Source: Clostridia bacterium (GTDB lineage Bacteria > Bacillota > Clostridia > Christensenellales > Aristaeellaceae). From it: a stretch of 64,000 nucleotides of DNA. The notes below the pieces were generated by a model. The model searched no databases. It saw only the letters and a list, made by a program, of their open reading frames with translations, and was not told the origin of the DNA. A program made the position numbers and the translations under genes. Positions 1 through 64,000 of this stretch are shown here, in pieces. Position 1 is the stretch's first letter. Every line of letters starts with the position of its first letter. The stretch lies in the NCBI GenBank assembly GCA_017524615.1, contig JAFXVJ010000013.1, forward strand, positions 49,489 through 113,488, in the 5' to 3' direction.

Positions 1-927
1 GCCCCGCGTATCGGTGCTGATCCAGGTCTCCACCCGTACCAGATAGCTGTCGCCGAACACGCCCAGCGCCCAGACAGGATCATACCTCACAAGCACGCCG
101 GTTTTCTGCTTCCGGGCTGCGTCTGCGTACAGGTCCCCGTCGGTTTCCCGCAATTCCGCCACCGGCGGCTGGAAAGCCGGGCAGCCCGCCGTGCTGTAAT
201 CCAGAAAATCCTTCTGAATGTAACCGATCACTGGGCCGATCCGCACCCGGTCCCAGCCGTCGTCCGCCACATGATCGTCGAACAGCCGGTCCACCTGAAC
301 GCCGCAGAACAGCCTGCCAAGCACCGTGCTTTTTCTGTCCGGCTCTTTTCGGATGTTCACCGTCTCGTCCGCCTTGCCTGTATTCACCCGGGCATGGGCG
401 AAATTGTCCGCCTGGGCAATAACAGCCGAGGAAACATACCCGTACAGTCTTTGCCCGTCCGCTTCCAGGCATACATGGAGCCAATCCGCGCTGACGGTGC
501 CCAGCACCCGGACCCTGTCACCCTGCTTCAGCCATGCCATCAGCTCTCCCCGTCCGCCGGTCTGCGTGCGCAGCGGAACGCCCTGGCCTGCCGTTTCCTC
601 ATACCGGACGCAGCCAGGCTGACCGCTGTACAGCGCGCTGTCGCTGCCCGCCGGAGCCAGGAATTTTTCCATCATGAAGCCCTGCCGTCCGCCGATCTCC
701 ACTTTGGCCCAGCCTTTCGCGTTGCTTTCGTACACCGTCACCTCCACGCCCGCAAAATACTGGCCCAGGATCTCCGCGCCGGTGTCGGGATGCTTGCGAA
801 GCTTTACCCGTGCTTCGATGCTCTGCAGCGGTGCAATCACGCAGTGCCTTTCTTCCGCCGCTGCACAGCCCGCCGAGCAGATCATCAGGGCCAACGCGAT
901 CCATCCGCAAATCCATTGTTTCTTCAT
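1..927 (-). CDS. Exported protein with SH3b repeats (C-terminus off the window)
   Basis: The frame opens at ATG 927 (GAGGAGG 8 bases upstream) and runs to base 1 without a stop, so at least 309 residues are present and the C-terminus is missing. Residues 5-20 are a hydrophobic export signal ending in SAG-C; Cys21 could be lipidated, but Ser at -3 is unusual, so ordinary signal-peptidase cleavage near AAA-E (22-25) is equally possible. Three SH3b-like repeats follow at about 37-90, 114-170 and 186-242; the third is clearest (VNIRKEP...STVLG...GYIQ). Such repeats bind cell wall or serve as targeting modules. No catalytic domain is visible in this part. It is separated from pckA by a terminator, so it is probably expressed on its own. 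Assignment as an exported SH3 protein is fairly sure; its job is unknown. Confidence 0.75.
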   Translation of the reverse strand, partial: MKKQWICGWIALALMICSAGCAAAEERHCVIAPLQSIEARVKLRKHPDTGAEILGQYFAGVEVTVYESNAKGWAKVEIGGRQGFMMEKFLAPAGSDSALYSGQPGCVRYEETAGQGVPLRTQTGGRGELMAWLKQGDRVRVLGTVSADWLHVCLEADGQRLYGYVSSAVIAQADNFAHARVNTGKADETVNIRKEPDRKSTVLGRLFCGVQVDRLFDDHVADDGWDRVRIGPVIGYIQKDFLDYSTAGCPAFQPPVAELRETDGDLYADAARKQKTGVLVRYDPVWALGVFGDSYLVRVETWISTDTRG

Positions 928-997
928 TTTCAACGCCTCCTCGTGACCGTGTTCATCCATAATGACACATCATCACGCGGATTTGTTTCACTGCTAT

Positions 998-1037
998 GAA
1001 AAAAACGGGAGAAAAGCGGCGATCCCGCTTTCCTCCC
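998..1037 (-). terminator. Rho-independent terminator of pckA
   Basis: On the minus strand, 13-base arms at 1025-1037 and 1007-1019 pair with a single G-T wobble around a 5-base loop and are followed by seven T (plus-strand A run 999-1005). It lies 20 bases after the pckA stop codon. Confidence 0.9.
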
Positions 1038-1057
1038 GGAAACATGCGATTGACAGT

Positions 1058-2674
1058 TTATTCAGCCTTGGGGCCGGCGGCAATCAGGGCCTTGCCCGCT
1101 TCGTTGCCCTCGTACTTGACGAAGTTCTTGATGAAGCGGCTGGCCAGATCCTTGGCCTTTTCTTCCCACACAGCCTTGTCGGCGTAAGTGTCGCGGGGAT
1201 CCAGGATGGCGGAATCCACGCCGGGCAGCTCGGTAGGCACTTCGAAATCAAAGTAAGGAATCTTCTTGGTGGGCGCATTCAGGATGTCGCCGTTCAGGAT
1301 GGCGTCGATGATGCCGCGGGTGTCCTTGATGGAGATGCGCTTGCCGGTGCCGTTCCAGCCGGTGTTGACCAGGTAAGCCTTGGCGCCGCATTTTTCCATT
1401 TTCCGGACCAGCTCTTCAGCGTACTTGGTGGGATGCAGCTCCAGGAACGCCTGGCCGAAGCACGCGGAGAAGGTGGGGGTGGGCTCGGTGATGCCGCGCT
1501 CGGTGCCCGCCAGCTTGGCGGTGAAGCCGGACAGGAAGTAATACTTGGTCTGTTCCGGGGTCAGAATGGACACAGGGGGCAGCACGCCGAAAGCGTCGGC
1601 GGACAGGAAGATCACGTTCTTGGCGTCCGGGCCAGCGGAAGTGGGCCGCACGTTCTTGACGATCTTTTCGATATGCTCGATGGGATAGGAAACGCGGGTG
1701 TTTTCGGTGACGGACTTATCGGCGAAGTCGATCTTGCCGTTTTCATCCAGCGTCACATTCTCCAGCAGCGCGTCCCTGCGGATGGCGTTGTAAATATCGG
1801 GCTCGGATTCCTTATCCAGGTTGATGACCTTGGCATAGCAGCCGCCTTCAAAGTTGAACACGCCGTTGTCGTCCCAGCCGTGCTCGTCGTCGCCGATCAG
1901 CAGGCGCTTGGGATCGGTGGACAAGGTGGTTTTGCCGGTGCCGGAGAGGCCGAAGAAGATGGCAGTGTTTTCGCCCTGCATGTCGGTGTTGGCGGAGCAG
2001 TGCATGGAGGCGATGCCCTTCAGCGGCAGGTAATAGTTCATCATGGAGAACATGCCCTTCTTCATTTCACCGCCGTACCAGGTGTTCAGGATCACCTGCT
2101 CGCGGCTGCTGACGTTGAAGGCCACCACGGTTTCGCTGTTCAGGCCCAGCTCCTTATACTGCTCGCACTTGGCCTTGGAGGCGGTGTACACGATGAAATC
2201 CGGCTCAAAGGAGGCTTCTTCTTCAGCGGAAGGCTTGATGAACATGTTGCGCACGAAATGAGCCTGCCAGGCCACTTCCATGATAAAGCGCACAGCCATG
2301 CGGGTATCCTTGTTGGCGCCGCAGAAAGCGTCCACCACATACAGCTTTTTGCCGCTCAGCTGCTTCTGGGCCAGTTCCTTCACCACTGCCCAGGTTTCCT
2401 GGGTCATGGGATGGTTGTCATTCTTGTAGGCATCGCTGGTCCACCACACGGTGTCCTTGGAGTTTTCATCCATCACGATGTACTTGTCCTTGGGGGAACG
2501 CCCGGTGTAGATACCGGTCATCACGTTCACGGCGCCCAGTTCGCTTTCCTGTCCCTTGTCAAAGCCCTCCAGGGAAGGATCCATTTCGTCCTTATACAGC
2601 AGTTCATAGGAAGGATTGTAAACGATTTCTTTGGTGCTGGTAATGCCATACCGGGTCAGATCCAGATTCGCCAT
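1058..2674 (-). CDS. pckA: Phosphoenolpyruvate carboxykinase (ATP)
   Basis: Interconverts oxaloacetate plus ATP and phosphoenolpyruvate plus ADP plus CO2 in the cytosol; in gut fermenters it often runs in the CO2-fixing direction towards succinate. The 538-residue product has the normal length of the ATP-type family. The kinase loop GLSGTGKTT is at 242-250 and the metal-binding DDEHGW at 262-267, followed by NFEGGCYAK. The frame extends upstream to 2785, but MANLDL at 2674 is chosen because AAGGGG lies just before it and the longer frame would run into the promoter. It has its own promoter (2757-2785) and terminator (998-1037), so it is monocistronic. Identity is certain. Confidence 0.97.
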
Positions 2675-2756
2675 GTGCTTAAACCCCTTTTCTGTCAAAT
2701 TTGGGATGTAACAGTGTTTCCTGTAGCTGCTGGAAAACCCAACCTCTACCAAGTAC

Positions 2757-2785
2757 ATTATATCACATAGTTTTCGGCAGGTCAA
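2757..2785 (-). promoter_or_regulatory. Promoter of pckA
   Basis: Minus strand TTGACC (2780-2785), 17-base spacer, TATAAT (2757-2762), preceded by TGTGA, which makes an extended -10. Transcription would start near 2750 and leave a leader of about 75 bases. Confidence 0.85.
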
Positions 2786-2828
2786 TCAACAAAATGCGCA
2801 ATAAATGTTCATTCATTGATCATAAATT

Positions 2829-2853
2829 GAAAAGAAGCGCTCGATCGCGCTTC
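2829..2853 (-). terminator. Probable terminator after the GH5 gene
   Basis: GAAGCGC arms at 2847-2853 and 2834-2840 form a 7-bp hairpin with a 6-base loop, followed on the minus strand by CTTTTC. It would end the long yicC-to-GH5 operon. The T run is short. Confidence 0.6.
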
Positions 2854-2894
2854 ATTTCGGAGGAAATCCTATCCGGGTATGTTCATTTGATCGC

Positions 2895-4031
2895 TCAACG
2901 GCCGGTTCCGGCCGCTTCGGTGCAGGCTTTGATGATATCCGGAAAGACGTCCTGTTTCCCGGTGCGGTTAATCAGGCCCATGATGTCGCCGCCATCCCCA
3001 TTGTCCCAGATGAAGCACACGGCGCCGATCCTTTTTGCATCCTGAACGACGCGCGTATACCATTGGATACGATCCGCTGTGTTATTCTTATTCGAAGCGG
3101 CAAATTCTCCGATGATCAGCGGGGTTCCGCCGAATTTCCTTTTGAGCAGGGTAAACGCATCATCCACCGTTTTGCGGCTGTCCTCCGTATAGGAATTGTA
3201 GGGCATCGTCCAATCCTCATAACCCGCAAATTCATACGGTGTGTAGAAATGAACCTCGGCAATCAGATGATAGGGATACATGTCGTGGGGCATTTGAAAG
3301 CCCTGAAGGATATTTTCCACATTGGATGCCGCATAGGTGCATACCACCAGATTCCTTGTGGCGTTCCTTCCCCCGGTCGCCCGCACGGTATCAACGAACA
3401 ATTGATTATAGGCGTTGACTGTGTCGAGGCCTTCCTTCGTGGGATAAGACCACTCTGCATTGTCATCCAGCATCTCGTTGAAGCCTTCAAACAGGAGCGT
3501 CTCCGGGTAATCCCTGAATCGCTGTGCGATCTGGGTCCAAAGCGATGCGAACAAAGCCGCGTTCTTTTTGTAGTTGTCTTTGGATGCCCGAAGCCACCCG
3601 TCCGATCCGGTGTCATGGTGAATATTGATGATGCAGTAAAGATGCGCGTCCAGCGCCATATCCACGATTTCCTGAACCCGGCTGAGCCACGCTTCATCAA
3701 TGATTCCCTGATCGTTAAAATGGAATTTCCAGGTGATGGGGATCCGGATGGCATTGAACCCAAGCCGCTTCACCTTCCGCATCAGCGGCGCGTCCGTCAC
3801 AGGATTGCCCCAGGCTGTTTCAAAATCCTTGGCCGTTCCTTCCGTATACGCCAGGATCCAGTCCCCGGTGGAATCGAGCGTATTGCCCAGGTTCCAGCCG
3901 ATTTTCATGTTTTTGACAGCCTGAAGTGCTTTCTCCCCTTCCACGGCATTTCTTTCGGCCGAAGCGGTCCCCCATTCAAGCATCATGCATACAGCAAGCA
4001 GCATCCCGGCAATATGCTTCCAGACTTTCAT
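2895..4031 (-). CDS. Secreted glycoside hydrolase family 5 (endo-beta-glucanase type)
   Basis: A 378-residue exported enzyme expected to cleave beta-1,4-linked glucan or a related plant polysaccharide outside the cell. Residues 1-25 are a signal peptide ending in ASA before ER. The catalytic domain begins with the GH5 signature GWNLGNTLD (45-53); Glu186 in FNE is the acid/base and Glu309 in GEF the nucleophile; INIHHD (136-140) and AEVHFYTP (258-265) fit the same TIM-barrel family. There is no carbohydrate-binding or dockerin module. Its ATG follows the rsmA stop after one base (TGACATG) with AGGAAGG upstream, so it is translationally coupled to a ribosome-maturation gene, which is unusual. 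GH5 membership is sure; substrate is inferred. Confidence 0.9.
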   Translation of the reverse strand: MKVWKHIAGMLLAVCMMLEWGTASAERNAVEGEKALQAVKNMKIGWNLGNTLDSTGDWILAYTEGTAKDFETAWGNPVTDAPLMRKVKRLGFNAIRIPITWKFHFNDQGIIDEAWLSRVQEIVDMALDAHLYCIINIHHDTGSDGWLRASKDNYKKNAALFASLWTQIAQRFRDYPETLLFEGFNEMLDDNAEWSYPTKEGLDTVNAYNQLFVDTVRATGGRNATRNLVVCTYAASNVENILQGFQMPHDMYPYHLIAEVHFYTPYEFAGYEDWTMPYNSYTEDSRKTVDDAFTLLKRKFGGTPLIIGEFAASNKNNTADRIQWYTRVVQDAKRIGAVCFIWDNGDGGDIMGLINRTGKQDVFPDIIKACTEAAGTGR

Positions 4032-4032
4032 G

Positions 4033-4863
4033 TCATGCCTTCCTTTCCGCCATCGCATCACAGATCCGTGCAAAATCCTGAAGCGACAGGGTCTCCCCCC
4101 GGGCAGACGGCGCGATGCCGCTTTGTTCCAGCCACCGCTGAGCATCCTCCCGCGTTGCCCGGAAGGATGCAATCAGATTATTGACCATGGTCTTGCGACG
4201 CATGGCGAAGGCGGATGCCGCCACCCTGAAAAAAAGCGCTTCATCCGTCACAGCGACCGGCGGCGCCGTCCGCCGCTTCATGACCACAAACGCGCTGTCC
4301 ACTTTGGGCGGCGGGGTAAACATGCAGGACGGAACATCCAGCACGATCTTCGGATCGTAAAAGTATTGGGCGCGTACGGCCAGCATGCCGTAGCCATCCT
4401 CCCCCGGCTTGGCGGTGATTCGCTCCGCCGCCTCCTTCTGCACCATCACGCTGATGGATTCGATGGGCATGGATGACGTGAGAAGCAGATTCATCAAATC
4501 CGTGGTCAAATAATACGGGATATTGGCCACGATATGAAAGGCGCTCAAAGGCGCGGTGATTTCCGGCAGGTTCAGCCGCAGCACGTCGACGTGCACCAGA
4601 TCCACATTCCGGCATTTTTCCAGCGCCACCCGAAGAATGGGCAGCAGCGTGCCGTCCACCTCGATGGCGATGACCCTGCGGCAGGTGGCGGACAGCGCCC
4701 GCGTCATTCCGCCCGCGCCGGCGCCGATTTCCAGCACAGCGTCCTCCGGGCCAACGCCGGATAAATCCACCAGCTGCTGAAACAGGGATTCATCCGTCAG
4801 AAAATTCTGTCCCAGGCTGCGCTTCGGATGAAAGTCCCCGTTGTTTCCTCTTTTTTGCTTCAT
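4033..4863 (-). CDS. rsmA: 16S rRNA (adenine1518-N6/adenine1519-N6)-dimethyltransferase
   Basis: Dimethylates two adjacent adenines in the 3' terminal helix of 16S rRNA with S-adenosylmethionine. The 276-residue sequence has the family start HPKRSLGQNFL (12-22), the SAM loop EIGAGAGGMT (45-54) and the catalytic NIPYYL (114-119). Its ATG overlaps the rpe stop (ATGA) and its own stop is one base before the GH5 start. In Bacillus the genes after rpe are thiN, spoVM and rpmB; here rsmA takes that place. Confidence 0.96.
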   Translation of the reverse strand: MKQKRGNNGDFHPKRSLGQNFLTDESLFQQLVDLSGVGPEDAVLEIGAGAGGMTRALSATCRRVIAIEVDGTLLPILRVALEKCRNVDLVHVDVLRLNLPEITAPLSAFHIVANIPYYLTTDLMNLLLTSSMPIESISVMVQKEAAERITAKPGEDGYGMLAVRAQYFYDPKIVLDVPSCMFTPPPKVDSAFVVMKRRTAPPVAVTDEALFFRVAASAFAMRRKTMVNNLIASFRATREDAQRWLEQSGIAPSARGETLSLQDFARICDAMAERKA

Positions 4864-5501
4864 TTGAACTCCTTGACCGCCCGGGCGACCCGTCCCGGAT
4901 CATCAGAGTGGAAATAAGAGGTGCCCATGACCAGAACGTTGGCGCCTGCCTGCACAGCAACACGGGCCGTATCCAGGTTGATCCCGCCGTCCACAGCGAT
5001 GTCGCCGGTGAATCCTTTGTCCCGGAGCATACGCACCTTGTCCATTTGCTCCGGCATAAAGGTCTGCCCGCCGAAGCCCGGCTCCACCGTCATGATCAGG
5101 ATGTGATCCAGGCAATCCAGATACGGCAGCAGATCCTCCGCCGGGGTGCCCGGCTTCACCGCCATGCCGCGCCGCACCCCCAGGGAGCGGAGCGCCTCCA
5201 TGGCCGTCCGTGGATCGGCCAGCACCTCCCGGTGCAAGGTGATGGTTTCAGCCCCGGCCTCCGCGAAAATCCGCCAGTATGATTGCGGATTATTCATCAT
5301 CAGATGCACATCCAGCCTGCATTCCGGGAATAACCGATGCACATCGCTGCACAAATCGGGCCCAAAGGACAGATTCGGCACGAAATGAGCGTCCATCACA
5401 TCGAAATGCAGCAGATTCACGCCGTGATTCAGCATGTTTTCAATTTCCCTGCCAAGGTGCATCCAGTCAGCCGCCAACAGCGACGGCGCCAGCTCAATCA
5501 T
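4860..5501 (-). CDS. rpe: Ribulose-phosphate 3-epimerase
   Basis: Interconverts ribulose 5-phosphate and xylulose 5-phosphate in the pentose phosphate pathway. The start at 5501 (MIELAPSLLAADW) is preceded by GGAGGGAGAG and gives 213 residues, the normal length; the longer upstream frame is spurious. Family motifs are LHFDVMDAHFVPN, VEPGFGGQ and VDGGIN, which carry the metal ligands and the phosphate site. It overlaps the end of rsgA by 8 bases and shares ATGA with rsmA. Confidence 0.96.
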   Translation of the reverse strand: MIELAPSLLAADWMHLGREIENMLNHGVNLLHFDVMDAHFVPNLSFGPDLCSDVHRLFPECRLDVHLMMNNPQSYWRIFAEAGAETITLHREVLADPRTAMEALRSLGVRRGMAVKPGTPAEDLLPYLDCLDHILIMTVEPGFGGQTFMPEQMDKVRMLRDKGFTGDIAVDGGINLDTARVAVQAGANVLVMGTSYFHSDDPGRVARAVKEFK

Positions 5502-6381
5502 ATCTCTCCCTCCAAGCCTGCCGGCAATCGGAAAGCAATGTATGGTATCCCTCCAGCCGCATTGGGTGTATTTTCCCCTCCCGGGCCGCCTGCAGCACGG
5601 CGCATCCCGGCTCACTGCCGTGATAACAGGGAGAAAAGCGGCATTGACCGGCGTATGGCGCGAATTCCGGGTAATAATCCCGCAGCAGGACCGGGTCAAA
5701 CACTTCATCCATTTCCAGCAGGCTGAAGCCCGGGGTGTCGATCACCTGGATGTCCCCGAAGGTAAACAGTTCTGCGTGACGGGTGGTGTTTTTCCCCCGC
5801 TGGATTTTTCGGCTGATGTCCCCGGTTTCTTGCGACAATCCGAACAAAGCGTTCAGGATCGTGGATTTTCCCACGCCTGACTGACCGGAAAAGCAGCAGA
5901 TTTCCCCGCTCAGAAGCTGTCGAAGCTCCTCCAGCCCCGTTTTTTCCCGCGCGCTGACGGAAAGCACCTCCGTCTCCGCATCCGCGTAAACGCAGCGGGC
6001 CAGGGACGCCGTTTCGCCCGCAGGCTCCATATCCGATTTGTTGATGATCAGCAGGGGCCGCAGGCCTTGCTTTCTTGCGAAAATCAGCAGTTTATCCACC
6101 AGCAGCCAATCCGGCGCGGGGCGGGGAGCCGCCACGATGCACAGCAGCGTCACATTGGCCACGGGAGGACGCAGACATTGGCTTTTCCTGGGCAGGATCT
6201 CTTCGATCCAGCCGTCCTCCTCCCCCACGGTGCCGGGCGTAAACAGAATCCGGTCCCCTACCAGCGGGGACATGCCCTGCCTGCGGAATTTCTTCTTCGC
6301 CCGCAGCACGAATTCTTCTCCGTCCTGCTGCCGGACGGTGTAAAATCCGCCGCGGCCGCGCACGATGATTCCTTCCCTCAT
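5494..6381 (-). CDS. rsgA: Small-subunit ribosome biogenesis GTPase RsgA
   Basis: A circularly permuted GTPase that checks late 30S subunit assembly. The 295 residues show an N-terminal OB fold, then G motifs in permuted order: NKSD (114-117), the P-loop GQSGVGKST (166-174) and DTPG (215-218), and a C-terminal zinc site with Cys247, Cys252, His254 and Cys260. The start overlaps the prkC stop by ATGA. Position between prkC and rpe is the conserved Firmicutes order. Confidence 0.96.
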   Translation of the reverse strand: MREGIIVRGRGGFYTVRQQDGEEFVLRAKKKFRRQGMSPLVGDRILFTPGTVGEEDGWIEEILPRKSQCLRPPVANVTLLCIVAAPRPAPDWLLVDKLLIFARKQGLRPLLIINKSDMEPAGETASLARCVYADAETEVLSVSAREKTGLEELRQLLSGEICCFSGQSGVGKSTILNALFGLSQETGDISRKIQRGKNTTRHAELFTFGDIQVIDTPGFSLLEMDEVFDPVLLRDYYPEFAPYAGQCRFSPCYHGSEPGCAVLQAAREGKIHPMRLEGYHTLLSDCRQAWRERYD

Positions 6382-8096
6382 TGCAGGTTTTCCTCCGAAT
6401 CAGGCACGGAGGTCTGCAATTCCTCAGGCGACAGCACCATGTCCTCCGTCACGTAAACCAGCAATGTCACCTGAAGATGCTGGATGGTGGTGTCTCCCGG
6501 GGCATAGTATATTTTCTTCGCGCTGTCCAGATAGGATTGACCTGCCACCTGATTGGCCACACGCTCATCGGATACGAGCATCTGCTGGATCTCCACCAGA
6601 TCCAACTGCTTTTGAATCAGTTCCGCCCGGGCCTCCTCCAGGGGCTTCCCCCGCAGATCGGGCAGCACCACGCTGCCGCCGCTGAGGGTCAGATATACCG
6701 GCTCACGGCTGGATTTTATTTCTTCCGCGGCCGGCTCCTGCGCCACCACTGTATCCCAGGGCGCGGATGATATTTCCCGCTCCTCCGTCAGCGCCACCAC
6801 TGTAAAGCCCAGCTTTTCCAATTCGATTTTCGCCGTTTCCACGTTCATCCCCGTCACGCTGGGGACCGGCTGCAAGGCCGGGCCGGTGGAAACCATGATC
6901 GTCACTTTGGAATCCCGGGGCAGATATTCCCCCCGCTTGGGGGACTGGCTGATTACTTTGCCGGCGTCTGTAATGTCGTCGCTGACACGGACAATCTCCT
7001 CCGTCAGCCCCGCCTGGCGGATGCGCTGCACAGCCTCTTCTTCGGTCGCGCCTTCACAGTAGGGCACTTCCTTGGTGTTGATGATGCGGTTATAGATCAG
7101 CACGGTCCCCAGGGCGATCCCGGCCACGACCAAAGCCATCAGCAGCGCCGCGCCGATGCGAACGAGCCACCATTTACGATCGTGAACAACAGGCTGCTGC
7201 CGGGTGGTATTCCACGCCGGCTTTTTTTCCTGCTCCCTTTCCGGTTTATCGGGCAGCCGGCCCAGCCAGGTGCCATCCGGCTCCTGCATGGCGCGCTGCA
7301 GGTCCTGCGCCATTTCAAGGGCGCTCTGATAGCGCTTTTCCGGCCGCTTTTCCATGGCTTTTTCCACCACCCGCTCCATGGCGGGCGGCACGGCGGGGTT
7401 CAGTTCGCTGATGGGCCGCGCCTGATCGTTGATATGCTGCAGGGCCACTGCCACCGGGGTCTCGCCGTCAAAGGGCGGCTGGCCGGTCAGCATTTCATAA
7501 AGCACCACGCCCACGCTGTACAGGTCGCTGGCGGCGGTCACGCTTTCTCCTTTGGCCTGTTCAGGCGAAAAGTAATGCACGGAGCCCATCACGCTCTCGT
7601 CAGTGCTGATGGTGTTGGCGCCCGCCACGCGCGCGATGCCGAAATCCGCCACCTTGATATGGCCGTCGGAATGCACCAGAATATTCTGCGGCTTGATATC
7701 CCGGTGAATAATGCCGTTATTGTGCGCATGCTGCAGGGCGGACAGGATGCGGATCGCGATCTGCGCCGCTACGGCAGGGGGCAGAGCGCCCTTCTGACGG
7801 ATCACATCCTTCAGCGTCAAGCCCCTCACGTATTCCATCACCAGGTATCGCATGTCCTCTTCCTGGCCTACGTCCAGCAGGTTCACGATGTTGTGATGGC
7901 TCATTTTGCTGGCGGTCATGGCTTCGCGCTCGAAACGGCTCAGGAATTCCGCGTCCTGGCTGAATTCTGGGCGCAGGATCTTCACGGCAACGGAATGCCC
8001 CGTGCGCTGGTCCACGGCCCGGTATACGAGCGCCATACCGCCCTTGCCGATAAACTCCACCAGCTCATATCGGTTGTCCAGCACTTTGCCGATCAT
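6378..8096 (-). CDS. prkC: PASTA-domain serine/threonine protein kinase
   Basis: Membrane kinase of the PrkC/Stk1 type that senses muropeptides or lipid II and phosphorylates cell-wall and translation proteins. The 572 residues comprise an N-terminal Hanks kinase domain (glycine loop GKGGMALVYR, Lys39 in VAVK, HRDIKPQN at 131-138, DFG at 151-153), a juxtamembrane segment, one transmembrane helix at about 312-337 and three extracellular PASTA repeats at about 340-550. It is coupled by ATGA overlaps to prpC upstream and rsgA downstream. RsgA is a known PrkC substrate in Bacillus, which fits the linkage. Confidence 0.96.
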   Translation of the reverse strand: MIGKVLDNRYELVEFIGKGGMALVYRAVDQRTGHSVAVKILRPEFSQDAEFLSRFEREAMTASKMSHHNIVNLLDVGQEEDMRYLVMEYVRGLTLKDVIRQKGALPPAVAAQIAIRILSALQHAHNNGIIHRDIKPQNILVHSDGHIKVADFGIARVAGANTISTDESVMGSVHYFSPEQAKGESVTAASDLYSVGVVLYEMLTGQPPFDGETPVAVALQHINDQARPISELNPAVPPAMERVVEKAMEKRPEKRYQSALEMAQDLQRAMQEPDGTWLGRLPDKPEREQEKKPAWNTTRQQPVVHDRKWWLVRIGAALLMALVVAGIALGTVLIYNRIINTKEVPYCEGATEEEAVQRIRQAGLTEEIVRVSDDITDAGKVISQSPKRGEYLPRDSKVTIMVSTGPALQPVPSVTGMNVETAKIELEKLGFTVVALTEEREISSAPWDTVVAQEPAAEEIKSSREPVYLTLSGGSVVLPDLRGKPLEEARAELIQKQLDLVEIQQMLVSDERVANQVAGQSYLDSAKKIYYAPGDTTIQHLQVTLLVYVTEDMVLSPEELQTSVPDSEENLQ

Positions 8097-8800
8097 GGGG
8101 TCACCTCCGCCAGCACCAGGGACACATTATCCCGGCCGCCGCCGTCTAAGGCAAGGCGGAGCAGCGTATCCGCCGCTTCCTCCATGGACGCGCCGCTCAG
8201 GATCTCCTGCAGGGCGGGATCGGACACATATTCCGTCAGGCCGTCCGAGCAGATCAAATACAGATCCCCGGAGCGCTTATCCAATTCCAGAATGTCGGCC
8301 TCCACCGTTTCATCGGTGCCCAGCGCGCGGGTGATGATGTTCCGATAGGGGTGGCGCGCCGCTTCCTCCTGCGTCAGCAGGCCGTCGCGCACCATTTGCG
8401 CCACCAGGGAATGATCCTGGCTGACCTGCTTGAGCACCCCGTCCCTCAGGCAATAAGCCCGGCTGTCACCGACGTGGCCCAGCAGCACGCGCTTTTTATC
8501 TTCCCAGATCATGGTCAGGGTGGTGCCCATGCCGCTCAAGGCTTCATCCTGCATCTGCGCGTCAAAAATACGGCGGTTTGCCTCCTGTATGGCCTGGCGA
8601 AGCAGCTTTTCAGAGGGCTTTTTCCCGCCCAGGGTGGCCGTCAGTTCCTCCACAGCCATCCGGCTGGCCACGTCTCCGGCCTGATGCCCGCCCATGCCGT
8701 CCGCCACGCCGAACAGACCGCAGGGGCCTTCCAGCACCAGCAGCGCATCCTGGTTGGACGCGCGGACATTGCCGATATGTGTTCTGGCTGTTACAATCAT
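8093..8800 (-). CDS. prpC: PP2C-family protein phosphatase
   Basis: Metal-dependent Ser/Thr phosphatase that reverses PrkC phosphorylation. Start 8800 (MIVTARTHIG) has GGAGGAG upstream and overlaps the rlmN stop by ATGA; the longer frame is not needed. The 235 residues hold the PP2C motifs NQDA, VADGMGGH, GHVGDSRAY, SDGLTE and GGRDNVS with the metal-binding aspartates in place. Adjacent and translationally coupled to prkC, as in most Firmicutes. Confidence 0.95.
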   Translation of the reverse strand: MIVTARTHIGNVRASNQDALLVLEGPCGLFGVADGMGGHQAGDVASRMAVEELTATLGGKKPSEKLLRQAIQEANRRIFDAQMQDEALSGMGTTLTMIWEDKKRVLLGHVGDSRAYCLRDGVLKQVSQDHSLVAQMVRDGLLTQEEAARHPYRNIITRALGTDETVEADILELDKRSGDLYLICSDGLTEYVSDPALQEILSGASMEEAADTLLRLALDGGGRDNVSLVLAEVTP

Positions 8801-9831
8801 GCCTGCTCCTCCTGCATTCTTCTTTTCCTCAACTGCCCGCAGGCGCCTTCGATATCGTCGCCCATTTCCCTGCGGCGGGTGGCGGAAATGTGCCTGCCAT
8901 CCAATACCCGCAGAAAGGATTGAACCTGCGCTTCGCTGACCCCTTTCAGATTTCTTTCCTTCACGGTATTCAGCGGGATCAGGTTCACATGGCATTGCAT
9001 GCCCCGCAGCCGGTCGGCCAATTCCTCGGCATTGGCCTCGCTGGCATTCACACCGTCGATGAGCGCGTATTCCATCACCACGCGCCGGCCTGTCTTTTCA
9101 ATATAGTATCGGCAGGCATCCAGGGTTTCTGCGATGGTATAACGCTGGGCGATCGGCATAATCCGACGGCGGATCTCATCGTTGGGCGCGTGGAGGGACA
9201 GTGACAGCGTCACCGGCAGCCCCTCTTCCGCGAAGCGGCGCATTTGGGGCACCAGCCCGCAGGTACTGACGGAAATGTGCCGCAGACCCACATTCAATCC
9301 GTCCGGATGGGATACCAGATGCAGAAAACGCACCACCTGATCATAATTGTCCATGGGTTCTCCGCTGCCCATGAGCACAATGTTGTACACCCGTTCGTCG
9401 CCCAGTTCCCGATTGGCGCACTGCACCTGGCCCAGGATCTCCGCCGCGCTCAGGCTGCGGACACAGCCGTCCAGCGTGCTGGCGCAAAAACGGCAGCCCA
9501 TTTTGCAGCCCACCTGGGTGGATACGCACAGGGTGGCCCCGTAATGATACCGCATCAGCACCCCTTCGACGCAGTTGCCATCCGGCAGGGAGAAAAGATA
9601 CTTCACCGTGCCGTCCAGCCGGGACACCCGCTTTTCCCGGACGGACACCGGCTGGTCGATCCCATCCCGGGCCAGCTTTTCCCGCAGGTCCAGGGACAGA
9701 TTGGTCATCTCCCCAAACTGCGCCCCCCGGTGCAGCCAGGAAAACAATTGTCCTGCCCGGAAGGGCTTTTCCCCCATGTCGCTCATCGCCTGGCGCAATT
9801 CCTCGGGATACATTCCCATCCATTCCCGCAT
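8797..9831 (-). CDS. rlmN: 23S rRNA (adenine2503-C2)/tRNA methyltransferase
   Basis: Radical SAM enzyme that methylates C2 of A2503 in 23S rRNA and A37 in some tRNAs. The 344-residue product has the cluster motif Cys109-x3-Cys113-x2-Cys116, the MGSGEPMDNYD motif, and a C-terminal GAC whose cysteine is the second catalytic residue. The start at 9831 has GGAG 9 bases upstream. It lies 21 bases after rsmB in the same operon. Confidence 0.95.
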   Translation of the reverse strand: MREWMGMYPEELRQAMSDMGEKPFRAGQLFSWLHRGAQFGEMTNLSLDLREKLARDGIDQPVSVREKRVSRLDGTVKYLFSLPDGNCVEGVLMRYHYGATLCVSTQVGCKMGCRFCASTLDGCVRSLSAAEILGQVQCANRELGDERVYNIVLMGSGEPMDNYDQVVRFLHLVSHPDGLNVGLRHISVSTCGLVPQMRRFAEEGLPVTLSLSLHAPNDEIRRRIMPIAQRYTIAETLDACRYYIEKTGRRVVMEYALIDGVNASEANAEELADRLRGMQCHVNLIPLNTVKERNLKGVSEAQVQSFLRVLDGRHISATRRREMGDDIEGACGQLRKRRMQEEQA

Positions 9832-9852
9832 AATTGTATCTCCGTAACAGCC

Positions 9853-11430
9853 TTAACTGTTTCTGCGCAGCCGCGCGATGAAGAAGCCCTCCACGCCGTC
9901 GCGGTGCGGCAGCAATTGCAGGCCCAAATCGGTATACTGCGCCCGGAACCGTTCCGGGATGCCCTCCGGCAGCGGGATCAGGGAAAAATCCGGATGCGCG
10001 GACAGAAAGCGCCTGATCTGCTCTCCGTTTTCCTCCGGCAGCACGCTGCACGTGGAATACACCAGGGTGCCGCCGCGCTTGACATACTGACAGCAGGTAT
10101 TCAGCAGCTTTTCCTGAATCCCGGTCAGTTCCCTGACCGATTCCGGAGTGACCCGCAGCTTGATGTCGGGCTTATCGTCAATAACCCCCAGGCCGGAACA
10201 GGGCGCATCCAGAAGAACCGCGTCCATGGTGCCGGCCAGGTCTTCCTTGAATACGGCGGCGTCCCGCACCACGGGGCGTACGTTTTCCAGCCGCAGGCGC
10301 TTTGTCATGGCCCGGATGAGCGTCACCCGATGCTCATGCACATCCCAGGCGTACACCCGCCCCGTACCGGCCATGCTTTCCGCCAGATACGCTGTTTTTC
10401 CTCCCGGCGCCGCGCAGCAATCCAGCACCTGCATGCCCCGCTTCACATCCACCGCCTGGGCGGCCAGCATGCTGCTTTCCCCTTGTATGGAGAAATTTCC
10501 TTCGAAATAATCGGCGTCCCGGGCAATATCGGACGCCAGACGCACCCGGTAGGCATGCGGCGCCAGCCCCTTTTCCACTTCCCATACCTTTTTTTGCAGC
10601 AGCGCTTCAAACTGCGCGTCCGTCAGGCGGGCCAGATTGGGACGGATCACGGTGTAATGCGCTTCGCTGCGATAGGCGCAGATCTTTTCCGCTTCCTGTT
10701 CGCCATAAGCGGCTGTCAGCTTTTCCACAAGCCAAAGTGGAACGGAATACATGATGGAAAGGTAATGGGCGCCTTCGTCCCGCTGGGGCCATTTAATTTC
10801 ATCCTTGCCCCGGACCATGGAACGCATGACGGCGTTGGTCAGGCCGGTCAAGCCCTCCATTCCCGCGCCGCGCGTCAATTTCACCGCCTCATCCACAATG
10901 GCATTCGGCGGGATGCGGTCATGGAAAAGCAATTGACATGCGCTGATGCGCAGGATATCCCGCACGGTGGGCTCCAGGGCGTCGGCGTCCTTGAGGAAGA
11001 AAGACAGCGCATAATCGATGCGGATCAGGTTTTCAATGGTCGTATAAACGATGCTGGCGCAGAATCGCTTGTCCAGCTGGGTCAGATTGGCATTTTTCAG
11101 GCGTTCATCCAGGGACAGAGCGGCAAAGGCCTCTTTGTGAATCACATCCTGAAAGATTTCCAAAGCCACCTTCCGGGAAATGGAGGACGGCGCATTTGCA
11201 GCAGGACGAACGGCAGCGGGGCGCGGAGAAATCGGCCTTCCCGGCTTGACTCCGGTCTGTTTTTTTACAAAACGGCTGCCATTTCCGCTGACCGGACCGC
11301 GTTCCCGTCCCGATCCGCCGAAAGCGGGGCGCGGGCCGGCGTTTCGATCCGCGGGTTTACCGGAGCGTACGGGCTTTGGCCGCGCGTGGAAGGGAGCGCC
11401 GCTGTTTTTCTGTCGGTTGTCTTTATCCAT
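9853..11430 (-). CDS. rsmB: 16S rRNA (cytosine967-C5)-methyltransferase
   Basis: Methylates C967 of 16S rRNA using a cysteine nucleophile and S-adenosylmethionine. The 525 residues contain a NusB-like RNA-binding domain (about 82-215), then a Rossmann methyltransferase with LDCCAAPGGKT, the catalytic DAPCSGLG and the general motif YSTCS. Residues 1-80 are an Arg/Lys/Pro/Gly/Ser-rich, low-complexity tail not found in typical RsmB (about 430-450 residues) and probably disordered. The start overlaps the end of fmt by 8 bases. Confidence 0.94.
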   Translation of the reverse strand: MDKDNRQKNSGAPFHARPKPVRSGKPADRNAGPRPAFGGSGRERGPVSGNGSRFVKKQTGVKPGRPISPRPAAVRPAANAPSSISRKVALEIFQDVIHKEAFAALSLDERLKNANLTQLDKRFCASIVYTTIENLIRIDYALSFFLKDADALEPTVRDILRISACQLLFHDRIPPNAIVDEAVKLTRGAGMEGLTGLTNAVMRSMVRGKDEIKWPQRDEGAHYLSIMYSVPLWLVEKLTAAYGEQEAEKICAYRSEAHYTVIRPNLARLTDAQFEALLQKKVWEVEKGLAPHAYRVRLASDIARDADYFEGNFSIQGESSMLAAQAVDVKRGMQVLDCCAAPGGKTAYLAESMAGTGRVYAWDVHEHRVTLIRAMTKRLRLENVRPVVRDAAVFKEDLAGTMDAVLLDAPCSGLGVIDDKPDIKLRVTPESVRELTGIQEKLLNTCCQYVKRGGTLVYSTCSVLPEENGEQIRRFLSAHPDFSLIPLPEGIPERFRAQYTDLGLQLLPHRDGVEGFFIARLRRNS

Positions 11431-12370
11431 GCCGCTCCTCCTTCATTTCGCACCGCTGCCATGCAGCCGGATGTCCGCGCAGATAATCCACGGCCTGCAT
11501 ACGCTTGCCGCCCGGAGCCTGCAATTCAATAATCCGCACGGCGTTTTCTCCGGCGGCGATCACCAGCCCCCGCTTCGCATCGGAGGCGATGATGCTGCCC
11601 GGCGTCATGCCCGGATTTTCAGCCACTTCCGCCTTCCATACCTTCACCGTTTCTCCCTCGCCCCAAACAAAGCTGGTGCCGGGCCAGGGCGTCAGGCCGC
11701 GCACCAGGCACACGATCTTCTCGGCGGGCAGCCGCCAGTCGATATCCCCCATTTCCTTTTTCAGCATGGGATAATAGGTGGCTTCCGTTTCATCCTGCTT
11801 GATCCGGGGGCAATTGCCCGCTTCGATTCTCCGAATGGTTTCAATCAAAAGCTCCGCGCCGATGGGCGCCATACGGGCCGTCAATTCCTCCGCCGTTTCT
11901 CCTGGAAGAATCTCCACTTCTTTTTTCAGCAGAATATCGCCGGTGTCAAGGCCCCTGTCGGTCATCATGGTGGTGACGCCGGTGACGGTTTCGCCCTCGG
12001 CGATGGCCCAGTTGATGGGCGCAGAGCCGCGGTATTTGGGCAGCAAAGAGGAATGCACATTCACGGTGCCGATGGTGGGGATATCCAGGATTTCCTGGGA
12101 CAGGATCTGGCCAAAGGCTGCGGTTACACACAAATCGGGTTTGAGGGAGCGCAAATCCTCCACGCCGTCCACCCGTATTTTCAGCGGCTGAAATACCGGA
12201 ATGCCATAAGAAAGCGCGCATTCCTTCACCGGACTGGGCAGCATTTTGTTGCCACGGCCTTTAGGCCTGTCTGGCTGGGTGAATACACCCACCACGTTAT
12301 ATCCCGCTTCCTTCAGCGCCCGCAGGGAAGGAACGCCGAATTCCGGCGTGCCCAAGAATACCACCCGCAT
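11423..12370 (-). CDS. fmt: Methionyl-tRNA formyltransferase
   Basis: Formylates initiator Met-tRNA with 10-formyltetrahydrofolate. The 315 residues have the family start VVFLGTPEFGVPSL, the folate/catalytic motif VHSSLLPKYRGSAPI and TDRGLDTGDIL, followed by the C-terminal OB domain. TAATG overlap with def upstream and 8-base overlap with rsmB downstream indicate coupled translation. Confidence 0.96.
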   Translation of the reverse strand: MRVVFLGTPEFGVPSLRALKEAGYNVVGVFTQPDRPKGRGNKMLPSPVKECALSYGIPVFQPLKIRVDGVEDLRSLKPDLCVTAAFGQILSQEILDIPTIGTVNVHSSLLPKYRGSAPINWAIAEGETVTGVTTMMTDRGLDTGDILLKKEVEILPGETAEELTARMAPIGAELLIETIRRIEAGNCPRIKQDETEATYYPMLKKEMGDIDWRLPAEKIVCLVRGLTPWPGTSFVWGEGETVKVWKAEVAENPGMTPGSIIASDAKRGLVIAAGENAVRIIELQAPGGKRMQAVDYLRGHPAAWQRCEMKEERHG

Positions 12371-12843
12371 TACTGCGCCTCCTCATCGTCGTCAAAGATC
12401 TCATGATCCATCTTATCCACGTATATGATTCCGTCCAGGTGGTCGATTTCGTGGCACAGGGCCCGAGCCAGCAAATCCTCGCCGGTGATTTCAAACGGCT
12501 TGCCCTTCCGGTCCTGCGCGCGAACAGTGACCTTGCTGGGGCGCACCACATAGCCTCTCCGGCCCGGTACGCTCAGGCATCCTTCGCTGCCGGCCTGTTC
12601 TCCCTCGGCGGCAATGATTTCGGGGTTGATCAGCTCGATCAGGCCGTGTTCGTCCCCCACGTCGATCACCACCACCCGGCGGAGAATCCCCACCTGCGGC
12701 GCGGCCAGGCCCACGCCCTCCGCCTTTCTCATGGTCTCCGTCATATCCCGCAGCAAAAGCCACAGCCGCAGATCAAATTTCTGCATGGGCTTACTGGTTT
12801 TCCGCAGGGTTTCGTCGCCTAACTTCAGAATTTTTCGCACCAT
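12370..12843 (-). CDS. def: Peptide deformylase
   Basis: Removes the formyl group from nascent proteins. All three motifs of the metalloenzyme are present in 157 residues: GVGLAAPQVG, EGCLSVPG and HEIDHLDG, whose Cys and two His bind the metal. AGGAG precedes the ATG. Paired with fmt, which adds the group it removes. Confidence 0.97.
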   Translation of the reverse strand: MVRKILKLGDETLRKTSKPMQKFDLRLWLLLRDMTETMRKAEGVGLAAPQVGILRRVVVIDVGDEHGLIELINPEIIAAEGEQAGSEGCLSVPGRRGYVVRPSKVTVRAQDRKGKPFEITGEDLLARALCHEIDHLDGIIYVDKMDHEIFDDDEEAQ

Positions 12844-12858
12844 ATTGTTTTCACGCTC

Positions 12859-15081
12859 CTATGCAAGCGACGCGGGATTGATTTCCAGCTGCACCCGCGC
12901 CGGGTATTCCCCGCCGGCCATTTCCTGAAGCCGGGCCAGGATTTTTTCTGTGTCCGGATGATTCAGCAGCTTCATCAGCACATGCGCCCGCGCCCGATCC
13001 TGAATGCGGCTGATGGGCGCGTCATCCGACCGGATAAATAAAATGCGCCGGTACAGGGGCGTGCCTGAGAACTCCCGGATCACCTGTTCGCGCAGATTTT
13101 CCGCCGTTTTCCGGGCTGCTTCCATTTCCTTGGCGTCGCAAAGGAAACGGACGATCATGGTAAAGGGCGGGTACAAATCGCTTTTCCTGCGCTCGAATTC
13201 CCGATTGAAAAAAGCCCTGTAATCCTGCGTCGCCGCGCCGGCGATGGCGTAATGATCCGGCTGATAGGTCTGGATCACCACTTCCCCGGGATCCTCGCCC
13301 CGTCCTGCCCGGCCCGCCACCTGCACCAGCAGCTGGAAGGTGCGTTCAGGCGCCCGGTAATCAGGAAAATTCAGCGTCAGATCCGCCATCACCGCCCCCA
13401 CCAGCGTCACCTGGGGAAAATCCAGCCCCTTGGCGATCATCTGGGTGCCCAGCAGGATCTGCGCCTGGCGGGCGCGGAAACGATCCACCAGTTCAAAATG
13501 GGCGTTCTTCCCGGCGGTCGTGTCCATATCCATCCGGATCACGCCGACGCCCGGAAAACGTCGGTTCAGTTCCTCCTGTACCTTCTGGGTGCCTGTGCCC
13601 ATGGGCCGAATGTAGGGGCTTTGGCAGGCGGGGCACAGGGAGGGCATGGGACGGATTTCGCCGCAGTAGTGGCAGCGCAGGGTATGATCCACGCTGTGGT
13701 AGGTCATGGATACATCGCACCGGCTGCATTTGATGGTTTCGCCGCATTTGCGGCAGTTCACCGAGCTGGCATAGCCCCGCCGATTGATAAACAGCATGGC
13801 CTGATGGCCGTCCGCAATGCACGTTTCCAGCCTTTGCTGCAAAAGCGATGAAAACATGCTGTGGTTGCCGCGGCGCAGCTCCTCGCGCATATCCACCAAG
13901 TGGATGCGGGGCAAAGGGCGGCTCATCACCCGGTGGGGCATTTCGATCAGCATGTAATCTCCCCGCCTGGTCATGGCGTAGGAATAAATGCTCGGCGTGG
14001 CGCTGGCCAGCAGCACGGCTGCGCCCTCCCTTTTTCCCCGCGAAACGGCGATTTCCCGTGCGTCGTACTGGGGAAAGCGTTCGGACAGGTAGGTCTGCTC
14101 GTGCTCCTCATCCACGATCAGCACGCCCAGGTTTTCCACCGGCGCGAATACGGCGGACCGGGCGCCGATGACGATTCGGGCCTGTCCCAGCCGGATCCTG
14201 CGCCACTCGTCATACCTTTCTCCCGGGCTGAGCCGGGAATGGAGCACCGCCATGTTGTCCCCGAAGCGGGAGCGGAACCAATTGATCATCTGCGGCGTCA
14301 GCACGATTTCGGGGACCAGGATGATGGCCCCCTTGCCCATTTTCAGCGCTTCCCGCACCAGGCGAATATAGACTTCGGTCTTTCCGGACCCGGTTACACC
14401 GTGGAGCAGAAAGGGCTTTCCCGGTTTTTTCAGCGCCGGGATCAGTTCGGCCAGTGCTTCCCGCTGTTCGTCCGTCAATTCAGGATCCGGCGGGGCATCC
14501 ATATGCCCGTAATAAGGCGACCGGAGGGCCTCCTTTTCAATCACCGCCGCCATATCCCTTTCCACCAGGTAATTCAGCGGTGTGCGCACGTCCCGGATCA
14601 TTTCCTTCAACTCATCCAGGGGATGATCCCGGCCGTCCGACAGAAGGGTGATCAGCAGCTTGCGCTTGCTGGCTCTGCCCTGTTGTGAAATGGCTTCGTC
14701 CACCCGCTCCGGCGGGATCAGCAGCCGGACATAGGGCTGGGTTTTGATTTTGACCCGTCCTCCCCGCATTTCCGCCGGCAGCATCAGGCGCAGCGCCTCG
14801 CACAAAGGGCAGTGCGTTTTGCTCTTGATTTCAAAGGCCAAATCCATCAGCGGGGGCAGAAGCGCCGGATATTCCTCCAGGGCAGATAAAACGGGCTTGA
14901 TTTTGCTCGCATCATAGCCCGCCTGCTTCTTGAGGCGGATCACGAAGCCTTCCTTTTCCCTGGGCCCGAACGGCACCCGCACCCGCGTGCCGGGCCGCAA
15001 TGCCATTCCGTCCGGCACTTCATAGGTGAATACGCGGTCCACCTGCTCCGAAGCGATATCCATGATGATTTCCGCGTACAC
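12859..15081 (-). CDS. priA: Primosomal replication-restart helicase PriA
   Basis: 3'-5' superfamily 2 helicase that reloads the replisome at stalled forks. The 740-residue protein starts with GTG at 15081 behind AAGGAGG. It has the N-terminal DNA-binding domain, Walker A GVTGSGKTE near residue 229, DEEH near 322, and a zinc-binding insertion with paired CxxC motifs (CRKC, CSRC, CHYC, CPAC) at about 440-487, then GTGTQKVQEEL. Lies 15 bases before def and after coaBC as in other Firmicutes. Confidence 0.96.
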   Translation of the reverse strand: MYAEIIMDIASEQVDRVFTYEVPDGMALRPGTRVRVPFGPREKEGFVIRLKKQAGYDASKIKPVLSALEEYPALLPPLMDLAFEIKSKTHCPLCEALRLMLPAEMRGGRVKIKTQPYVRLLIPPERVDEAISQQGRASKRKLLITLLSDGRDHPLDELKEMIRDVRTPLNYLVERDMAAVIEKEALRSPYYGHMDAPPDPELTDEQREALAELIPALKKPGKPFLLHGVTGSGKTEVYIRLVREALKMGKGAIILVPEIVLTPQMINWFRSRFGDNMAVLHSRLSPGERYDEWRRIRLGQARIVIGARSAVFAPVENLGVLIVDEEHEQTYLSERFPQYDAREIAVSRGKREGAAVLLASATPSIYSYAMTRRGDYMLIEMPHRVMSRPLPRIHLVDMREELRRGNHSMFSSLLQQRLETCIADGHQAMLFINRRGYASSVNCRKCGETIKCSRCDVSMTYHSVDHTLRCHYCGEIRPMPSLCPACQSPYIRPMGTGTQKVQEELNRRFPGVGVIRMDMDTTAGKNAHFELVDRFRARQAQILLGTQMIAKGLDFPQVTLVGAVMADLTLNFPDYRAPERTFQLLVQVAGRAGRGEDPGEVVIQTYQPDHYAIAGAATQDYRAFFNREFERRKSDLYPPFTMIVRFLCDAKEMEAARKTAENLREQVIREFSGTPLYRRILFIRSDDAPISRIQDRARAHVLMKLLNHPDTEKILARLQEMAGGEYPARVQLEINPASLA

Positions 15082-15096
15082 CGGTTTCCTCCTTAA

Positions 15097-16296
15097 TCAG
15101 CCCCGCAGCTTCATCACCCGATCCAGCAGCGCCTCGGCCACCCGGCGCTTGGGCATGCAGGGCAGGGTTTCCATGCCGTCCTTCGTCAGGAAGGTGACAA
15201 TATTGGTGTCCACGTCAAAGCCCGCGCCGGGCGCGGTGACGTCGTTGGCCACGATCATATCCAGGTTTTTCTTTTTCAGCTTGCCCTGCGCGTTTTTCGT
15301 CACATCGTCCGTTTCGGCGGCGAAGCCTACCAGGATCTGTCCCGGGCGCTTCAATTGCCCCACCACGGCGGCCACGTCGGGCGTCTGCTTCATTTCGACG
15401 ACGAGATTGCCGTCGCCCTGTTTTTTGATTTTCCGGTCCGATACCCGCGCCGGGGTGAAATCCGCCGGAGCCGCCGCCTGAATCACCACATCCGCATGGG
15501 CGCACCGGGCGGTCATGGCGTCGTAGAGATCCTGGGTGGACAGGATATCCATCCGCTCCACGCCCTCCGGAACGGGCAGGACGGTGGGTCCCGAGACCAG
15601 CGTCACTTCCGCGCCTCGCTGCCGGGCTTCCTCCGCGATGGCATAGCCCATCTTGCCGCTGGAACGGTTGGTGATGTAGCGCACGGGATCCAGCATTTCT
15701 CTGGTGGGCCCGGCTGTGACCAGCACGCGCAGGCCCTTGAGATCCTGCCGGGGCGACGCCAGCGCGTCAATGGCCTCAAAAATCTGCGCCGGTTCGCTCA
15801 TGCGGCCTGAGCCGGTATCGCCGCAGGCAAGATAGCCGCCCTCCGGCCCGATGAAGCGCACGCCGCGCTTTTTCAGCGTTTCCACGTTTTCCCGGGTCGC
15901 GACGTTGTCCCACATGCCGGTATTCATGGCGGGAGCCAGCAGGATGGAGGCGCGGGTGGCCAGCACGGTGGTGGACAGCATATCGTCGGCAATCCCGTGG
16001 GCCATCTTGGCCAGGATGTTGGCAGTGGCCGGCGCGATGACAAACACATCCGCGCACTTAGCCAGGGCGATGTGCTCCACTTCCCAGGTGTCCGGCCGGA
16101 CAAAGGTGTCCGTTACCACCGGATGATTGGAAAGGGTCTCAAAGGTCAGAGGCGCGACAAACTGGCAGGCGTTTTTCGTCATAATGACGTGCACCTGCGC
16201 CCCGGCCTTGCGCAGCCGGGAGGTCAGTTCGCAGGCTTTATATGCCGCGATGCCCCCCGTCACCCCCAGCACCACGTTTTTTCCTTCCAGCGGCAT
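15097..16296 (-). CDS. coaBC: Phosphopantothenoylcysteine decarboxylase / phosphopantothenate-cysteine ligase
   Basis: Bifunctional enzyme for two successive steps of coenzyme A synthesis. The N-terminal flavoprotein CoaC half (about 1-185) has GVTGGIAAYK, APATANILAK, the substrate motif APAMNTGMW, and the catalytic Cys near 157 in GGYLACGD. The C-terminal CoaB half begins around 190 and carries TAGPTRE and NRSSGKMG. At 399 residues the fusion is of normal length. Confidence 0.96.
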   Translation of the reverse strand: MPLEGKNVVLGVTGGIAAYKACELTSRLRKAGAQVHVIMTKNACQFVAPLTFETLSNHPVVTDTFVRPDTWEVEHIALAKCADVFVIAPATANILAKMAHGIADDMLSTTVLATRASILLAPAMNTGMWDNVATRENVETLKKRGVRFIGPEGGYLACGDTGSGRMSEPAQIFEAIDALASPRQDLKGLRVLVTAGPTREMLDPVRYITNRSSGKMGYAIAEEARQRGAEVTLVSGPTVLPVPEGVERMDILSTQDLYDAMTARCAHADVVIQAAAPADFTPARVSDRKIKKQGDGNLVVEMKQTPDVAAVVGQLKRPGQILVGFAAETDDVTKNAQGKLKKKNLDMIVANDVTAPGAGFDVDTNIVTFLTKDGMETLPCMPKRRVAEALLDRVMKLRG

Positions 16297-16302
16297 GGTA
16301 CA

Positions 16303-16518
16303 TTATACCTCTTCGTCTTCCAGGTTGCGGCGATAGGCCAGCAACCCCCGGTTGATTTCATCCACAGCGATGGAGACGGGCTTCATATCCTTGGGGTCGA
16401 TCAGGGGCTGAGCGCCGCCCACCAGTTCGCGGGCGCGCTTGGCGCTTTCCACCACCAGGGTATAACGGCAATCCACCTTTTCGCACAGTTCGTCAATGGC
16501 AGGCTTGTTGACAGGCAT
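16303..16518 (-). CDS. rpoZ: DNA-directed RNA polymerase omega subunit
   Basis: Small RNA polymerase subunit that helps fold and hold beta-prime. The 71 residues include the conserved CRYTLVVESAKRAREL and a helix ending in AVDEINRGLL. AGGAGGAAAGC precedes the ATG. Located between gmk and coaBC as in Bacillus. Confidence 0.94.
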   Translation of the reverse strand: MPVNKPAIDELCEKVDCRYTLVVESAKRARELVGGAQPLIDPKDMKPVSIAVDEINRGLLAYRRNLEDEEV

Positions 16519-16536
16519 TTTTGCTTTCCTCCTCTA

Positions 16537-17136
16537 TCATTCAACCACGGGAAAATACCGGGTTGTGCGCTGTTTTTCCGCGGTAATGATGGCGGACAGC
16601 TGGTGATAGGCCAGATCCAGATCATCATTCACCACGGCATACTGATACAATTGCATTTGCTCGATCTCCCCCCGGGCATTGCCCAGGCGGCGCTCGATTT
16701 CCCTGGGATCATCGGTGTTGCGGGTGTGCAGGCGCACGCGCAGTTCCTTATAGGAAGGCGGCAGGATAAACACGCTGACGCAGTCCGGCCGCTGGCGCAT
16801 CACTTCCTTCGCGCCCTGGGGATCGATATCCAGCAGCACGTTCACGCCCATTTCCATCATCCGGTCCACCTGCGATTTCAGGGTGCCGTAGCGGTGGCCA
16901 TGCACGGTGGCATGCTCCAGGAACGCGTCTTTGGCCAGCAAATCGTCATATTCCTGTTCGCTGACAAAGAAATAATGCACGCCCTCGATTTCCCCTTCCC
17001 TGGGTGCCCGGGTGGTGGCGCTGACAGAAAAGGAAAGGCTGGGATCATCGTTCAGCAGTCTGCTGCACAGGGTGCCCTTTCCGGTGCCCGATGGCCCGGA
17101 AATCACCACCAGCATGCCCTTTCTTTCTTCCCGCAT
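16537..17136 (-). CDS. gmk: Guanylate kinase
   Basis: Phosphorylates GMP to GDP. The 199 residues have the P-loop SGPSGTGKGT, the GMP-binding SVSATTRAPREGE and GVHYFFVS, and LDIDPQGA. The start could also be the internal ATG seven codons later (MLVVISG); both have a purine-rich site upstream. Eighteen bases separate it from rpoZ. Confidence 0.96.
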   Translation of the reverse strand: MREERKGMLVVISGPSGTGKGTLCSRLLNDDPSLSFSVSATTRAPREGEIEGVHYFFVSEQEYDDLLAKDAFLEHATVHGHRYGTLKSQVDRMMEMGVNVLLDIDPQGAKEVMRQRPDCVSVFILPPSYKELRVRLHTRNTDDPREIERRLGNARGEIEQMQLYQYAVVNDDLDLAYHQLSAIITAEKQRTTRYFPVVE

Positions 17137-17169
17137 CGTGCGTATCCCCTCTTTCTTCTGTGATCGGCC

Positions 17170-17409
17170 TTATGCGTCGCTCTGCAGCCGGCCGGCGATG
17201 GTTTCCGGCTGCACGGCGGAGAGCACCACGTGGCCCGTATCCATCATCAGCACGGCCCGGGTGCGCCGTCCGGCGGTTGCGTCCACCAGGTGGTTGCCGT
17301 CCCGCGCTTCCTGGATCATGCGCTTGACCGGCGCGGAATCCGGCGCAATCACCGCCACGATCCTTTCCGCCGACACCATATTGCCAAAGCCTACATTCAA
17401 CAGCTTCAT
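17170..17409 (-). CDS. remA: RemA-family regulator (DUF370)
   Basis: A 79-residue DNA-binding protein of the RemA family, which in Bacillus subtilis activates biofilm-matrix genes. The sequence follows the family closely: [15 protein letters not shown], a central [24 protein letters not shown], and [13 protein letters not shown]. It sits six bases downstream of yicC and upstream of gmk, the standard position. The target genes in this organism are unknown. Confidence 0.93.
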
Positions 17410-17415
17410 GGCTCG

Positions 17416-18300
17416 TCACTCCACATTCTGTACCTGCTCGCGCAGCTTTTCGATCTCGCTCTTGGCGGCCACTACCCAGCGGGTGATATCCGCATCGGAG
17501 GCCTTGGAGCCGATGGTATTCACTTCGCGGTTCAGTTCCTGGGTCAAAAAGTCCAGGCGGCGTCCGGTTTCCCCTTCCGCTCCGATGGCGTCCCGCATTT
17601 GACCGATATGGGACTGCAGCCTGGCCAGCTCCTCGTCAATGGCGCATTTATCGGCCATCAGAGCCACCTCCTGCGCCATGCGCTGCGGATCCAGCTCCTG
17701 CGCGCCCAATTCGGCGATGCGCGCCTTCAGCTTTTCCTGATACAGCTTCGGCACCCGGGGCGCTAAAGCGGCGATTTCCTCGCGAATGCGGGCCACCTCA
17801 TCCAGATGTACGGTCAGATCGGTGCAAAGGGCGGCTCCTTCCTTCTCCCGCATCAGGATCATATCGGCCAGGGCTTCGGACAGCGTATCCGTCAGCAGCG
17901 CCAGCACCGCATCCTGATCTTCCTCCTTGACGGTCACCTGCAGCACGTCTGGCTGCTGGATGATCCACGCCACATCCTCGTCCCGGATGGAGGAGCGCTC
18001 TTTTCTCGCGATCTGCCGCGCGTTCAGCAGCGCTTCCCGGTACTGCAGCAGCAGCCCGTCATCCAAACGCACTTCTTTGGCGTCCTCACGCAGGTTCAGG
18101 TAGGTCACATTGACATCCACATGGCCCCTTCGCAGCGCGGCGCCGATCTGCCGGCGCACCGCATCCTCCGCAAAAGACAGGGCCCTGGGCAGCCGGCAGG
18201 AAATATCCAAAAAGCGATGATTGACCGATTTCAGTTCCACCGTCATTTCCCGTCCGTCCCGGCTCATCTGCCGCCGGCCGTAGCCCGTCATGCTCCGCAT
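17416..18300 (-). CDS. yicC: YicC/YloC family endoribonuclease
   Basis: First gene of the long minus-strand operon. Start 18300 (MRSMTGYGR) is preceded by AGGAGGG; the frame opens 24 bases earlier. The 294 residues show the family N-terminus SMTGYGR, ELKSVNHRFLDISCRLP, and the C-terminal block GRRLDFLTQELNREVNTIGSKA. Members of this family cleave RNA and affect stationary-phase fitness. Family assignment is sure. Confidence 0.94.
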   Translation of the reverse strand: MRSMTGYGRRQMSRDGREMTVELKSVNHRFLDISCRLPRALSFAEDAVRRQIGAALRRGHVDVNVTYLNLREDAKEVRLDDGLLLQYREALLNARQIARKERSSIRDEDVAWIIQQPDVLQVTVKEEDQDAVLALLTDTLSEALADMILMREKEGAALCTDLTVHLDEVARIREEIAALAPRVPKLYQEKLKARIAELGAQELDPQRMAQEVALMADKCAIDEELARLQSHIGQMRDAIGAEGETGRRLDFLTQELNREVNTIGSKASDADITRWVVAAKSEIEKLREQVQNVE

Positions 18301-18327
18301 GGACACACTCCCTCCTTTTATCATATG

Positions 18328-18356
18328 ATTATATCACATTTTCCCGGAAGCTGGAA
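18328..18356 (-). promoter_or_regulatory. Promoter of the yicC-remA-gmk...rsmA operon
   Basis: Minus strand TATAAT at 18328-18333 preceded by TGTGA (extended -10), with a weak -35 TTCCAG at 18351-18356, 17 bases away. The start site would be only about 20 bases before the yicC ATG. Confidence 0.7.
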
Positions 18357-18418
18357 GGGCTATTTTTCCGTTTTCGCAGCCATTTCGGATATTTTGGCCG
18401 GATTTGAGGAATTTGAAA

Positions 18419-18468
18419 GGGAACCGTCCGCCGGATTCGTGTCATTTTCCGGCTGTCGGTTCCCTTTT
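18419..18468. terminator. Hairpin between the MATE gene and yicC
   Basis: GGGAACCG (18419-18426) pairs with CGGTTCCC (18457-18464), with an inner CCGG pair. The plus strand continues TTTTCT, the minus strand TTTC. It probably ends the MATE transcript before the yicC promoter. Confidence 0.6.
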
Positions 18469-18509
18469 CTGCAAACCATTGGGATGATTGAAACTGTGAA
18501 CAGAGCATG

Positions 18510-18523
18510 CAAACGATCGTTTG
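18510..18523. repeat. 14-base perfect palindrome
   Basis: CAAACGATCGTTTG is fully self-complementary. It lies downstream of the MATE gene, between its stop codon and the hairpin at 18419-18468. Too far from any promoter to be an obvious operator. Confidence 0.3.
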
Positions 18524-18573
18524 AGTCAACCATGGATGGGAAAGCTTCTACTTCTTGCGGGCCGGAAAACGCA

Positions 18574-20019
18574 TCACACCTTTTTGTCCTTCCACTTGCC
18601 GCCGGCGAACCGCGGATAGAAGAAGGCTACGCGCACGATGATTTCGGCCAGGCCGAAAATCCATGTGCCCATCAGTTCAAAATGCAGCACCCTCACGGCA
18701 ATGACGGCCATCAAAGGACGCAGCACACTGACGCAGATGGTAGCGATGAGCGCCACATACAGGTTGTCCCCCGCTCCGCGCAGCGAACCGGACAGCACCA
18801 CGCTGCTGGTCTGGAATGGCTGAATGGCCGCCAGCACCAGCATCGTGTTCGCCGCGTGCCAGATCACCTGATCGGCGTTTTCCGTGTTTTGTCCGATGAA
18901 CAGGGCGGACAGCTGCCACCGCAGCGTCAGGATCAGCACCCCCAGCACGATGGAGATCATCACGGCATAGCGCTGACAGATTTTTCCGTAGAGCATGCTC
19001 AGGTCCGCCCGTTTCCGGCCCAGATTCTGCCCCACCAGCGCCGTGGCCGCCACTCCCAGGCCGTCGCCGAAGGTGAAGGTAATGTTCAGCAGCTGCATAC
19101 AAATCTGATTGGCCGCGTACATCACCGTGCCCAGGGAAAACAGGATGCGGGCGTAGATGAAAAAGCCGAACCGCACCCCCAGCTGCTCAATGGCCGCGTT
19201 GCCGCCCACCCGGAGGATGGACTGCATGCTGTCCCGGTCAAACTGCCAGCGATCGTGAATCGACAGATGAAGATACCCCTTGTGCTTTCCTCCGGCCAGC
19301 ACGGTAAACAGCGCAAGGCCCAGGCCCACCGTCATGCCGATCACCGACGCGATGGCGGCGCCCCGCACCTCCAGCCGCGGGAAGCCCAGGTTGCCCGCGA
19401 TGAGGCAGTAATTGAAAAAAACGTTGACCAGATTGCTGGCCATGTTCACCCACATGGTGATCTTCGTTTTGCCGATGCCCCGCTGGGCAGCGCAGATGCA
19501 CATCGAAAGGGCGTTGATCGGCAGGGCGTAGGTCATAATGCGGAAATAATCCACCGCGTCGGAAAACACCTTTTCCGTTTCCGCGCGGTCGCCCCCGGCC
19601 AGGCGCATAAGCGGCTCCGCGAAGGCGATGGCGATGCCCGCAAGGAGCACGGATAAGCCCAAGGCAAGCATCAGGGCGTTTCGCAGCGTGGCGTTGGCGG
19701 CATCCTGCCTTTCCTCGCCCTTTCTGCGGGCCACGATGGCCGTGATGCCGACGTTCAGCGCAAAAAACATACACAGCTGCAGCATCCTGGGCTGGGTGGG
19801 CAGTCCCACCGAGGACAGCGCGCCCGCCCCCAATCCGCCCACCATCATGGTATCGACCGAGCCGATCAGGCTCATCAGCACCATTTCGATGATAGACGGC
19901 AAGGCGATGGTCATCGCGTTCCGGTATGCCGTTTTTCCATCCGGCAGATCGCCCAGCCGGTGCTCCTCCGTCACCAGATACTCCGGCGCCAGCAGCCGCC
20001 CTAATAACCGTCCCAGCAA
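18574..20019 (-). CDS. MATE-family multidrug/metabolite efflux transporter
   Basis: A 481-residue inner-membrane protein with about twelve hydrophobic segments in two homologous halves. MATE signatures include SLIGSVDTMMVGGLG near the N-terminus, the internal repeat FGDGLGVAATALVGQNLG in the second half, and SLRGAGDN. Family members export cationic drugs or metabolites using Na+ or H+. An in-frame TGA lies shortly upstream, so the start is TTG 20019, with a weak purine-rich site before it. It has its own promoter at 20061-20089, divergent from the next gene. The substrate cannot be inferred. Confidence 0.9.
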   Translation of the reverse strand: MLGRLLGRLLAPEYLVTEEHRLGDLPDGKTAYRNAMTIALPSIIEMVLMSLIGSVDTMMVGGLGAGALSSVGLPTQPRMLQLCMFFALNVGITAIVARRKGEERQDAANATLRNALMLALGLSVLLAGIAIAFAEPLMRLAGGDRAETEKVFSDAVDYFRIMTYALPINALSMCICAAQRGIGKTKITMWVNMASNLVNVFFNYCLIAGNLGFPRLEVRGAAIASVIGMTVGLGLALFTVLAGGKHKGYLHLSIHDRWQFDRDSMQSILRVGGNAAIEQLGVRFGFFIYARILFSLGTVMYAANQICMQLLNITFTFGDGLGVAATALVGQNLGRKRADLSMLYGKICQRYAVMISIVLGVLILTLRWQLSALFIGQNTENADQVIWHAANTMLVLAAIQPFQTSSVVLSGSLRGAGDNLYVALIATICVSVLRPLMAVIAVRVLHFELMGTWIFGLAEIIVRVAFFYPRFAGGKWKDKKV

Positions 20020-20060
20020 AAAAATACGCCCGCCTTCCCGCGAAATCCTTCACCAAACGC

Positions 20061-20089
20061 ATTGTACCATAATCTCCCGAGTCTGTAAA
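20061..20089 (-). promoter_or_regulatory. Promoter of the MATE gene
   Basis: Minus strand TTTACA (20084-20089), 17-base spacer, TACAAT (20061-20066) with a TG one base upstream of the hexamer. It is back to back with the promoter at 20114-20142. Confidence 0.7.
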
Positions 20090-20113
20090 TTCTGCGTCAA
20101 GAAAAAATATACA

Positions 20114-20142
20114 TTGGCTTTTTCGCTTTTTTTCGATATAAT
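20114..20142 (+). promoter_or_regulatory. Promoter of the C39-like peptidase gene
   Basis: TTGGCT (20114-20119), 17-base spacer, TATAAT (20137-20142). Transcription would begin about 25 bases before the ATG at 20177, leaving room only for the AAAGGAG ribosome site. Confidence 0.75.
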
Positions 20143-20176
20143 AGAACTGTATTCCTGATAAAAGGAGCGTATAAAC

Positions 20177-20833
20177 ATGAACATCTCCGGAAAATATATT
20201 CCCGTAGAGCATCAAGGCATCCACTACGAGCTGTGCAATCAGCGTTGCCGGGATTGGACGCACCCCTATGAATACCAGGGGGATGGCTCCATGCTGTGCA
20301 ACGCCGGCTGCGGCATATTTGCCGTGGCGAACGCCGCCTGGTATCTGGGCGGAGAACAGGTGATCCCGGAAGAACTGGCCGATTTTTCCTGCGCCTGCGG
20401 CGGACGGGGCGACGACGGCACCGATCGGCCCGCCCTGCTTTCCGCCATGCAGCTTCACGGCTTGGCCAGAAAGCACGGCTTTGAATACCGGTTCGACGGC
20501 CTGCGCAACGATCTGGACACGCTGCACGATCATCTCCTGCAGGGCGGCGCGGCGCTGTGCAACCTGCGGGTCGGTCACATCGTCGCCCTGGTGGGCGGTC
20601 GGATCAGCAGCGGCGAAAAGCAAGTGCTGGCTGCCGATCCTTACAGCGAAAGCGCCGATGAGCGGGTGCGCAATGCCGTCCGGGAATGTGTGGAGGGAAG
20701 CCGGGTTGTATCCCCCGTCAAAAATGACGCCGGCCTGGTTTGCGGGTACCAGATCACCTATGCCATGTTCTGGGCCGCCCTGTCCACCGTACGCGATTTC
20801 AACCTGCTGTACCGGATTTTCCCCCTGCGTTGA
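20177..20833 (+). CDS. C39-like cysteine peptidase-fold protein
   Basis: A 218-residue cytosolic protein (no signal peptide or membrane segment) that looks like a papain-fold peptidase of the C39-like group. The pattern LCNAGCGIFAVANAAWYLG (residues about 40-58) carries the candidate nucleophile Cys, and VGHIVALVGG (about 131-140) the candidate His, followed by ADPYSE with an acidic residue. Other C39-like proteins process leader peptides or cleave cell-wall-linked substrates, but nothing here names a substrate. AAAGGAG precedes the ATG. The SpoIID-like gene follows after 67 bases on the same strand without a terminator, so they are probably co-transcribed. Confidence 0.65.
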   Translation: MNISGKYIPVEHQGIHYELCNQRCRDWTHPYEYQGDGSMLCNAGCGIFAVANAAWYLGGEQVIPEELADFSCACGGRGDDGTDRPALLSAMQLHGLARKHGFEYRFDGLRNDLDTLHDHLLQGGAALCNLRVGHIVALVGGRISSGEKQVLAADPYSESADERVRNAVRECVEGSRVVSPVKNDAGLVCGYQITYAMFWAALSTVRDFNLLYRIFPLR

Positions 20834-20900
20834 TGTTTTCATCCGTTCTGAACGGGATCAAGCGGTTCTACCCTGCAACACCTTGAAAGGAGGCGCAGCC

Positions 20901-22601
20901 TTGAAAAACATTTCCCGCGGCGTCCGCCTGTGTGCTCTGTGTCTGGCGCTGATGCTGATTCCCCTGGCGTTGCATGCCAGGGCTGAAAAAACCGCCGGCA
21001 TCGTCCGGGTGCTTTTGACCCGGCTCAACCTGACCAATCAGGCGGAAATCTCGCTGGACGGCAGCTATACCCTCAATGATCTGTCTTTCCAGCGGGGCAG
21101 CCACTTGACTGTTACCTGCTCCGGAGATTCCCTCTATGTCTATTATGAAGGCATGGCCCTGAACGCCGGAAAAACGCTGACCCTCAAGCGCCATGCAACG
21201 GAGGAAGGCAAGGAAAACGGCGTGCGCTTCAGCGGCAGATATGAGCTGCATCCCGGTGATCTGGTCCTTTCCGCCCAGAATGGCCAATTGCGGGCGGTCC
21301 TGCACGCGCCGGTGGAAGAATACCTGCTGGGCGTGGTGCCCTATGAAATGAGTGATTCTTTCCCCGTGGAGGCGCTGAAATCCCAGGCCATCGCCGCCCG
21401 CACCTATGCCCTGCGCAAAGTCGGGGCCCAGAATGACTATGACGTAGTGGACAACACCAACGACCAGGCATATTACGGCGTTCGCGCTTCCCACACGAAC
21501 GCGGCCGAGGCCGTCCGCGCCACAGAAGGCATGTGCGGCTATTACAAGGATTCCCTGGCCGAATGCTATTATTCCGCCAGCAACGGCGGACAGACGGAAT
21601 TGGTGTCCCACGTGTGGGGAAACGCGGATTGCGATTATCTGGTCATGGTGGATGACCCGTACGACCTGGAAAACCCGGAAAGCACGGTCAAGCGTTATTC
21701 CTTCGCCAAATCCATGGAGAATGGCGAAGGCCTGGGTAAACTGAAGGATCAGGTCATGAGCGCCCTGTCGGAAATCATGGAAAGCCGCGGCTATGACGGC
21801 GACCAGGAGCACATTCGTGTGACCGGGATCCAGAATGCTGAGGTGGCGCTGCCCCTGTATCCCGACTCCCCCTCCAAGGTGATGACGATGCTGCGCCTTT
21901 CCCTGCAGGTGCAGGGACGCCGTCTGATGGACGATGACGGGGAGGAGGACGTGTCCATGTTCGACACCTCCCCCACGTCCCCGCCCCGGCCCCGGGGCGA
22001 GCAGTGGTCCGCCATGACAGCGCTGCCGCAGCCTGTGGTGGTCACGCTGGATCTGTTTCCGCAAGTGGAAAAACTGCTGGATTTGTCCATCAATGCGGGC
22101 CGAAACGAAATCATGTCGATCCGCGAAACGGACGACGCTTTCATTCTGGAATCACGCCGTTTCGGCCACGGCGTGGGCATGAGCCAGCGAGGCGCCCAGC
22201 AAATGGCCAAAAAATACGATTGGACATGCGAACAGATCCTGCGCTTCTACTATCCGGGCATGACGGTGAAGAAAGTCGAGTATACCTACATTCTGCCCAC
22301 TCCCCTTTCCCAGCAATTCCTGACCACGCCCGGCCCGGCGGCCACGCCAACGCCCCGGCCCACCCCGATGCCGATCAGCGCAACGCCAGGGCCCAACGAA
22401 TACAAGGTCAGGGTGACCAACATCGGCGTCAATTCCTATCTGAACCTGCGGGAGGCCCCCAACACCCAGGCCGGCGTGCTGCGCCAGCTGTTCTTCGGGC
22501 AGGAGTTGATCGTGACGCAGGAATTGGAAGACTGGCTGCACGTAAAAACGGATGACATTGAGGGCTATGTGATGACCGAGTTCGTGACGAAAATCGAGTA
22601 A
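20901..22601 (+). CDS. SpoIID/LytB-domain exported protein with C-terminal SH3 domain
   Basis: Starts with TTG at 20901, seven bases after AAAGGAGG; the longer frame from 20481 overlaps the previous gene and is rejected. The 566 residues begin with a signal peptide (hydrophobic 10-24, ending HARA before EK). The SpoIID domain runs from about 140 (EYLLGVVPYEM, then AIAARTYAL) to about 450, with YYSASNGGQTE and the signature GHGVGMSQRGA near 423. A Pro/Thr linker at about 466-498 leads to an SH3b domain (VNSYLNLREAPN ... GYV). SpoIID proteins cleave denuded peptidoglycan glycan strands. The SH3 fusion and lack of sporulation neighbours point to a vegetative wall role rather than the engulfment protein itself. 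Confidence 0.85.
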   Translation: MKNISRGVRLCALCLALMLIPLALHARAEKTAGIVRVLLTRLNLTNQAEISLDGSYTLNDLSFQRGSHLTVTCSGDSLYVYYEGMALNAGKTLTLKRHATEEGKENGVRFSGRYELHPGDLVLSAQNGQLRAVLHAPVEEYLLGVVPYEMSDSFPVEALKSQAIAARTYALRKVGAQNDYDVVDNTNDQAYYGVRASHTNAAEAVRATEGMCGYYKDSLAECYYSASNGGQTELVSHVWGNADCDYLVMVDDPYDLENPESTVKRYSFAKSMENGEGLGKLKDQVMSALSEIMESRGYDGDQEHIRVTGIQNAEVALPLYPDSPSKVMTMLRLSLQVQGRRLMDDDGEEDVSMFDTSPTSPPRPRGEQWSAMTALPQPVVVTLDLFPQVEKLLDLSINAGRNEIMSIRETDDAFILESRRFGHGVGMSQRGAQQMAKKYDWTCEQILRFYYPGMTVKKVEYTYILPTPLSQQFLTTPGPAATPTPRPTPMPISATPGPNEYKVRVTNIGVNSYLNLREAPNTQAGVLRQLFFGQELIVTQELEDWLHVKTDDIEGYVMTEFVTKIE

Positions 22602-22796
22602 GAGGACGGAGCCTGAGCGTTTCCTGCGCTTATCTTCCTAAGAAATTTCATTCCCTGAACTGTCCCGGCTTTTTCCCCGCTTAATTATATGGATGCCCCT
22701 GTCGCTGACATCGCGGTCAAGTATTCCTGAGTGGCAAAAAAAGGTTTTTCACAGATTGTCATGGAAATGTATGTCAGAGAATCAAAAAACCTTTGG
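22602..22796. other. Non-coding stretch with a long-range inverted repeat
   Basis: No credible gene. Arms AAAGGTTTTT (22740-22749) and AAAAACCTTT (22785-22794) can pair across 35 bases and abut the repeat element that starts at 22797. Nothing else is recognisable. Confidence 0.4.
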
Positions 22797-22921
22797 TGTC
22801 ATCCCGAGCGAAGCACAGCTGGGAGACAAAGCGCAGCCGAGGGATCTGTGCGTTGATCGAAAAACTGCAAATAGGTCTTTCGGCTCTCCTTCGCTCTCGC
22901 CCCACTCCTCTCGGAATGACA
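22797..22921. repeat. 125-base inverted-repeat element
   Basis: TGTCATCCCGAG at 22797-22808 is matched by CTCGGAATGACA at 22910-22921, a terminal inverted repeat with one wobble; inner CGAGCGAAG and CTTCGCTCTCG continue the pairing. The ends resemble the GTCATCCCGAGCGAAG / GGAATGACA intergenic repeats known from many bacteria. It lies between two convergent genes and encodes nothing plausible. Confidence 0.6.
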
Positions 22922-22961
22922 ATCAAGGCCGTTTCTTTCTCGCTCATACTCCGTGAAGAAT

Positions 22962-23026
22962 ATAAAAGATGGCCCTTCCCAAATAACGAGCAGGCTCGTT
23001 TTCCGGGAAAGGCCATCCGTTTTTTT
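22962..23026. terminator. Large bidirectional terminator
   Basis: ATGGCCCTTCCC (22969-22980) pairs with GGGAAAGGCCAT (23005-23016); inner ACGAG/CTCGT forms a second stem. Seven T follow on the plus strand (23020-23026) and TCTTTTA on the minus strand. It serves the convergent SpoIID-like and sigma-partner genes. Confidence 0.85.
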
Positions 23027-23118
23027 GCGCTTCTCACGCAGCCCGGCCGTCATCGCCGGCCTTGCCGGAAACGGCTTACACGCGCTTCAAAAAGCATGCC
23101 CTGAGCAACCATATTTCT

Positions 23119-24510
23119 CTATCCGTTGCTTTCGCTCTCCCCGCAGCTGACCACTTCCCCGCTGCAGGCGTCCACGATCGCGTAATATATCGGATCAACG
23201 CCCGTGAATCCATCGGGATCCGTCAGCAGCGCGTCAAAGTACACAATGTATCGGTCCTCCTCTTCCAGCGCGCCGGTGCTGTATACCGCGGGGTAGAGCC
23301 CCTCCGGTGAGCATCCCTCTTCTTCCAGCGCCGCCCGCGCCTTCTCAACGGCTTCCTCCTCGCTGATCCAATCCGGTCCGGGGTATTTCCACGATCCCAC
23401 GTCATAACGCAGCTTGTCCTTCAGCGACCAAAAATCCTGGAGAGAAACGCAGCAGGGGCAGGGCGTGAGCAAGCCGAACTGTGCATCCCATACCGGCAAT
23501 TCCTTCAGCGGCAGTTTATCTGCGTTCACCATCGGGCAATCCGCCAGAAAATGATAGTGTTTCCCACCCTCCGGATTCCAAAAAACCGTGTTCTGGTCCT
23601 GCAGGCGCATCTGTCCACGCATCGTGAATACGTCCACCGCGGTTTCTTTCTGCCGCTCCTGCCTGAGCCGGGCCTGGGCAGGGGTCAGAACGCCCAGGTT
23701 CTCCCAATCCTCGGTCACCTCCCCATCCCGGGTCAAAAGCACGCTGTACGGGCTGCCGTGGATTTGCCCATCCTCCCCTTGGGTATAGAATTCCACCATC
23801 CATCGGGGTGTATCGCACACATCGGTGATGAAGAAAGACACATTCGGAGCATAGCTTTCGATTTCTTCGTCCGTCATCCCATACGCTGATCGTACCGCCT
23901 CACGGGCGATGCGGACCACCTCGTCCCTTGTCAGATCGGTTTCCTCCGGCAGCAGGTCGATCCAGCTGTTATCCAGATACAGCCCCTTCTCACGCTCGGT
24001 TTTGAAGAACCAATAGCGCTGTTCCAGCGTCCAGGTCTGCGGTTCGCCCCATTCGGCCACAGCGATGGTATAGTAGTAGATGAAATGCTCTTCGCCGTAC
24101 TGTTCTGTCAGAATCCTGTCGGCCAGTTCCTGCTTTTCATCTTCCGTCAAATCATCGCCTTTCAGCGCCGCCATATCTCCCTCGCTCACCGCCAGGCCAT
24201 CCTCCGCCATGGCTTCGATCAGCCTGATTTTTGCGTTCAGGCTCCATTCCCAGTAGGCGCCGTTTTCCACGGCGATATCCATGGCCGTTTCAATATGCTT
24301 CCAGTTATGGATGGTCAGGGCGATGGCGGTGCCCATGGCCAATAGCAGGATGGCCAGAAAAAGGACCACCCCAAACGGAATTTTCTTGTTCATCGTTCTT
24401 TCCTTCCTTTTTTCTTCGCTCAATTTCTTTACCGTGCACTGCACCTGATACACAAATTCCTTATCCGCCCGGCCAAAGGCGCGGGAAAGATCATCGGGGA
24501 ACTGCTTCAT
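23119..24510 (-). CDS. Single-pass membrane protein partnered with the ECF sigma factor
   Basis: 463 residues, starting at 24510 where ATGA overlaps the sigma-factor stop. Residues 1-45 are cytosolic and charged, 46-66 form one transmembrane helix, and the rest is outside. The extracellular part has two regions resembling PepSY-like or proteolysis-inhibitor folds and, near 320-355, a cysteine/histidine cluster (YHFLADC ... LTPCPCC) in a GGKxYH-x5-C arrangement that could bind metal. Gene order and topology suggest an anti-sigma or sensor role, but no standard anti-sigma domain is recognisable, so this is inference. The 3' end runs into the terminator at 22962-23026. Confidence 0.6.
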   Translation of the reverse strand: MKQFPDDLSRAFGRADKEFVYQVQCTVKKLSEEKRKERTMNKKIPFGVVLFLAILLLAMGTAIALTIHNWKHIETAMDIAVENGAYWEWSLNAKIRLIEAMAEDGLAVSEGDMAALKGDDLTEDEKQELADRILTEQYGEEHFIYYYTIAVAEWGEPQTWTLEQRYWFFKTEREKGLYLDNSWIDLLPEETDLTRDEVVRIAREAVRSAYGMTDEEIESYAPNVSFFITDVCDTPRWMVEFYTQGEDGQIHGSPYSVLLTRDGEVTEDWENLGVLTPAQARLRQERQKETAVDVFTMRGQMRLQDQNTVFWNPEGGKHYHFLADCPMVNADKLPLKELPVWDAQFGLLTPCPCCVSLQDFWSLKDKLRYDVGSWKYPGPDWISEEEAVEKARAALEEEGCSPEGLYPAVYSTGALEEEDRYIVYFDALLTDPDGFTGVDPIYYAIVDACSGEVVSCGESESNG

Positions 24511-24977
24511 TCCTTCTGCGCCTCCTCCCATTGGGATTTCAGGATTTGCCGCGCTTTGTGCACACGGGAATGCACCGTGCCCGGAGGAATGCGCAGCGCC
24601 CGGGCGACCTCCGTTCCGTTCATTCCCTCCATGAATATCATCAAGACCGGCATCCGGTATTTTTCCGGCAAGGCGAGAATCAGGTCGTGCATCACCCCAT
24701 CCGCATCTTCCGGCGGCGGGGGCGGCATCACGTCTTCCGTTGGAATCACGCGCCTGTTCTTCCTTTGGATATTATGGCACTCATTGATCAGAATGCGCAC
24801 CAGCCAGGGCTTCAGCGCCGATTCATCCCTCAGCAGCCTGCGCTTCTCCCATGCCTTTTTCAGCGCTTCCTGCACTGCGTCCTCCCGGTCCGCTTTCTGA
24901 CGCAGCTGGGCATAGCACACCCGGTACATGGTTTCCGTCAGATTGATGAGCGCCTGTTCAAACGCTTCGTCCGTCAT
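24507..24977 (-). CDS. ECF-type RNA polymerase sigma factor
   Basis: 156 residues with both sigma-70 regions of the extracytoplasmic-function group: region 2 (YRVCYAQLRQKADREDAVQEAL ... KPWLVRILINECHN) and region 4 (ALPEKYRMPVLMIFMEG, then the helix-turn-helix EVARALRIPPGTVHSRVHKAR). The linker is short, without region 3. AAGGAG lies eight bases before the ATG. It is coupled to the membrane protein at 23119-24510, the usual arrangement for a signal-controlled sigma factor. The stimulus is unknown. Confidence 0.9.
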   Translation of the reverse strand: MTDEAFEQALINLTETMYRVCYAQLRQKADREDAVQEALKKAWEKRRLLRDESALKPWLVRILINECHNIQRKNRRVIPTEDVMPPPPPEDADGVMHDLILALPEKYRMPVLMIFMEGMNGTEVARALRIPPGTVHSRVHKARQILKSQWEEAQKE

Positions 24978-25019
24978 CTCTCGTTCTCCTTGCCGTGTCA
25001 GTGATCACTCATATACAAA

Positions 25020-25045
25020 GACGGATGAAAAAGGAAATTCCTTCA
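25020..25045 (-). promoter_or_regulatory. Possible ECF-sigma autoregulatory promoter
   Basis: Minus strand TGAAGG (25040-25045), 16 bases, CGTC (25020-25023), resembling the TGAAAC-N16-CGTA layout of ECF promoters. The dyad AAGGAA-A-TTCCTT (25031-25043) overlaps the spacer and -35. Read by eye; no housekeeping promoter of comparable quality is seen in front of the sigma gene. Confidence 0.4.
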
Positions 25046-25102
25046 TTTGGACCGTAAAAAACGCAAAAAAACGGAAAAAAAGATTTCTTTTGCTTCATGG
25101 CA

Positions 25103-25131
25103 TTGACAGCCGTTTCTCAGGGCATTATCAT
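25103..25131 (+). promoter_or_regulatory. Promoter of the GNAT-prmA pair
   Basis: TTGACA (25103-25108), 17-base spacer, TATCAT (25126-25131). The expected start near 25138 rules out the earlier in-frame ATGs at 25097 and 25130 and supports the start at 25163. Confidence 0.8.
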
Positions 25132-25162
25132 GAACAGGAACAGGAAGGAGAGATATGCGGGC

Positions 25163-25693
25163 ATGTATGAAGGAAAACTGGTACGGCTGCGGGCCTTTGA
25201 CAGCAGCGATCTGATGTACTGCTTAAGCTACAGCAACGATTACGAGGTGATGCGCGGCGCATCTGGGGCCATCCTGTACCCGTCCACTGTGGACGACGCC
25301 TCCCGGGCTATGGGCAATAACACCAGCTACTCTTCCGGCGAATACCAGTTTGCCCTGGAAACGAAGGAAGACCGTAAGCTGATCGGCCAATGCGGATTCG
25401 TGAAAATCAACTGGAAAAACCGCACCGGCGAACTGGCCATCCTGATCGGGGAAAAGGCGTACCGCGGCAAGGGCTACGGAGCCGACGCCATCCAGGTGCT
25501 TTGCAAATTCGGATTTGAAGAGCTGAACCTGCATAAAATCAAGGCTGCCGTGTTCGATTTCAACACGGCGGCCCAGCGATGCTATGAAAAATGCGGCTTC
25601 CGTCGGGAAGGCGTGCTGAAAGAAGAAATTTTCCGGGAAGGCGCGTATCACGACGTGGTGCAGATGTGCCTGTTCCGGCATACGGAGGAATAA
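25163..25693 (+). CDS. GNAT-family N-acetyltransferase (RimJ/RimL-like)
   Basis: 176 residues from MYEGKLVRLRAF, a typical start for this subfamily and the first ATG behind the promoter at 25103-25131. The acetyl-CoA loop is YRGKGYGADAI and the C-terminal motif FNTAAQRCYEKCGFRREG is conserved in RimJ/RimL/SpeG relatives, which acetylate protein N-termini or polyamines. prmA follows after six bases, with its ribosome site inside the end of this gene. The substrate is unknown. Confidence 0.88.
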   Translation: MYEGKLVRLRAFDSSDLMYCLSYSNDYEVMRGASGAILYPSTVDDASRAMGNNTSYSSGEYQFALETKEDRKLIGQCGFVKINWKNRTGELAILIGEKAYRGKGYGADAIQVLCKFGFEELNLHKIKAAVFDFNTAAQRCYEKCGFRREGVLKEEIFREGAYHDVVQMCLFRHTEE

Positions 25694-25699
25694 ACAGCC

Positions 25700-26623
25700 A
25701 TGGAATACACAGAAGTCACCGTTTCCACCACCACCCAGGGATCGGAACTGGTATCCGATCTGCTGCTGCGGCTGGGCGCCGCGGGCACTCAGATCCTGGA
25801 CCGGGCCGATCTGCCCGATCCCAGTAAGCCAACCGCCAATTGGGAGCTGATGGATCAGTCTGTCATCGACGCCATGCCGGAGGATGTGCAGGTGAAAGCC
25901 TGGTTTGACGAACGCAGCCTGCAGGCCATCCTGGGCCCCTTGCGCGAGCAGCTGACGCTGATGCAGAATCCTGACATGGGCACCTTGAAAGTGACCCTGC
26001 AAGGCGTGAAGGAAGAGGACTGGAGCGAAAACTGGAAGCAGTATTACAAGCCCTTCCGGATCGGCGAACACATGGTCGTCAAGCCCACCTGGGAGCCCTG
26101 GGATACTCAGCCCGGCGACCTGATCATCGAAATCGATCCCGGCATGGCCTTTGGCACCGGTACCCATGAAACCACCGCCATGTGCGTGGGGCTGATCGAA
26201 AAGTATTATCAGGGCGGCACTTTGCTGGATGTGGGCACCGGCAGCGGCATATTGGCCATCGCAGCGGCGCGGCTGGGTGCGAAGGGGATCGTGGCCGTGG
26301 ATATCGACCCGGATGCCGTGCGGGTGGCACGGGAAAACGTATCGCATAACGGCTTGGAAGAAGCCATCGAGGTCAAAAAGGGCGACTTGCTTCAGGGCCT
26401 GTCCCAGCAATTCGATTTTTCCGTGGCCAACATCCTGGCGCCCGTCATCTGCATGCTGGCCGCGCCCCTGAAAGCGCACCTGACCCCCGGCGGACGCTTC
26501 GTATGCTCCGGCATCATCGCCGAAGCGGAAAAGGATGTGCATGACGCTTTGCTCGCCGCGGGCTATGTCATCGACGAGATCTGCCACAAGGGCGACTGGG
26601 TGGCGTTCGCGTGCCATACATGA
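25700..26623 (+). CDS. prmA: Ribosomal protein L11 methyltransferase
   Basis: Trimethylates ribosomal protein L11 with S-adenosylmethionine. The 307 residues contain the substrate-recognition N-domain, DPGMAFGTGTHETT, the SAM loop VGTGSGILAIAAARLGA near 177-192, and the catalytic NILAP near 243. GGAGGAATAA precedes the ATG. Often next to dnaJ or rsmE in other bacteria; here it is in a two-gene unit with an acetyltransferase. Confidence 0.95.
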   Translation: MEYTEVTVSTTTQGSELVSDLLLRLGAAGTQILDRADLPDPSKPTANWELMDQSVIDAMPEDVQVKAWFDERSLQAILGPLREQLTLMQNPDMGTLKVTLQGVKEEDWSENWKQYYKPFRIGEHMVVKPTWEPWDTQPGDLIIEIDPGMAFGTGTHETTAMCVGLIEKYYQGGTLLDVGTGSGILAIAAARLGAKGIVAVDIDPDAVRVARENVSHNGLEEAIEVKKGDLLQGLSQQFDFSVANILAPVICMLAAPLKAHLTPGGRFVCSGIIAEAEKDVHDALLAAGYVIDEICHKGDWVAFACHT

Positions 26624-26713
26624 TACCGTGCACGATCCGGTTTCCGCAGATGGACAGCTTGCTGTTCTGGCCTGCGCCCTTTGGAGGCGGCCAGACCTGA
26701 TGCAGAATATCCG

Positions 26714-26777
26714 AAAAGCCCGGGAGACAATCCGACGGGGGAATCAGCTTCCCCTCACGGATTTCTTCCGGGCTTTC
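26714..26777. terminator. Branched hairpin between prmA and the his operon
   Basis: AAAGCCCGG (26715-26723) pairs with CCGGGCTTT (26768-26776); inner stems AATCCG/CGGATT and GGGGAA/TTCCCC stack inside. CTTTTC follows on the minus strand. Likely a shared terminator for convergent transcripts, with a weak T run. Confidence 0.55.
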
Positions 26778-26847
26778 CTGAATCAGAATCTTTTCGGGAA
26801 TGAATCGGCGCAGGCCGGGACGCGCGGAGCGTGCGGCGTCTCCCTGA

Positions 26848-27492
26848 TCACTGCATCTTTTCCTGTTTCACCTTATGATCAACGACGTGGCGGCTTTCCA
26901 GCTGCGCGAAAACGTCCTTGGGCTCGATGCCCATTTCCACCATCAGCACCATCACATGATAGCAAAGATCGGCGATTTCAAATATTGTTTCTTCTTTATC
27001 GCCGCCCTTGCCGGCCACGATCACCTCGGTGCACTCCTCCCCCACCTTTTTCAGGATCTTGTCAATGCCCTTCTGGAACAGGTAGGTGGTATAGCTGCCC
27101 TCCTTGGGGGAAGTTTTGCGTCCTTCCAGCAATTGGTACAGCGCTTCCATGGAAAAATCCTGATGATCGGCGCTTTGATATATGGGGTTAAAAAAGCAGC
27201 TTTCGGCCCCCGTATGGCAGGCGGGGCCCTTTTTGATAACCTCTACCACCAGCGCGTCTCCGTCGCAGTCCGCCCGGATGGTGACGATTTCCTGGGTATT
27301 GCCGCTGGTTTCGCCTTTGCGCCACAATTGCTGGCGGGAACGGGAAAAGAAGCAGGTCCGCCCTTCCCGCATGGAGATTTCCAGGGATTCCCGGTTCATG
27401 TACGCCACCGTCAGCACTTGCTTGGAAAAGTAATCCTGTACCACGGCGGGAATGAGGCCGTTTGCGTCAAATTTCAGTTCCTGAATGGTCAT
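26848..27492 (-). CDS. hisIE: Phosphoribosyl-AMP cyclohydrolase / phosphoribosyl-ATP pyrophosphohydrolase
   Basis: Bifunctional enzyme for steps 2 and 3 of histidine synthesis. The HisI half has MNRESLE, FFSRSRQQLWRKGETSGN, ADCDGDA and the metal cysteines in GPACHTGAESCF; the HisE half (from about 115) has KVGEECTEVIVAGKG and the acidic EETIFEIADLCYH. 214 residues, normal for the fusion. Last gene of the operon, 16 bases after hisF. Confidence 0.96.
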   Translation of the reverse strand: MTIQELKFDANGLIPAVVQDYFSKQVLTVAYMNRESLEISMREGRTCFFSRSRQQLWRKGETSGNTQEIVTIRADCDGDALVVEVIKKGPACHTGAESCFFNPIYQSADHQDFSMEALYQLLEGRKTSPKEGSYTTYLFQKGIDKILKKVGEECTEVIVAGKGGDKEETIFEIADLCYHVMVLMVEMGIEPKDVFAQLESRHVVDHKVKQEKMQ

Positions 27493-27508
27493 GTTTCTCT
27501 CTCCTTTT

Positions 27509-28273
27509 TTATCGCAGAATCCGCATGGGGATCCCTGCCCCGGCCAGATATTGCTTCAGATCGGGCAGGGGCACTTCCTTTCTGTGAAAAATGGAAGCTG
27601 CCAGGCCGGCGTCCACCTGGGGCACCGATTCAAACAGCGTTTTGAAATGCTCCATACATCCCGCGCCGCCGGATGCGATGATGGGAATGGACACCGTTTT
27701 TCCCATGGCGGACAGCATTTCCAAGTCAAAGCCCTGCTTGACCCCGTCTGTGTCGATGCTGTTCACCACCAGCTCCCCCGCGCCGCGCTCCTGCCCTTCA
27801 TGTGCCCAGCGCAGGGCGTCGATGCCGGTATCCACCCGGCCGCCCTTGGCAAACACGCGGAAGCTGCCGTCCACCCGTTTCACATCCATGCTCAGCACCA
27901 CGCATTGGTCGCCGTAGCGCCTGGCCGCGCGATCAATGAGGGTGGGATCCGCGATGGCGCCAGAATTGACGCTCACCTTATCCGCTCCGCAGGACAGTAC
28001 CCTTTCAAAATCGCTCACATCATTGATGCCGCCCCCTACCGTCAAGGGGATAAACACCTGGGCGGCGGTGCGCCTTAGGATATCGGTGAAGATGCCCCGC
28101 CCCTCAAAGGAGGCGGTGATATCATAAAACACCAGTTCATCAGCGCCCGTGTCATTATAGTACTTGGCCATTTCCACGGGATCGGCCACATCCTGGATCC
28201 CTTCAAAATTGGTGCCTTTCACCACGCGGCCATTGCGCACATCCAGGCAGGGAATGATCCGCTTGGCAATCAT
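27509..28273 (-). CDS. hisF: Imidazole glycerol phosphate synthase cyclase subunit
   Basis: Pairs with HisH to make imidazole glycerol phosphate and AICAR. 254-residue TIM barrel with IPCLDVRNGRVVKG at the start, catalytic Asp in CLDV and in NSGAIADP, and the phosphate loops VGGGI and ASGGAG. ATGA overlap with hisA. Confidence 0.97.
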   Translation of the reverse strand: MIAKRIIPCLDVRNGRVVKGTNFEGIQDVADPVEMAKYYNDTGADELVFYDITASFEGRGIFTDILRRTAAQVFIPLTVGGGINDVSDFERVLSCGADKVSVNSGAIADPTLIDRAARRYGDQCVVLSMDVKRVDGSFRVFAKGGRVDTGIDALRWAHEGQERGAGELVVNSIDTDGVKQGFDLEMLSAMGKTVSIPIIASGGAGCMEHFKTLFESVPQVDAGLAASIFHRKEVPLPDLKQYLAGAGIPMRILR

Positions 28274-28998
28274 GACGCCGCCCCCTTCCCTGCCGCCGCC
28301 AGCGCCTGACGCAGATCCATCTTGCCCGCGTACAGCGCTTTTCCGATGATTGCGGCGTACATATGCAATTGGGCCAGCGCCTCCACATCAGAAAGGGAGG
28401 TTACCCCGCCGGACGCCACCACGCGCAGACCCGCGATATCGTTCAGCTGCCCGTAGGCTTTCAGGTTGGGACCCGCCAGCATGCCATCCCTTGCGATATC
28501 GGTGTATATCACCGTGTCGATTCCCTGCTCCGGCAGACGGCGTACGAATTCATAGGCGTCCAGATCGGTGAGGGTGCGCCAGCCGTGAATGGCCACCTTG
28601 CCGTCTTTGGCATCCACACCGGCCGCGATGCGGCCTGGAAACAGGCCAGCCAGCTTTTCCAGCAATTCCGGCTGCTCCACGGCAGCGGACCCCACGATCA
28701 CCCGTTCCACCCCGGCGTCCAGATACTTTTTCGCGCTGTCCACGCTGCGGGCGCCGCCGCCCACCTCGATGCGCAGGCCGCTGTACCGGGCCAATGCCTC
28801 AATGACGGGAAAGTTTTTCTGGCCGCCGTCCCTGGCCGCATCCAGATCCACCACATGCAGATATTCCGCACCGGCCGCCAGAAACTCCCGCGCCGCTGCC
28901 AGGGGATCGGCGCCATAGACCGTCATCCGGTCATAGTCGCCCTCCGTCAGGCGCACCACCTGGCCGTCTTTCAGATCAATGGCGGGAAAAATCAGCAT
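28270..28998 (-). CDS. hisA: ProFAR isomerase
   Basis: Amadori isomerase for step 4 of histidine synthesis. 242 residues, HisF-like half-barrel repeats: AIDLKDGQVVRL, VGGGARS, YTDIARDGMLAGPN and ASGGVTS. Three bases after hisH and overlapping hisF by ATGA. Confidence 0.97.
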   Translation of the reverse strand: MLIFPAIDLKDGQVVRLTEGDYDRMTVYGADPLAAAREFLAAGAEYLHVVDLDAARDGGQKNFPVIEALARYSGLRIEVGGGARSVDSAKKYLDAGVERVIVGSAAVEQPELLEKLAGLFPGRIAAGVDAKDGKVAIHGWRTLTDLDAYEFVRRLPEQGIDTVIYTDIARDGMLAGPNLKAYGQLNDIAGLRVVASGGVTSLSDVEALAQLHMYAAIIGKALYAGKMDLRQALAAAGKGAAS

Positions 28999-29001
28999 GC
29001 T

Positions 29002-29610
29002 TCACACCTCCCCGAATGCCCGCAGGATACTGAGCCCCACCGGCCCGCTTTTTTCCGGATGGAACTGCGCGCCAAACACATGGTCCCTTTGCACCAGGCC
29101 CGGCACCTCTACCCCATATTCCGATACGGCCTTTACCGCGCTGCCCGCGCCCTTGGCGTAAAAGGAGTGCACATAATACACGCTGTCCCCTTCCCGAACA
29201 TAGCGGAGCAGCGGGCTTTCTCCAACAAATTTCAGCGTGTTCCATCCGATCTGCGGCACCTTCATCCCGGCGGGCAGATCGTCCTTCAGGGGGCAGATTT
29301 CCCCGTCGATCAGGCCCAAGCCCGGATGCTCGCCGTATTCATAGCTTTTCATGAACAGCAATTGCATTCCCAGACAGATGCCCAGCAGCGGCACGCCCGC
29401 GCGCACGCGACTCAGCAGCGCCTCATCCATCCCCGTGTCGCTGAGCTTTTGCCGGGCGTCTCCGAACGCGCCCACCCCGGGCAGGATCAGTTTATCGGCC
29501 TGAGAAATCACCTGCCGGTCCCGGGTGACCGTATTTTCAATGCCCAGATACGTCAGGGAGTGGCTGAGGGAATATAGATTGCCCACGCCGTAATCAATGA
29601 TTGCGATCAT
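29002..29610 (-). CDS. hisH: Imidazole glycerol phosphate synthase glutaminase subunit
   Basis: Class I glutamine amidotransferase that feeds ammonia to HisF. 202 residues with IDYGVGNLYS, the nucleophile Cys in LLGICLGMQLLF, and the His-Glu pair in FGAQFHPEKSG. Fifteen bases after hisB. Confidence 0.97.
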   Translation of the reverse strand: MIAIIDYGVGNLYSLSHSLTYLGIENTVTRDRQVISQADKLILPGVGAFGDARQKLSDTGMDEALLSRVRAGVPLLGICLGMQLLFMKSYEYGEHPGLGLIDGEICPLKDDLPAGMKVPQIGWNTLKFVGESPLLRYVREGDSVYYVHSFYAKGAGSAVKAVSEYGVEVPGLVQRDHVFGAQFHPEKSGPVGLSILRAFGEV

Positions 29611-29625
29611 ATGCTTCCTCCCGGA

Positions 29626-30213
29626 TCACAGCATGCCCTTGGAAGAAGGGGTTTCCCCTGCCCGCCGCGGATCCTGTGCCGCCGCCTGTCCCAGCGCGCG
29701 GCCCAGGCCCTTGAACACGGACTCGATGATGTGATGAGAATTCGTTCCGGCCATTTGCACAAAATGGACTGCGGCCTTGGCGTTCCGGGTGAAAGCGAGC
29801 AAAAACTCCTCTACTAATTCGGTATCGAAAGCGCCCACCTTTTCCGTGGGGATCGTGACGCGGTATCCCAGGGTATCCCGTCCGCACAGATCCACCGCGC
29901 ACAGCACCAGCGCCTCATCCATCGGCAGCAGGAAATTGCCGTAGCGGACAATGCCCTTCTTATCGCCCAGCGCTTCCGCAAACGCCTGGCCCATGGCGAT
30001 GCCAATATCCTCCACGGAATGATGATCGTCCACCTGCACGTCTCCCCGGCACCGGACGGTCAGATCAAATCCGCTGTGGAAGGAGAGCAGCTCCAGCATA
30101 TGATTCAGGAATCCCACGCCGGTGTCGATATCCGCACGGCCCGCGCCGTCCAGGTTCAGGGTCAGGGCAATGTCCGTTTCCGCGGTTTTTCTTTCCACAT
30201 GTGCTTCTCTCAT
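29626..30213 (-). CDS. hisB: Imidazoleglycerol-phosphate dehydratase
   Basis: Monofunctional dehydratase (195 residues; no phosphatase domain). The manganese-binding His clusters are seen in VDDHHSVEDIGIAMG and GTNSHHIIESVFKGL, with GFLNHMLE near the N-terminus. No histidinol-phosphatase gene is in the operon; the PHP protein just upstream of hisZ is a candidate. ATGA overlap with hisC. Confidence 0.97.
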   Translation of the reverse strand: MREAHVERKTAETDIALTLNLDGAGRADIDTGVGFLNHMLELLSFHSGFDLTVRCRGDVQVDDHHSVEDIGIAMGQAFAEALGDKKGIVRYGNFLLPMDEALVLCAVDLCGRDTLGYRVTIPTEKVGAFDTELVEEFLLAFTRNAKAAVHFVQMAGTNSHHIIESVFKGLGRALGQAAAQDPRRAGETPSSKGML

Positions 30214-31259
30214 TTCAGCAGCTCCTTTGTCACGTCGATCAGCGCTTCCATCTGCGCCTGCGTGCCCACCGTGATGCGGGTAAAATCCCGGATGCGGGGC
30301 AGATCAAAATACCGGATCAGGATATTCCGCTGCCTGAGCCCCTCCTGATACTCTTTCCCAGCGAGCCCCGGCGCGGCGGCAAACAAGAAATTGGTCTTGG
30401 AATCCAGTACCCGGAAGCCCAGGGACAGCAGTTGTTCCCTTGTCCATTCCCGGATGTCCATCACCTTTTGCCGGCAAGCCTCAAAGTATTCCGGCTGCCT
30501 GAGCGCCGCGGCTCCCGCCGCCTGGGTGAGCGTATTGACGTTGTAGGGATGGAAGGAATACCGTACGCGGTTCAGGTCTTCGATCAATTGCTCATGGCCC
30601 ATGGCAAAGCCCAGCCTGGCTCCGGCCAGCTGGCGGGATTTGGAAAAGGTGCGCACCACCAGCACGTTTTCATACTGCGGCACGAAGGCCAGCGCGCTTT
30701 CCGCGCCGAAATCCACGTACGCCTCGTCCACGATCACCACCTGATCGGGATTGCTCTCCACGATCTGCGCCAGTTCCGTCAAGGGCAGCGCCTTTCCGGT
30801 AGGCGCATTGGGATTGGCGATCACGATGCACCAGTCATTGCCCCGATAGTCGCCGGGCCGGATATTGAAATTCTCATCCAGCGCGACGATTTTCGCGTCG
30901 ATGCCGTACAGGTTCGCCCACACGGGATAAAAGCCATAGGTGATATCTGGGAAAACCACGCCTTTTTCGCCGAAGGCCTGAAAAGCGAAGGCCAGCAGCT
31001 CGTCCGATCCGTTGCCGACCGTGATTTGCTTTTTGTCCAGGCCGTAGGTATCCGCAAGCAGCGCGGTCAATTGCGCCGCAGAAAGGTCATTATACAATTG
31101 CAGCGATCCGGCGGCATCCCGGACGGCATCCGCCACCCCGGGGGCAGGCGGAAAGGGGCTTTCATTGGTGTTCAGCTTGATCAGGTTTTGCACTTTGGGC
31201 TGTTCGCCAGGCACATAAGCCTGCAGGGCCTGCAGCCTGTCGTTTAAGAATCTGCTCAT
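30210..31259 (-). CDS. hisC: Histidinol-phosphate aminotransferase
   Basis: PLP-dependent class II aminotransferase of 349 residues. Conserved blocks are KLNTNESPFPP, VGNGSDELL, NPNAPTGKALP, VDEAYVDFG and the Schiff-base lysine region VVRTFSKSRQLAGARLGFAMG. Linked to hisD and hisB by ATGA overlaps. Confidence 0.96.
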   Translation of the reverse strand: MSRFLNDRLQALQAYVPGEQPKVQNLIKLNTNESPFPPAPGVADAVRDAAGSLQLYNDLSAAQLTALLADTYGLDKKQITVGNGSDELLAFAFQAFGEKGVVFPDITYGFYPVWANLYGIDAKIVALDENFNIRPGDYRGNDWCIVIANPNAPTGKALPLTELAQIVESNPDQVVIVDEAYVDFGAESALAFVPQYENVLVVRTFSKSRQLAGARLGFAMGHEQLIEDLNRVRYSFHPYNVNTLTQAAGAAALRQPEYFEACRQKVMDIREWTREQLLSLGFRVLDSKTNFLFAAAPGLAGKEYQEGLRQRNILIRYFDLPRIRDFTRITVGTQAQMEALIDVTKELLK

Positions 31260-32539
31260 ACTGTTTCTCCAAATCGGATGGCTACGGAATTGGCGTGGCC
31301 GTTCAGCTGTTCCCGCATGGCAAAATGCACGATCTGATCCTTGGCCTCGGCCAGCGCTTCCCGGGAATAGTAAATGAACTGGGATTTTTTCACGAAATCA
31401 TCCACGGACAGCGGCGAGGAGAACCGGGCTGTGCCGCTGGTTGGCAGGGTGTGGTTGGGGCCCGCCCAATAATCGCCCAGGGCTTCCGGCGCGTTCCGTC
31501 CCAAAAACACCGAACCCGCGCTTTCCACCCGGCTCAGATACCGGAAAGGATCGTCCACGCAGATTTCCAAATGCTCCGGCGCGATGAGATTCGCAATGCG
31601 GATGCCCTCTTCCAGGTCGCGGGCAACCACGATCTTCCCATTCCTGTCAATGGAAGCGCGGGCGATTTCCTGCCGGGGCAGCGCCTGCAGCTGCCTTTCC
31701 ACTTCCGCCTGCACCTGCTCCGCCAGTTCCCGGCTGTCCGTGACCAGGATGGCGGAGGCCAGTTTATCGTGCTCCGCCTGGGACAGAAGATCCGCCGCCA
31801 CATAAGCGGGATTGCTCTTTCCGTCTGCCAGCACCAGGATCTCGCTGGGCCCGGCGATCATATCAATATCCACCACGCCGTACACCCGGCGTTTGGCTGT
31901 GGCCACATAGATGTTGCCCGGCCCTACGATCTTATCCACGCGGGGCACCGATTCCGTGCCGTAGGCCATGGCCGCGATCGCCTGGGCCCCGCCTGCCTTC
32001 ACGATTTTTGTGACGCCCGCGATTTTCGCCGCGCACAGGATCTCCCGGGCGATCCTTCCATCCTTTCCCGGCGGCGTCGCCATCACGATTTCCCTGACCC
32101 CCGCGATCCTGGGAGGAATGGCGTCCATGAGCACTGTGGAAGAGAGGGGCGCGGTGCCTCCGGGCACATACAGGCCCACCCGCTTGAGGGGGATCACCCG
32201 CTGTCCCATCACCCGGCCCGCTTCCTCGCTGACCACGAAGCTGTTCCGTGCCTGGCGGCGGTGGAATGCCTCGATGTTGTCCCGGGCCATTCTCAGCGTT
32301 TCCAGGAACGCTTCGTCACAGCTGCTGAACGCCTCTTCCATTTCAGCGTCCGTTACCAGCACCGATTCAAGCTCCGCCCCATCGAATTTCCGGGCGTAAT
32401 CCCTGAGCGCCTCATCGCCTTTTGCGCGCACGGCAGCGATGATTTCATCCACCCGTGCTTCGATTTCATTGCCAGCCTGGATGGGCGGCGTTTTAAATTC
32501 TTCCGGATCAAACTGATCCACCGGCATGATTTTCATCAT
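31256..32539 (-). CDS. hisD: Histidinol dehydrogenase
   Basis: Zinc- and NAD-dependent oxidation of histidinol to histidine. 427 residues with RVGLYVPGGTAPLSSTVLM, GGAQAIAAMAYGTESVP, VGPGNIYVATAKRRVYG and PSEILVLAD, plus the zinc-site region WAGPNHTLPT. Two ATG in tandem at the start; the first overlaps the hisG stop. Confidence 0.97.
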   Translation of the reverse strand: MMKIMPVDQFDPEEFKTPPIQAGNEIEARVDEIIAAVRAKGDEALRDYARKFDGAELESVLVTDAEMEEAFSSCDEAFLETLRMARDNIEAFHRRQARNSFVVSEEAGRVMGQRVIPLKRVGLYVPGGTAPLSSTVLMDAIPPRIAGVREIVMATPPGKDGRIAREILCAAKIAGVTKIVKAGGAQAIAAMAYGTESVPRVDKIVGPGNIYVATAKRRVYGVVDIDMIAGPSEILVLADGKSNPAYVAADLLSQAEHDKLASAILVTDSRELAEQVQAEVERQLQALPRQEIARASIDRNGKIVVARDLEEGIRIANLIAPEHLEICVDDPFRYLSRVESAGSVFLGRNAPEALGDYWAGPNHTLPTSGTARFSSPLSVDDFVKKSQFIYYSREALAEAKDQIVHFAMREQLNGHANSVAIRFGETV

Positions 32540-33159
32540 TGAGGCAGCACCTCCATGAGCTTTTCAACAATCGTGGTGATCACATCATTCTTGAATTGAT
32601 AGTTGGCCCGATTGGCGATCAAGCGCGCGCTGACGGGCACGATGGTTTCCAGCACCTTCAAATTGTTTTCCTTCAGCGTCCGGCCCGATTCCACAATATC
32701 CACGATCACGTCGCTCAGGCCCAGGATCGGGGCCAATTCGATGGAGCCGTTCAGCTTAATGATTTCGATTTCACGGTTCAGGGAGGCGTAGTATTTTTTC
32801 GTCACATTGGGAAACTTGGTGGCCACCCGCAGCACCGCCTCCCGGTCCTCCACATAATCGTTTTTCCCGGCCACGGCCAGGCGGCATTTTCCGATGCCCA
32901 AATCCAGCAATTCATATACGTCCGGATTGCCGTCCAGCAAAATATCCTTGCCCACCACGCCCACATCCGCCGCGCCGTATTCCACATAGATGGCCACGTC
33001 AGAGGGCTTCACCAGCAGGTAACGCACCCCGTTTTCCGGGCTTTCCAGCACCAGCCGGCGGTCGTTTTCATAAATAGCGCCGCATTCATACCCGATTTTG
33101 GAAAACAGGGCATATACCTGGTCGCCAAGCCGCCCCTTGGGCAGCGCCACGTTAAGCAT
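32536..33159 (-). CDS. hisG: ATP phosphoribosyltransferase, short form
   Basis: Catalyses the first step of histidine synthesis. Starting at MLNVALPKGRLG (33159, overlapping the hisZ stop by 8 bases) it has 207 residues, the short form that lacks the C-terminal regulatory domain and needs HisZ. VEYGAADVGVVGKD, the phosphoribosyl loop DIVESGRTLKENNL and GLSDVIVD are present. Confidence 0.96.
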   Translation of the reverse strand: MLNVALPKGRLGDQVYALFSKIGYECGAIYENDRRLVLESPENGVRYLLVKPSDVAIYVEYGAADVGVVGKDILLDGNPDVYELLDLGIGKCRLAVAGKNDYVEDREAVLRVATKFPNVTKKYYASLNREIEIIKLNGSIELAPILGLSDVIVDIVESGRTLKENNLKVLETIVPVSARLIANRANYQFKNDVITTIVEKLMEVLPQ

Positions 33160-34282
33160 CTTTCCCCGCCTCCTTGAGCCCGTTTTCATCAAAGGTGTAG
33201 ATGCGCTCAAACCGTTCTTCCTCCGGACGGTGTCGGTCCAGACGCACGCGCAGGCCTTGCTTGCGCATTTCCTCCGCCGCGGTCAGCAGCGCATGCCGAT
33301 CGGCGTCCTGAGTATAGAGGATCAGCGCGTCTATGGGCTTTTGTCCCTGGCCGCGGAACAGCAGGTTCAATTCGTTCAGGTATACCGCAAATCCGATGGC
33401 GTCCAGCGCCTTTCCGAATTTCTTGAGCAGATTGCCGTAATATCCGCCGGTGAGCACCGCCCGGGGCACGCCTTCCACATAGCCCTGGAAAATGATGCCG
33501 CCGTAGTAATCGCTGTCGCTGACCAGGGAAAAATCGAGCGTCATATCGCCCGCGCAGCCGCGGTCCAGCAGCAGACCGTATACCGCGCGCAGTTCATCCA
33601 GCGCCTCGGTCATGCCCTGATTGATGGCGATCTTCGCGGCTTCCTCCAACGTCTGCTCAAACGGGCCGCACAGCGCCGCCGCCGTCAGCAGCAGGCCAAC
33701 CGCCGCTTCCGCCACATGCGCTTCCCGGAGTCTGGCCTTCATTTCGTGAAGCCGCTTGCCCCGCACGAATTCCAGGATCTCACGGCGAAGCGCTTCGGAA
33801 ATGTTCAGCCCGTCCAGCAGGGAAATCCAGAAGCCGATATGGCTCACCTGCATGCGGTGTCGGTCCGAAATCGCGGATAAGGTGCGCTGTGCCAGCCACA
33901 GCACCTCGAAGGACGCCAGCTGATCCAGGCATCCGATGTATTCCAGCCCCAATTGGCTGATTTCCCGGTAACTGCCGCTTTGCTTATCCAGCCGATACAC
34001 ATTCTCCAAATAATAGAACTTTTCACTGGAGCGCGCCGTGGCATGGGTGTTTTTGGCAATAGACAGCGTCACATCCGGCTTCAAAGCCAGCACGCTGCCA
34101 TCCAGCGCGTTAAAGGTGATGATGTTCTGGCTTTTGAGGAAATTCTTGTTTTCCAGGTACAGCTCGTATTCCTCGAATTTCCCCATGCGGTATTTGCGGT
34201 AGCCGTACTTTTCATACAGCGCCCGCAGCGCCAGCGTGATTTTTTCTTCCCGCCGCAGGATACCCGTCATGCTTTCGTCCAT
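33152..34282 (-). CDS. hisZ: ATP phosphoribosyltransferase regulatory subunit
   Basis: Class II histidyl-tRNA-synthetase-like protein without tRNA charging activity; it forms a hetero-octamer with short HisG and brings histidine feedback. Start 34282 (MDESMTGIL) has GGAGAGAGG upstream; 376 residues. ALKPDVTLSIAK and the LTGGYYGNLLKKFG region match motifs 2 and 3 of the family. First gene of the operon, behind a near-consensus promoter. Confidence 0.92.
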   Translation of the reverse strand: MDESMTGILRREEKITLALRALYEKYGYRKYRMGKFEEYELYLENKNFLKSQNIITFNALDGSVLALKPDVTLSIAKNTHATARSSEKFYYLENVYRLDKQSGSYREISQLGLEYIGCLDQLASFEVLWLAQRTLSAISDRHRMQVSHIGFWISLLDGLNISEALRREILEFVRGKRLHEMKARLREAHVAEAAVGLLLTAAALCGPFEQTLEEAAKIAINQGMTEALDELRAVYGLLLDRGCAGDMTLDFSLVSDSDYYGGIIFQGYVEGVPRAVLTGGYYGNLLKKFGKALDAIGFAVYLNELNLLFRGQGQKPIDALILYTQDADRHALLTAAEEMRKQGLRVRLDRHRPEEERFERIYTFDENGLKEAGKDA

Positions 34283-34326
34283 GGTTTCCTCTCTCCGGCC
34301 CAGGGCCATTCATACTAACGATTGGA

Positions 34327-34355
34327 AGTATAACACCATTTTATCGCTCTGTCAA
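34327..34355 (-). promoter_or_regulatory. Promoter of the his operon
   Basis: Minus strand TTGACA (34350-34355), 17-base spacer, TATACT (34327-34332) with TG one base upstream. The leader to hisZ is about 40 bases, too short for a T-box or a leader-peptide attenuator. Confidence 0.9.
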
Positions 34356-34441
34356 GCTAAAGTGATAGCAAAATAAATCATTAAATTTTCGCCTTTTCTA
34401 AACCGTACATGCGCGTCAGGCAAGCCTCCGCATCAGCGCAA

Positions 34442-35149
34442 TTATTTCGCTTTATGCTTTTGCCTGTACACCACATAGGCCTTTCCGTCGCGAACAAATT
34501 CGCACAGCTGGGCATAGTCCTTCGGCTTTTCCTCAAAACCCACATAGGCCGTGGCGGCGGTGTCCACGCGATGGCTATCTGATCCCGCGGTAATGGGCTT
34601 GCCCTCCCGCAGGGCATATTCATACGCTTGCAGATTATAGACTTCCTCGGAATTGCCTCCGTTAAAGGCTTCGATGGCGTCTACCGGCAGGCCCGGCCGC
34701 TCTATGCCCGCCCGGGCGATATACCCCGCCTGACGGTACGGATGCGCGCGAATAACGATGCCGCCCAAATCATGCACCACCTGGACCAGGTATTCAATGC
34801 TCCATTTATCGCAGTCCTTCAATTCCCTGTACAGGTGTTCCGGCCGGATGCCCAGCAATAAATAATCTTCTCCGTTCCCGCCAAGATGGGTGTATTCCAG
34901 GCCAAAGTAGACCGGGATGCCCATTTCGTCCCCCGCTTCTTTTGCGGCCTGATAGCCCCGCAGGAAGACATTCATTTTTTCATCCCATTCCTCCGGGTCG
35001 TTGGCATAGGAATTGCCGTTGAGGAAATGGTCGGTAATCACCACGCCTGAAAAGCCTTTTTCCCGGTAGGCCGCTACCATGTCCCGGGCCGGGGACTGCC
35101 CGCAGCGGCTGGTTTCCTTGGTATGCATATGCAATTCGTAAAAATACAT
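34442..35149 (-). CDS. PHP-domain phosphoesterase
   Basis: 235-residue metal-dependent hydrolase of the polymerase-and-histidinol-phosphatase superfamily. ELHMHT near the N-terminus, DHF after VVITD, GLEYTH, IRAHPYR and AGSDSHRVDTAA supply the His/Asp/Glu metal ligands. The start at MYFYELHMHT is preferred; ATG 35161 is also possible, and no strong ribosome site is seen for either. It lies just upstream of the his operon on the same strand, and that operon has no histidinol-phosphate phosphatase, so it may be that enzyme; a nucleoside or oligoribonucleotide phosphoesterase is the alternative. Confidence 0.8.
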   Translation of the reverse strand: MYFYELHMHTKETSRCGQSPARDMVAAYREKGFSGVVITDHFLNGNSYANDPEEWDEKMNVFLRGYQAAKEAGDEMGIPVYFGLEYTHLGGNGEDYLLLGIRPEHLYRELKDCDKWSIEYLVQVVHDLGGIVIRAHPYRQAGYIARAGIERPGLPVDAIEAFNGGNSEEVYNLQAYEYALREGKPITAGSDSHRVDTAATAYVGFEEKPKDYAQLCEFVRDGKAYVVYRQKHKAK

Positions 35150-35430
35150 GCTGTCACCCATCCCAGTTTTGTTTGTCGGGAGCATCAAGAGATACCCCGA
35201 ATCTTTCTATTTCAACATGCGCGTGCTTTTTCCTGCCATTTTCCTTGCTTTCCTGTGAAATAATGCTTTTATTCCGGGTCGAAATCCCATTTATGCGTCA
35301 CGATTCCGGTTTTCTTGTGCGTCTGTCATCCCTTATTTCGGAAAATACGGATCAAAAACATCGGAGCGGCAGGAAAAAGCGTGTCATGAAAGAACTATCC
35401 ATTCAGAGAGATACAAGGGAGGCTTTTTGC

Positions 35431-36789
35431 ATGGCTTACGATCTGAAATACCTGGCCGTTCCTCTGCCGGAGGATGTGGCCAAGCTGAAATACTACGGTG
35501 ACATCGAGCGCCTGAACCGTGTGATCGACCGGAAACTGGAAAAGGAGATCCCCTATGCCCTCCGGCAGCGGCTGATGCTGGAAAAGGAGATCATGGCGCT
35601 GTGGCCTCGGGCTTATCCCCACGATCAGGCTGCCGCCCTGAAGAAGCTGCGGGAATGCTTTGGCGATTTTTCCGAGGAGGAATTGGACGCCCTGCGGGAC
35701 GACGACGCGGTGGAATGGGCCTATATCAACGGAGAGGTGCGGTACAAAAACAATTTTCTTGCCAATCTGATCAAGACGCGTCCCGCCTATGAAAGCCGGG
35801 TGAAGGATGAACGCCGCTTGCAGTACAAGCGCAAAAACGCCGAGATGCTGAATGATCTGATGCATCAAATGAAGGAAAAAGGCAGCCTGAGCGCCCGGTT
35901 TCATATCCGGTCCACCATGAAGATTGATCCCGTGCCGGGCCATGCGGGAGAGGCAGTGACGGCACATCTGCCTCTGCCGGTGGAATATGCCCAGGTGAGG
36001 AACTTTCACCTGCTGTCTTTCAGCCATCCGGACGCCGTGATCGCCCCGGCGGATTATCCGCAGCGCACGATCGTATTCCGCGCCGTGCCGGATCGGCCCT
36101 TTGCGGTGGAATATACATATGAAACCCACGCGGTTTATCAGGAACTGGATCCCGGCCGCGTGCTGGCCCAGCAGCCCACCTTCTTTACGGAGGAGTATCC
36201 GCCGCACATTGCCTTTACGCCCTACCTGTGCATGCTGTGCGCGGAAATCACAGGGGATGAAAGGAATCCCCTGCTGAAAGCCCGGAAGATTTATGATTTC
36301 ATCACCACGAAAATGATTTACTGCTATATGCGCGCCTATATGACCATGCCGCAGATCCCGGAATACGCCGCTTCCAGCATGAAGGGGGATTGCGGGGTGC
36401 AGGCCCTTTTGTTCATCACGCTTTGCCGTATTGCCGGCATTCCCGCCCGGTGGCAGGGCGGCTTCTATGTCACGCCTCTGGAAATGGGCGGCCACGATTG
36501 GGCACAATTCTACATTGCTCCCTACGGCTGGCTCTTTGCTGATCCCTCATACGGAGGCGCGGCTTACCGTATGGGGCACGAGGAGCGGTGGAATTTTTAT
36601 TTCGGCCACCTGGATCCCTACCGCCTCCCGTCGAATTCGGATTTCCAGCATGATTTCTTCGTTCCCTTCCGTCACTTGCGCTATGATCCCTATGACAGCC
36701 AGGACGGCGAAGCGGAATATCCGGACGCCCCCATTCCCTACACCGCCATCCACACCGATCATGAAGCCCTGAACATCGAATTGATCTGA
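35431..36789 (+). CDS. Transglutaminase-like protein
   Basis: 452 residues starting at MAYDLKYLAVPL, eight bases after AAGGGAGG; the upstream in-frame extension lacks a ribosome site. No signal peptide or membrane helix, so cytosolic. The first 200 residues are charged and helical. The transglutaminase-like core carries the triad Cys321 (GDCGVQALLF), His355 (GGHDWAQFYI) and Asp371 (FADPSYGG), in the order of the papain-like superfamily, with the typical RIAGIPARWQGG after the Cys. These proteins may be proteases or amidases rather than cross-linking enzymes. It is divergent from the PHP gene; the 281 bases between them show no convincing promoter. A hairpin follows the stop. Confidence 0.8.
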   Translation: MAYDLKYLAVPLPEDVAKLKYYGDIERLNRVIDRKLEKEIPYALRQRLMLEKEIMALWPRAYPHDQAAALKKLRECFGDFSEEELDALRDDDAVEWAYINGEVRYKNNFLANLIKTRPAYESRVKDERRLQYKRKNAEMLNDLMHQMKEKGSLSARFHIRSTMKIDPVPGHAGEAVTAHLPLPVEYAQVRNFHLLSFSHPDAVIAPADYPQRTIVFRAVPDRPFAVEYTYETHAVYQELDPGRVLAQQPTFFTEEYPPHIAFTPYLCMLCAEITGDERNPLLKARKIYDFITTKMIYCYMRAYMTMPQIPEYAASSMKGDCGVQALLFITLCRIAGIPARWQGGFYVTPLEMGGHDWAQFYIAPYGWLFADPSYGGAAYRMGHEERWNFYFGHLDPYRLPSNSDFQHDFFVPFRHLRYDPYDSQDGEAEYPDAPIPYTAIHTDHEALNIELI

Positions 36790-36850
36790 CAATCACCTAT
36801 AAGGGGCGGTTTCCCGGCCCCTCAGCGCATCGAAAAAGCCGAAACGCAGA

Positions 36851-36881
36851 GCGGCTGGAGCATTTTCGCTCCAGCCGCCTT
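36851..36881 (+). terminator. Hairpin after the transglutaminase-like gene
   Basis: GCGGCTGGAGC (36851-36861) and GCTCCAGCCGC (36868-36878) form a perfect 11-bp stem with a 6-base loop. Only CTTT follows, so it may act as a processing or bidirectional stop between two convergent genes. Confidence 0.6.
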
Positions 36882-36938
36882 TCAGATATGGTAAAATCTT
36901 TGATTTTCCGCTGTGCCGCGCGCCCGCTACGTCAGGCA

Positions 36939-39692
36939 TTATTTGCCGATCACCGGCGTCCAGTAATGCTGGTTGTAAATATCGGTAAAGCGATAAGTGA
37001 CCATCATTTTGGAAGCGTCAGGCAACTTCACGTTAGCAACACTGGCACCATTTCTTGTCAGTACGGTCGCGTTGCCGAATTCATAACTGTCGATGAAATT
37101 CTGATCGTTGTCGTACAGATCGGCCAGGAATACGAGGGGCAGCTCGGTGCGGTTATCGCCGTATTCCTCCATATAGTCGAACACATCATTCACCGTGAAG
37201 GACTTGGCGACGGTTTCCGTTTCCTCGTTCACATAAGTGAAGCGGATGCCGGCAATGAAGGCATCGCCGGTATCGGCGTTGATGGCGATGATCAGATCCA
37301 CCCGATCTCCATCCAGTAAGGCGGGTACGCGGCCGCTGTAATACCAGCCGGCGGCGGTCTCCTCCAGGTTCTCCACATAGTACGCCACGGGCTGGTTGTT
37401 GATGGCCAGCCAGGTGCCGTCCATATCGGCTACCATGCGGTATTTCTCATCAAAGTCAAACAGCGTATCCAAGCCAAGGTCCACATAACCCGCGTCGGTT
37501 TTGTAGAACACGTTCTGCGCAGCGTCGGATATCAGCGCCCACTGCTGCACGCTCAGATCCAGCACCCAATCGTTCCCATCCTTTTTGAACACCAGCTGGG
37601 AAGGATCCAGCATGTTTTTGGACAGATACTGGCTCAGCGCCGAATCGCTCAAAGCGCTGTTCGTCAGGAAGCCGCGGTTGTCTTCGTTCAATCCCTCCAA
37701 GGAACGTCCGCCGCCCAGGAACGCGCCCAGCAGCTGGGCCACCATATCCTCGGATGAACTGGAGGAGTACGATCCGCCGAAGAGGGACTGGGCCGCCGTG
37801 TTGTTGCCGCCCGTGACCACCTGGCCGCTGGCTTCCACCTTGGCAAAGGCCCGGATGGCGTCGGCGTAGCTGTCATCCATGCCGATGGCTGCATAGTTCT
37901 GCGCTGCCTTTTCAACGTTGGATACCTTCTGGTAGGGGAAGTACACGCTCAGGCCATGGGCATCGGCAATGTTGTTGATCCGGTTGTACTTCACCGCGCC
38001 CCGCAGCGCCGTGGCCAGGGCCTGGCTTTCCTTGGTGTCCAGGTGATAGCACAGATCCGTCAGGTCAACCTGGTCGATGCGGTTGGCCGCGGCGAATTCG
38101 CGGCTGCCGTTGCGGGCGTTGGATACGGTCTTGTAATCCTGCTGGGTGATCAGCGAGGAAATGGATTTTGAGAAAGCCGTCAGCTTGGAAGGAACGGTGT
38201 TGGCCAGTTCCGCCAAGTCCACCACCGACAATGTGGTCTTCTGGCCCCGGCATTTGGCATTGCATTCAGATACAAAATCATCGCAGATCTGCTGGCCGAT
38301 TGCCAAAGTGCTCAGGCCGGTATCCTTGCCCAGGGCGGTGAGCCAGTTGGTGTAGTACCAGCCGATGCCGGGCTCGGTCTCCTCGGAAGCGATCAGATAG
38401 TCGGCATAGTTGCTTGCCATCAGCGCCGTTTCCACGGTGGCCATCAGACAGGCGTCAAAGCCGATGAAGTCATACTTCAAGCCGCCCTGCTGCAGCGCCT
38501 TATTCAGGTTGGCCAGGCTCATGGAGGGCACCCTGGGGTTCTTTTCGTCATACCCGTAGCCGCTGACCGAGCCGCAGCCGTGATCCCAAAGGATCAGGGC
38601 GTAGCGGTTTGCGCTGAAATGCTGCTTGCAGTATTGGATGAAGGAGACCAGCGTTTCCGGGTTGGTCATTGCGCCGGTGCCCATGTTGTCCTCCAGACGC
38701 ACCAGGCCGTTGTTTTTTACCTGGTAGATCTGGTTTACGCTGTTGGAAATGCCCTTGACGTGCCAAGCGGTGCTGCCGCCGGTGTACACGATCACCCGTA
38801 CGTTATCGCCATAGGTGGCCGCGGCCATTTCCTGCAAATCCTTGGTGCCCATGGCGCTCTTGGATTCCAGATCGGCACCGCACATATACACCATCACGGT
38901 GAAGGTATCCGTGCCGTTGTTTTTGATTTTGGTGAACTTGGCCCGGCTTCCCTTGGCGACGGTATCATCCAATACGCCGTTGCGCACGGGATAAGCATTG
39001 GTGGCGCTGCTGGCGGTTTGATTGCCGCCGGACACCAGCTGCGTCAGGTTGTCCATGCCCACCTGTTCGCCCAGGAAGCTGCCGGCCAGGGAGGAGAGAT
39101 TTCCGGATGTGAGGCTGGACAAAAGACCGCCGATCCCGCCGGAACTGCCGCCATCGCCGCCGCCGAACAGGTTGCCCAGTTTGCCGCCGCCCAGCAGCAG
39201 TACAGCCAGCACAACGATGATCAGGATTTTCCCGCCGCCGCCACCGCCGCCCAGCAGGGAGCCCAGAAGCGAACCGGAAGAAGCCCGCTGGCTGCTTTGC
39301 TGGCTGGATGCGGGACGCTGCTGCGATGCGGACTGCTGTGCAGACTGCTGGGAGCTGGCAGGACGCTGCTGCTGTTGGGGCCTGGCCTGCTGCTGACCCA
39401 CCTGCGGCTTTTGCTGAGGCCGGGTCGTCTGTTGCCCGGTCTGCTGGCTGGTCTGTTGACCGGTTTGCTGGCTTTGCTGAGGCCGTACCGCGTTAAAGAG
39501 CCCGGCCAGCGGCGAAGTGCCGGCGCTTTGCTGTTTTTTCGCGGCAGCGGCCTGCTGCTCTTTTCGTTCCTGATAACCGTCCTGGCTGCCTACCGGCCCT
39601 TGGCCGGTGCCGCTGCCATGCACCTGCATGCTGCTTTCGTCCGCGGTACCGGTTACCTTCTTTTTACGGCCTAAAGGGCGCTTTCCTTGCAT
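36939..39692 (-). CDS. Membrane-anchored clostripain-family (C11) cysteine peptidase
   Basis: 917 residues. Residues 1-135 are highly charged then Gln/Ser/Thr-rich (QQTGQQTSQQTGQQT-type repeats); a glycine run and one transmembrane helix (155-168) follow, so the long Gln-rich tail should face the cytosol and the peptidase the outside. The C11 domain starts near 262 (TFTVMVYMCGADLES) and has the catalytic dyad His371 (WDHGCGS) and Cys415 (GFDACLMATVE). About 350 residues of uncharacterised C-terminal domain follow. Clostripains cut after Arg/Lys and mature themselves. It has its own promoter. The peptidase call is sure; the role of the Gln-rich segment is not known. Confidence 0.88.
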   Translation of the reverse strand: MQGKRPLGRKKKVTGTADESSMQVHGSGTGQGPVGSQDGYQERKEQQAAAAKKQQSAGTSPLAGLFNAVRPQQSQQTGQQTSQQTGQQTTRPQQKPQVGQQQARPQQQQRPASSQQSAQQSASQQRPASSQQSSQRASSGSLLGSLLGGGGGGGKILIIVVLAVLLLGGGKLGNLFGGGDGGSSGGIGGLLSSLTSGNLSSLAGSFLGEQVGMDNLTQLVSGGNQTASSATNAYPVRNGVLDDTVAKGSRAKFTKIKNNGTDTFTVMVYMCGADLESKSAMGTKDLQEMAAATYGDNVRVIVYTGGSTAWHVKGISNSVNQIYQVKNNGLVRLEDNMGTGAMTNPETLVSFIQYCKQHFSANRYALILWDHGCGSVSGYGYDEKNPRVPSMSLANLNKALQQGGLKYDFIGFDACLMATVETALMASNYADYLIASEETEPGIGWYYTNWLTALGKDTGLSTLAIGQQICDDFVSECNAKCRGQKTTLSVVDLAELANTVPSKLTAFSKSISSLITQQDYKTVSNARNGSREFAAANRIDQVDLTDLCYHLDTKESQALATALRGAVKYNRINNIADAHGLSVYFPYQKVSNVEKAAQNYAAIGMDDSYADAIRAFAKVEASGQVVTGGNNTAAQSLFGGSYSSSSSEDMVAQLLGAFLGGGRSLEGLNEDNRGFLTNSALSDSALSQYLSKNMLDPSQLVFKKDGNDWVLDLSVQQWALISDAAQNVFYKTDAGYVDLGLDTLFDFDEKYRMVADMDGTWLAINNQPVAYYVENLEETAAGWYYSGRVPALLDGDRVDLIIAINADTGDAFIAGIRFTYVNEETETVAKSFTVNDVFDYMEEYGDNRTELPLVFLADLYDNDQNFIDSYEFGNATVLTRNGASVANVKLPDASKMMVTYRFTDIYNQHYWTPVIGK

Positions 39693-39759
39693 CGTTCATC
39701 TATCCTTTCTTTGCATCCGTGCCTGCGCTGGCCGGACATATGAAAATGAAGTCGCCTGT

Positions 39760-39788
39760 ATTATAGCATCTTTTTTCCATTTCGTCAC
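39760..39788 (-). promoter_or_regulatory. Promoter of the clostripain-family gene
   Basis: Minus strand GTGACG (39783-39788), 17-base spacer, TATAAT (39760-39765). The leader is about 60 bases. Confidence 0.7.
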
Positions 39789-39872
39789 TACCGATCGCAA
39801 GATTTTCTGTCAGATGTGTTACTTTCCTTTTATACGCAGCCGGCTTCTGTTGAATTCTCTCTTTCACGCCGG

Positions 39873-40760
39873 TCATTCCCGGAGCAGCGGCGCTTTCCTG
39901 CTTCTCAGCGTCAGCAGATGGATCTGCGGCCGGGCGCCCAGCCGCACCGGCAGCATGGATGTGCCCACGCCGTTGCTGACCAGAATATCCGTTCCGTTCT
40001 CCCGATACCATCCGGAGAGGTAGCGGTCGCCGTATTGGCTGGAAGAATGGAGGGCATGGCCGAACAGGGCCACCTGTCCCCCGTGCGTATGGCCGCACAG
40101 GGCCAGCTGATAAAAAGGACCGCCGGGAAGGTCATCCATCTCCGCCAGGATATCGGGATTGTGGGGAAAAAAGACGGTGAAGTCCGCCCGGGCGCACAGC
40201 GCGGCGATTCTGGGCAGATCAGGGCATCCGTTATAAAAATCGTCGGTGCTGGTCAGGGCCAGCGTCTGCCCCTGTCGGTCGAGAACGATCGCGTCATTGA
40301 CCAGCGGGATCACATCGTTCGCCCGCATTGCTTCCTTGATCTTTTCCAGGTTGCTTTCCGGCAAGGTGCGATCGTGATTGCCCACGGTGGCCGCCACGCA
40401 GATTTTTGCCTGAAAGCCGGGCCGCAGGCGCCAGAACGCCAGCGCGCCGTCCGAATCCTCGCCGTAATCTCCACCCAGCAGGATCACGTCTGGCTGCCAC
40501 GCGTTTACCCGCCGGACCAGCGCCCGCACCCGGTCCTCGCCCAGCAGCGCGCCATAATGGATATCCGATACGAAGGCCAGCCGCAGGCCCTCAAAAGCAC
40601 CGGGCAGCGCCGGATTCACATAATCCTCTTCCACGCTGTCCAGCTGTGCTGCGAGATACAGAGGATAAAGCAGGATGCAGGACGCCGGCAGCAAGGCCAG
40701 CAGTTTGCCCAGCAGCACGGTTTTTCGGGCCCGCTTTTTACCCTTGCTCTTTTTTCCCAT
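39873..40760 (-). CDS. Membrane-anchored metallophosphoesterase
   Basis: 295 residues from ATG 40760, seven bases after AAGGAG (an in-frame TTG lies five codons earlier). Lys-rich N-terminus, one membrane helix at about 16-38, then a calcineurin-like phosphoesterase domain with all metal motifs: SDIHYG, GGDYGED, GNHD and GHTHGG. It resembles the YkuE group, which acts on UDP-sugar lipids or other envelope phosphoesters; this is family-level inference. Divergent from galE with abutting -35 boxes. Confidence 0.88.
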   Translation of the reverse strand: MGKKSKGKKRARKTVLLGKLLALLPASCILLYPLYLAAQLDSVEEDYVNPALPGAFEGLRLAFVSDIHYGALLGEDRVRALVRRVNAWQPDVILLGGDYGEDSDGALAFWRLRPGFQAKICVAATVGNHDRTLPESNLEKIKEAMRANDVIPLVNDAIVLDRQGQTLALTSTDDFYNGCPDLPRIAALCARADFTVFFPHNPDILAEMDDLPGGPFYQLALCGHTHGGQVALFGHALHSSSQYGDRYLSGWYRENGTDILVSNGVGTSMLPVRLGARPQIHLLTLRSRKAPLLRE

Positions 40761-40791
40761 AGCCTGCTCCTTCAAACGTTTTCCCGTCGGT

Positions 40792-40820
40792 ATTTTATCA
40801 CATTATTTCCCGTGCCGCAA
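40792..40820 (-). promoter_or_regulatory. Promoter of the metallophosphoesterase gene
   Basis: Minus strand TTGCGG (40815-40820), 17-base spacer, TAAAAT (40792-40797) preceded by TGTGA. Its -35 directly abuts that of the galE promoter. Confidence 0.7.
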
Positions 40821-40849
40821 TTGCAAAATCCGGGTGAACATGGTATGAT
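40821..40849 (+). promoter_or_regulatory. Promoter of galE
   Basis: TTGCAA (40821-40826), 17-base spacer, TATGAT (40844-40849) with TG one base upstream. Leader about 90 bases. Confidence 0.75.
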
Positions 40850-40947
40850 GGGATGGAGACGAAAGCGCATCCGTGCCCTTCGCCTCGCCGGACCCGGCCG
40901 AAGAGCGGCCCATCCGAAAACATTATATGATAACGGAGGGAATGGAC

Positions 40948-41961
40948 ATGCGCGTATTACTGACCGGCGGCGCCGGATACATTGGCTCCCATACGGCGCT
41001 CTGCCTGCTGCAAGCAGGATATGATGTCGTGGTGCTGGACAATTTGAGCAATGCCAGCCCGGAAGCCCTGCGCAGGGTGGAGGAACTGACGGGCAGGCAA
41101 GCGCCGCTGGTGGTTGGCGACTGCACGGATGAAGCGGCGGTCACCGCCGTGTTTGAGCAGTATCCCATTGACGCCGTGATCCATTTCGCCGGGCTCAAGG
41201 CCGTGGGCGAATCGGTGGAAAAGCCCTTGGATTACTATCAGAATAACCTGGACGCCACCATGACCCTGTGCCGGGTGATGCCCAGGTATCATTGCCCGGT
41301 GCTGGTTTTCTCTTCTTCCGCCACGGTGTACGGCACCACCCAGGAAATGCCCCTGCGGGAGGATTTCCCCACGGGCTGCACCAATCCCTACGGCTGGACC
41401 AAATGGATCAGCGAACGGATTCTGACCGACGTGGCCAACGCCGATCCCACCCGCTCCTTCGTGCTGCTGCGCTATTTCAACCCCATTGGCGCGCACGAAA
41501 GCGGCCGCATCGGTGAGGATCCCACCGGGATTCCCAACAACCTCATGCCCTATATCTGCCAGGTGGCATCCGGCAAGCTGGATCACCTGCGCGTATTCGG
41601 CGACGATTATCCCACCCGGGACGGCACCGGCGAGCGAGATTACATCCATGTGATGGACCTGGCGGAGGGCCATTTGAAGGCGCTGGAGTACGCCGTGGAG
41701 CATCGGGGCGTGGAAATCTTCAACCTGGGCACCGGCACCCCCTACAGCGTGCTGGATATCGTGCGAACCTTTGAAAAGGCCAATGACCTCACCATCCCCT
41801 TCGAGATCACCCCTCGCCGTCCCGGCGACATCGCCGTTTGCTACGCCGACGCCACCCGTGCCCGCGACATCCTGCACTGGCAGGCCCATCGGGACCTGAC
41901 CGCCATGTGCCGCGACGCCTGGAACTGGCAAAAGAACAATCCCAAAGGATACGGCGCCTGA
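40948..41961 (+). CDS. galE: UDP-glucose 4-epimerase
   Basis: Interconverts UDP-glucose and UDP-galactose, using bound NAD. The start MRVLLTGG at 40948 is seven bases after CGGAGGG; two codons upstream is another ATG with poor spacing. The 337 residues have the Rossmann motif GGAGYIGSH, FSSSATVYG with the catalytic Ser, Tyr148-x3-Lys152 in NPYGWTK, and RYFNPIGAHESG, which is specific for GalE. It supplies UDP-galactose for surface glycans, matching the nearby sugar nucleotidyltransferase. Confidence 0.96.
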   Translation: MRVLLTGGAGYIGSHTALCLLQAGYDVVVLDNLSNASPEALRRVEELTGRQAPLVVGDCTDEAAVTAVFEQYPIDAVIHFAGLKAVGESVEKPLDYYQNNLDATMTLCRVMPRYHCPVLVFSSSATVYGTTQEMPLREDFPTGCTNPYGWTKWISERILTDVANADPTRSFVLLRYFNPIGAHESGRIGEDPTGIPNNLMPYICQVASGKLDHLRVFGDDYPTRDGTGERDYIHVMDLAEGHLKALEYAVEHRGVEIFNLGTGTPYSVLDIVRTFEKANDLTIPFEITPRRPGDIAVCYADATRARDILHWQAHRDLTAMCRDAWNWQKNNPKGYGA

Positions 41962-42016
41962 CCGTCCGATGCGGCAGATGGCCGCATCAGCGCTTTCACG
42001 GATACATCGGATCATC

Positions 42017-42054
42017 ACGGCCCGCCGGAGCATCCCTGTTCCCGGGCCGTTTTT
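42017..42054 (+). terminator. Terminator of galE
   Basis: ACGGCCCG (42017-42024) pairs with CGGGCCGT (42043-42050), followed by TTTTT. Confidence 0.8.
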
Positions 42055-42061
42055 CTTTACA

Positions 42062-42088
42062 CAAAAACAGCGGGCTGTTGGCCCGCTG
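42062..42088 (-). terminator. Terminator of the 6S-like RNA
   Basis: CAGCGGGC and GCCCGCTG (42068-42075 and 42081-42088) pair around TGTTG, and the minus strand continues with TTTTT. Confidence 0.88.
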
Positions 42089-42299
42089 CTTTCACGAAAA
42101 CGAATGTCCCAAAGTGCCGCTGTCCTCTATTTTTTCACCCGCTATGTTAAGCAGGCCGGTGCCCAGCGGCGGTTTCTGCCGTCCCCTGGCATGCCCGGAG
42201 GCACGGGGGCATGACATCCGTCCGCCTGTCCCAGGTTCCGTTTAATGAAATGTGGGTAAAAACAGAAAACTGGCGCACACCCCAGGATCATTCTTTCCG
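42062..42299 (-). ncRNA. Structured non-coding RNA, candidate 6S RNA
   Basis: A minus-strand unit with its own promoter (42306-42334), no open frame with a ribosome site, and a strong terminator (42062-42088). The body of about 205 bases folds as one long hairpin. The ends pair (42284-42299 with 42094-42110). An outer bubble has a long unpaired 5' side (about 42236-42272) and a 3' side carrying a small 6-bp hairpin (42138-42155, CCTGCT/AGCGGG). A distal stem (42218-42228 with 42163-42172) is capped by a TGCC-TCCG-GGCA loop. Closing stem, large central bubble with a 3'-side hairpin, and length match 6S RNA, which traps sigma-A RNA polymerase by mimicking an open promoter. That a small RNA is made here is likely; the 6S identity is inference. 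Confidence 0.65.
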
Positions 42300-42305
42300 A
42301 AAAGT

Positions 42306-42334
42306 ATTATATGCGATTCTCTTACGCTTGTCAA
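42306..42334 (-). promoter_or_regulatory. Consensus promoter of the 6S-like RNA
   Basis: Minus strand TTGACA (42329-42334), 17-base spacer, TATAAT (42306-42311): a full match to the housekeeping consensus. The -35 overlaps the stop codon of the upstream nucleotidyltransferase gene, and no gene lies downstream on this strand before a terminator. Confidence 0.9.
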
Positions 42335-44616
42335 GGCAAAGTTGCGTGTTCTTTCTGCTCCCGGGTGATCTTTTTGATTTCATCGGTATAGAAGTCGCAC
42401 AGCTCCCGGGCAAATTCCGCGTTGGCTGCCTCACCCGTCACCCGTACCACATTCCTATACCCGTCAGGCACGATGGTGGCGTATCCCTTTTCATGCCGCA
42501 CGCGCATGCCTTCCCCCAGGGTGTGGGGCAAGGTTGTCCGGTCGCACAGGGCGTGTAGGATGCGGCCTTTTTCCTGCGTGCGGCAAGCCACGTCCATGGT
42601 CAGGACATGGGTTTCCGGCAGCTTTTCCAGCCAAGTGCGCAGCGGCCCCTGGCGCAGAGCGTCGCATATTGCCACAAGAGCCGCCAGGCCGTCGCTCAGC
42701 AGCGTCCGCTGGAACAGACATGCATCGCTTTCATCCTGTGGCAGCAGCGGGGCCAATTGTCCCGCCAACCGGGGAACATCCGGAAGATCATAAAGCTTCC
42801 CTGTTTTCTGATGGCAGAGGTATAGCAACAGCATGTTTTTTTGCTCAGCCGGTAAGGCCTGATCCCTGAGGAAAATCGCCGCCGCATCTCCCGCTTCCGA
42901 TAGCAGGAATCCCGTTTCATCCCCCTGCAGCTCCGTATGCGCCAATCCGTCAAACCTGGCGGAGCGCACATCCATCCGTTCCAAGGCACGTTTGGCCAGA
43001 TCAAGGATATACGGGGAATCGCAGAATACAGCCATCGGCGACCAGAGCGGGCGCGTGCTGGCCGCGGGCAGGATGTTTGCCATGTAGATATCCTCCGCGC
43101 CTGCCAGACGGATCACTGTCCCCGAATGCGCAAAAGCGGGAGGCCCGTCCTTTCGCAGCATGGCTGCATCCATGGCCGTGATCTGAGAGGCCGTAAGGAA
43201 CGCGCCTGTCCGATCCATGAACCGCAGGCTCTGTCCTTCGGCGTACACCCCGCCATCCGTTTTCAGGGCCCGCACCAGGACCGACAGCATGGGCGCTGTC
43301 ATTTCCCCGGCGGTCAGCACCCGGCATCCCGACGCCGCCAAAGCGCCGGAAGCGAGGGACAGCATGGCCGCGCTGCCGCTTCCAGCGGTCAGGATCTGGC
43401 GTGCCTTGGTCTGCTGCACATAGGCGGCGCACAGCGCGCAGGCGTTTTCCGGGGTGTCGCAATCTGCGCCGCGGGCCGTCCATTGGGCGTTGCCGCCCGT
43501 ACCGGACACGATCCCGGCGGATACCACCGCCCCGGGGGCTGCCTTCGCGTGGGGACAAATCCGCACCCCAGGCTTGAGCAGGCAATAGGGCCCTGCCACT
43601 GCGCCTTTTCCCAGCGCGCAGCCTTCCCCGATGTCCGCCCCCTGGCGCACCACCGCTCCTTCGCAGATCACGCTGCCGATGACCCGCGACTTGTCCTGCA
43701 CGGCGGAACCCGTCCACAGGCAGGCGTTTTCCACCACCGCGCCGGCGCCAATGACGCAGTGAGCGCCGATCACGGCGTCCCTGAGCAGCGTCCCCGGGCC
43801 TACCGCGGTGCCCGGCCCGACCATGCAGTGGCCTTCGATGCGCGCTTTGGGATCAATCAGTGCTGTTTCGTGAACCCCTTCCCCGTGGGGCAGATCCACT
43901 TCTCCCCGAAGCAGCGCCAGCTGCGCCGAGAGATACGCGTTCATATCCCCCACGTCGCACCAGTATCCGTCCATTTCAAACCCGAACACCGGCAGCCCAT
44001 TCCCCACCATGGACGGAAAAATATCCTTGCCGAAATCCGGCATGCCTTCATCGGGGATATAGCGGAATATATCAGGCTCCAGGATATATATTCCCGTATT
44101 CACCAGGTCGCTGAACACCCGGCTCCAGGAAGGCTTTTCAATAAACCGGGTGATCCTCCCTTCTTTGTCCGTCATGACCACGCCATAAGGCAGGGGCACG
44201 TTCACCCGCTTGAGCACCAGGGTGGCTATCGCGCCCTTTTCCCGGTGAAATGCCAGGGCCCGGGTGAGATCGCAATCCGTCAGGCCATCGCCGGACAGCA
44301 CAAAAAACGTATCCTTCAGGTGCGGCAGGGCCAGTTTGACGCTGCCCGCCGTGCCCAAGGGCGCCGTTTCCTCAAAGTAGCGCATCTGCACCCCGTACTT
44401 TTCTCCGCGCCCAAAGGCATCCCTTATTTTGCGGGGCAGATACCACAGCGTGGCGCCGATCCGGGTCACGCCGTGGCGCTTGAGCAGATCCACCGCGTAT
44501 CCCATCACCGGCTTGTCCAGCAGCGGGACCAGCGGCTTGGGCGTGCTGAGGGTCAGCGGACGCAGCCGAACCCCTTCCCCGCCGGCCATGATGATTGCCT
44601 GCAACGCCAAGTTCAT
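42331..44616 (-). CDS. Sugar-1-phosphate nucleotidyltransferase fused to a degenerate phosphomannomutase domain
   Basis: About 761 residues. The N-terminal 235 residues are a nucleotidyltransferase (AIIMAGGEGVRLRPLT, PKPLVPLLDKP, LSGDGLTDCDL) of the mannose-1-phosphate guanylyltransferase or glucose-1-phosphate type. Left-handed beta-helix hexapeptide repeats occupy about 250-370, then a region laid out like phosphomannomutase/phosphoglucomutase. That last part lacks the phosphoserine loop TASHNP: the equivalent stretch near 453-467 reads GGVYAEGQSLRFMD, so it is probably not a mutase. The start is uncertain: ATG 44616 sits only two bases from AAAGGAG, TTG 44610 is better spaced, and ATG 44637 has a weak site. 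Likely supplies a nucleotide sugar for surface glycans. Confidence 0.82.
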   Translation of the reverse strand: MNLALQAIIMAGGEGVRLRPLTLSTPKPLVPLLDKPVMGYAVDLLKRHGVTRIGATLWYLPRKIRDAFGRGEKYGVQMRYFEETAPLGTAGSVKLALPHLKDTFFVLSGDGLTDCDLTRALAFHREKGAIATLVLKRVNVPLPYGVVMTDKEGRITRFIEKPSWSRVFSDLVNTGIYILEPDIFRYIPDEGMPDFGKDIFPSMVGNGLPVFGFEMDGYWCDVGDMNAYLSAQLALLRGEVDLPHGEGVHETALIDPKARIEGHCMVGPGTAVGPGTLLRDAVIGAHCVIGAGAVVENACLWTGSAVQDKSRVIGSVICEGAVVRQGADIGEGCALGKGAVAGPYCLLKPGVRICPHAKAAPGAVVSAGIVSGTGGNAQWTARGADCDTPENACALCAAYVQQTKARQILTAGSGSAAMLSLASGALAASGCRVLTAGEMTAPMLSVLVRALKTDGGVYAEGQSLRFMDRTGAFLTASQITAMDAAMLRKDGPPAFAHSGTVIRLAGAEDIYMANILPAASTRPLWSPMAVFCDSPYILDLAKRALERMDVRSARFDGLAHTELQGDETGFLLSEAGDAAAIFLRDQALPAEQKNMLLLYLCHQKTGKLYDLPDVPRLAGQLAPLLPQDESDACLFQRTLLSDGLAALVAICDALRQGPLRTWLEKLPETHVLTMDVACRTQEKGRILHALCDRTTLPHTLGEGMRVRHEKGYATIVPDGYRNVVRVTGEAANAEFARELCDFYTDEIKKITREQKEHATLP

Positions 44617-44729
44617 CGCTCCTTTACGGTTCATCATTCTTTATTTCTATTATGTGCTGCGCACTGCCCGGCTATGCTTTTCTCCCGGCTTCCCGTTATA
44701 ACAAGATTGTAAACTGTGGAAATTGGCTC

Positions 44730-44758
44730 TTGCGTTTTTATTCAAAAAGTGATATTAC
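44730..44758 (+). promoter_or_regulatory. Promoter of the rbgA-rnhB-...-trmFO operon
   Basis: TTGCGT (44730-44735), 17-base spacer, TATTAC (44753-44758) with TGA before it. Moderate match; it is the best candidate ahead of rbgA. Confidence 0.6.
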
Positions 44759-44813
44759 TTAAGAAGAATTCGATCAATGGTTTATCTTACAATTTTTGGA
44801 AAGGGCATTTTCT

Positions 44814-45674
44814 ATGGAAATCAACTGGTATCCGGGGCACATGGCGCGGGCCAAGCGGCTGCTGTCCGATCAGCTTTCCCGGGTGGATGTGGTGATCGAA
44901 TTGTGCGACGCGCGTCTGCCCCATTCCAGCCGCAACCCGGATTTGAAACGCCTGACGGAGAAAAAGGAGCGTATCCTCCTCTTGGGGAAAAGCGACCTGG
45001 CGGATCCCAATCTGACCGCGCAATGGACAAAAGTGTTCCGTTCCCAGGGCATCTCCTGTCAGGCGCTGGACATGAACCGCCAGGCCAAATCGGCCCTTTC
45101 CCTCATTGATAAGGCAGCGGCGCAGGCCGTGGAACGGGCAGCCCAGCGAGGCATCAAAAAAACGGTGCGCGCCATGGTGGTGGGCGTGCCGAATGTGGGA
45201 AAATCCACGCTGATCAACCGGCTGCACGGCGGCAGCATCGCCAAGGTGGGCGATATGCCGGGCGTCACCCGGGCCAATCAATGGGTAAAAATCTCCCCTT
45301 ATCTGGAATTGATGGATTCCCCGGGCTTGCTTTGGCCGCGGCTGGATGATCCCCTCGCCGCACGGCGGCTGGCCTATATCGCCGCCATTCGGGACGAGGT
45401 GGTGGATACAGCGCAGCTGTCCATTCAGCTGCTCACAGATTTGATCGGCATGGCGCCTGAAGCTGTGGCGGAGCGATTCAAGATCAAGGATCTGACGCTG
45501 CGCGGGCCCGATCTGCTGGACGCCGTATGCCGGGGCCGCGGATTCCTGATGAAGGGCGGCGCATTCGATACCGAACGGGCCTGCAAGGTGATCCTTGATG
45601 AATTCCGGGGCGGTAAGCTGGGCCGCATCACCCTGGAAGCGCCGCCCAAGGAGAATGATCATGACGAAGCGTGA
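44814..45674 (+). CDS. rbgA: Ribosome biogenesis GTPase RbgA (YlqF)
   Basis: Circularly permuted GTPase needed for late 50S subunit assembly. Start MEINWYPGHMARA at 44814 (GGAAAGGG upstream) gives 286 residues. G4 appears first (LLGKSDLAD), then the P-loop VGVPNVGKST near 124 and DSPG. First gene of the plus-strand operon, overlapping rnhB by 14 bases. Confidence 0.95.
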   Translation: MEINWYPGHMARAKRLLSDQLSRVDVVIELCDARLPHSSRNPDLKRLTEKKERILLLGKSDLADPNLTAQWTKVFRSQGISCQALDMNRQAKSALSLIDKAAAQAVERAAQRGIKKTVRAMVVGVPNVGKSTLINRLHGGSIAKVGDMPGVTRANQWVKISPYLELMDSPGLLWPRLDDPLAARRLAYIAAIRDEVVDTAQLSIQLLTDLIGMAPEAVAERFKIKDLTLRGPDLLDAVCRGRGFLMKGGAFDTERACKVILDEFRGGKLGRITLEAPPKENDHDEA

Positions 45675-46272
45675 AGAAAGACTTTCGATCCTCACCCAGA
45701 CGGACGGCCCCCTGTGGGCTCAGGGCGTGCGCTTTGCCGGGATGGACGAGGCGGGACGCGGTCCCCTGGCGGGCAGCGTGGTGGCCGCCTGCGTGGTCAT
45801 GCCGCCGTCCCCGCTCTTGCCCTGGGTGGACGACAGCAAAAAGCTTTCCCCGCAGCGCAGAGAGAAGGTATATGACGAAATCCTGGCTACCGCCCTGTTT
45901 GTGGGGGTAGGCGAGGCGTCCGCCCGGGAAATCGATCAGTACAATATCCTGGAGGCCACCAAAATGGCCATGCGCCGGGCAGCGGAAGGCGCGCCGGCTT
46001 CCCTGTTTCTCATCGACGCCCTGTCCGGCCTCGGTTTGCCCGGGGAGGAACGGGGCATCATACACGGAGACGCTTTGAGCTACTCCATCGCCGCGGCCAG
46101 CATCGTGGCCAAGGTGACCCGGGACCGTCAGATGGCAGCACTGGACACGCAGTATCCCCTGTATGGCTTTGCGCAGCACAAGGGCTACGGCACAGCCCAG
46201 CACATCGCCGCCCTTCGTCAATACGGCCCCTGCCCCGCCCACAGGGTCACCTTTATCGGGCATTTCGTATGA
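45661..46272 (+). CDS. rnhB: Ribonuclease HII
   Basis: Removes ribonucleotides and RNA primers from DNA-RNA hybrids. Start 45661 is seven bases after AAGGAG and inside the end of rbgA. 203 residues with GMDEAGRGPLAG, DDSKKLSP and the acidic IDALSGLG region that complete the metal site, plus SIAAASIVAKVTRDR. ATGA overlap with yraN. Confidence 0.96.
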   Translation: MTKREERLSILTQTDGPLWAQGVRFAGMDEAGRGPLAGSVVAACVVMPPSPLLPWVDDSKKLSPQRREKVYDEILATALFVGVGEASAREIDQYNILEATKMAMRRAAEGAPASLFLIDALSGLGLPGEERGIIHGDALSYSIAAASIVAKVTRDRQMAALDTQYPLYGFAQHKGYGTAQHIAALRQYGPCPAHRVTFIGHFV

Positions 46273-46601
46273 ATCCCTTCCAGCAGGGTCTGATGGGCGA
46301 ATGGCGCGCCACCCGGTATCTGCGCAGGCAGGGCATGCGCATTCTGGAGAAAAGGTATCGCGCCGCCCATGGGGAAATCGATTTGATCGCCCGGGAGGGC
46401 GATACCCTGGTGATGGTCGAGGTAAAGTCCCGTCAGGATGGCAGGCTGGACGCCGGACTGCAGGCAGTGAACGCGGACAAACGCCGTCATTTGCGTTCCG
46501 CCGCGCTGCAGTATCTGCAAAGCCATCCCGCGCAGCAGGTCCGTTTCGATGTGATCGAAATCACGGCGTCGGGTCTGCGTCATATAAAAAACGCTTTCTA
46601 A
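46269..46601 (+). CDS. YraN family protein (UPF0102)
   Basis: 110-residue protein with the restriction-endonuclease-like fold: HGEIDLIAREGDTLVMVEVKSR holds the D...E.K residues of a nuclease site. The family is widespread next to rnhB and the comM-dprA genes; its exact function is unsettled. Overlaps the rnhB stop by ATGA. Confidence 0.9.
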   Translation: MNPFQQGLMGEWRATRYLRRQGMRILEKRYRAAHGEIDLIAREGDTLVMVEVKSRQDGRLDAGLQAVNADKRRHLRSAALQYLQSHPAQQVRFDVIEITASGLRHIKNAF

Positions 46602-46610
46602 GGAGCATCC

Positions 46611-49600
46611 ATGAAAAAACTGAATTGGCAATTCCTCCGGAAGTTCAAATGGTGGCACGGCGTCATCGCCGGCGCTGCGGCGCTGGCCGCGCTGCTGCTT
46701 ATCCTGCTTGGCGGTTCCTCCGATGGCGGCCCATTGCTGCGCAACGGCGATTTTTCCCAGTTGGATGACGCCGGCATGCCGCTTTTCTGGTATACGGACG
46801 CATATAATAACCTTGGCCAGGCTGTGTTTGAGGTGGTTGAGGAAGACGGGAGCTATGCCGCTCATATCATCAACCGCATTGCCAAGGACACCCGTTTTGC
46901 CCAGCAGGTGGCCGTGGAGCCGGATTCGCTGTATCATCTGCACGGGTGGATCCGGGCGAATGCCGAGGGCGGATTGGGGGCCAACCTGTCGGTAGAGGGC
47001 GTGTACTCCTTCTCCGAACCGCTCTATAGCACGCACGGCAATTGGCAGGAAGTGTCGCTTTATGGGCGCACCCAGACCAATCAAAAAACAGTGACCGTTT
47101 TCGCCCGGCTGGGAGGCTACAGCGGTGAAGCGCTGGGCGAAGCCTGGTTCCGCGACCTGAGCCTGGAAAAAGTGGAAGCCGTGCCCGAGGGATACTCCGT
47201 CCTGTTCTGGGCCGCTTCAGCCAATCAAACAGACTCCGGTACAAAAACCGCCTCAACAGGTGCGGTATACCTGATTCTGTTTACATCCCTGTACATTGTC
47301 CTGTTTGGCATTCTTCTGGCGTTCTTCCGCGGCCGTTCGCTTCAGCGGACCCAGCAGCTCCATTCCTTTGAGAATGAACTGCAGAATTGGATGTTGGCCG
47401 GCGCGATCCTGCTGGGCGGTCTGGCCGTGCGCATCGCCACGGCGTTGATCGTGCCGGGATACGACGTGGATATCCTCTGCTTCACCGGCTGGGCCCGGCG
47501 CATGGCGGATCTTGGCCCGGCAAGATTCTATCAGGAAGGCTTCTGCGATTACCCGCCCGGGTATCTGTGGATCCTGTGGCTGCTGGGCGGACTGGGCAAT
47601 TTGTTCGGCACGGGCGTGACGGAATTCATGGTCAAGCTGCCGCCCATCCTGGCCGATACCGCCCTCGGCGTCCTTTTGTTCGCGGCAGCGAACAGACGTT
47701 TGTCCGGCAAAGCAGCCCTGGCGCTGATCTCCCTGTATGTGTTCAATCCGCTCATCATCACCACCGGAGCCGCCTGGGGCCAGGCGGACGCGCTGATGGT
47801 GATCATGCTGATCCTGGTGGTGCTGTTTGCCGTTCGGGGCAGATGGATCTTAGCTTTGCCGTGTTATATCTTCGCCGTGCTGTTGAAGCCGCAGGCGCTG
47901 ATGTTCGGGCCGCTGGGCCTGGCGGCGCTGGGAATGCATATGATCCGGGAAATAAAAAAAGGGAATGCGAAGCGGATGTGGCTGGACGTAGGTCTGGGGC
48001 TGATCTTCATGGCGGTCCTGGCCCTGATCGTGGTGTTTCCGTTTTCTCTCCGCCAAAGCGGCGATTGGCTGCTGAAGCTGTACAGCCGCACAATGAATTA
48101 TTATGACCGCGCTACGGTGAACGGCTGCAATCTGTATTTCCTGCTGGGGAAAAACTGGGGTTATGTGACGGACAACATCAGCGCTTCTCCCGTCATTCCG
48201 CTGCTGGCCTTCGGCACGGTCGCGCTGCCGCTGGTATATGTATGGCTCAAGCGCATGCTGCTTTACGGTGAGCGGCCACACTCTTCCCAGCAGCTACTGC
48301 GTTTCTGGTCGCTGGGCGGCATTCTCCTGTCGGGTGGACTGTATCTTTTCATTATGACCGCGGCGGGCAGGCTGACGTACAGCAGTCTGGGCACCTGCAT
48401 GATCATTCTCTGTGTGCTTTTGTGCTGCGCTCAGTTCCTCTTGTCCCAGAATCTGCGCAATCTGCCCATTTACGGGGCCATCTGCCTGCTGATGCTGTTC
48501 AACACCGGCAGCATGATGCACGAAAGGTATCTGGTGCCCGCTATTGCCCTGCTGCTGCTTGGCTATCTGCTTCAGGAAAAGAAAGACAACCGCCTGCTGT
48601 GGCTGATGGCCGCCGCGACCGTCACCGGATTTCTGAATGTGGGGTGCGTGCTGAACCGTAACATCCGGGTCGGCGGCTCGGGCGGGCATCTGGACGCGCC
48701 CCTGATGGGGATTCATAGTGACCTGAGCCTGCTGGAATACGCTGCCGCGCTGGGCAACACCGTTTTGTGCGCCTTGAGCGTGGCTTACGGTTTCCTGCTG
48801 TGCCGTCAGGAAGACGCGCCGCAAAAATGGCCTTGCCCGAAATGGAAGTCCTGTGCCGCGCCCGTCGCTTTGACGGTGGTATATGCCGTGCTGGCCTTTA
48901 CCAACCTGGGCTCCTTCAAAGCGCCTCAAACAGCCTGGGTGGCAGAGAGCCCCGAGGAACAGGTCACGCTGGATCTGGGATATGTCCGCGATTTCCACCT
49001 GTCCTACTACGGAGGCATCCACCAGTATGACAGCGATTTCACCGTGGAGGTCAGCGCCGACGGGGAACGCTGGAGCGATCCTTACACCGCGAGCATGAAA
49101 ATCGGCGAATGCTTCAAGTGGAAGTACGTGTCGGATTATGCCCAGGGCACCCAGCCGATCACCCTGAACGGCCGCTATATCCGCGTCACCGCCGGCCATT
49201 ACGACCTAACGCTGTTTGAAATGCTGGCGCTGGATCCGGATACGCACGCTCCTCTTCCTGTATCACTGTCGGTTGATTCTCCCAAGGCTGCCTTGGCAGA
49301 CGAACCGGAGGAAGAAAACCCGAAAAATGCCTGGACGATACAGGAATCCGGCGAGCAGGCCGTGCTGGATCTGGGCGAAGAAAGGATTTTCCATCTGTCT
49401 TATCATGGCGGCGCTCCTGAAGGCGGCTGCGATTTCACCGTTGAAACAAGCAGTGATCTGACGCACTGGGATACCTATACCGCCTTCATGAGCGGCGGCC
49501 AGCCCTTCGGTTGGCAGCAGCTTACCCAGCCCAATGAGGGTACAGGCACAGACGAAATCGTCACCCTGCGGGGCCGGTACATTCGTGTCACCGCGGATCA

Positions 49601-51071
49601 GGCGGAATGGACGCTGAATGAAATCGCCGCTTCCGACGCGGAAACCGGCGACGCGCTTCACCTGTCCGTGCTTCCGGACAATCTGAAAGCTCTCTGCCTG
49701 ATCGATGAGCCGGACACCATGGAAGGCGAGCCCGGCTGGTATAATTCCACCTATTTCGATGAAATCTATCATGCCCGCACCGGTTACGAACTGCTGCACG
49801 GCATGCAGCCCTACGAATGGACCCATCCGCCGCTGGGCAAGGTGTTCATGAGCTGGTCCATCGCGCTTTTCGGTATGACACCCTTTGGCTGGCGCTTTGC
49901 CGGCGCTCTGGCGGGCGTGCTGATGCTGCCCGGTCTGTATTTGCTGGGCAAGCTGCTCACACGCCGGAAATGGGGCGGATTGGGCGCCCTGCTGCTGATG
50001 GCCCTTGATCTGATGCATTACACTCAGACCCGCATCGCCACCATTGACAGCTTTGTGGTGCTGTTCATCATCTGGATGTACTACTTTATGCTGCGCTGGT
50101 TCTATCTGGATTTCTACGGCATGAAATTCTGGAAAACGCTGATCCCGCTTGCCCTGTCCGGGCTGATGATGGGGTTCGCCATCGCCAGCAAATGGACGGG
50201 CTGCTACGCAGGACTGGGCCTGGCCGTCATTTTCTTCTGGGGGCTGTGGCGGCGAATCCGTCAGTACCTGGACAGTCGCAACGCTCCTGAAGAAAACGGC
50301 GATGCCGGGACCAAAGCGTTGCCGGACATACGCAGGATTTTCATCACGGTAGGCTGCTGCTTCATTTTTTTCGTTTTTGTTCCGCTGATTGTCTACTACT
50401 GCTCCTACATCCCCTTCTTTGGGCGGTACGATCCGGCGGGGATCTCGGTCAAAAAGGTCATCGAGCAGGCTGTCGGCTCCTACTTTACCAACGGCAAGGT
50501 CGGCGGCATGCTGGGCTATCACAGTCAGCCCGGGCTGGGCATGGATCACTATTTCTACAGCCCTTGGTATCAATGGCCCCTGATCGCCAAGCCTATGTGG
50601 TATTCCTCGAGCGCCTTTGAGGCGGAGGGCTTCCAATCCTCCATCATGGCCATGGGCAATCCCGCCGTGTGGTGGGTCGGACTGATTGCGCTGTTCACAG
50701 TGCTGTGTCTGTGGGGGCGGCGGCATATTGACCGGGATTACACCATCACCCTGTTCCCCGCGGACCGCGATTCCCGCTACGGCCTGCTGCTCATTTCCTT
50801 CTTCGCGCAGTACCTGCCCTGGATGCTGGTGCCCCGCGGCACATATATCTACCACTACTTCCCCGGCGTCCCCTTCATCATCCTGTGCACGGTATTCTGC
50901 CTGGATCTGTTGGCGGAAAAGCGAAGAAAAGCCGCCCGGATCCTGCTGTGGACGCTGGTAGGGCTTGCGGCCGTTCTGTTCATCGTGTTCTTCCCCTATG
51001 CCAGCGGCATAGAAACCAGCCAGCGCTGGATGGACGCGGTCAAGTGGTTTCCCAACTGGCTGTGGTATTGA
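46611..51071 (+). CDS. Giant dual GT-C glycosyltransferase with tandem discoidin-like domains
   Basis: 1486 residues in one frame. Order: a membrane helix (about 14-36); an extracellular jelly-roll-like domain (40-195); a first multi-spanning GT-C module (about 220-760) with GYDVDILCFTGWARRM near 282 and DYPPGYLWILW; two F5/8-type-C-like domains (about 775-900 and 908-1020), each with an LDLG start and a GRYIRVTA ending; then a second, PMT (GT39) module from about 1040 with FDEIYHARTGYELL and YEWTHPPLGK carrying the acidic catalytic residues. It should transfer sugars from polyprenyl-phosphate donors to surface proteins or glycans. Inserted between yraN and comM, which are usually adjacent. 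Both enzyme modules look intact. Confidence 0.88.
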   Translation: MKKLNWQFLRKFKWWHGVIAGAAALAALLLILLGGSSDGGPLLRNGDFSQLDDAGMPLFWYTDAYNNLGQAVFEVVEEDGSYAAHIINRIAKDTRFAQQVAVEPDSLYHLHGWIRANAEGGLGANLSVEGVYSFSEPLYSTHGNWQEVSLYGRTQTNQKTVTVFARLGGYSGEALGEAWFRDLSLEKVEAVPEGYSVLFWAASANQTDSGTKTASTGAVYLILFTSLYIVLFGILLAFFRGRSLQRTQQLHSFENELQNWMLAGAILLGGLAVRIATALIVPGYDVDILCFTGWARRMADLGPARFYQEGFCDYPPGYLWILWLLGGLGNLFGTGVTEFMVKLPPILADTALGVLLFAAANRRLSGKAALALISLYVFNPLIITTGAAWGQADALMVIMLILVVLFAVRGRWILALPCYIFAVLLKPQALMFGPLGLAALGMHMIREIKKGNAKRMWLDVGLGLIFMAVLALIVVFPFSLRQSGDWLLKLYSRTMNYYDRATVNGCNLYFLLGKNWGYVTDNISASPVIPLLAFGTVALPLVYVWLKRMLLYGERPHSSQQLLRFWSLGGILLSGGLYLFIMTAAGRLTYSSLGTCMIILCVLLCCAQFLLSQNLRNLPIYGAICLLMLFNTGSMMHERYLVPAIALLLLGYLLQEKKDNRLLWLMAAATVTGFLNVGCVLNRNIRVGGSGGHLDAPLMGIHSDLSLLEYAAALGNTVLCALSVAYGFLLCRQEDAPQKWPCPKWKSCAAPVALTVVYAVLAFTNLGSFKAPQTAWVAESPEEQVTLDLGYVRDFHLSYYGGIHQYDSDFTVEVSADGERWSDPYTASMKIGECFKWKYVSDYAQGTQPITLNGRYIRVTAGHYDLTLFEMLALDPDTHAPLPVSLSVDSPKAALADEPEEENPKNAWTIQESGEQAVLDLGEERIFHLSYHGGAPEGGCDFTVETSSDLTHWDTYTAFMSGGQPFGWQQLTQPNEGTGTDEIVTLRGRYIRVTADQAEWTLNEIAASDAETGDALHLSVLPDNLKALCLIDEPDTMEGEPGWYNSTYFDEIYHARTGYELLHGMQPYEWTHPPLGKVFMSWSIALFGMTPFGWRFAGALAGVLMLPGLYLLGKLLTRRKWGGLGALLLMALDLMHYTQTRIATIDSFVVLFIIWMYYFMLRWFYLDFYGMKFWKTLIPLALSGLMMGFAIASKWTGCYAGLGLAVIFFWGLWRRIRQYLDSRNAPEENGDAGTKALPDIRRIFITVGCCFIFFVFVPLIVYYCSYIPFFGRYDPAGISVKKVIEQAVGSYFTNGKVGGMLGYHSQPGLGMDHYFYSPWYQWPLIAKPMWYSSSAFEAEGFQSSIMAMGNPAVWWVGLIALFTVLCLWGRRHIDRDYTITLFPADRDSRYGLLLISFFAQYLPWMLVPRGTYIYHYFPGVPFIILCTVFCLDLLAEKRRKAARILLWTLVGLAAVLFIVFFPYASGIETSQRWMDAVKWFPNWLWY

Positions 51072-51104
51072 CGCCCGGATGATTTGACGAGGGAGGTGGA
51101 TGCC

Positions 51105-52640
51105 TTGCTGGCCCGGACCATGTGCTTTGCCCTTCAGGGCGTGGACGGACGCCCTGTGTGGGTGGAAACGGACGTGACCGGCGGCCTGGGCGGCTTTTCC
51201 ATGGTCGGATTGCCCGATGCGGCCGTCCGGGAAAGCCGGGACCGGGTCACCGGCGCCCTGCGCAACTCGGGCTTTGCCATGCCCGGCGGACGGGTGACCG
51301 TCAATCTGTCCCCCGCCGACCTGCGCAAAGAAGGCGCAGCCTTTGACCTGCCCATCGCCGTATCCATCATCGCTGCCAGCCGTCAGGCGTATCTGCCCCG
51401 GCTGGAAAGCACGCTGCTGATGGGTGAACTGTCCCTGGACGGTTCCCTGGCCTCGGTTCGCGGGGCGCTTTCCATGGTGATCGCCGCGCGGCAGGCCGGA
51501 TATGATTGCGTGGTGCTGCCATGGGATAACGGGCCGGAGGTGCAGTCCTTGACCGGCATGCTGATTTATCCCGCCCGGAATCTGGCCCAGGTGATCGCTC
51601 ATTTGAGCGGCAAGGAGCCCCTGACCGCGCAAATCCAAACAAACTACGAAGACAGCCTGTCCGACAGCTGTCCGGCGGTGGATATGGCCCTGGTAAAAGG
51701 TCAGCAGGGCGCCCGGCGCGCCCTGGAAATCGCCGCGGCAGGAGGACATAACCTGATCATGATCGGCGTGCCCGGCAGCGGCAAAACCATGCTGGCCCGG
51801 TGTCTGCCTGGCATTCTGCCCCGCATGACCTTTGAAGAGGCCTGCGAAACCACACGCATTCATTCCGTGGCAGGCTTGCTCAAGCCCGGCCAGGGATTAA
51901 TGACCGAACGACCCTTCCGCACGCCCCATCACGCTGTATCCGCTCCCGCCCTGGTGGGCGGCGGCACGGATGCGCGTCCCGGGGAAATCTCCCTGGCGCA
52001 CAACGGCGTTTTGTTTTTGGATGAATTGCCCGAATACGCGCCGAACGTGCTGGAAGCCCTTCGTCAGCCCCTGGAGGACGGCGTCGCCACCATTTCCCGG
52101 GTACGCGCACGCGCGCAGTATCTGGCGCGGTGCATGCTGGTAGCGGGTATGAACCCCTGTCCGTGCGGCTATTATGGCAGCCGCATCCGCCCTTGCACCT
52201 GCGGTCAGATTGCCATCCGGCGGTACCTGAGCCACATTTCCGGCCCACTTTTGGATCGGATCGACCTGCAGGTGGAGGTTGACGCGGTACCCGTCAGCGA
52301 AATCACCCAGTCCGCCCCGGCGGAGGATTCCGCCACTGTGCGCGCCCGGGTGCAAGCCGCGCGCGCAAAGCAATTGAAGCGCCTGGCCAAATCGGGCATG
52401 CACTGCAACGCCGAAATGGACGGGGCGGCGCTCAAAGAAATGTGTCCGCTCTCCCCCGCCTCCCAGGCCATCCTGACCCAGGCCGTGGAGAAAATGGGCA
52501 TGAGCATGCGGGCTTATACCCGCATCATCAAGGTGGCCCGCACCATCGCCGATCTTGCGGGCGAAAAGGATATCCAGCCATCTCACATTGCCGAGGCCAT
52601 TCAATACCGGGCCCTGGACAGCAAATACTGGGGAGCGTGA
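51105..52640 (+). CDS. comM: YifB/ComM family Mg-chelatase-like AAA+ ATPase
   Basis: 511 residues starting with TTG at 51105, eight bases after GGGAGGTGG (an upstream TTG at 51084 is too early for this site). N-terminal Lon-protease-like domain (GLPDAAVRESRDRV), Walker A GVPGSGKTM near 220, Walker B FLDELPEY, and the C-terminal zinc motif NPCPCGYYG ... PCTCG. ComM is a branch-migration helicase in natural transformation. Next to dprA, which acts in the same process. Confidence 0.92.
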   Translation: MLARTMCFALQGVDGRPVWVETDVTGGLGGFSMVGLPDAAVRESRDRVTGALRNSGFAMPGGRVTVNLSPADLRKEGAAFDLPIAVSIIAASRQAYLPRLESTLLMGELSLDGSLASVRGALSMVIAARQAGYDCVVLPWDNGPEVQSLTGMLIYPARNLAQVIAHLSGKEPLTAQIQTNYEDSLSDSCPAVDMALVKGQQGARRALEIAAAGGHNLIMIGVPGSGKTMLARCLPGILPRMTFEEACETTRIHSVAGLLKPGQGLMTERPFRTPHHAVSAPALVGGGTDARPGEISLAHNGVLFLDELPEYAPNVLEALRQPLEDGVATISRVRARAQYLARCMLVAGMNPCPCGYYGSRIRPCTCGQIAIRRYLSHISGPLLDRIDLQVEVDAVPVSEITQSAPAEDSATVRARVQAARAKQLKRLAKSGMHCNAEMDGAALKEMCPLSPASQAILTQAVEKMGMSMRAYTRIIKVARTIADLAGEKDIQPSHIAEAIQYRALDSKYWGA

Positions 52641-52644
52641 CGCT

Positions 52645-53733
52645 ATGGATTTGACCAAAGAGCAATTGGCCCGGATCTGGCTGCAGTGCGCTCCCATGGC
52701 TGTGTGGAACAAGCTCCGGGAGTGGCAGGAGCATTTGGGCGGCCCCGAGCAATTGTGGGATGTATTTTCTCCGGATTTTCATTCCATGCTGGGCGACCAG
52801 GTGTTTTCCCAGATGGCGGATATGCGTGCGAACCGGTGCCGGGATGTGCTGTATCAATTAGACGCATTGGGCGCAAAGCCCCTGTTCTTCGGCAGCGGCG
52901 ATTATCCCGCCGTTCTGTCCACCATTGAGAATCCGCCGGACGTGCTGTTCTGCCGGGGTACGCTGTCAGGGCCGGACACGCCTGCCGTGGCCATCGTGGG
53001 CTCCCGCAGCGCCACGCGGTACGGCATGGCCCAAGCCCGCAGAATCGCCAGGGATCTGGCAGCTCAGGGCGTGGTCATCGTCAGCGGTCTGGCCCGGGGC
53101 ATTGATTCCGCGGCGCACCTGGGCGCTCTGGACGCCGGCGGAAAAACGGTGGCGGTGCTGGGCAGCGGCATCGGCGTGATTTATCCTCAGGAGCATAAGG
53201 ATCTTGCCCGCGCCATTGTGGATCACGGCGGCGCCATCGTGTCCGAGCTTTCCCCGGACGCCCAGCCGCTTCCCTATCATTTCCCCGTGCGAAACCGGAT
53301 CATTTCCGGCCTGAGCGACGCCGTGCTGCTGATCGAAGCCCGGCTGAAAAGCGGCACCCACACCACCATCCAGGACGCGCTGGATCAGGGCAGGGAAGTA
53401 TTCGCCCTACCTGGGAATGTGGACGCGCCGGGCAGCGAGCTGCCGCTCAAGCTGCTCAAGGAGGGTGCGCACTTGTGCACATGCGCAGACGATATCCTGG
53501 CGGAAATGAACTGGCACGCCAGGCCGCCGGAGCAGGGATCCTTCCTTTCTGACGAGGAAGATGAGGACGATCCCATTTTACGCGCCCTGGCCCTGGAAGA
53601 AAAAACACTGGAAGAACTGATTGCCGAAACCGGCATGCCGGTCAACGAACTGAGTACCCAATTGACGCTGTTGGAAATCAGCGGAAAAATAGAACGCCGC
53701 GCCGGACGAGCCTATGCCCGGGTCCGGAGCTGA
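52645..53733 (+). CDS. dprA: DNA-processing protein DprA
   Basis: Loads RecA on incoming single-stranded DNA during transformation. Start 52645 has GGGAG upstream; 362 residues. The Rossmann core has VGSRSATRYG near 118, SGLARGIDSAAH, AVLGSGIGVIYP and ALPGNVDAPGS; a winged-helix C-terminus follows residue 300. The usual N.LI..GA motif after PG is altered to LPLKLLKEGA. comM and dprA suggest competence, although no other com gene is in the window. Confidence 0.93.
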   Translation: MDLTKEQLARIWLQCAPMAVWNKLREWQEHLGGPEQLWDVFSPDFHSMLGDQVFSQMADMRANRCRDVLYQLDALGAKPLFFGSGDYPAVLSTIENPPDVLFCRGTLSGPDTPAVAIVGSRSATRYGMAQARRIARDLAAQGVVIVSGLARGIDSAAHLGALDAGGKTVAVLGSGIGVIYPQEHKDLARAIVDHGGAIVSELSPDAQPLPYHFPVRNRIISGLSDAVLLIEARLKSGTHTTIQDALDQGREVFALPGNVDAPGSELPLKLLKEGAHLCTCADDILAEMNWHARPPEQGSFLSDEEDEDDPILRALALEEKTLEELIAETGMPVNELSTQLTLLEISGKIERRAGRAYARVRS

Positions 53734-53757
53734 GCATGAATTGTGGAGGAAACCAAC

Positions 53758-54834
53758 GTGGCAGCTGCATCGAAACTGATTATTGTGGAATCTCCCGCCA
53801 AGGCCCGCACCATCGCTAAATTCCTGGGAAGAGGCTACAAGGTGGAGGCATCCCAGGGGCACATCCGCGATTTGCCCAAATCCCAGCTGGGGGTGGATGT
53901 TTCCCATGATTTTGCCATGAAATACATCACCATTCACGGCCGGGGCAAAATCCTGACCAAGATCCGCAAGGAAGCCAAAAACGCTTCGAAAATCTATCTG
54001 GCCACCGACCCTGACCGCGAAGGTGAGGCCATTTCCTGGCACCTGGCCCAAACCCTGGGGATGGATGTGAACGCTCCCTGCCGCATCGAATTTCACGAAA
54101 TCACGCAAAAGGCGGTGCAAAACGCCCTGGCCCATCCCCGTGCCATCGACCTGAACCGGGTGGACGCCCAGCAGGCCCGCCGGGCCTTGGACCGGCTGGT
54201 GGGCTATAAAATCAGCCCGCTTTTGTGGGCCAAGGTGAAAAAGGGCCTAAGCGCCGGCCGCGTGCAATCGGTAGCCACACGGCTGGTGGTGGACAGGGAA
54301 CAGGACATTGAGGATTTCATTCCCGAGGAATACTGGGATATCACCGCCAACGCCCTGCTGCCCAGCGCCCGGGGCAGAAAAACCACCTTTTCCCTGCGGC
54401 TGAATACCCTGGACGATCAGAAAGCCGAGCTGCACAACGAGCAGGAGGCCAATGCCGCCTATCAACGGGTGGAAAACGCGCGCTTCGCCGTGTACGGCAT
54501 CAAGCGGGGCGAAAAAAAGAAGGTGCCCGCTCCTCCCTTCACCACGTCTTCCCTGCAGCAGGAAGCGGGACGCAAACTGAATTTCACCACGCAGAAAACC
54601 ATGCAGGTGGTGCAGCAGCTCTATGAGGGCGTGGATCTGGAGGGCGAAGGCACCCAGGGTATCGTGACCTACATCCGTACGGACAGCGTGCGGGTGTCTC
54701 AGGAAGCGCTGGATGCGGTGCGCGCCTATATCCCCCAGCGGTACGGCGCTGAGTACCTGCCCGAAACGCCCAACGAATTTAAGGGCCGCCGCAATGCCCA
54801 GGATGCCCACGAGGCTATCCGCCCCACAATGTGA
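53758..54834 (+). CDS. topA: DNA topoisomerase I, N-terminal part (frameshifted)
   Basis: Relaxes negatively supercoiled DNA. Start GTG at 53758 is seven bases after GGAGGA. The 358 residues have the TOPRIM domain (LIIVESPAKARTIAKFLG, DPDREGEAISWHL), GLSAGRVQSVATRLVV, and the catalytic tyrosine in GIVTYIRTDS. The frame stops at [12 protein letters not shown], where the family continues IRPTDVNRTP. ACAATGTGAACC needs one extra base (ACA-GAT-GTG-AAC) to keep the frame, so a single G is missing at 54828/54829. The rest is the next entry. Confidence 0.93.
   Translation: MAAASKLIIVESPAKARTIAKFLGRGYKVEASQGHIRDLPKSQLGVDVSHDFAMKYITIHGRGKILTKIRKEAKNASKIYLATDPDREGEAISWHLAQTLGMDVNAPCRIEFHEITQKAVQNALAHPRAIDLNRVDAQQARRALDRLVGYKISPLLWAKVKKGLSAGRVQSVATRLVVDREQDIEDFIPEEYWDITANALLPSARGRKTTFSLRLNTLDDQKAELHNEQEANAAYQRVENARFAVYGIKRGEKKKVPAPPFTTSSLQQEAGRKLNFTTQKTMQVVQQLYEGVDLEGEGTQGIVTYIRTDSVRVSQEALDAVRAYIPQRYGAEYLPETPNEFKGRRNAQDAHEAIRPTM
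54822..54834 (+). other. topA: Frameshift site in topA (one-base deletion)
   Basis: CCCACAATGTGA reads Pro-Thr-Met-stop. Adding one G after ACA restores Pro-Thr-Asp-Val-Asn, the conserved family sequence, and joins the two halves into 707 residues. No slippery heptamer or homopolymer at the site. Confidence 0.88.
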
Positions 54835-55880
54835 ACCGTACGCCGGATTCCATCAAATCGTCTCTGACCAAGGAGCAATTCCAGCTGTACCGCCTGATTT
54901 ATTCCCGCTTCCTGGCCAGCCAAATGAACCCCGCCATCTACGATACCATGACCATGGATGTGGCGGGCGACGGCGTGGGCCTGCGCTTCTATGGGGAGCA
55001 CAAGCGCTTCGCCGGGTTTACCAGCGTGTATGAGGAAAGCACCGATGACGCGCCGGAGGCTGCGGAATCCACGCTGCCCCAGTTCGAGGAAGGCGCGCCG
55101 GTGATCATTGAATCGGTCTCCAGCCAGCAGCATTTCACCCAGCCCCCCGCCCGCTACACCGAGGCCAGCCTGGTAAAAACGCTGGAAGAAAAGGGCATCG
55201 GCCGTCCCTCCACCTACGCCCCCACCATCACCACCATCATCGCCCGGGGATATGTGATGCGGGAAAACAAGCGCCTGTTCCCCACGGAGCTGGGCCGCAC
55301 CATCAATTCCATGATGACCGAATTCTTCGGCCCGATCGTGGATACGGAATTCACCGCCGATCTGGAAGATAAACTGGACGGTGTGGAGGAAGGCCGGGTG
55401 GATTGGCATCAGGTGCTGCAGGATTTCTATCCTCCCTTTGAACAGATGCTGGAACACGCCGAGGACGTGATCGAAAAGGTGGAAATCAAGGATGAGCCCA
55501 GCGATGAAATCTGCGATAAATGCGGCGCCCAGATGGTGTATCGGGTGGGCCGCTTCGGCAAATTCCTGGCCTGTCCCAATTTCCCCGACTGCCGGAATAC
55601 CAAACCCATCCTGAATTATATAGACGCCAAATGCCCCCAGTGCGGCGGCCGGCTGCTGGAAAAAACCAGCCGGAAAAACCGGAAATTCTACGGCTGTGAG
55701 AATTATCCGGAATGCGATTTCGTGTCCTGGGAAATGCCGGTCAACGAACGTTGCGAAAAATGCGGCAGCTACATGACGCTGAAACGCTCCCGCAAGGGTG
55801 AAACCTGGCACCTGTGCAGCAATGAAACCTGCCGCCATCGGGTGGAGGTGAAGGCGGCGGACGTGGAGGAAGAAGAATGA
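54831..55880 (+). CDS. topA: DNA topoisomerase I, C-terminal part (frameshifted)
   Basis: 349 residues in the +2 frame relative to the first part, beginning [20 protein letters not shown], which directly continues the conserved topoisomerase I core. It includes [14 protein letters not shown] and three C-terminal zinc ribbons with four cysteines each (CDKC...CPNFPDC, CPQC...CENYPEC, CEKC...CSNETC). The GTG at its start has no ribosome site, so on its own it would not be made. Since the enzyme is normally needed, a sequencing or assembly error is as likely as a real mutation. Confidence 0.9.
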
Positions 55881-57172
55881 GCGTCACGGTTGTAGGGGCC
55901 GGGCTGGCGGGCTGTGAGGCTGCATGGCAGCTGGTGAAACGGGGCGTGAAGGTCACCCTGGCCGAGCAAAAGCCCCGCTCCATGAGCCCTGCCCACCATT
56001 CTCCCCTGTTCGCCGAACTGGTGTGCTCCAATTCCCTGCGGTCCGATCGTCTGCAAAACGCCGTGGGGCTGCTGAAGGAAGAAATGCGACGCATGGATTC
56101 CCTGATCCTGGCGTCGGCCGACCGGGCGCGGGTGCCAGCCGGCGGCGCGCTGGCGGTAGACCGGGACACCTTTTCCGGTTACATCACCGAAACCCTGAAA
56201 AACCATCCGCTGCTGACGGTGCTGGAGGAGGAGGTTACCAGCGTTCCTGAGGGGCCCGCCATCATCGCAACCGGCCCTTTGACCTCAGATGCGCTGGCTC
56301 AGGCCATCTCCGCCATGCCGGAAGTGTCCACCCTGAATTTTTACGACGCCGCCGCGCCCATCGTGACGGCGGAATCCCTGGACATGAACCGGGTTTACCG
56401 CGCGTCCCGCTATGGACGGGGAGACGATTACCTGAACTGCCCCATGAACAGGGAGGAATACGACGCCTTTGTGGACGCCCTCCTGACAGCGGAAACCGCG
56501 CCTGTCCACGGCTTTGAGGAAAATAAGGTGTTCGAGGGATGCATGCCGGTGGAGTCGATGGCCCGGCGGGGCCGCATGGTGCTGGCGTTCGGGCCGCTCA
56601 AGCCCGTGGGCCTGCCCGATCCACGTACCGGGCGCGATCCCTACGCCGTGGTGCAGCTGCGCCAGGATGACGCGGCGGGTACGCTGTATAACCTGGTAGG
56701 CTTCCAAACCCGGCTGAAATTCCCGGAGCAAAAGCGGGTGTTCGGCCTCATCCCCGGGCTGGAAAACGCGGAATATGCAAGGTATGGCGTAATGCACCGG
56801 AATACCTTCCTGAACAGCCCGGGCCTGCTGGACAGCCATTACCAGATGATTGCCCGGCCCGGCCTGTATTTCGCCGGACAGATGACCGGCGTCGAGGGAT
56901 ATGTGGAAAGCGCCGCCAGCGGATTGGTGGCCGGTATCTGCGCCGCCATGCAGCAGCTGGGGAATCCCCTGCCCGATTTCCCCCGCACCACCGCCCTGGG
57001 CGCGCTTGCCCATTACGTGGCCGCCGATAACCGGAATTTCCAGCCCATGAACGTCACCTTCGGCATCATGGAGGGCTGGCCGGAAAAAGTGCGCGGCGGC
57101 AAGCAGGCACGGTATGAAAAAACCGCTCAGCGGGCTTTGGAAACCATTGACAGCATACGGGCAGCCCTGTGA
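55877..57172 (+). CDS. trmFO: Methylenetetrahydrofolate-tRNA-(uracil-5-)-methyltransferase
   Basis: FAD-dependent enzyme that makes m5U54 in tRNA with methylenetetrahydrofolate. 431 residues with [13 protein letters not shown] at the N-terminus, [33 protein letters not shown] and [21 protein letters not shown] overlap with topA; adjacent to topA in most Firmicutes. Confidence 0.96.
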
Positions 57173-57264
57173 ACATCGCTGTCGATGCGGTGTACCGTCG
57201 ATCCCGTCCATTCGCCGTCAGAAAGTGTTTTTTCACGGTTTTCCGTCGCTGACGCAGATTCCGC

Positions 57265-57293
57265 TTGCCAAGCGGGAAAAAATGTGATATGAT
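57265..57293 (+). promoter_or_regulatory. Promoter of the hslV-hslU-cmk-plsC operon
   Basis: TTGCCA (57265-57270), 17-base spacer, TATGAT (57288-57293) preceded by TGTGA (extended -10). About 40 bases before the hslV start. Confidence 0.8.
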
Positions 57294-57341
57294 GCTCAAT
57301 GGTCAAAGATAGACTAAATCCCACACTTGGAGGAAATACGT

Positions 57342-57875
57342 ATGAAAATGATGGGTACCACCATCTGCGCCGTCAAAAAGGACGGCAAAATCGCCGTGGC
57401 AGGAGACGGTCAGGTCACCATGGGCGAGCACACCATCTTTAAAGGCACAGCCAAAAAAGTACGCAGGATTTACAATGACTCCGTCGTCACCGGCTTTGCC
57501 GGCTCGGTAGCGGACGCCTTTTCCCTGTGCGAGCGTTTTGAGGATAAGCTGACCCAGTGCGGCGGCAATCTGGAGCGCGCGGCCGTGATGCTGGCCCAGG
57601 ACTGGCGCAGCGACAAGGGCATGCGCCAATTGGAGGCCATGCTGATTGTGGCGAACCGGGACAGCATGCTCATCGTTTCCGGGACCGGCGAGGTGATTGA
57701 TCCCGACGACGGCGTTGCCGCCATTGGCTCCGGCGGCAATTATGCCCTGGCCGCGGCGCGGGCCCTGGTGCAGAACACCGACCTGAGCGCCCGGGAAATC
57801 GCCGAAAAGGCGCTGCATATCGCCGCGTCCATCTGTGTGTATACCAATGACAATATCGTTGTGGAGGAGGTGTGA
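57342..57875 (+). CDS. hslV: ATP-dependent protease subunit HslV (ClpQ)
   Basis: Proteolytic core of the HslUV complex. Start 57342 is seven bases after GGAGGA; 177 residues. The N-terminus [16 protein letters not shown] places the catalytic threonine after a five-residue leader that must be removed, as in Thermotoga HslV, whereas in Escherichia coli only Met is removed. GDGQVTMGE and the [11 protein letters not shown] motif are conserved. Followed directly by hslU. Confidence 0.95.
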
Positions 57876-57877
57876 CC

Positions 57878-59278
57878 GTGGCTGATTTGAATAAGCTGCC
57901 AGGCAGCGCCCATGAACTGACTCCCCGTGAAGTGGTCCGGGAACTGGATCGCTACATCATCGGCCAGGATGAGGCAAAGCGTGCCGTGGCCATCGCCCTG
58001 CGCAACCGCTATCGCCGCAGCCAGCTGCCGGATAAAATGCGCCAGGAAATCTATCCCAAGAATATCCTCATGATCGGGCCCACCGGCGTGGGCAAAACCG
58101 AAATTGCCCGGCGACTGGCCAAGCTGGTCGACGCGCCCTTTATCAAGGTGGAAGCCACCAAATTCACGGAAGTGGGTTATGTGGGCCGGGACGTGGAATC
58201 CATCATCCGGGACCTGATGGAAAACGCGGTGCGCATGGTGAAGGAAGAGCATGTGGCCCGGGTGAAGACCCGTGCCCAGGTGCTGGCTGAAGATCGGCTG
58301 GTGTCCCTGCTTTTGCAGCCGCACAAGAAGCCATCCGGCGGCAATCCCCTGGATATCCTGCTGGGCCGCAGGCCTCCCGAGCCGGAGCAGACCGAGGAAG
58401 AAAAAACCGAAATCAGCCGAAAGCGCGGAGAACTATTGCAGCAGCTGCGCTCCGGCGCATTGGAAGATCACGAACTGGAAGTGGAAGTGGATGAGCCCAT
58501 GCCCCAATTGGAGGTGGGCGGCGCTTCCATCAATATCGGCGATATGATGGGCGGCATGATGCCAAAGCGCAAGAAGCTGCGGCACGTGAAGGTCAAGGAA
58601 GCCAGGGAGATCCTGACAAACGAGGAAAGCCAGAAGCTGATTGATGAAGACGCGGTCAAGGATGAGGCACTGCGCCGGTGCGAGCAGAGCGGCATCGTGT
58701 TTCTGGATGAGATCGACAAAATCGCCGGTCGGGGCAGCAGCGGCCACGGCCCGGATGTGAGCCGCGAGGGCGTACAGCGCGATATCCTGCCCATCGTGGA
58801 AGGCTCCACCGTCAACACCAAATACGGCCCCGTCCGTACGGATTTCATGCTGTTCATCGGCGCGGGCGCCTTCCACGTGGCCAAGGTGACCGATCTGATC
58901 CCCGAATTGCAGGGCAGATTCCCGGTGCATGTCCATTTGAAATCCCTGACGCAGGAAGATTTCGTGGCGATTCTGACCCAAACGGATAACGCCATCACGC
59001 GGCAGTATGCCGCCCTGCTGGAAGTAGATAAGGTCCATTTGACCTTTGACGACGACGCTCTCAGCGAGATTGCCCGCATCGCCATGCTCAGCAATGAGGC
59101 CGGCGAAGATATCGGCGCCCGGCGGCTGCACGCGGTGTTTGAGGAACTGCTGGAGGATGTCAGCTTTAACGCCGGCGGCGACAGCATGCCGGACGTGTAC
59201 CTCACCATCACCGCCGATTACGTGAAGGAGCATTTGAAGGCCGCCAAGGAACTGGATATGCGGCGCTACATTCTGTGA
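57878..59278 (+). CDS. hslU: ATP-dependent protease ATPase subunit HslU (ClpY)
   Basis: AAA+ unfoldase that feeds HslV. GTG 57878 is seven bases after GGAGG; another GTG at 57872 overlaps the hslV stop but is too close to the site. 466 residues: [17 protein letters not shown], Walker [10 protein letters not shown] near 66, pore loop GYVGRDVES, an inserted I-domain (about 110-240) and Walker B VFLDEID near 276. The C-terminal tail DMRRYIL docks into HslV. CodY, which follows in Bacillus, is absent here. Confidence 0.95.
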
Positions 59279-59307
59279 TCCCATCAGCAAAAAAGGAGGT
59301 CTCCCCT

Positions 59308-59979
59308 ATGCCGCTGACCGTTGCCATTGACGGGCCCGTGGGCGCGGGCAAATCCACCATTTCAGATCAGGTGGCTCGGCGTTTGGGCATCCTGCATCTG
59401 GACACCGGCGCTATGTACCGGGCCGTGGGGCTGTACTGCATAGAAAACAATGTGGACATTCAGGACGCGGACGCCGTTTCCGCCCTCTGCACAGCGCAGA
59501 AAGCGAAGGTGGACGTGCGGTATCAGGACAGCGCGCAGCGCACCCTGCTGAACGGACGGGACGTGACGCCCCTGATCCGCAGCCAGGAGGTTGGCCAAGC
59601 GGCTTCTGCGGTATCCAGGTATCCGCTGGTACGGAAAATGCTGGTTCAGCGTCAGCAGGAAATGGCGCAAAGCCAGCCCATGCTGCTGGATGGCCGGGAC
59701 ATCGGGACGGTGGTGCTGCCCCATGCGACGGTGAAAATTTACCTCACCGCTTCGGCAGAGGCGCGGGCGCGCCGCCGCATGCTGCAGCTGCGGGATAAGG
59801 GCGACCAAACCCCCTTTGAGCAGGTTTTGGAGGAGGTTAACGCCCGGGACTGGCAGGATACGCATCGGGAAGCCGATCCGCTGCGTCAGGCAGAGGATGC
59901 TGTTTTGGTGGACTCCTCCGAACTCTCCTTTGAAGAAACAGTCCAGGCCATCCTGAGCATTGTGGAGGCAAAGCAATGA
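59308..59979 (+). CDS. cmk: Cytidylate kinase
   Basis: Phosphorylates CMP and dCMP. Start MPLTVAIDGP at 59308 behind AAAGGAGGT; 223 residues with GPVGAGKST near 8, LDTGAMYRA, LDGRDIGTVV and the CMP-binding READPLRQAEDA. ATGA overlap with plsC, a common pairing. Confidence 0.95.
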   Translation: MPLTVAIDGPVGAGKSTISDQVARRLGILHLDTGAMYRAVGLYCIENNVDIQDADAVSALCTAQKAKVDVRYQDSAQRTLLNGRDVTPLIRSQEVGQAASAVSRYPLVRKMLVQRQQEMAQSQPMLLDGRDIGTVVLPHATVKIYLTASAEARARRRMLQLRDKGDQTPFEQVLEEVNARDWQDTHREADPLRQAEDAVLVDSSELSFEETVQAILSIVEAKQ

Positions 59980-60617
59980 ACGCAGAAATCCCGGCGGCAG
60001 CGCCCAAAAAAGAGCGCACCTTTGTGTATTCTCTGGCCCGCGCCCTGTCCTTCCTGGGCGGTCACACGATTTTTCCGGTGCGCTACCATCACACGGAAAA
60101 TTTCGATCTGAAAGCGCCCTATATCCTCATTGCCAATCATCAAAGCTGGCTGGATCCGCTGATCGTAGCCAAGCCCTGCAAGCAATATGAAATCCGCTTT
60201 GTGGGCAAAAAGGAATTGAATAAAAACAAATTGATCGCCAAGGTGCTTTCCAAGCTGCACATGATCACCGTGGATCGCCACAATACCGACCTGAACGCCA
60301 TGCGCCAGTGCACCAAGGTGCTGCGGGAGGGGCATGTGCTGGGCATCTTCCCTGAAGGCACCCGGCATCAAAAGGACCTGATGGCGGAGGTGGAAACCGG
60401 CACAGCCCTGCTGGCCCTCCGGGCCAAAGTGCCCCTGCTGCCGGTATACGTGCAGCACAAGCCCCGGTTCCTGCGCATGAATCACGTGTACATCGGCGAG
60501 CCGATGGATATATCCGATCTCTGCGCCCAGGGATTTGACGCCCAGGTGGCCGAGCAATTGACCCATCGTATCCGCAATACCTTCCTGCAAATGCGCGAGG
60601 ACAGCAGGAAAAAATGA
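59976..60617 (+). CDS. plsC: 1-acyl-sn-glycerol-3-phosphate acyltransferase
   Basis: Adds the second acyl chain in phosphatidic acid synthesis at the membrane. 213 residues with NHQSWLD (the HX4D motif) near 53, FVGKKEL, and FPEGTR near 124. Overlaps the cmk stop. Confidence 0.92.
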   Translation: MNAEIPAAAPKKERTFVYSLARALSFLGGHTIFPVRYHHTENFDLKAPYILIANHQSWLDPLIVAKPCKQYEIRFVGKKELNKNKLIAKVLSKLHMITVDRHNTDLNAMRQCTKVLREGHVLGIFPEGTRHQKDLMAEVETGTALLALRAKVPLLPVYVQHKPRFLRMNHVYIGEPMDISDLCAQGFDAQVAEQLTHRIRNTFLQMREDSRKK

Positions 60618-60628
60618 ATGGAGGCCCT

Positions 60629-61102
60629 ATGCCGAAAGTCAGACCCGCCATGGAAAAGGACATCCCCGCCATCATGGATCTGCTCATGCAGGTGGATATG
60701 GTGCATCATCAGGCACGCCCTGATCTGTTCAAGGGCTTTGCCACCAAGTATACGCCGGACGAATTGCGCACGATCCTGTCGGACGCGCTGCGGCCCGTCT
60801 TTGTCTGCGTGGATGAAGAGGATCAGGTGCTGGGCCACGCCTTCTGCATCTTCCGCCAATGGACGGATCATCCCGTGCTGACCGACGTAGAATCCCTGTA
60901 CATTGATGACCTTTGCGTCCACGAGGCCTATCGCGGGCAGCATATCGGCTCCCTGCTATTCAGCCACATCCGTTCATTCGCCCGGCAATCCGGCTGCTAT
61001 AACATCACCCTCAACGTATGGGCGCAGAACGAAAACGCGCTGGCATTCTATCGGCAGATGGGGCTGATCCCCCAGAAAATCGTGATGGAAACGATCCTGT
61101 AG
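60629..61102 (+). CDS. GNAT-family N-acetyltransferase
   Basis: 157 residues. Start 60629 (MPKVRPAMEKDI) has GGAGG just upstream; an ATG at 60614 overlapping the plsC stop is the alternative. Acetyl-CoA motif VHEAYRGQHIGSLLF, and NVWAQNENALAFYRQMGL at the C-terminal signature. Last gene of the operon. The substrate is not predictable. Confidence 0.88.
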   Translation: MPKVRPAMEKDIPAIMDLLMQVDMVHHQARPDLFKGFATKYTPDELRTILSDALRPVFVCVDEEDQVLGHAFCIFRQWTDHPVLTDVESLYIDDLCVHEAYRGQHIGSLLFSHIRSFARQSGCYNITLNVWAQNENALAFYRQMGLIPQKIVMETIL

Positions 61103-61164
61103 CCTTCCGTGACCGGCTTGTTATGCTTCGTTTGATGCGCAGGCCATTGACGGCGACGACGGTC

Positions 61165-64000
61165 TCATTGTACGGCTTCGGAATAAGGAATCGGCCACAG
61201 AGAGAATGAGGTGCCATCTTCGCGGGCAAAGGAATACACCACATAAATGTCGTCCGATGCCTGAATGGGCCGCAGCGCCATACGCACGTTTTCGCCGTTC
61301 AGAAGCACTGAGGGCGCGTTGATGAACCAGCTAAAATCGCTGACGAATTCCATATTGCTCCAATGAGGAAGAGCGTCCCCTTCCTGATACGGATAATATA
61401 CCTCTTTGGTCAGCACAGTAATGGAGAACATGCAAGGTAAATCCTGAGGAATATCCTCTTCGGTTTTCACATCCGTAATGACGGCTGTGCCGGATTGTAC
61501 ATCCAGATCGTACATAAATTTATTGATCACCGTTTGATCCGTGTTGATGTCATCATACGTGATGTACGCATTGCCCCACAAAGTGCCGGTAAAATGGCCA
61601 TCCTTGAAATTTGAATTTGATTCACACCAAAAAATACCCGGATCAATTTGCAGGCATGCCAGCAAACCGTGGTAAACGGAAGTAAACACCCCGGTTTGCT
61701 CTTTTTTCATTCCCTGATAATGAAGCATTTGCATCGTACCGCTTTCAGTTTTGCGCGCGATGCAGAAAGTGGCGCTCTTGATATCCTGTGTTTCCTCCGC
61801 AGTCAGCGGCGCGGTCAGGGTAACGATGCAGTCGCTGAGGCTGGGCGGCAGCTGGATTTCATTCTCATACAGAGTGGTGGGGGTTTCCGGCTCGACCTGG
61901 ATTTCACGCAGGTCCGGTTCGGAAAAAACGGGCGGTTCCGCAACGACAGCGGACAGCCGATCGCCAGGGATATAATCACCGGCGCTGAGGCTCTCCGGCA
62001 GCAGAATGGTGGATACGGGTTCGTTTTCCTGCTCCTCACAGGAAAAGCGCAGCTGAATCCGGCGCATATCTTCCGGCGCCGGCATTTCCTGGCCTTTTCC
62101 CAGAACCAGCATGCAGAAGCCCTCCGCGCGCGGCGCCAGCAGATAGAAATTGTCTGATAAATAATTCGAAGAGATGGCAACGTCGTTGAGCGACGCTTCA
62201 CCGGGCAGCAGCACCGTAAGCGGCGCATCCGTTTTGTTCTCCACCCGGAGGGACACAACGATGGCGTCGTGGCCGATCAGCACGCTGGTCACATCCACCT
62301 GGTACCGATCACAGTCCGTCAGGGGAACGGCGGTGATATGATCGGGCGACAGGGAACGGAAGGAGAAAAGCAGGCTGCTCAGCTGCGGGTGCCCCAACTG
62401 GCCGGGCTCCTGAAGCTGGATTTGGAGGGGTTCGCCCGCTTCCCGGCTTGAATTGCCATATCCGGGAAGCAGCGTGATCGTTCGGATGGGATTTTGACCG
62501 CTGCGTTGAACCAGTTCGTCCTCAACGATGATTTCTTCCAGTATATCATCAGGATTCACCATCACTTCAGTGGTGCTGAGCACGGACTGTATGTTTCTCA
62601 GGCCGATCCGTTGCAGGCGGGAGCTGCCGGAAGGAAGATCGTCAAACGATTCAACATTCAGTTCCAATCGGTCGTTGATCAGCGCCGCTCCTTTGAAATT
62701 CACGGTTTGATCGCTATTGTTTTCTATCAGAGACATCACATTCAAGTCGCCATTCCATACCGGACTGTATTCTACGCTGAGCACTGTGATTTTTACCCCG
62801 TCGGCCTCACCGCTGCCGATGGAATGAACAGCGGGAGCGATGCCGGCCAGGGAACCGTCGGAGAGGGAAAAGGAACAAGTGGTGTGGGTGGTTGGAATGC
62901 TCGGATTGTACTCACGCGGGGAGGCCGTGACAGTAAAGGAAAGCGATTCCGCATTCTCCAGCCCGGTGAGGTCAAGAGCGTTAAGAAGGATGTCATAATC
63001 CTCCGATGCGCCGGGAGCTATGTCCTGCGATTTTAAGGTGTAGATCTGCCGGTGACCGTTCAGGATACAATCATGAATTCGATAGGAGCGTTCCAGATCG
63101 GTCTGATTCGTGATGGTGCAGCGAAGGCGCAAACCGGATTCCAGATCGGAGATGGACCGGTGCAGCGTGGCGGTCAATGCGAAGGTATCCGCTTCCACGC
63201 GATCCGGTGACATAGGAATATCTTCCAGATTCAGATTGGTGAGGGGAATCAAGTCACTGGTATAGCTGTTCTGACGGACGTCTGTCACCTGAAAAACAGC
63301 ATAAAGCTGGCCGCTGCTGAGCAATTTGTCCAGATACACGAACCGCCACTGATTCGGCAGGGCAAAGGATGTGCCGGAAATTTCGTTCTGCCCAATCTCC
63401 CAATTGGTATATGCGGGCTGAGCTTCCCGCGGCGCCAGGCCCGGATAAGCGCGAAACGTATTCGGGATGTAGAGCATACTGTACAATTCCTCATGCAATG
63501 CGATGCGGCTGGAATAAGCGCCGATGGCTTCATCCATTACGCGGATGCGGCTGGACACTGTTCCATCAACATTCGACTCCCTTTCGACGCTGTAAGATAC
63601 GTACAGCGCGTCGATCAGCGAATCCCCCGCTTGAGTGTACAGGGTCATAACATAATTGTACTCGCTGTCCTCCTTGATATGATAATTGACAGGCCCGATA
63701 TAGTCGCCGTTTTCCTTTTGAATATACAGGGTCTTTCCGGTGAAGGAAGCGGTGACCAGCCCGTTTTCATTGATCTGCGCAGGGAAAGAGCCGATCAAAG
63801 CATAGTTTTGCTGTTGAGTGGAGTTGAAGTGTCCCGGCATGAGGATCATCATCTGGCCTGACACGTATTGGCCCGCCTGTTCCGGCGTCAGCTGCATGGC
63901 CAGGTGGTTCCCCCTTTCGTCCGCTGCCACCTCTTCGCCGTGCATGCCGCTCCAGTCCACCGTCTCCTCCCCCAGCAGCATCGCCCCGAAGTCTTCCATG
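61165..64000 (-). CDS. Large protein of unknown function (N-terminus off the window)
   Basis: At least 945 residues; the frame enters from the right edge, and the Met at 63999 lies inside a continuous sequence, so the true start is beyond the window. Not recognised. The composition is rich in Thr, Ser, Asp and Glu with alternating hydrophobic residues, as in strings of beta-sandwich domains; repeated patterns such as VTVLSVEYSP...NVMSLIENNSDQTV and VDVTSVLIGHDAIVVSLRVENKTDAPL suggest tandem domains related to CARDB or DUF4352-type folds. No membrane helix or sorting signal at the C-terminus, so any anchor must be N-terminal. Convergent with the GNAT gene. Confidence 0.7.
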   Translation of the reverse strand, partial: MEDFGAMLLGEETVDWSGMHGEEVAADERGNHLAMQLTPEQAGQYVSGQMMILMPGHFNSTQQQNYALIGSFPAQINENGLVTASFTGKTLYIQKENGDYIGPVNYHIKEDSEYNYVMTLYTQAGDSLIDALYVSYSVERESNVDGTVSSRIRVMDEAIGAYSSRIALHEELYSMLYIPNTFRAYPGLAPREAQPAYTNWEIGQNEISGTSFALPNQWRFVYLDKLLSSGQLYAVFQVTDVRQNSYTSDLIPLTNLNLEDIPMSPDRVEADTFALTATLHRSISDLESGLRLRCTITNQTDLERSYRIHDCILNGHRQIYTLKSQDIAPGASEDYDILLNALDLTGLENAESLSFTVTASPREYNPSIPTTHTTCSFSLSDGSLAGIAPAVHSIGSGEADGVKITVLSVEYSPVWNGDLNVMSLIENNSDQTVNFKGAALINDRLELNVESFDDLPSGSSRLQRIGLRNIQSVLSTTEVMVNPDDILEEIIVEDELVQRSGQNPIRTITLLPGYGNSSREAGEPLQIQLQEPGQLGHPQLSSLLFSFRSLSPDHITAVPLTDCDRYQVDVTSVLIGHDAIVVSLRVENKTDAPLTVLLPGEASLNDVAISSNYLSDNFYLLAPRAEGFCMLVLGKGQEMPAPEDMRRIQLRFSCEEQENEPVSTILLPESLSAGDYIPGDRLSAVVAEPPVFSEPDLREIQVEPETPTTLYENEIQLPPSLSDCIVTLTAPLTAEETQDIKSATFCIARKTESGTMQMLHYQGMKKEQTGVFTSVYHGLLACLQIDPGIFWCESNSNFKDGHFTGTLWGNAYITYDDINTDQTVINKFMYDLDVQSGTAVITDVKTEEDIPQDLPCMFSITVLTKEVYYPYQEGDALPHWSNMEFVSDFSWFINAPSVLLNGENVRMALRPIQASDDIYVVYSFAREDGTSFSLWPIPYSEAVQ

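Follow-up and report, generated by a model that had tools for sequence, protein, structure and literature searches.

A 6S RNA gene predicted in a clostridium of the Aristaeellaceae, and its occurrence across the family

We analyzed a 64,000-nucleotide stretch of DNA (the window) and propose that positions 42334-42062 of its minus strand almost certainly constitute the 6S RNA gene (ssrS/bsrA type) of the source clostridium, judging from sequence comparison. 6S RNA is a well-known regulatory RNA of bacteria, with RNA polymerase as its binding partner. An earlier note on this DNA had proposed a search with the Rfam 6S covariance model (RF00013). The whole model (positions 1-187 of 187) aligned to 42102-42291 on the minus strand and scored 53.2 bits, where the gathering score is 46.4 (window E-value 9.1e-08); no other match in the window, of any Rfam family, reached its gathering score. 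This full-length match, together with the covariation found in relatives, supports the 6S identity that the note had put forward. The Rfam matches ncr1175 and SNORA57 were weak, far under their gathering scores, and were read as chance. Overall, the locus is an ordinary member of the known 6S family; the one unexpected result is how large a gap in annotation the standard model leaves in Aristaeellaceae.

Transcription unit and copy number

The features of the locus, with the evidence on which each rests, are as follows.

42329..42334, minus strand: -35 hexamer TTGACA (promoter match), holding the TGA stop (42333-42331) of the upstream nucleotidyltransferase gene
42306..42311, minus strand: -10 hexamer TATAAT (promoter match)
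42298, minus strand: probable transcription start, at the G located 8 nt beyond the -10 box (from the sequence)
42102..42291, minus strand: 6S RNA body (RF00013 53.2 bits, full length; R1 206.8 bits)
42241..42257, minus strand: 5' strand of the central bubble, ACCCACAUUUCAUUAAA (consensus structures)
42252..42265, plus strand: predicted product RNA (pRNA), 5'-GUGGGUAAAAACAG, templated from the C at 42252 (start projected from published 6S RNAs)
42137..42156, minus strand: 7-pair hairpin in the 3' bubble strand, GCCUGCUUAACAUAGCGGGU (consensus structures)
42062..42093, minus strand: intrinsic terminator hairpin and T run (folding)
42017..42050, plus strand: converging hairpin with T tail, probable galE terminator (folding)

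R1 is a covariance model built from 23 6S copies of the same genus, and its score of 206.8 bits for the window copy is that of a sequence which is itself among the 23. Both RF00013 and R1 located one 6S copy in the source draft genome (2,551,266 bases). A second 6S gene was considered and rejected, as RF00013 gave one match and R1 one match even at E <= 10, although a second copy may still exist because the assembly is 81.6% complete.

The promoter on the minus strand, TTGACA (42334-42329), a spacer of 17 nt and TATAAT (42311-42306), equals the sigma-70 consensus at 12 of 12 positions, has no second perfect match in the window and was found in none of 100 shuffles, so the full-consensus promoter described in the note is borne out. 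Genome-wide, 66 perfect sites were found versus 0 for a control with the reversed pattern, which places the 6S promoter beyond chance, yet makes it not unusual for the source genome, which thus makes regular use of such promoters. The predicted strong terminator was likewise recovered as a hairpin at 42093-42063 with 13 pairs (-21.8 kcal/mol, z -4.7), whose 3' arm continues into the T run; an automatic terminator scan of 41000-43500 listed 0 sites, probably missing this hairpin because the stem absorbs the T run. Promoter and terminator are thus both present in the sequence, with about 237 nt between them. A mechanical list of open reading frames contains plus-strand frames that overlap the 6S region (e.g., 41838-42245 and 42211-42558). 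Based on this arrangement, we propose that the full-consensus housekeeping promoter would drive an RNA of about 237 nt, ending at the intrinsic terminator, which would probably be trimmed to about 190-200 nt.

The transcription signals are also found in the family. All copies but L041 (137 of 138) carry a promoter with 10 to 12 of 12 matching positions in the upstream 90 nt, and 98 of these promoters match at 12 of 12; when the upstream reach is set at 60 nt, 121 of 138 copies have at least 10 of 12, and with shuffled upstream sequence 3 of 138 reach 10-11 of 12. These counts are based on 138 rows, from which three copies cut at the 5' end (L213, L200, L201) were left out and in which L202 was kept. 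A run of five T within about 90 nt downstream was observed in 106 of 136 copies and was lacking in 30, two further copies being too short. The near-perfect promoter is kept in the family although the gene upstream is not the same in all genera, nor throughout the genus. 6S repression is generally considered to act on promoters with weaker core elements, and a near-perfect promoter could therefore render the 6S gene immune to its own product, so that 6S RNA would accumulate while other sigma-A promoters are shut; we regard this as rather unlikely, and it is countered by the 66 perfect promoters of the source genome, which show that such perfection is not peculiar to 6S.

Fold, covariation and the predicted pRNA template

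For the 238-nt region 42299-42062 the predicted folding energy is -113.1 kcal/mol, while 200 shuffled sequences had a mean of -82.5 kcal/mol and none was as low (z -6.0); the 198-nt body alone gave a folding z of -4.65. The consensus structures contain a closing stem, a central bubble, a hairpin on the 3' side and a distal stem, in agreement with the architecture outlined in the earlier note, except that the 3'-side hairpin has 7 pairs there and not the 6 described. The single-sequence fold lacks a clean open bubble and has part of the 5' bubble strand engaged in a local helix. The 3' bubble hairpin (helix 9) is present in the single fold as well, and 96.4% of its cells are paired over 99 distinct family sequences.

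Compensatory changes in relatives, which had been suggested as a check on the assignment, were frequent. An alignment of 100 family 6S loci to R1 (A2; 99 distinct sequences, with a separate set of 36 loci kept outside it) had 93.1% of cells paired, two-sided changes in 36 of 59 pairs and a covariation score of 0.357 versus 0.169 +/- 0.004 when shuffled, with 0 of 500 shuffles reaching the observed value on any of five measures; these numbers are inflated and the shuffle significance is overstated, because A2 was fitted to the R1 structure and the copies are related. When the partners were slid by 1 to 3 columns, pairing fell to 40-51% and the covariation score to 0.060-0.090, a control that answers the bias from structure fitting and kinship only in part. 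Within the genus alone (23 copies), covariation was modest, at 10 of 59 pairs with a mean column identity of 80%. Besides, the motif CCCACA, counted anywhere within the match, was found in 122 of 138 copies.

Projection of known start sites places the pRNA start at window position 42252, a C that is base 40 of the match. In the model-fitted alignment A2, all 100 copies have C at pRNA +1 and A next to it; GG is kept at pRNA positions 4/5 (in 100 and 97 copies) and AA at positions 9/10 (in 94 and 93 copies). PMC8414754 names three hallmarks of LAB and reference pRNAs: an adenine adjacent to the start, GG at positions 4/5 or 5/6, and AA at 9/10. The predicted pRNA, GUGGGUAAAAACAG, displays them as a sequence motif.

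The conservation of the predicted pRNA start points to templating by the holoenzyme, and it bears on whether the locus could be a 6S-like RNA of the Ms1 type, which binds core polymerase instead of sigma-A holoenzyme. Ms1 is said to be related structurally to 6S RNA in PMC9130861, but the same paper reports Ms1 from Actinobacteria, the window RNA scores above gathering with RF00013 and the predicted pRNA start is kept in 100 of 100 aligned copies. Based on these observations, and with the comparison to Ms1 consisting here of the Rfam scan, we consider an Ms1-type RNA extremely improbable and retain the 6S RNA assignment.

The 6S RNA of the window resembles the RF00013 family as a rod of about 190 nt with a central bubble whose 5' strand holds the pRNA template, whereas it differs in scoring only 6.8 bits above the gathering score. 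It has its overall architecture in common with E. coli 6S (ssrS), and its pRNA site stands at a position that we take to align with the E. coli pRNA site. According to PMC8876501, the pRNA of B. subtilis 6S-1 RNA (bsrA) also starts at C40, as inferred for the window match, and the free form of 6S-1 has a small hairpin on the 3' bubble side, as predicted here for the free window RNA. In contrast, the E. coli hairpin, extended to 9 bp, arises only once pRNA synthesis opens the next helix (PMC8876501), while the 7-pair hairpin of the window is predicted in the free RNA. The predicted 3' bubble hairpin thus resembles that of Bacillus 6S-1 more closely than the extended E. coli hairpin. The source genome, with one 6S copy found, also differs from B. 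subtilis, for which PMC8414754 gives two, 6S-1 and 6S-2.

By analogy with the 6S family, we propose a cycle of polymerase trapping and release. The RNA would form a rod in which the central bubble mimics an open promoter, and this bubble would hold sigma-A RNA polymerase once growth stops. On regrowth, the polymerase would start at the C at 42252 and yield a short pRNA beginning GUGGGUAAAA, and its synthesis would unwind the adjacent U-rich/A-rich helix, freeing the polymerase. Folds of this single 6S sequence with the pRNA site masked (9, 12 or 14 nt) did not form the central bubble collapse helix of B. subtilis, and the 3' hairpin stayed, which makes the release step less certain.

Genomic neighbourhood

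The product of the gene upstream of the 6S RNA (window 42331-44637) is 768 aa long and matches sugar-1-phosphate nucleotidylyltransferases (PF00483) in its N-terminal part; among the NCBIfam matches listed for this protein, none reaches its cut-off. The protein looks fusion-like, combining the N-terminal nucleotidylyltransferase with hexapeptide repeats and a sub-cut-off match to phosphoglucosamine mutase at residues 645-751. The converging gene downstream is GalE (TIGR01179, 442.8 bits versus a cut-off of 262.3).

Since the -35 box overlaps the end of the nucleotidyltransferase gene, the locus might be read as a structured 3' untranslated region or attenuator of that gene and not as an independent 6S gene. 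The stop codon lies within the -35 hexamer in the window and in 7 of the 16 other same-genus loci having the gene (leaving out L070, a broken match), the gene is directly upstream of 6S in 17 of 23 same-genus loci, and a 28%-identity homologue of the C-terminal part of the protein takes this place in two of the 43 other-genus loci (L009, L017). However, no nucleotidyltransferase was found directly upstream at E <= 1e-8 in 6 of 23 same-genus and 41 of 43 other-genus loci (flanks mostly at least 1.5 kb), a different protein frame stands upstream in three of the six same-genus loci (those inspected), and the RNA matches RF00013 and has its own strong promoter in 137 of 138 copies. We therefore consider the untranslated-region reading very improbable and keep to an independent 6S RNA gene. 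Considering the 17 of 23 genus loci, the homologues in L009 and L017 and the otherwise differing neighbours, the sequences hint that the association of nucleotidyltransferase and 6S may be older than the genus, with a location that is not fixed. A search of named genomes with the nucleotidyltransferase protein found no relative.

In four loci of other genera (L042, L043, L044, L046), 6S is located about 70 to 260 nt from a ylqF/rbgA match, with no nucleotidyltransferase match between them; in the window, the nucleotidyltransferase gene stands between 6S and ylqF/rbgA.

The context between galE-like and nucleotidyltransferase genes that the note had expected in homologues was recovered on the upstream side in the genus, as given above, but GalE was found downstream in just 4 of 23 same-genus loci, some of whose flanks are only about 0.14 kb. 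A search with GalE returned at least 80 loci, and R1, applied to 49 of them, gave one match, L078, in which 6S adjoins galE (isolate RGIG4437, roe deer omasum). Eleven loci among the matches listed (L072-L082), all within the 49, have GalE of at least 85% identity, and in 10 of the 11 the flank that was retrieved holds no 6S, so the pairing of 6S and galE is not general. These 11 relatives (85-89% identity, among the matches listed) are labelled Clostridia, Clostridiales or Christensenellaceae, and the sites named for them are the reticulum, rumen, omasum or colon of ruminants, or red deer. We infer that the source organism is probably an uncultured relative of ruminant-associated clostridia carrying a similar GalE.

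Distribution in the family and the annotation gap

In the genus, RF00013 found 6S in 23 of 29 genomes, 22 of them above the cut-off (own genome included), and R1 in 24 of 29, counting a partial match at a contig end in G170. The five genus genomes lacking an R1 match are of different kinds. 6S is in fact present in G159, truncated by the contig end, and in G151 the nucleotidyltransferase match extends into the contig end. In G168 (81% complete), the nucleotidyltransferase gene lies mid-contig (L251 3640-4200) with other sequence after it, and R1 found no 6S there or elsewhere; G156 and G171 had no R1 match and weak nucleotidyltransferase matches only.

Two genomes had more than one R1 match. 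One 6S copy of G166 (L071, 1501-1702) carries a 14-nt tandem duplication inside the 3' bubble hairpin and the other (L202, 251-476) has lost its 3' part, replaced by other sequence; both were read as likely assembly faults and not as a genuine second gene. In G135, the second match lies where a contig ends and shares 99.4% identity with the first across 172 nt, and was unconvincing as a second copy.

R1 does not reach the whole order: across 61 genomes it matched 26, comprising all 4 genomes from its own family and 22 of the 57 from other families. In one collection of papers, a search combining '6S RNA' with 'christensenella' gave no result. In the family, R1 matched 138 of 150 genomes, whereas RF00013 at E <= 0.001 matched 95 of the same 150, own genome included, 77 above the cut-off and 18 below. 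With only 77 of these genomes clearing the cut-off of the standard 6S model, 6S is easily missed in this lineage, which fits the earlier remark that clostridial 6S RNAs often go unnoticed. The locus adds a probable global transcription regulator to the annotation of gut and rumen clostridia from a lineage that metagenome assemblies, for the most part, have made known.
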